This document shows, piece by piece, positions 1-14,629 of a stretch of 14,629 nucleotides of DNA (its first letter is position 1; each line of letters starts with the position of its first letter). A model generated the notes under the pieces. That model worked only from the letters and a program-made list of their open reading frames with translations, had not been told where the DNA came from and made no database searches. Source of the stretch: Desulfuromonas sp. SDB (lineage in GTDB: Bacteria; SDB-A). The position numbers and the translations under genes are program-made. The stretch covers positions 1 through 14,629 of the forward strand of contig LKUE01000223.1 of NCBI GenBank assembly GCA_001412365.1. Reading direction: 5' to 3'.

Positions 1-858
1 CAAAAAAAATTCAAACAAGCTGAAAGATATATTGAGATATACCGGTCAAAAATTGACTATGATAAATTTTATAAATGGGATCACCGAAAACAAAACACTA
101 CCCATATTTCAATTATAATTGTTACCTATAATGCCGGCGAAAAATTGCTTAGTTGTCTGCATTCGCTATCCCATCAGAATTACGGTAATTTTGAGATTAT
201 TGTCGTGGATAATGGAAAAAATGAAGAAGTCCTGGAAAGTCTAAAAAAATTTCCAGTATTTTACATTAGAACACCCCAAAACCTTTTGTTATCAGAGGGA
301 CGCAATATTGGAGTTCACTTTTCCCGGGCTGATATCATCGCCTTTTTAGATGATGATGCCACTGTAAATTCAGATTATATTAATTCAATTATCCGTGCTT
401 TTCAAAAATACAGCATTCATGCACTACGAGGGAAAGTTCTGCCCCAAAGCCAACCCCAAAATGAAGATATCAGCCATTACGATATGGGAAACACCCCCTT
501 TCCCTCCATTATCAATACTGAGGGGAATTCAGCTTTTTTAAAACAAACCTTTTTAAACTGCCTGGGGATGAATCCTCTTTTATTTGGCCATGAAGGGTGG
601 GAATTATCCTGCAAGATAATTAAAAAACACGGGTATTCTGCAACCTTGTATTGGCCTCAGACCGTAATTTACCATGATTTCAGCAGAGATCCGGTAAAAA
701 TTAATGCTAAAAATAATCGCCATGCACTAATGACCAGTTATATAAAAAAAAGAGTTCCCGGAGCAAAGAAAATTCGCAAGGCGATGAAGAAATTTTATGA
801 AAATGATCAGGCAAAAATTAGAGCATCATCCAGATTAATTTTAAAAGATAACAGTTAA
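1..858 (+). CDS. GT2-family glycosyltransferase (5' end outside window)
   Basis: The reading frame is open from the first base, so 285 residues of a larger protein are visible. A TTG at 145 is not the start: upstream in the same frame lies the classic GT-A first strand (SIIIVTYNAGEKLLSCL), followed by EIIVVDNG and the metal/nucleotide-sugar binding triad AFLDDDA (DxD). A later GHEGWELS segment matches the ED-type acceptor/catalytic region of GT2 enzymes. Known role of the family: inverting transfer of a sugar from a nucleotide-sugar donor, here probably at the cytoplasmic face during surface glycan synthesis. It is followed after 4 bp by the next glycosyltransferase gene, so the four genes are likely co-transcribed. 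Donor and acceptor cannot be inferred. The visible frame is intact. Confidence 0.88.
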   Translation, partial: QKKFKQAERYIEIYRSKIDYDKFYKWDHRKQNTTHISIIIVTYNAGEKLLSCLHSLSHQNYGNFEIIVVDNGKNEEVLESLKKFPVFYIRTPQNLLLSEGRNIGVHFSRADIIAFLDDDATVNSDYINSIIRAFQKYSIHALRGKVLPQSQPQNEDISHYDMGNTPFPSIINTEGNSAFLKQTFLNCLGMNPLLFGHEGWELSCKIIKKHGYSATLYWPQTVIYHDFSRDPVKINAKNNRHALMTSYIKKRVPGAKKIRKAMKKFYENDQAKIRASSRLILKDNS

Positions 859-862
859 ATTT

Positions 863-2002
863 ATGAACATTGCCTACATTCATACCGGTAAATGGCCCAG
901 CAATTCACCCAGTATCACTTTTACCACCTACAATGCTTTAGGCGCAGCGGAGGTTTTTGACTTTTTCTATTTTTTCATTAAAAAGAATTACCGGGGCAGT
1001 GCAGAGGAGGTATTCCGGGATAATTTTAACCAATGTAAACCCCCCAATTTAATCATGTGCCCTTTAAAAAACATATTTAATTCCAATAAAATTTATTTTC
1101 ACCGGGTAGCTGGAATTTTATCCGGTTTGATAAAACAGGGGAAATTAAATGCATTGATCACCAGGAATCCCGGTTTTCTGCCTTTTTTGATAAATTTAAA
1201 TCAAAAATACAATATACCTGTCTTCTATGAAACCCATGATTTCTTCACCGATGATAGCGGAAGACACAAGAAGTTCAATAGACATCAGAAAAAATATCAG
1301 GTTTTAGAACAAAAGTTTATTCCTAACCTGTCAGGAGTTATTTGTCTACAGAAACCTCAAATGAATCTATATAAAAAATATTATCCCGGTCAAAGATTTG
1401 TACTGGCTAGAACTGGAGTTCACCAAGTGTCTCCTGCTGATTTTAAGTTGAGAAAGTATCTGACCTACATTGGATCTTTAGACCAGCACAAGGGAGTTGG
1501 TACAGTGTTGGAGGCAGTAAAAATGTGTTCCAGAACAGATCTAGAAGTACTGATAATTGGAGGCAAACACAGACAGGAAATTGAACATTGGGAAAGAAAG
1601 TTAGTTAATAACTGTCTTTCCTCCCGGGTAACTGTAACCGGCTGGATAAATAAAAACAGATTGTCCCATTACTTAAATCAAACTTTGCTGGGAGTTATCC
1701 CCCTGGAGGATTCATTCTTTAACCGCTATTTAACCTCTCCGCTGAAATTGTTCGATTACTTGAGTCATGGTATCCCGGTAATTGCATCTGATTTAAATTC
1801 ATTGAGAGACATAATTGATGAAAATCGTACCGGTGTTTTTTTTAAACCCGGTGATCCGGAAAACCTTGCCCTGGAAATTGATAGGTTATATTCTGATAAA
1901 GAGCAGTTAATAACAATGAGTAACCATGCCCGGGCTAGAGCTGGTGAATTGACTTGGAAAAAAAGATCGGAAATTATAAGAGATTTCATCAATGAATTTT
2001 AA
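863..2002 (+). CDS. GT4-family glycosyltransferase (GT-B fold)
   Basis: A 379-residue protein of normal GT4 length. The N-terminal Rossmann half is divergent (MNIAYIHTGKWPS...). The C-terminal donor-binding half is clear from about residue 196: YIGSLDQHKG, VLIIGG, VTVTGWI, then SPLKLFDYLSHGIPVIASD and TGVFFKPGDPENLA. The usual glutamate of the E-x7-E motif appears as aspartate in KLFDYLSHG. Family knowledge: retaining transfer of a sugar from an NDP-sugar, typical of LPS, capsule or exopolysaccharide assembly. It starts 4 bp after the preceding glycosyltransferase and overlaps the next by 11 bp, supporting translational coupling in one operon. No strong Shine-Dalgarno is visible ahead of the ATG. 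The exact linkage made cannot be predicted. Confidence 0.88.
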   Translation: MNIAYIHTGKWPSNSPSITFTTYNALGAAEVFDFFYFFIKKNYRGSAEEVFRDNFNQCKPPNLIMCPLKNIFNSNKIYFHRVAGILSGLIKQGKLNALITRNPGFLPFLINLNQKYNIPVFYETHDFFTDDSGRHKKFNRHQKKYQVLEQKFIPNLSGVICLQKPQMNLYKKYYPGQRFVLARTGVHQVSPADFKLRKYLTYIGSLDQHKGVGTVLEAVKMCSRTDLEVLIIGGKHRQEIEHWERKLVNNCLSSRVTVTGWINKNRLSHYLNQTLLGVIPLEDSFFNRYLTSPLKLFDYLSHGIPVIASDLNSLRDIIDENRTGVFFKPGDPENLALEIDRLYSDKEQLITMSNHARARAGELTWKKRSEIIRDFINEF

Positions 2003-2756
2003 AAAAAACCAGCAACAGAAAATATCAGCAGTTATTATAACCAGAAACGAGCAGCAGAATATTGAAAGATGCCTTAATTCTCTGGATTGGGTTGATGAAA
2101 TTGTGGTTCTGGACTCGGGGTCAACCGATAAAACTAAAACTATCTGCCGGCAAAAAGGCTGCCGGGTAATATCTGCGCAATGGGTAAGCTTTGGGAGCAA
2201 CAAGCAAAAGGCGGTGGAAAATGCCTCCTATGACTGGATTCTATCTGTTGATGCGGATGAGCAGGTTTCTCCGGAATTAAAAAACCGGATCAGGGAACTG
2301 CTGGTTAAACCAACCTATTCAGCTTACCGTATAAAAAGGGAATCTTTTTACCTAGACCGGTTCATCAGGTATTGTTGGAAAAATGATTATCCGGTTAAAT
2401 TCTTCAATAGGCAAAAAGCTGCATTTAATTCTCAACAGGTTCATGAAACCGTAGACTTATGCGGTGAACTGGGAGTAATTGAACAACCTTTGTATCATTA
2501 TTCATATCTCTCCATATCATCCCATCTGTTGAAAATGGACCGGTATTCACAGATTACTTCGGAAGTGATGAAGAATGAGGGGAAAAGAGTTAATTTATTT
2601 TCGGTGTTCCTGAGATTTCACTTGATGTTCTTGAAAATGTACCTTCTTAAAAGAGGTTTTATGGATGGCAAATGGGGATTGATCCTCTCGTTTAATTCTG
2701 CCTATGGTGTTTTTCTGAAATATTTAAAACTGTGGGTTTCACAAAATCAAAACTAA
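1992..2756 (+). CDS. WaaE/KdtX-like GT2 glycosyltransferase
   Basis: A 254-residue protein opening with ISAVIITRNEQQNIERCLNS and EIVVLDSGSTDKT, with the DxD metal site at residues 87-89 (SVDADE). It also has VHETV near 150 and a GFMDGKWG segment near 222. This set is characteristic of the WaaE/KdtX branch of GT2, known for adding hexose to heptose in the LPS inner core; the family also includes related surface-glycan enzymes, so the precise acceptor is an inference. The start lies inside the last codons of the preceding gene (11-bp overlap). The ORF is intact and of typical length. The C-terminal third contains a hydrophobic, basic stretch (LFSVFLRFHLMFLKMYLLKRG) that may bind the membrane. 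Confidence 0.87.
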   Translation: MNFKKNQQQKISAVIITRNEQQNIERCLNSLDWVDEIVVLDSGSTDKTKTICRQKGCRVISAQWVSFGSNKQKAVENASYDWILSVDADEQVSPELKNRIRELLVKPTYSAYRIKRESFYLDRFIRYCWKNDYPVKFFNRQKAAFNSQQVHETVDLCGELGVIEQPLYHYSYLSISSHLLKMDRYSQITSEVMKNEGKRVNLFSVFLRFHLMFLKMYLLKRGFMDGKWGLILSFNSAYGVFLKYLKLWVSQNQN

Positions 2757-3846
2757 TCCGGGGATATTACATCTAGATACTGAATTCAGCTGGAGAGGCG
2801 GACAACAGCAGGCTTTTTTTCTGCATCAGAAATTTTTGGAAAGAAATATAAGGTCTGAATTTATTTGTCAGCCTGGATCAAAATTAGGTGAATATTTAGG
2901 TGTTAATAATTTGCCCTTTCACCCGGTTTCCATGAACAACGAGTTTGATTTATGGGCTTCCATAAAAATATCTCAATTCTGCAGAGCTAATGAAATTGAT
3001 GTAATTTTTCTTCATTCAGCTCATGCCCTTGCCTTAGGTCTTTACTGCAAATGGTTTTACCCTCATCTGAAGATTGTGGCGGTGAGAAGAGTTGATTTTA
3101 AAGTGAACAAGAATTTGTTCAGCAGATATAAATACAATTCAAGGAAGCTTGATCAGATAATCTGCATATCCAATTACATTAAACAGGTATTAATGGATTG
3201 CGGGGTGGATGAAAGTAAAATTTCGGTTATTCATGATGGGGTGTTGATGGATAGATATTATTTTCTGCCCTTTCCATCAAAAATAAAACAAAAGATGAAA
3301 ATACCCCCAACAAATATCGTGGTGGGTACAGTGGCAGCCATGGTTGGGCATAAAGATTACCCCAATTTGATTAATGCGGCGAGAAGGGTAATTGATGTTA
3401 ATCCCCAGGTTACTTTTGTTGCAGTGGGGGACGGACCGGACCGGGAACAAATTCACAGACTGGCTGAAATTAATAAATTAAAAAATAATTTTATTTTTAC
3501 CGGATTTATAGAGGAAATCGGACCATTATTTAAAATCTTTGATATCTTCGTTTTAGCTTCCCAGCAAGAAGGTTTAGGTTCTTCTGTTTTAGATGCCAAG
3601 GCTGCAGGATTACCCGTAGTGGGTACAGATGCGGGGGGAATACCGGAGATCATACAGCCAGGGGAAGATGGAATAATTGTTCCCAGAAGAAGTCCTCAGA
3701 AATTAGCTGAAGCAATTTTAAAGCTAGTCTCAGATGAAAAATTAAGAAAAAAAATGGGAAAGCAGGCGAGATTAAATGCCAGAAAATTCAGTGTTTGCAA
3801 CAATGTTGAAAAAAATATTAGATTATTTGAAAGACTTCTGAGTTAA
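2746..3846 (+). CDS. GT4-family glycosyltransferase with no standard start codon
   Basis: GT-B enzyme. The frame is open from just after a stop at 2725-2727. The conserved N-terminus (ILHLDTEFSWRGGQQQAF, typical of this GT4 subfamily) is encoded at 2764-2817, yet no in-frame ATG, GTG or TTG precedes it; the first is TTG at 2836, inside the fold. I place the start at ATC 2746 (then KTNPGILHLD), overlapping the previous gene's end, as the best of poor options. Downstream motifs are intact: ICISNYIK, VIHDGV, VGTVAAMVGHKDYPNLI, VAVGDGPD, FTGF, and EGLGSSVLDAKAAGLPVVGTDAGGIPE, where E-x7-D replaces E-x7-E. It ends the glycosyltransferase operon. A sequencing error, a very rare start codon or a decayed start are all possible. 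Confidence 0.82.
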   Translation: MKTNPGILHLDTEFSWRGGQQQAFFLHQKFLERNIRSEFICQPGSKLGEYLGVNNLPFHPVSMNNEFDLWASIKISQFCRANEIDVIFLHSAHALALGLYCKWFYPHLKIVAVRRVDFKVNKNLFSRYKYNSRKLDQIICISNYIKQVLMDCGVDESKISVIHDGVLMDRYYFLPFPSKIKQKMKIPPTNIVVGTVAAMVGHKDYPNLINAARRVIDVNPQVTFVAVGDGPDREQIHRLAEINKLKNNFIFTGFIEEIGPLFKIFDIFVLASQQEGLGSSVLDAKAAGLPVVGTDAGGIPEIIQPGEDGIIVPRRSPQKLAEAILKLVSDEKLRKKMGKQARLNARKFSVCNNVEKNIRLFERLLS

Positions 3847-3867
3847 TTATTATGGAGTAATTTTTTT
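3845..3867 (+). terminator. Weak candidate terminator after the glycosyltransferase operon
   Basis: A five-base-pair stem (AATTA at 3845-3849, TAATT at 3858-3862) runs straight into seven T residues. The stem is short and contains only A-T pairs, so efficiency would be low. Its placement at the stop codon of the last glycosyltransferase gene, before a gene with its own strong ribosome binding site, is the main support. Confidence 0.22.
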
Positions 3868-3934
3868 GTATTATTTCAGTTACAATATCATTTGTAGATA
3901 GTTTGGGGGCGGTAATTTTATAAAGGAGCGGCGA

Positions 3935-4465
3935 ATGGTTTTTAGAAGTGATCAGGTTGAGCTTCAAACAGCTTTTGATTTCACCACGGATGATCTTTAT
4001 GCAAATAAGAACGGTATGATTACTCCCCATCAGGAGGTGAAATTAAAATCATGGAGTAATAAAATGATTCAGAAAAAAATGCTGGCTTATCTTTTAAATA
4101 TAGGGATTATAGGTGCAGTTGCTTATTTTTATATCTATAAGAGTAATCGCCCCCTCAATGAAATCACCTCTTACCTGCCCATTATGGTTTTTGCAGGGGC
4201 ATTAATCATATCCGTAGTTATGAGGTTCTATTTCACCAGGAATCTACGTTCCGGAAAAATATCTTCTACTCTGGGAGTGCCCAAAAGCACTAATTATAAT
4301 ACTAAAAAATACACCAAATCCTCATCCAGGATAATTTCTATGGACAACACCAGATTTTACCTGACTCCCCAGCAGTTTGATTCCATTGACTTTGACTGTC
4401 AGTATCAGCTTTATTATATAAAAAGTTCCCCTTATAGTGTAATTTTATCAATTGAAAAATTGTAA
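3935..4465 (+). CDS. Two-helix membrane protein of unknown function
   Basis: A 176-residue protein whose ATG follows a strong Shine-Dalgarno (AAAGGAG at 3921-3927, 7 nt spacing). It has a soluble N-terminus with DDLYANKNGMITPHQ (an N-x-x-G-x-(I/L)-(S/T)-x-x-Q pattern that I have seen in uncharacterised membrane proteins), two hydrophobic helices at about residues 49-68 and 79-98 with a short loop, and a basic C-terminal soluble domain ending FDCQYQLYYIKSSPYSVILSIEKL. The ending, a compact strand-rich tail with a tyrosine pair and LSIE, resembles a small ligand or lipid-facing module, but I cannot name a family. Both soluble parts probably lie in the cytoplasm. It sits 88 bp after the glycosyltransferase operon and 24 bp before the CoA-transferase gene, so it may be co-transcribed with the latter. 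Function unknown. Confidence 0.75.
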   Translation: MVFRSDQVELQTAFDFTTDDLYANKNGMITPHQEVKLKSWSNKMIQKKMLAYLLNIGIIGAVAYFYIYKSNRPLNEITSYLPIMVFAGALIISVVMRFYFTRNLRSGKISSTLGVPKSTNYNTKKYTKSSSRIISMDNTRFYLTPQQFDSIDFDCQYQLYYIKSSPYSVILSIEKL

Positions 4466-4489
4466 ACATCTGTAACCGGGAGTATTAAT

Positions 4490-5881
4490 TTGCCGGAAGT
4501 AATAAAATTAGATGAACTTGGAGAAGTGATATTTTCTAAATTTAAGCATAAAGCTGAAATAACCATTTATCTCGGTTCTAATGCCGCAACCCCTACCTCC
4601 TCTATTATTTCTTTATCTGAAGCGATCCGGCAAAAAAAATCTAAAATTCCCTTTATTCAAATAATTCACATATTGATGCAGGGACCATTGCCTTATGCCG
4701 GAGAGGAATTTCAGGATAAGGTTATGACTTATTCATTGTTCTCAGGTCCGGACATCCGCAGGGAAGCTAACCTGGGAAGAGTGTTCTATCTGCCTTGCAG
4801 TTTAGCCAATATTCCTGGTTTGATAGGCAAAGGCAGGAGATTTCAACCGGATGTGGTTATTGCCAAAATTACCAGAAATGAGTACACCGGAGAATACAGT
4901 TTAGGTTTGTCTCTGGAAGCAATTTACACCGCTATTGAATCCGGTGGTATTTTTATTGGCGAACTCGATTCCAGAATGCCATTCACCTATGGGCAAAGTG
5001 TAATTTCAGAACAGCAGATAGATTTTATCATTGAAGATCAGGAAATAAAGCCAATTTATGATTTTCCCGCTCCGGATTTTGATAATTTAAATTCCCAGGA
5101 AAGAAAAATTGGGAAATTAATTAGTGAATATTTTATTGAAGATGGAACCACCCTTCAGGTGGGTATTGGTAGAATTCCCGATGCAGTGGTAGCTACCATT
5201 AAGGAATCAAATTTTAATGATCTGGGAATTCAAACCGAACTGTATGGTGACGGTTTAATGCATCTTCAAAAATTGGGGATTGTCAACAATACAAAGAAAA
5301 AACTGGACCCTGAATACAGTACTACCAGTTTGATAATGGGATCAGAAGAATTATATAAATTTGTTAATTTACGCGCAGGAATACAGATGAGATCCTGTGA
5401 CTACACTAATTGTGCTGATAATATTAGAAGGAATTCCCCCTTTGTGTCAATCAACACCGCCATGGGCATTGATCTGTTTGGGAATGTTTGGGCTGATTTT
5501 GTAGATACTCAGCACTACTACAGCGGAGTGGGAGGACAACCTGATTTCATAAGGGCATTGAGTGATCCCTGTTTCGGAATCCCCATTATTGCCATGACCA
5601 GCACCACGGGCAAGGGGAAGTCTAAAATAGTTAAAGAACATCCTCCGGGGATTGATTTAACTGCTTGTGCTTTTGATGGTATAGTTCTGGTCAATGAATT
5701 CGGTATTGCTGATTTAAGAGGTTTGACCATTGGAGAAAGAGCTTTGGCAATTGCTCATCTTGCTCATCCTGAGTACAGAGATGAATTAGTTAAGTATGTA
5801 TGGGAAACATCCCGGTTTACAAAACCTCATCATTGGAAAAAATCAAAGCCACCCCGGGGAATAATATACCCGGAACAATGA
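4490..5881 (+). CDS. Acetyl-CoA hydrolase/transferase family CoA-transferase
   Basis: A 463-residue protein with both halves of the acetyl-CoA hydrolase/transferase (Cat1/AbfT-type) family. The catalytic glutamate, which forms the glutamyl-CoA thioester, is Glu250 in GIQTELYGDGL. The C-terminal CoA-binding signature is SGVGGQPDF (residues 345-353), followed by STTGKGKSKIV, the VNEFGIADLRG segment and GERALAIAHLAHPEYR. Closest-looking relatives transfer CoA between acetate and acids such as 4-hydroxybutyrate or butyrate, a fermentative role in the cytoplasm; the substrate here cannot be set from motifs. The start is TTG at 4490, 7 nt after GGGAG; no ATG fits the family N-terminus better. It is followed after 6 bp by the DUF2905 gene, suggesting co-transcription. 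Confidence 0.88.
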   Translation: MPEVIKLDELGEVIFSKFKHKAEITIYLGSNAATPTSSIISLSEAIRQKKSKIPFIQIIHILMQGPLPYAGEEFQDKVMTYSLFSGPDIRREANLGRVFYLPCSLANIPGLIGKGRRFQPDVVIAKITRNEYTGEYSLGLSLEAIYTAIESGGIFIGELDSRMPFTYGQSVISEQQIDFIIEDQEIKPIYDFPAPDFDNLNSQERKIGKLISEYFIEDGTTLQVGIGRIPDAVVATIKESNFNDLGIQTELYGDGLMHLQKLGIVNNTKKKLDPEYSTTSLIMGSEELYKFVNLRAGIQMRSCDYTNCADNIRRNSPFVSINTAMGIDLFGNVWADFVDTQHYYSGVGGQPDFIRALSDPCFGIPIIAMTSTTGKGKSKIVKEHPPGIDLTACAFDGIVLVNEFGIADLRGLTIGERALAIAHLAHPEYRDELVKYVWETSRFTKPHHWKKSKPPRGIIYPEQ

Positions 5882-5887
5882 GTTGAT

Positions 5888-6109
5888 ATGACCGCACGTT
5901 GGTTAATTATTATAGGAATTTTGTTGATAGGACTTGGTTTGAGTTTTCATTTCGCTCCCTGGCTGTTCAACTGGTTTGGCAAATTACCCGGCGATATCAG
6001 AATTGACACTGACAACTTTAAGTTCTATCTGCCTTTAGGTTCAATGATTGTTATCAGTATTGTTTTAAGTTTAGTGTTGACTTTAATTTTCAGCTTTTTC
6101 AAATCCTAA
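5888..6109 (+). CDS. DUF2905 family small membrane protein
   Basis: A 73-residue protein with two hydrophobic helices (residues 4-24 and about 49-70) flanking the conserved GKLPGDIRID...FYLPLGSMIVIS core that defines DUF2905. Members are about 70 residues long and have no assigned function, so none is given here. It is probably an inner-membrane hairpin. It begins 6 bp after the CoA-transferase stop and is likely translated from the same transcript. This is the last gene of the AT-rich backbone before the cassette-like region. Confidence 0.88.
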   Translation: MTARWLIIIGILLIGLGLSFHFAPWLFNWFGKLPGDIRIDTDNFKFYLPLGSMIVISIVLSLVLTLIFSFFKS

Positions 6110-6124
6110 ACTGATTTAAAAATA

Positions 6125-6152
6125 TTTTACTTAGAGAATGGGAATTTATAAT
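6125..6152 (+). promoter_or_regulatory. Candidate sigma-70-like promoter
   Basis: TTTTAC at 6125-6130 and a perfect TATAAT at 6147-6152 are separated by 16 bp. It lies just after the DUF2905 stop and about 30 bp before the start of a short ORF with a good ribosome binding site. AT-rich DNA produces such matches by chance, so confidence is limited. Confidence 0.35.
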
Positions 6153-6180
6153 TTAGGTGATGAAGAAAGGAAGATAAAGT

Positions 6181-6267
6181 ATGGCAGAAGATGAATTTAA
6201 ATTTTTTGTATTGTCTTCTATCAATTCAAAGAACAGCCCTCATGTCAGAAGACAAAGGATATTATAA
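6181..6267 (+). CDS. 28-residue ORF, unknown or remnant
   Basis: ATG at 6181 is preceded by AAGGAAG (6167-6173, 7 nt spacing) and by a plausible promoter at 6125-6152, an arrangement better than many full genes nearby. The peptide starts MAEDEFKFFVLSS and ends with a basic run HVRRQRIL before TAA. I do not recognise it. It may be a short regulatory or leader peptide, or the surviving N-terminus of a backbone gene truncated when foreign DNA entered to its right; translation past the stop in this frame meets another stop almost at once. The inverted repeat 6211-6219/6247-6255 lies wholly inside it. Confidence 0.3.
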   Translation: MAEDEFKFFVLSSINSKNSPHVRRQRIL

Positions 6268-6352
6268 ATTTGCTGAATTTGAATCCTGATAAACATAAAA
6301 AGGCCAGAAATCCTTGTGTACAAATAAATTTGTTCGATTTATAATTTTATTC

Positions 6353-6380
6353 TTAAGACACTAATACGGTAAAATATATA
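6353..6380 (+). promoter_or_regulatory. Weak promoter candidate upstream of the cassette array
   Basis: TTAAGA (6353-6358) and TATATA (6375-6380) with 16 bp between them, pointing toward the cassettes. If functional it could act like an integron Pc promoter, but both boxes are imperfect and lie in AT-rich DNA. A perfect TATAAT at 6340-6345 is a competing -10 whose nearest -35-like sequence (TTGTGT, 6314-6319) is 20 bp away, too far to be convincing. Confidence 0.22.
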
Positions 6381-6403
6381 TGTTGCAAGCGCGCTGCGCA
6401 CGC

Positions 6404-6551
6404 CGACAACGCTCGAATCGAGCAAACTCCAATGAACTTGTCGCCGCGCGCTGATTCGCGAGCGACAACAAGTCATTGGAGCGGAAATGTTCGTCGCTTA
6501 CAGACTTGCGGTCTGACGCTCCGGGCATGCCGCTCAACTCGGCCGTTAGGA
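6404..6551 (+). repeat. attC-like recombination site 1
   Basis: The right end is an R' box GTTAGGA (6545-6551), with predicted cleavage after G6545. The L' arm CCGCTCAA (6530-6537) pairs with TTGGAGCGG (6476-6484) except for one extra G, the extrahelical-base signature of attC bottom strands. The matching left AAC is at 6467-6469 (CGACAAC), giving an 89-nt core at 6463-6551. The same CGACAAC box also occurs at 6404-6410, followed by an arm at 6408-6423 that pairs partly with the right end, allowing a 148-nt alternative. Inner hairpin: CAGAC...GTCTG near 6501-6515. The L'-spacer-R' text GCTCAACTCGGCCGTTAG is very like classical 59-base elements. Confidence 0.72.
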
Positions 6552-6563
6552 CTTAAGTATAAA

Positions 6564-7256
6564 ATGGCAACATTTGATGTAATAGAAACAAAAATTACAA
6601 ATATCAAATCCATTATGCTTGCTTACTCGACCGATGGCAGAACCAACGACCAGCCACAACAGTATCAAGAGGTATATATAGAGCTTGATATTCTATTAGA
6701 AGATGCAGGCTATGCTAACCCAAACAAGTATAAGACTATCGAACAATTCTGGAAAGATTGCGGTGAAACTTGGGCATCGCGAAGAGAGCTTATTGGGAAC
6801 ATATATGCTGATATTCTTTTTGATATTGGCAGGAAAAAGAAAAAATTGAAAGAACCGCGAAATTGGAAAAATGCAAATGATTCTTTAACCGATAAGCTTT
6901 CCCCCGTCAGGTCGCAATGGTTAAAAGCAATGAATTTTATCCATGCCTCACCACCGGACTATGAAAATTCGATTAAGGAGTCAGTTAATTCGATTGAATC
7001 CTGTCTAATGATATTGCTGAACCAGCCAAAAGGAACGCTTGGAAAGTTGATAAAAAATCAAGAGGTTGATGCTGATATTGGTAAAATAATTAGTCAAGTT
7101 TATGGTCTCTGTAGTGACAAAGATTTTGTACGCCATGGTGGTACACGGAATCAGTCAATTGGAAAATTCGAAGCTGAGTTCTTTTTAGATTTTGCTGCAT
7201 CATCTATTATTTATATAAAAGGGAAATTAACCGAATGTCCTGACAAGGCAAATTAA
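6564..7256 (+). CDS. Cassette 1: Abi_C/HEPN-like putative abortive-infection protein
   Basis: A 230-residue protein. The start is ATG 6564, 18 nt inside the cassette; extension to an upstream ATG at 6432 would translate the attC site and is rejected. The C-terminal half (from about residue 132) follows the helical pattern of abortive-infection C-terminal/DUF7014-type HEPN domains: YENSIKESVNSIESCLMILL, TLGKLIK, then SDKDFVRHGGT with Arg190-His191 and FEAEFFLDFAASSIIYI. The N-terminal half is helical, basic (GRKKKKLKEP) and unrecognised. Known relatives are phage-defence or toxin RNases or RNA-binding domains; whether this one is catalytic is uncertain because the usual R-x4-6-H spacing is not clear. 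Its TAA lies inside the left box of the next attC. Confidence 0.72.
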   Translation: MATFDVIETKITNIKSIMLAYSTDGRTNDQPQQYQEVYIELDILLEDAGYANPNKYKTIEQFWKDCGETWASRRELIGNIYADILFDIGRKKKKLKEPRNWKNANDSLTDKLSPVRSQWLKAMNFIHASPPDYENSIKESVNSIESCLMILLNQPKGTLGKLIKNQEVDADIGKIISQVYGLCSDKDFVRHGGTRNQSIGKFEAEFFLDFAASSIIYIKGKLTECPDKAN

Positions 7257-7299
7257 CTCGAATGCAAATTCCAATGCGCTCCATTTGCATCGGTTATTT
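7251..7299 (+). repeat. attC-like recombination site 2 (short)
   Basis: A compact 49-nt palindrome: left box AATTAAC (7251-7257), left arm CGAATGCAAAT (7259-7269), 13-nt loop, right arm ATTTGCATCG (7283-7292), right box GTTATTT (7293-7299). The arms pair over 10 bp with a single extra A on the left side, matching the extrahelical base seen in attC sites. The central spacers are shorter than in classical sites, so this could be a degenerate attC. The stop codon of the first cassette ORF (7254-7256) lies inside the left box. Confidence 0.65.
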
Positions 7300-7345
7300 G
7301 CAGCGATAAAATGATAAGAGATCATGACATATGAGGATAAAGACA

Positions 7346-7975
7346 ATGATTGCATCTAATAATGATTTGTCACTAAAAAATAAATGGCTTGAAGTATACA
7401 ATTCGATAGTACGGCTGAAATTTTATACATACCTTGAAATGACAAACAGTCAACTCATTAAAGAATTAGACCGTGAATTCACTCTTTTTGTAAATAACTA
7501 TGTTGGTATTCAAGATAATAATTTAAGGTTTTTCGGTGGAAATACATTAATTGGCTTCTCCTATTTGGTACTGGTTAGAATGTTTGAATGCCTAAAAAAG
7601 CATTTCGACAAAACGCAAATCGATGAATTATTCAAAACCTCAGATTGGCAGGCAATAGGCATTAATCAATTTTCCGATTTTACAAATAAATATCGGATTA
7701 CTATTGCTTATCTTGCTGAGACTAAAAATAACAGAACTAGATACTATAACTCTGATACAGAAAAATTAGTCTTTTTCATGAACAAGATACGGAACTCAAT
7801 TAGTCATTATAGATATGAGCATCCGGACATGTTGTCGATTAGATTGACAGACGTAAAAATAAAAAAAAAGCAAGAGAAAATTGAACTTGATATAACAATG
7901 CCGTATGCAGGATTTATAAATTTTTGCGCAGACATAGGATGCATCATTAATGACACCATAAAAGATCGTTTATAA
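7346..7975 (+). CDS. Cassette 2: HEPN-motif protein (putative RNase/toxin)
   Basis: A 209-residue protein from ATG 7346, chosen because GAGG at 7333-7336 sits 9 nt upstream; ATG 7331 in the same frame gives 214 residues with a weaker AAGAG site. It is helical throughout, with MNKIRNSISHYRYE (R149 to H154 counted from 7346), which fits the R-N-x3-H (R-x4-6-H) catalytic motif of HEPN ribonucleases. The C-terminus is a KIKKKQEKIELDITM strand segment and a final helix. HEPN proteins with this motif are common in toxin-antitoxin and abortive-infection systems, cutting RNA on activation; that role here is inferred. No separate antitoxin ORF is visible in the cassette. The TAA at 7973-7975 lies inside the left box of the following attC. 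Confidence 0.7.
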   Translation: MIASNNDLSLKNKWLEVYNSIVRLKFYTYLEMTNSQLIKELDREFTLFVNNYVGIQDNNLRFFGGNTLIGFSYLVLVRMFECLKKHFDKTQIDELFKTSDWQAIGINQFSDFTNKYRITIAYLAETKNNRTRYYNSDTEKLVFFMNKIRNSISHYRYEHPDMLSIRLTDVKIKKKQEKIELDITMPYAGFINFCADIGCIINDTIKDRL

Positions 7976-8094
7976 CAACACCATGCACAGGGATTCGCAG
8001 GGTCGGGCAGTTTTAACTTTTGTGTAATTTATTGCAAAACGTGCCTTTGCAGAGGTATCATTACTCTGCTCACTCGCGATGCTGATAGTTATAT
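7970..8094 (+). repeat. attC-like recombination site 3
   Basis: Left box TTATAAC (7970-7976) and right box GTTATAT (8088-8094) are complementary at six of seven positions. Inner arms CACCATGC (starting 7979) and GCGATGCTG (8076-8084) pair as CA.CAT.GC with one mismatch and a one-base offset. Total length is 125 nt, within the attC range. The internal part is less well paired than in site 4, so this site alone would be uncertain; its position between two unrelated ORFs and its ends carry the call. Confidence 0.6.
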
Positions 8095-8126
8095 TTTGAT
8101 ATTTATGGAAATAAAAAGGGTTTTAA

Positions 8127-8870
8127 ATGTCAGTAACATATAGCAGGATAAATCAAATTTTTATTTCAAGGCTCCGAAGACTTGAAGAATCTATCAGGGA
8201 ATCTTCTAATATCGTTCATGATGCCACCAAAGGTGCATTAAGAGAGGCTTACCTAAGAGATTTTTTAAACGATATTATGCCTCCAAATCTATCTATAGGA
8301 TCAGGATTTATTTGTGATTGTTTTGGCACCATTTCACCACAAATTGACTTCATACTTGCAGAAAAAAACCAAATTCCATCAATTGCACTAATGGAAAATA
8401 TAGCTTTAATTCCAGTTGAGACAGCATTGTTGGCAATAGAAATGAAATCAATTATCAAATCGAACACCAAAGATCAATTGCAAAAACAATATGATGAATT
8501 TAATAAAATGAAACCTGTTGTTGTTGTCCAACCCGGAGAAGAGATAGAGCAAACAAATAACTTTCCAATACTCCTAAGCCTAATTGCACTTGAATCTGAA
8601 GTAAAAAAAGAAACACTTGTTGAATGGTTTAAAAGTATACCAACACTGCTCAACATTTGCATAATAGGTAAATACTCTATCAAAATAAAAAAATATGGCA
8701 TCAGTGATTGTGAAATCATCAAAGGTGCTAATTATATTGAAACTTTAAATTACTTTTCTGTAGTGATTAATAACTGCTATGATAATTTAGAAAAAAGAAG
8801 GAAATTAACATACGGACGGGGTTTTGGTCGTTCATGGATTCCTTACATCGTCGGACATCAAAATGTGTAA
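8127..8870 (+). CDS. Cassette 3: DUF6602-like PD-(D/E)xK nuclease-fold protein
   Basis: A 247-residue protein; ATG 8127 follows AAAAAGGG with about 6 nt spacing. The N-terminal region has HDATKGALREAYLRDFLNDIMPPNLSIGSGFICDCFGTISPQIDFIL and then VETALLAIEMKS, a pattern matching DUF6602. In it, Glu40, Asp74 and the Glu105-x-Lys107 pair have the order and spacing of a PD-(D/E)xK nuclease core (E...D...ExK). The C-terminal half is unassigned and ends in a basic, aromatic tail (KRRKLTYGRGFGRSWIPYIVG). Nuclease activity is an inference from residue spacing only. DUF6602 proteins are poorly characterised and often sit near restriction or defence genes, as here. The stop is 13 nt before the left box of the next attC. 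Confidence 0.72.
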   Translation: MSVTYSRINQIFISRLRRLEESIRESSNIVHDATKGALREAYLRDFLNDIMPPNLSIGSGFICDCFGTISPQIDFILAEKNQIPSIALMENIALIPVETALLAIEMKSIIKSNTKDQLQKQYDEFNKMKPVVVVQPGEEIEQTNNFPILLSLIALESEVKKETLVEWFKSIPTLLNICIIGKYSIKIKKYGISDCEIIKGANYIETLNYFSVVINNCYDNLEKRRKLTYGRGFGRSWIPYIVGHQNV

Positions 8871-8883
8871 TAAGAATTAAAAA

Positions 8884-9013
8884 ATATAACAATTGACTTT
8901 ACTTGACCTCAAGGGCTATGTGGCTTTTCGAGTTTTGAAACTCGCAGTAAGTTATTTTGGTTAGTTAAAATTTGTGCCCCGCAACTTGTGGCAGGTAAGC
9001 AAAAACGTTATAC
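8884..9013 (+). repeat. attC-like recombination site 4 (best formed)
   Basis: Left box ATATAAC (8884-8890) and right box GTTATAC (9007-9013) pair at six of seven positions. Inner arms TTACTTGACCTCAA (8899-8912) and TTGTGGCAGGTAA (8986-8998) pair along their whole length with one extra A on the left arm, one G-T wobble and one mismatch. The spacers between box and arm are 8 nt on both sides. An internal perfect hairpin (CGAGTTT-TG-AAACTCG, 8929-8944) lies in the variable part. Symmetry, one extrahelical base and size (130 nt) all fit attC. It is the last site before the GC-richer restriction operon, whose first ATG is 28 nt after the site. Confidence 0.72.
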
Positions 9014-9040
9014 CGATAATACAAAAGGCACAGTAAATAC

Positions 9041-12000
9041 ATGAATTCAAATTTATCATTTATCACCAACGAAGAAAATCAGAGCCTCAAAGAGAGATTC
9101 AGGACTCTCATCAAGGACACGTCTTTTTTTGATTGTCTTGTTGGATACTTTTACTCCAGCGGTTTTTACACTGTCTATCCAGCCCTTGAGAATACCGACA
9201 AAATACGAATCCTGATCGGCATCAGCACAAACCAGCAAACTTTTAACATGATGGAGCAGGCAAATAAACAAACACAATCCGTGTTTGATTTTTCCCATGC
9301 CGAAGCCAAACAGGAAATTGAAAATCTTATCGAAAACGAAATGGCTGATTCCGAAGACAACCGAAACGTTGAAGAAGGCGTTTATACCTTCATGGATTGG
9401 ATCAAAAACGGGAGGCTGGAAATCAGAGCTTACCCTTCTCAAAAGATCCATGCCAAACTCTATATTATGACTTTTCGAGAAGGCGACCGCGACACCGGCC
9501 GGGTCATCACCGGTTCAAGCAATTTTACCCAGTCGGGTCTGGTCGATAATCTGGAATTCAATGTGGAGTTGAAACGCCCCGAAGATTACGAATTTGCATT
9601 GAAAAAATTCAACAAATTGTGGGAAAGAGCAGTCGATGTCAGTGAAAAATATGTGCAGACGATACAGGAAAAGACCTGGTTGACCAAAAACATATCGCCC
9701 TACCAGCTCTACTTGAAATTCCTTTATGAATATTTCAAGGATGAACTCAGCCAGGGGGATGAGGTTTTCATTAAATATCTGCCTCAGGAGTTCAAGAAGC
9801 TGGAATACCAGGAGCAGGCGGTTTTGAATGCCAAAAAAATTCTTCTGGAATATGGCGGTGTGTTTATCTCTGATGTTGTCGGGCTCGGCAAAACCTACAT
9901 CTCAGCCATGCTTGCCGCTCAACTGGACGGCAGAACCCTTGTCATCGCGCCGCCCGTTCTTTTGGAAAAATCCAATCCGGGTTCCTGGCTCAATGTATTT
10001 TCAGACTTCAGAGTACCCGCGGATTTTGAATCACTCGGAAAACTGGATGATCTTTTAAGCAGGGGGACAGATAAATATACCAATATCATCATAGACGAAG
10101 CCCACCGTTTCCGCACGGAAACAACCATCACCTATGAAAAACTGGCGGAAATATGCCGGGGTAAGCGGGTGATCCTGGTGACGGCGACGCCTTATAATAA
10201 TAGACCTCAGGATATCCTGAGCCTGCTCAAGCTGTTTCAGAAAGCCCAAAAAAGCACCATCCCGAATCTTCCCGACCTGGAATCCTTTTTCGGAAATCTC
10301 GAAAAGAAACTAAAGAAACTGGATCGGAAGAAAGACTATGATGAATACATCAGCACCGTCAAAAGGAACGCACGGGAAATCCGGGACAAGGTATTAAAAT
10401 ACTTAATGGTTCGCCGCACCCGGACCGAAATCGAAAAATATTTTAAAAAGGATATTGAGGAGCAGGGGTTGAAATTTCCCCAAGTCGAAAAACCAGCACC
10501 CCTTTTTTATGAATTGAACGACAGGGAAGACGAAATATTTAATAACACCATTGACCTGATCGCCAATAAGTTCAGATACGCCCGTTACATGCCTATGCTG
10601 TATTATGAAGGCAAGATCGATCAACTTGAAGCGCAGTCCCAGCTTAATATGGGGCGGTTTATGAAAATCCTGCTGGTCAAGCGGCTGGAAAGCAGTTTTT
10701 TCGCCTTCCGCAATTCGGTGAACAGATTCATATATTCCTATGAAATGTTCCTCAATGAATTGAATAACGGATTTGTATATGTTAGTAAAAAGCATACCAA
10801 CAAGATATTTGAAATGCTGGAAAACGACGATGACGAAGCGATTCAACGGCTGATTGATGAAGGCAAGGCGGAAAGATATGACAGTAAGGACTTCAGGGAT
10901 GACCTGAAAACAGATCTTGAGCATGACCTTGAAATCTTAAGAGAGATTAAACGTCTTTGGAAGCAGGTGCGACGGGATCCCAAATTGTTGCGTTTCAAAG
11001 ATGAGCTTTCCCGAAACAGCATATTAAATGACAGTCACCTGATTATCTTCACCGAATCAAAAGAAACTGCCGGTTACCTGTATAAAAACATAGATCTGCA
11101 ATATCCCGGAAAAGTTCTTTTATTTACCGGGGATTCAGGCGAATCCGTTCGGGATAAAGTTATTGAAAACTTTGATGCCCGGGCTCGGCATAAAAAGGAC
11201 GATCACCGCATATTGGTTTCCACCGAAGTTCTCTCCGAAGGCGTTAACCTGCACCGCGCCAATGTGGTGATCAATTATGACATTCCCTGGAACCCGACCC
11301 GCATGATGCAGCGGGTAGGCCGCATCAACCGTGTGGATACGCCTTTTGATACTATCTACACCTTTAATTTTTTCCCCACGGTACAGTCCAATGACCAGAT
11401 TAAATTAAAAGAAGCCGCGGAAGGCAAAATCAACGCCTTTCTAACCCTGCTTGGCGGGGACGCGGAGCTGTTGACCGAAGGGGAACCGATCGGTTCCCAT
11501 GAACTTTTCGACCGTCTGATTTCAAGAAAAACAGTGGAAGGAGACGGCGAAACAGAAGAAAGCGAATTGAAATACCTGCACGCGATACGGGAAATCAGAG
11601 AAAACCACCCGGACCTCTTTGAGCAGATTAAGCGACTTCCAAAAAAAGCCCGCACTGCCAAAGCAAACAAGGATTACCCGGACGCGTTGATTACCTACTT
11701 CCGGCGAGGAAAGCTGCAAAAGTTTTTTATGGCGCATGCTGTAAACGCAGCCGTAGAACTGGACTTCATGGCCGCCGCCACTCTTCTTGAGAGCAAGTCG
11801 GATGAAAAAAAGAAAAACCTACCCGCGCATCTATATGATCTTCTGGATAAAAACAAAGAAGCCTTTATCATCGCCACCACTGAGGAAATGGCGGAACCAA
11901 AAAAGAAAGGGGGCCGGGACAGCACTGCCAATATACTTCGGATTCTGAAAGCAACGCTGAAAAACACCCAAATATTCACCGATGATCAGGAACTCTACCT

Positions 12001-12262
12001 GAAAAAGGTATTGACCCAGCTTGAGGAAGGCGGTCTGCCCAAACATACCGCCAAAAACACCTTAAAAGCGCTTAACGGCCTTGGCCAGGATCTGGTTAAT
12101 CCCTTCAAGGTTCTGGCGGTTTTGCAGAAGCACATTCCCAAACGGCTACTGCAAAGCCATTACGCGGAACAAAATCCGGACCTATGCGACAAGGGTGAAG
12201 TCATACTATCATTATACCTGTCTGCATGCGGGTACGAGCAGGCAGGTCCGGCAGAGGAATAA
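9041..12262 (+). CDS. PLD-domain SNF2-type DEAH helicase
   Basis: A 1073-residue protein. Domains: an N-terminal phospholipase D-like nuclease domain (about 1-210) with a single HxK half-site, IHAKLYIM (His137, Lys139) and GSSN at 158-161; then a superfamily 2 helicase with LEYQEQAV (Q-like), DVVGLGKT (Walker A, 278-285), IIIDEAHR (DEAH at 352-355) and VTATP (381-384); then a C-terminal RecA domain with LIIFTESKETAGYL near 667, STEVLSEGVNL near 728 and QRVGRINR near 757. About 300 further residues are helical and charged. One HKD motif implies dimerisation or a degenerate site. It leads an operon with AlbA_2 and Eco57I-type genes, so restriction or anti-phage DNA translocation is the likely role. 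The last residues (LSACG onward) are encoded by an interspersed palindromic repeat. AAAGG lies about 12 nt before the ATG. Confidence 0.88.
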   Translation: MNSNLSFITNEENQSLKERFRTLIKDTSFFDCLVGYFYSSGFYTVYPALENTDKIRILIGISTNQQTFNMMEQANKQTQSVFDFSHAEAKQEIENLIENEMADSEDNRNVEEGVYTFMDWIKNGRLEIRAYPSQKIHAKLYIMTFREGDRDTGRVITGSSNFTQSGLVDNLEFNVELKRPEDYEFALKKFNKLWERAVDVSEKYVQTIQEKTWLTKNISPYQLYLKFLYEYFKDELSQGDEVFIKYLPQEFKKLEYQEQAVLNAKKILLEYGGVFISDVVGLGKTYISAMLAAQLDGRTLVIAPPVLLEKSNPGSWLNVFSDFRVPADFESLGKLDDLLSRGTDKYTNIIIDEAHRFRTETTITYEKLAEICRGKRVILVTATPYNNRPQDILSLLKLFQKAQKSTIPNLPDLESFFGNLEKKLKKLDRKKDYDEYISTVKRNAREIRDKVLKYLMVRRTRTEIEKYFKKDIEEQGLKFPQVEKPAPLFYELNDREDEIFNNTIDLIANKFRYARYMPMLYYEGKIDQLEAQSQLNMGRFMKILLVKRLESSFFAFRNSVNRFIYSYEMFLNELNNGFVYVSKKHTNKIFEMLENDDDEAIQRLIDEGKAERYDSKDFRDDLKTDLEHDLEILREIKRLWKQVRRDPKLLRFKDELSRNSILNDSHLIIFTESKETAGYLYKNIDLQYPGKVLLFTGDSGESVRDKVIENFDARARHKKDDHRILVSTEVLSEGVNLHRANVVINYDIPWNPTRMMQRVGRINRVDTPFDTIYTFNFFPTVQSNDQIKLKEAAEGKINAFLTLLGGDAELLTEGEPIGSHELFDRLISRKTVEGDGETEESELKYLHAIREIRENHPDLFEQIKRLPKKARTAKANKDYPDALITYFRRGKLQKFFMAHAVNAAVELDFMAAATLLESKSDEKKKNLPAHLYDLLDKNKEAFIIATTEEMAEPKKKGGRDSTANILRILKATLKNTQIFTDDQELYLKKVLTQLEEGGLPKHTAKNTLKALNGLGQDLVNPFKVLAVLQKHIPKRLLQSHYAEQNPDLCDKGEVILSLYLSACGYEQAGPAEE
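12216..12247 (+). repeat. Coding palindromic repeat, copy A (32 bp)
   Basis: Arms ACCTGTCTGC (12216-12225) and GCAGGCAGGT (12238-12247) pair at nine of ten positions, with a G-T wobble at the tenth. It matches copy B2 (14154-14185), also 32 bp, at about 22 positions, including CCTGTCTGC and TGCGG. It encodes LSACGYEQAG at the very C-terminus of the helicase and ends shortly before the next gene's ribosome binding site. Confidence 0.7.
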
Positions 12263-12264
12263 AT

Positions 12265-13581
12265 ATGCCCGGTGAAGAAAACCACAATATCGAATACAAG
12301 CAGAAATGGAATGATGATTGCCTGAAAGCCATCTCCGCGATGGCAAATGCCAAAGGTGGAAGGCTTTTTGTCGGTCTCGACGACCAGGGGCATCCGGTCG
12401 AACTGAAAAATACAAAAAAACTGCTGGAAGACATTCCTAACACCATTAAGAACAGATTAAACATCTTGTCCATAGTAAAACTTGACAAAAAAGCCGGACA
12501 AAAGATCATCTGTATAACAATTTTGCCGTCTTCTATTCCGGTCTCGTTTAACGGCAAATACTACATCCGGAGTGGCAGTACAGTTCAAAAACTGCAGGGA
12601 AAGGAACTGGCCGACTTCCTTTTGAGCAAATCCGGCATTCCATGGGATAATTTTGTCGAAAAACATTCCACTTTCAAAGAACTTGAAGAGTCCACCATTG
12701 ATGAGTTTAAACGGTTTGCAACTGACCGAATTCCAGGGATTATCAACGAAACCAATTATTCAATGCTTCTGGACAAACTGAACCTTCAGAAAAATAAACA
12801 ATTGAAACGGGCTGCTGTTCTGTTGTTCGGCTCCGATCCGCAACGGTATTACAGCCATGCGGTGGTTAAAGTAGGCAAGTTTCTGACAGATACCGACATT
12901 CAAACAACCGACATTGTCAAAGGTAATCTTTTTCAGCAAGTCGAGAACACTTTGGAAATTCTTCGCGCAAAATACCTGCAAAGCCCTATTTCTTTTGAAG
13001 GCATCCATCGCAGAGACATTCTTGAATATCCTTATGAAGCCTTACGGGAGGCCGTCATCAATGCGCTGATTCACCGGGATTATCATGGTTTTTCACAAAT
13101 TCAAATACGGGTTTATCCGGACAGAATGATTATGATGAACGAAGGCGGTCTGCCGCCTGAAATCACAGTTGAAGACCTAAAAAGAAACCATCTTTCCAAA
13201 CCGCGTAACAAACTCCTCGCTGATGTTTTTTATTTTGCCGGATTTATCGAAGCGTGGGGCCGGGGAACGTTGAAGATTGTTGAAAAATGCCGCGACCAGG
13301 GTTTACCGGAGCCGGAATTCCACAATGATCACGGGGTAATGTCTGTTATTTTTTATAAAGATAAATGGAACGAAGAGACCCTAAAGAGGCTTGGGTTGAA
13401 CGATCGGCAGATTAAGGCTGTTTACTATATCAAGGAGCACGGCAAGATTACAAATTCAGATTATCAGAAGATTAACAATGTATCCGAACGAACAGCCTTG
13501 CGTGATCTTGACGATTTAATTCGAAAGGAGATTGTTCTGAAAAAAGGACAAAAGAAAGGGACCCATTATAACTTGGCGTAA
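12265..13581 (+). CDS. AlbA_2 (Schlafen-like) / GHKL ATP-binding / winged-helix protein
   Basis: A 438-residue protein. The start is ATG 12265, two nt after the helicase stop, with AGAGGAA about 7 nt upstream; a longer in-frame start at 12226 lies inside the helicase gene and is rejected. Domains: AlbA_2/Schlafen AAA-4 (about 5-125) with ENHNIEYKQKWND, AISAMANAKGGRLFVGLDDQG and YYIRSGSTVQKL; a GHKL-type ATPase-like C-terminal domain with EAVINALIHRDY (N box, about 262-273), MNEGGLPPE and EAWGRGTLKIVEKC; then a winged helix (378-438) with SERTALRDLDDLIRKEIV. Such proteins are found as putative transcription regulators or as parts of defence loci. The winged helix and the repeat cluster just downstream suggest it controls the next gene. 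Confidence 0.88.
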   Translation: MPGEENHNIEYKQKWNDDCLKAISAMANAKGGRLFVGLDDQGHPVELKNTKKLLEDIPNTIKNRLNILSIVKLDKKAGQKIICITILPSSIPVSFNGKYYIRSGSTVQKLQGKELADFLLSKSGIPWDNFVEKHSTFKELEESTIDEFKRFATDRIPGIINETNYSMLLDKLNLQKNKQLKRAAVLLFGSDPQRYYSHAVVKVGKFLTDTDIQTTDIVKGNLFQQVENTLEILRAKYLQSPISFEGIHRRDILEYPYEALREAVINALIHRDYHGFSQIQIRVYPDRMIMMNEGGLPPEITVEDLKRNHLSKPRNKLLADVFYFAGFIEAWGRGTLKIVEKCRDQGLPEPEFHNDHGVMSVIFYKDKWNEETLKRLGLNDRQIKAVYYIKEHGKITNSDYQKINNVSERTALRDLDDLIRKEIVLKKGQKKGTHYNLA

Positions 13582-13583
13582 TA

Positions 13584-13633
13584 GCGGATAAATGTCCGTT
13601 TTCTGGCGGATATGTCGGATATATGGCGGATAT
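13584..13633. promoter_or_regulatory. Cluster of CGGATA(T) repeats, candidate operator
   Basis: GGCGGATAT at 13605-13613, GTCGGATAT at 13614-13622 and GGCGGATAT at 13625-13633 follow a related GCGGATA at 13584-13590. An inverted partial copy (TGTCCG, 13593-13598) lies between them. They fill the 118-bp gap between a winged-helix protein gene and the restriction-modification gene. No good -35/-10 pair is evident. Confidence 0.45.
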
Positions 13634-13643
13634 TTTATTGCCA

Positions 13644-13703
13644 ATGAATGACGAGTCAAAAATAGAACAAAATCAGATACGGACAGAACAAGAGCAATTA
13701 TGA
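13644..13703 (+). CDS. Possible 19-codon leader ORF
   Basis: ATG 13644 opens a 19-residue, very polar ORF (starts MNDESKIEQNQ, rich in Gln and Glu) whose TGA overlaps the next gene's ATG in an ATGA junction at 13700-13703. The overlap is typical of translational coupling. There is no good Shine-Dalgarno before 13644, so this may be chance. Confidence 0.18.
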   Translation: MNDESKIEQNQIRTEQEQL

Positions 13704-14629
13704 ACAAGCAGCAGGCCCGGAATATCATCAAAGAAACCTTTGAAAACCGGTTTGACAAAGACCAGTTCACCGGTTTTGTCAGGAATCTTTTAAACCATAT
13801 TGAAGATGCCCCATTCACCTATAAGGGTAATTACATCCCGGAGAAATTTCGGCCATATATCAGATCCCTGGAGCGAATCGGCAAGTTCAGTGATGGGGAA
13901 AACAGCCTCGATATTCTGGTCATCACCCTGAAAAAAGAGACCTCCCTGGAACGCGCCCGCACCATGCAGCGTAATTTTATCGCCTGGTACTTAAACGGCA
14001 GCCGCGGCGGAGTAATGAAAGACGCCGCCCTGGTGGCCTATGTGTCCCCGGATCAGGCGGACTGGCGGTTCTCCCTGGTCAAGATGGATTACAAGTTTGA
14101 CCTGCCTGCGCCGCAAGCAGATGCGTCGCGGCAGGCAGGAAAGACCAAAACCGGCCTGTCTGCGTGCGGAACCACACAGGTAGGCAAAGTGAAGGTCAAA
14201 GAAGAATTCACCCCTGCCCGGCGCTGGTCGTTTCTGGTGGGTGCTAATGAAAAAAGCCATACCGCCCAGAGCCGCCTGGTGAAAATTCTTGCCGATGATG
14301 AGCATAATCCTACCCTTGCCCAACTGGAAAACGCCTTTGACATCGAAACCGTCACCAATGAATTTTTCTTAAAATATCGTGAGTTGTTTATACGCACAAA
14401 AGAAGAACTTGACAAAGTCATTGAACGAGATGCCAGAGTAAAAGCTGATTTCGAAGCCAAGGGGGTAGACACGGTCAACTTTGCCAAAAAACTGCTGGGC
14501 CAGATCGTGTTCCTCTATTTCCTCCAGAAAAAGGGCTGGTTCGGTGTGGGACGCGATGACGACTGGGGAACCGGATCAAAACATTTTCTACGTTCCCTCT
14601 TCGATAAAAAACACAGTGGCTATGACAAT
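13700..14629 (+). CDS. Eco57I-type restriction-modification enzyme, N-terminal part (3' end outside window)
   Basis: The frame is open to the window edge (310 residues). The N-terminus (MNKQQARNIIKETFENRFDK), LDILVITLKKETSLERARTMQRNFIAWYLNG, EEFTPARRWSFLVGANEKSHTAQSRLVKIL and NFAKKLLGQIVFLYFLQKKGWFGVG match the region ahead of the methylase in Eco57I/type IIG-like (PglX-related) enzymes, where nuclease and N6-adenine methyltransferase share one chain. The methylase motifs (NPPY and others) would lie to the right, unseen. Residues 135-162 are encoded by two palindromic repeats inserted in frame between KMDYKFD and KVKVKEEF, a place where relatives should run straight on. A weak AAGAG precedes the ATG. 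Upstream helicase and AlbA_2 genes are probably partners in the same system. Confidence 0.82.
   Translation, partial: MNKQQARNIIKETFENRFDKDQFTGFVRNLLNHIEDAPFTYKGNYIPEKFRPYIRSLERIGKFSDGENSLDILVITLKKETSLERARTMQRNFIAWYLNGSRGGVMKDAALVAYVSPDQADWRFSLVKMDYKFDLPAPQADASRQAGKTKTGLSACGTTQVGKVKVKEEFTPARRWSFLVGANEKSHTAQSRLVKILADDEHNPTLAQLENAFDIETVTNEFFLKYRELFIRTKEELDKVIERDARVKADFEAKGVDTVNFAKKLLGQIVFLYFLQKKGWFGVGRDDDWGTGSKHFLRSLFDKKHSGYDN
14101..14139 (+). repeat. Coding palindromic repeat, copy B1
   Basis: Perfect 9-bp arms CCTGCCTGC (14101-14109) and GCAGGCAGG (14131-14139) flank a GC-rich centre in which GCCGC and GCGGC add further complementarity. It is translated within the restriction-modification gene as LPAPQADASRQAG. 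It is separated from copy B2 by only 14 bp. Confidence 0.65.
14154..14185 (+). repeat. Coding palindromic repeat, copy B2 (32 bp)
   Basis: Imperfect palindrome with ends GCCTGTCTG and CAGGTAGGC. It is the same length as copy A at 12216-12247 and about 22 of 32 positions agree. It is read in the same codon register as copy A, giving LSACGTTQVG here against LSACGYEQAG there. Confidence 0.68.

Follow-up and report, generated by a model that had tools for sequence, protein, structure and literature searches.

The stretch of DNA analyzed here, hereafter the window, is the whole of contig C223 (14,629 bp). It contains three small ORFs on the same strand that alternate with inverted repeats of AAC...GTT ends, one after each ORF and one before the first, as had been described in a sequence-only reading of this DNA. 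That reading placed the start of the feature at 6404, but the array starts to the left of this position, its first elements being a promoter and an attI-like site at 6317-6385 (Table 1). The left flank includes glycosyltransferase-like genes, a CoA hydrolase/transferase gene and a DUF2905 gene, and the right flank an HKD/SNF2 helicase gene followed by an AlbA/HATPase gene. The source genome (3.14 Mb in 433 contigs, 98.7% complete and 3.9% contaminated) belongs to a rarely sampled phylum, and the genomes compared (n=4) were the source genome and three sister genomes.

Table 1. Features of the cassette array, in positions of the window
Feature	Position	Strand	Remarks
Whole array	6317-9013	+	Pc-type promoter, attI-like site, gene-less cassette, three gene cassettes
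Pc-like promoter TGTACA-17-TATAAT	6317-6345	+	Consensus scan 10/12
attI-like site TAATACGGTAAAATATATATG^TTG	6361-6385	+	Array head, no adjoining intI
Gene-less mini-cassette, about 160 bp	6383-6545	+	76% identical over 107 columns to the gene-less cassette of C253
attC site 1	6463-6551	+	R2 30.5 bits, E 1.3e-4 in 36 kb; 4/1/5 geometry, extrahelical G
ORF1, 230 aa, PDC-S32 / AbiJ-family-like	6564-7256	+	PADLOC PDC-S32 4.5e-20
Site 2, degenerate attC-like palindrome	7251-7299	+	Overlaps ORF1 stop codon
ORF2, 214 aa, possible HEPN RNase	7331-7975	+	RNSISH motif present
Site 3, weak attC	7970-8094	+	Overlaps ORF2 stop codon; geometry 5.3, p~0.006 for gap
ORF3, 247 aa, DUF6602 / NucC-like PD-(D/E)xK nuclease	8127-8870	+	Pfam DUF6602 6.7e-19
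attC site 4, last in array	8884-9013	+	Geometry 11.0, p~0.002; R2 13.6 bits, E 0.69

The three products had been read as suggesting HEPN/Abi, HEPN RNSISH and PD-(D/E)xK/DUF6602 functions. ORF1 and ORF3 matched defence families, while ORF2 gave only a sub-threshold HEPN match (Pfam pEK499_p136, E 0.0043; 17.2 bits, under the 26.6-bit cut-off). In tblastn, ORF1 shared 28-31% identity with proteins of which several are annotated AbiJ-NTD4, the match covering part of these proteins. Besides DUF6602, ORF3 matched PD_DExK (1e-26) and NucC (2.6e-19) in PADLOC and the Serratia NucC structure 7zgv in the PDB (6.7e-10); its N-terminal about 160 amino acids match NucC, and QID...IEMK is present. Homologues of ORF1 were not found in viral contigs, and those of ORF2 were found neither in the plasmids nor in the viral contigs searched. 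AlphaFold models built without alignments had a pLDDT of 40.7 for ORF1 and 45.6 for ORF2 and were set aside. Judging from these family matches, some of the cassettes are probably anti-phage genes.

Directly past the last attC, the helicase and AlbA/HATPase genes occupy positions 9041-13581 and likely form a defence island beyond the array. The helicase gene at 9041 was considered as a fourth cassette and counted outside the array, because its expected R'' (GTATAAC) occurs only within a later ORF and because a scan of geometry scores detected no attC downstream of the gene.

Promoter, attI-like site and gene-less cassette

The head of the array was compared with that of contig C253, which encodes the single IntI of the source genome above the TIGR02249 curated cut-off (414 aa, 396 bits, intact). 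The window sequence TAATACGGTAAAATATATATGTTG was identical at 22 of 24 positions to the stretch of C253 that separates intI from its first cassette (shuffle p 0.002), and the attI motif occurred within three mismatches in only four places of the 3.14 Mb genome, with one occurrence in a backwards control. The R'' of the first C253 cassette (GCCCAAC) is the exact complement of GTTGGGC in the attI site, which, together with the rule that R'' matches the start of its own cassette (see below), identifies the GTT of attI as the crossover. The window promoter lies 37 nt upstream of this crossover, close to the 33 nt between the C253 promoter TTGACT-17-TATACT and the IntI-linked attI, and its offset was also close to those in IntI loci of other organisms. 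As the region contained three promoter-like matches in the consensus scan versus 1.5 +- 1.3 in shuffles, the scan by itself is weak evidence for the promoter. Four of the foreign IntI loci (L024, L025, L026, and L030) had a similar layout, with a TTGAC promoter and then an AT-rich stretch ending in ATGTT or CTGTT. A position weight matrix from the foreign attI sites alone ranked the window site 50 of 92,684 and was not discriminating, the matrix being too short to establish this site. By sequence, the window combines the marks of an attI site, namely a GTT crossover where the first cassette begins, a conserved upstream sequence, and a Pc-like promoter upstream. An intI adjoining attI, as in a complete integron, is absent from the window, where the upstream genes are those for the CoA hydrolase/transferase and DUF2905. 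Likewise, a profile search within contig C223 gave no IntI match, which agrees with the definition of a CALIN (a chromosomal integrase-less cassette array) as lacking an integron integrase nearby.

Between the attI-like site and ORF1 lies the gene-less cassette. The palindrome of site 1 had been drawn from near 6404; the attC comprises only its inner part, and the larger palindrome is mostly gene-less cassette.

Geometry and grading of the attC sites

An initial attC covariance model (R1), made from seven sites of C253 and C233, gave hits on independent contigs that carry IntI in other organisms, each oriented as in an array leading away from intI, but none at the four window sites. It was replaced by R2, built from 15 sites that include some from foreign IntI loci and none from the window. 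In addition, a log-odds model of site geometry was derived from 21 sites outside the window, with p values from dinucleotide shuffles per gap; 19 of these 21 training sites have exactly one extrahelical base, and most have 4-nt and 5-nt spacers.

Site 1 carries the canonical extrahelical base (AACAAGTCATT(G)GAGCGG / CCGCTC-AACTCGGCCGTT), shares the 4/1/5 geometry of most training sites, and had a geometry log-odds of 24.5 (shuffle p<=0.0005). Site 4 also fits the 4/1/5 arrangement, and its R'' (ATATAAC) is exactly complementary to GTTATAT, the start of the ORF3 cassette to which it belongs. The top geometry score apparently unrelated to cassette boundaries was about 7.4 in 193 kb of strand scanned, so site 4 stands above the background, while site 3 does not clearly do so. 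Site 2 failed the canonical geometry (-7.3, p~0.01), as its bulge is off the canonical position, and it appeared instead as a plain palindrome (p~0.003); its 49 nt are 84% identical to an intergenic stretch of C233. R2 matched neither site 2 nor site 3. On the combined results of R2, geometry and shuffles, site 1 is sound, site 4 is probable with moderate support, site 3 is weak, and site 2 is degenerate. When held against the general attC pattern (R''-L''...L'-R', AAC/GTT ends and a fixed extrahelical base), sites 1 and 4 conform, site 3 does so weakly, and site 2 does not.

The sequence-only reading, which counted four attC-like sites, was therefore upheld for site 1 and moderately for site 4. 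Its extra base was recovered in sites 1 and 4 and misplaced in site 2, and site 3, for which none had been noted, also fits one. The covariance-model hits at two sites that it called for were only just obtained, with models built here and with a marginal value at site 4. The description as an integron-like array without integrase held, given R2 hits at site 1 and marginally at site 4 and an IntI elsewhere in the genome.

The match of R'' to the start of its own cassette was significant among 13 cassettes (permutation p 5e-5) and remained so without the window, for the cassettes of C253, C233, and C348 (1e-4). Among the window cassettes, the rule was exact only for ORF3.

Integrase and related arrays in the source genome

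With R2, eight contigs of the source genome (seven besides C223) gave 14 attC hits in total. The three sister genomes of the phylum gave no hit, and they also had no ORF1, ORF2, or true IntI. The alternative that the ORFs form a conserved non-mobile operon is hence unsupported.

Contigs C253 (L012:7003-8692) and C348 (L054:4991-6343) overlap by 18 bases, and since their join yields a continuous 1018-aa type ISP restriction-modification enzyme, they very likely represent one array. Its order is intI, which reads away from the cassettes, attI, a TIR gene, a gene-less cassette, an AAA/OLD-like nuclease gene, a PD-T7-4 protein gene, DUF4062 and HATPase genes, the type ISP enzyme gene, DUF3800, a 107-aa ORF, ORF6N/PDC-S05, an internal promoter-attI copy, and a HerA-like gene. 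The internal copy (L054:2276-2354, minus strand) had an alignment score of 81, compared with a shuffle maximum of 35. It lies about 400 bp downstream of the ORF6N cassette; of this cassette's attC, R'' (CCTCAAC) was found and the right half was not detected. The C233 array contains two further attI-like copies (L013:3846-3897 and 5906-5957, minus strand), and an apparent attC deletion scar (GGTTAACAAGG/AGTGTTGATC) precedes the first of them. The attI of the window is thus not the only one apart from intI. On C184 (L066:3774-4411), an apparent lone GNAT-like cassette with one attC and an AT-rich left boundary is located between chromosomal lipoprotein genes, possibly an attG insertion at a non-attI site.

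The gene content of these other arrays was mixed. Defence-like genes included TIR, PD-T7-4, OLD-like, HerA-like, Fic, MazEF-like, and type ISP genes, and unrelated genes encoded a glyoxalase, a GNAT-like acetyltransferase, and proteins of the phosphotransferase and beta-lactamase folds, where the MazEF-like and GNAT-like labels are readings of translations. Because of this mixture, the earlier term defence-dedicated was an overstatement, and defence-rich is a fair description of the arrays. Identical contig ends were shared over 47 bases (L012:1-47 and the right end of L073) and over 54 bases (L054:1-54 and L067:1-54), and these ends probably stem from repeated elements at which the assembly was interrupted.

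Origin of the array and comparison with known integrons

The favoured explanation, with a probability of about 0.75, is that the window carries a CALIN which keeps its own attI and cassette promoter and on which the IntI of C253 would have to act in trans. Cassette insertion by this IntI at attI (G^TTG, about 6382-6385) would have built the array, and transcription from the adjacent promoter would proceed through the gene-less cassette, the AbiJ-like gene, and the possible HEPN RNase gene to the NucC-like nuclease gene. Site 1 is competent in appearance, while the apparent decay of sites 2 and 3 would pin their cassettes in place. Observed directly are the sites with their geometry, the attI match and an IntI in the genome; that the sites recombine, that the IntI acts in trans, that the genes are transcribed and that they counter phages is inferred from sequence. 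The explanation is favoured by the IntI above cut-off, the R2 hits, the 22/24 attI match, the shared gene-less cassette, the own-start rule, and the sister genomes without IntI, attC, ORF1, and ORF2. Against it stand the R1 miss, the E value of site 4, the lack of R2 hits at sites 2 and 3, the single exact own-start match, the unspecific foreign matrix, and the fragmented assembly, whose contamination means that the IntI and the window might derive from different strains.

The same anatomy would be left by an ordinary integron in decay, in which the intI to the left of attI was deleted in place and the Pc-attI remained with a decaying, immobile array. A proposal that CALINs in general are integrons in a degraded state has been made before. 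This account differs from the favoured one in origin and present activity, so that the probabilities of the two overlap, and it is a serious contender at somewhat below even odds. Loss of intI with retention of attI is the simplest route, and the degenerate state of sites 2 and 3 is consistent with it; however, a search of 6050-6420 for intI remnants gave nothing above noise between DUF2905 and attI, and the attI copies inside the other arrays show that attI can arise without an adjoining intI. Rather unlikely is that IntI inserted the cassettes at an attG-type target, a genomic site other than attI whose likeness to attI is coincidental. Integration at attG has been published (Loot et al. 2024, as cited in PMC12901181), and the lone cassette of C184 may be an example, but neither so high an identity to attI nor a promoter close to where Pc would lie should be required of attG. 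That no integron is involved, and that accessory defence genes merely stand in a row with unrelated terminator-like hairpins, would suit the weak sites 2 and 3 and an Rfam scan without a match, although the latter is expected for a DNA recombination site. This is very improbable in view of the site 1 E value from a model of other contigs, the attI match, the shared cassette sequence, and the IntI in the genome.

A further extension of the CALIN reading is tentative: the genome might hold a distributed integron, in which a single integrase would serve a number of Pc-attI docking sites, dispersed on the chromosome and within arrays and each able to take in and express cassettes, with attI copies moved by the integrase.

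The description as a CALIN carrying defence genes was mostly right. As in known CALINs, small genes on one strand are arrayed with attC-like sites, and an integrase is missing from the vicinity (PMC9024848, where the software threshold is at least two attC sites); unlike them, the array of the window keeps an attI-like site and a cassette promoter at its head. Since IntegronFinder detects no attI outside class 1 (PMC9024848), attI-bearing CALINs would go undistinguished. CALINs that are mobilisable in trans have already been described (PMC12444791). Anti-phage activity of cassettes is established for Vibrio chromosomal integrons (Darracq et al. 2025; Getz et al. 2025) and mobile integrons (Kieffer et al. 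2025), as cited in PMC12409362 and PMC12444791. These integrons similarly carry defence-like genes as single-gene cassettes, whereas the present genome belongs to another phylum, has short split arrays, and is known here from sequence alone. Size-reduced systems have been stressed for known integrons (PMC12409362), in contrast to the 1018-aa type ISP enzyme in the C253/C348 array.

Fragments of attI apart from intI also occur in delta-attI cassettes, where the delta-attI2 core AATAAAATGTT resembles AAAATATAAATGTT of the window (PMC12901181). Those cassettes belong to class 1 and 2 mobile integrons and replace an attC (PMC12901181), whereas the attI and promoter of the window head an integrase-less chromosomal array. 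The gene-less promoter cassettes of Vibrio superintegrons are likewise short, ORF-less, and upstream of gene cassettes (PMC11014356), while a promoter role of the gene-less cassette in the window is only putative. For multiple or orphan attI sites, a search of the open-access literature returned nothing directly on point. If an integrase acts in trans on some CALINs that retain a functional attI and promoter, several positions for cassette expression per genome would be possible. With this case, a genome with intI is also added for a phylum that is rarely sampled, and its arrays are rich in defence-like genes. The window is a somewhat unusual integron fragment and no new kind of system, its unusual character lying in an integrase-less array that appears to keep both its attI and its promoter, within a genome that has several putative attI copies.

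What the first reader, a model, noticed from the sequence alone, without database searches (positions are those of the whole stretch)
12216..14185. A palindromic repeat inserted in frame in two defence genes and read in the same register
Copy A forms the C-terminal end of the helicase and copy B2 interrupts the restriction-modification enzyme. They are 32 bp long, agree at about 22 positions and encode LSACGYEQAG and LSACGTTQVG. A second palindrome type (B1) sits 14 bp from B2 and keeps the frame. Behaviour resembles the Rickettsia palindromic elements that insert inside coding genes, but in unrelated proteins here.
Basis: partly seen in the sequence, partly recalled or inferred. Interest (0 to 1): 0.68.

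Follow-up and report, generated by a model that had tools for sequence, protein, structure and literature searches.

The report
Hairpin repeats inside imported defence genes
Three short hairpin-forming DNA repeats have inserted cleanly, without breaking the reading frame, into two anti-phage defence genes of a probably imported island; they belong to a REP-like repeat family seen in bacteria of many phyla, whose in-gene copies appear to sit mostly in defence genes.

Summary
Confirmed, with a changed interpretation. Copies A (12217-12246, 30 bp), B1 (14101-14139, 39 bp) and B2 (14155-14184, 30 bp) are real. Homologues show each is a clean in-frame insertion without target duplication: A lengthens the helicase C-terminus; B1 and B2 flank the native KTKTG turn of a type IIG restriction enzyme, modelled as a disordered beta-hairpin loop. 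A and B2 are decayed copies of CCTGTCTGCGTGCGGACACGCACAGGCAGG, which occurs in Desulfobacterota, Brocadiaceae, Lentisphaerae, Verrucomicrobia, Acidobacteria, Bacteroidales and others, with up to about 110 copies of one variant in a single genome. B1 belongs to a sister subfamily. The host genome has no other copy; the island differs in G+C and nests among Desulfobacterota homologues, so the elements probably arrived with it (misbinning not excluded). A Bacteroidales relative carries B2 at the same site but lacks A and B1: stepwise insertion. The family is REP-like but lacks a GTAG/CGTC tag, and no linked transposase was found. Homology-supported intragenic copies elsewhere are mostly in defence genes (7 of 10 against at most about 11 of 100 background ORFs; small, post hoc). 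In-frame palindromes are known from Rickettsia and REP literature: a new variant of a known kind.

The parts
12217..12246 (+). Copy A: 30-bp type I palindromic element, in frame (LSACGYEQAG), extending the helicase C-terminus
   Evidence: Helicase homologues end REVILSLYLTGE*; removing 30 bp leaves LSLYPAEE*, the same length. 25/30 identical to the family consensus.
14101..14139 (+). Copy B1: 39-bp type II palindromic element, in frame (LPAPQADASRQAG)
   Evidence: Exactly 39-bp gap in three homologues, including L253, which has B2; related 39-mer in L264 read DLPAPQSEATRQAG; fold z -3.9.
14140..14154 (+). Native 15-bp spacer (KTKTG turn) between B1 and B2
   Evidence: Corresponds to QTPTG / KTKTG in homologues.
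14155..14184 (+). Copy B2: 30-bp type I palindromic element, decayed, in frame (LSACGTTQVG)
   Evidence: Gap in about 20 Desulfobacterota homologues; present at the same site in L253 in better preserved form.
9041..12262 (+). PLD-SNF2 helicase gene carrying copy A
   Evidence: Pfam PLDc_2, SNF2-rel_dom, Helicase_C; PADLOC HKD+Snf2 and DrmD-like matches.
12265..13581 (+). AlbA_2 / HATPase_c_4 gene between the two, part of the same operon in relatives
   Evidence: Pfam; same gene order in L210, L215 and L253.
13700..14629 (+). N-terminal part of a type IIG restriction enzyme-methyltransferase, cut by the contig end, carrying B1 and B2
   Evidence: PADLOC REase_MTase_IIG 2.9e-132; model with a disordered loop at 136-170.
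9000..14629 (.). Probably transferred island (left border approximate)
   Evidence: G+C 0.43-0.47 against 0.33-0.38 to the left; helicase nests among Desulfobacterota.

Best explanation
A, B1 and B2 are non-autonomous REP-like palindromic mobile elements that inserted, one at a time and without target duplication, into a defence operon, most likely while it resided in hosts where the family is active; the operon was then transferred into this low-G+C host, which has no other copy. Their lengths (30, 39, 30 bp) are multiples of three and the registers used hold no stop, so they add 10, 13 and 10 residues at tolerant places: the helicase C-terminal tail and a beta-hairpin turn of a type IIG enzyme. 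Shown: clean insertion, stepwise history, cross-phylum family, absence from the rest of the host assembly, predicted loop position. Inferred: transfer of the island, retained protein function, and mobilisation in trans by a single-strand-DNA (HUH/Y1-type) transposase that recognises the bulged hairpin. The last step is the weakest, about 0.5.
For: Homologue gaps at protein and DNA level; L253 has B2 but not A or B1 and is sister to the window helicase, support 100/99; no other host copy; G+C step; more than 117 stretches in many phyla and 1 to about 95 pattern matches per strand in 36 carriers with a control of almost zero; genome-specific variants, e.g. about 110 23-mers in G161; conserved two-base asymmetry of the arms and a DNA hairpin; copies inside other copies without duplication, L030 and L107; flank stems in 10 of 117 copies against 0.66 expected; disordered loop in the model; in-frame Y1 transposases with palindromes in the same helicase in L253 and L215.
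Against: No GTAG/CGTC tag in the flanks; only 1 of 30 inspected Y1 loci has a palindrome nearby; two carriers have no Y1 match; no recurrent neighbour gene. The contig might be chimeric or misbinned; host origin of the left half could not be tested. Retained protein function is untested.
Confidence: 0.75

Rival explanations
1. The segments are native loop sequences of these enzymes that look palindromic by composition.
For: The site in the type IIG enzyme is a variable turn; L219 has a longer unrelated loop there.
Against: Exact 30- and 39-bp gaps in homologues and identity of the core to a family found in many phyla.
Confidence: 0.03
2. The elements were copied within this host, which once had an active family and has since lost all other copies.
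For: All three copies lie within 2 kb of one contig.
Against: Three family relatives have no strict match; B2 is shared with a Bacteroidales operon, so it predates this host; G+C step.
Confidence: 0.1
3. Contig or bin artefact: the island belongs to another organism of the sample and was binned or joined wrongly; the insertions are real but not in this host.
For: G+C step and absence of other copies; assembly of 433 contigs with 3.9% estimated contamination.
Against: The step lies inside one continuous contig, and defence islands with foreign composition are common (general knowledge).
Confidence: 0.2
4. The insertions are adaptive: the added residues alter the specificity or regulation of the defence enzymes and are kept by selection.
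For: Homology-supported intragenic copies are mostly in defence genes (against 68); the same registers recur.
Against: Tail and disordered-loop positions suggest tolerance; B2 is decaying; frequent transfer and relaxed constraint of defence genes would give the same bias.
Confidence: 0.08

Closest known systems
GTAG- and CGTC-tagged REP elements, including intragenic copies (PMC3733652)
   Same: 20-40 bp imperfect palindromes, dispersed, mostly intergenic, some translated in frame in genes, DNA repair proteins and helicases among them.
   Different: No conserved GTAG or CGTC tetranucleotide next to the hairpin; one core sequence in many phyla; no linked RAYT seen.
Rickettsia palindromic elements (Claverie and Ogata; cited in PMC3733652, originals not readable here)
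   Same: Palindromes inserted in frame in unrelated proteins, with clean homologue gaps.
   Different: Not in Rickettsia; shorter than RPE-1 as described; RPE-4 and RPE-6 are CGTC-type REPs according to PMC3733652, and no such tag is present here.
REPIN/RAYT systems and TnpA-REP (PMC8266576)
   Same: Bulged hairpin as the candidate unit recognised in single strands; in-frame Y1 transposases with GTAA-type palindromes occur in the same helicase in relatives.
   Different: Those flanking palindromes are another family; no Y1 gene is linked to CCTGYCTGC elements in 29 of 30 loci.
[quoted passage not shown]
   Same: Non-autonomous, dispersed, inverted-repeat structure.
   Different: Far shorter than the 70-300 bp given in PMC3733652, and no target-site duplication at the three junctions examined in detail.

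Membership tests
GTAG-tagged REP | Conserved GTAG tetranucleotide 5' of the hairpin | tested here: not met
   Flanks of 129 copies: information 0.02-0.34 bits at -4 to -1, no GTAG.
GTAG-tagged REP | 20-50 nt imperfect palindrome with hairpin potential | tested here: met
   30-mer consensus folds at -9.2 kcal/mol as DNA, z -2.8.
GTAG-tagged REP | Association with a RAYT (Y1) transposase gene | tested here: not met
   1 of 30 Y1 loci within the fetched 1.6-3.4 kb holds a palindrome; 66 further Y1 matches were not inspected.
CGTC-tagged REP | Conserved CGTC tetranucleotide at one end | tested here: not met
   No such tag in the flanks of 129 copies.
Rickettsia palindromic elements | In-frame insertion in unrelated genes, shown by homologue gaps | tested here: met
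Rickettsia palindromic elements | Sequence membership in a described RPE family | not tested
MITE | Target-site duplication | tested here: not met
   Junctions of A, B1 and B2 compared with homologues show none.
REP-like element (mode of action) | High-copy amplification of genome-specific variants | tested here: met
REP-like element (mode of action) | Cleavage and transfer by a single-strand transposase | not testable with these tools
   Needs biochemistry.

The most novel reading that the evidence does not exclude
CCTGYCTGC elements are an undescribed, cross-phylum family of untagged REP-like elements moved by an unknown single-strand transposase; together with in-frame Y1 transposase genes they accumulate, translated, inside anti-phage defence genes, so that defence islands carry them between phyla.
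Probability: 0.4. Interest if true: 0.75.

Novelty: new variant of a known kind. Interest (0 to 1): 0.55.

Why it matters
It shows with clean empty sites how small mobile palindromes become protein segments, orders successive insertions within one operon, and gives a sequence tag for tracing the transfer of defence islands between phyla. It also raises two testable questions: why in-frame insertions seem to gather in defence genes, and which enzyme moves an element that has no known tag.

Tried and rejected
Linked RAYT: 30 Y1 loci inspected, one palindrome. Recurrent neighbour gene: none; the largest cluster, an RpoD-like sigma factor in 5 loci, is probably incidental. Plasmid, phage and E. 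coli collections: no copy of the 30-mer; the island DNA has no plasmid match. A narrow type II pattern in viral contigs: none. Literature searches for the exact sequence or its peptides: no relevant paper; the library lacks most subscription journals, and the Rickettsia original was not held. PDB fold search of the type IIG N-terminal model: nothing significant. Rfam and tRNA scans of the window: nothing. A helicase C-terminal alignment failed on frame coordinates and was replaced. Host origin of the left half of the contig: the test gene was absent from the relatives, so uninformative.

Full report
OBSERVATION. A (12217-12246) and B2 (14155-14184) are identical at 22 of 30 positions and are read in the same register, LSACGYEQAG and LSACGTTQVG. 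B1 (14101-14139) is 39 bp and is separated from B2 by 15 bp. The core pattern is rarely expected by chance in the window (2 matches against a mean of 0.14). A and B1 fold better than shuffled sequence as single strands; B2 no longer does.

THEY ARE INSERTIONS. Homologues of the restriction enzyme in the phylum of G015, a Desulfobacterales MAG, read MDYKFE-QTPTG-RMKVKEEF where the window reads MDYKFD-[LPAPQADASRQAG]-KTKTG-[LSACGTTQVG]-KVKVKEEF. At the DNA level the B1 gap is exactly 39 bp in all three sequences aligned, and the B2 gap is exactly 30 bp in the two that lack it. Helicase homologues, about 76% identical over 1062 residues, end REVILSLYLTGE*; the window ends GEVILSLYL-SACGYEQAG-PAEE*, and without the 30 bp it would end LSLYPAEE*, the same length. 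No target duplication is seen at these junctions.

STEPWISE HISTORY. The Bacteroidales locus L077/L253 (G031) has the same operon. It carries B2 at the identical site as CCTGTCTGCGTGCGGAGACGCACAGGCAGG (29/30 to consensus, against 26/30 in the window), lacks B1, and its helicase lacks A. In the helicase tree the window is sister to L253 (81% identity, support 100/99), and this pair is sister to two sequences from the Desulfobacterota sample. B2 therefore most likely predates the split of these two operons, while A and B1 came later in the window lineage.

HOST. The host assembly (3.14 Mb, 433 contigs) has no other copy with a strict or a loose pattern. Its three family relatives have no strict match, and only one of them has loose matches, 1 and 2 per strand. 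G+C steps from 0.33-0.38 to 0.43-0.47 near 9000. The simplest reading is that the island arrived already carrying the elements. A binning or assembly chimera is not excluded. I tried to test host origin of the left half with one gene; it was absent from the relatives, which says nothing either way.

THE FAMILY. Those titles are nearly all MAGs, but G077 has two exact copies on a contig of more than 2 Mb, which speaks against a fragment artefact. In 36 carriers the loose pattern is found 1 to about 95 times per strand; symmetrical copies count on both strands. A strict search finds type I in 34 of 395 genomes of the phylum of G015. The termini CCTGTCTGC and GCACAGGCAGG are kept while the centre varies between genomes, for instance about 110 copies of a 23-mer in G161. 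B1 represents a second subfamily, CCTGCCTGCGCCG...CGGCAGGCAGG, with a close relative in L264 read DLPAPQSEATRQAG. In both subfamilies one arm has two extra bases, which predicts a bulge; I read this from the sequences and did not test it.

WHERE COPIES SIT. By spanning open frame, 24 of 134 sampled copies fall in ORFs of at least 200 residues with 30 residues on each side, so most are probably intergenic. I then asked which spanning ORFs match known families. In my reading ten genes have copies inside the homologous region: seven defence genes (HmaB and HmaC in L128, BrxC in L026, HsdS in L038, the type IIG enzyme in L077, HmaC in L264, a type III restriction enzyme in L152) and three others (HGD-D dehydratase in L136, DnaG primase in L164, an EAL protein in L178). 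Among 100 background ORFs of the same loci at most about 11 match PADLOC models at 1e-20; I estimated that number from family counts. Fisher's exact p is 9e-5 for 7/10 against 11/100. A second count, 5/12 in an earlier gene list held to the 1e-20 cut-off, gives 0.014. These p-values need caution. I drew up both gene lists by hand after seeing the pattern and tried two ways of counting. L152 is at 3e-17, weaker than the background cut-off, and L077 is counted by homology to the window. Two genes come from one locus and genes are treated as independent. I take it as a lead that needs a blind recount. In the same way, 11 of 13 homology-supported copies are in the sense orientation, read LSACG or CLRA and never PVCVR (p about 0.01 each, post hoc).

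MECHANISM. Shown: clean insertion without target duplication at the three sites, a conserved asymmetric hairpin, genome-specific amplification, and copies that interrupt other copies (L030, L107). Flanks of 10 of 117 copies form a stem around the insertion against 0.66 expected. These fit insertion of a single-stranded hairpin by an HUH/Y1-type enzyme, as proposed for REPs; TnpA-REP enzymes depend on a GTAG motif and a bulge to varying degrees (PMC8266576). Inferred and unproven: the enzyme itself. No tag, no palindrome near 29 of 30 inspected Y1 genes, no recurring neighbour and two carriers without a Y1 match weaken the direct RAYT version.

RELATED IN-FRAME ELEMENTS. In L253 and L215 the helicase of this same operon contains a Y1 transposase domain with palindromes on its flanks, at the same site and in frame; similar Y1 domains lie in DUF1156, HsdR and methyltransferase genes of L254-L258. 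Those flanking palindromes are of another, GTAA-type family, but they show that REP-type elements do enter these genes in frame.

KNOWN OR NEW. In-frame palindromes are known in Rickettsia and as intragenic REPs, with DNA repair genes and helicases among the targets (PMC3733652). I found no paper that prints this sequence, but the library is incomplete. I class it as a new variant of a known kind: it works like a REP, but I do not file it with the GTAG or CGTC REPs, because their defining tags were tested and not met.

Noticed in passing
L253:3213-3926; L215:1470-2144: A Y1 (RAYT-like) transposase domain with palindromes on both flanks is inserted in frame at the same site of the helicase of this operon in two genomes.
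   Followed up: partly
L254:1615-5235; L255:2370-6218; L256:2729-6457; L257:4604-6832; L258:1416-3002: Y1 transposase domains in frame inside Eco57I, DUF1156, HsdR and methyltransferase genes of other genomes.
   Followed up: partly
L253:7205-7255 and 7511-7537: Further GTAA-type palindromes read VTQASSLNDHRQDACVT and IHRQDACAT in frame in the type IIG gene of the Bacteroidales relative.
   Followed up: no
L210:7934-7963: A close homologue of the type IIG gene (G078) has a type II palindrome in frame at another site.
   Followed up: partly
L264:72-2984: An HmaC-like ORF holds three in-frame palindromes, one of them a 39-mer like B1.
   Followed up: partly
L128:3708-7181: A DUF1156/HmaB gene with two palindromes also holds a GIY-YIG domain and a Y1_Tnp match.
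   Followed up: no
window 8127-8870: ORF with matches to NucC and PD-DExK nuclease models.
   Followed up: no
window 6432-7256: ORF matching the candidate defence family PDC-S32.
   Followed up: no
L055, L066, L101 (and viral contig L020): Almost the same sequence flanks the palindrome in MAGs named Verrucomicrobia, Lentisphaerae and Armatimonadota: shared DNA or misbinning.
   Followed up: no
L030, L079, L092, L116, L132: An RpoD-like sigma factor gene lies near the palindrome in five loci.
   Followed up: no
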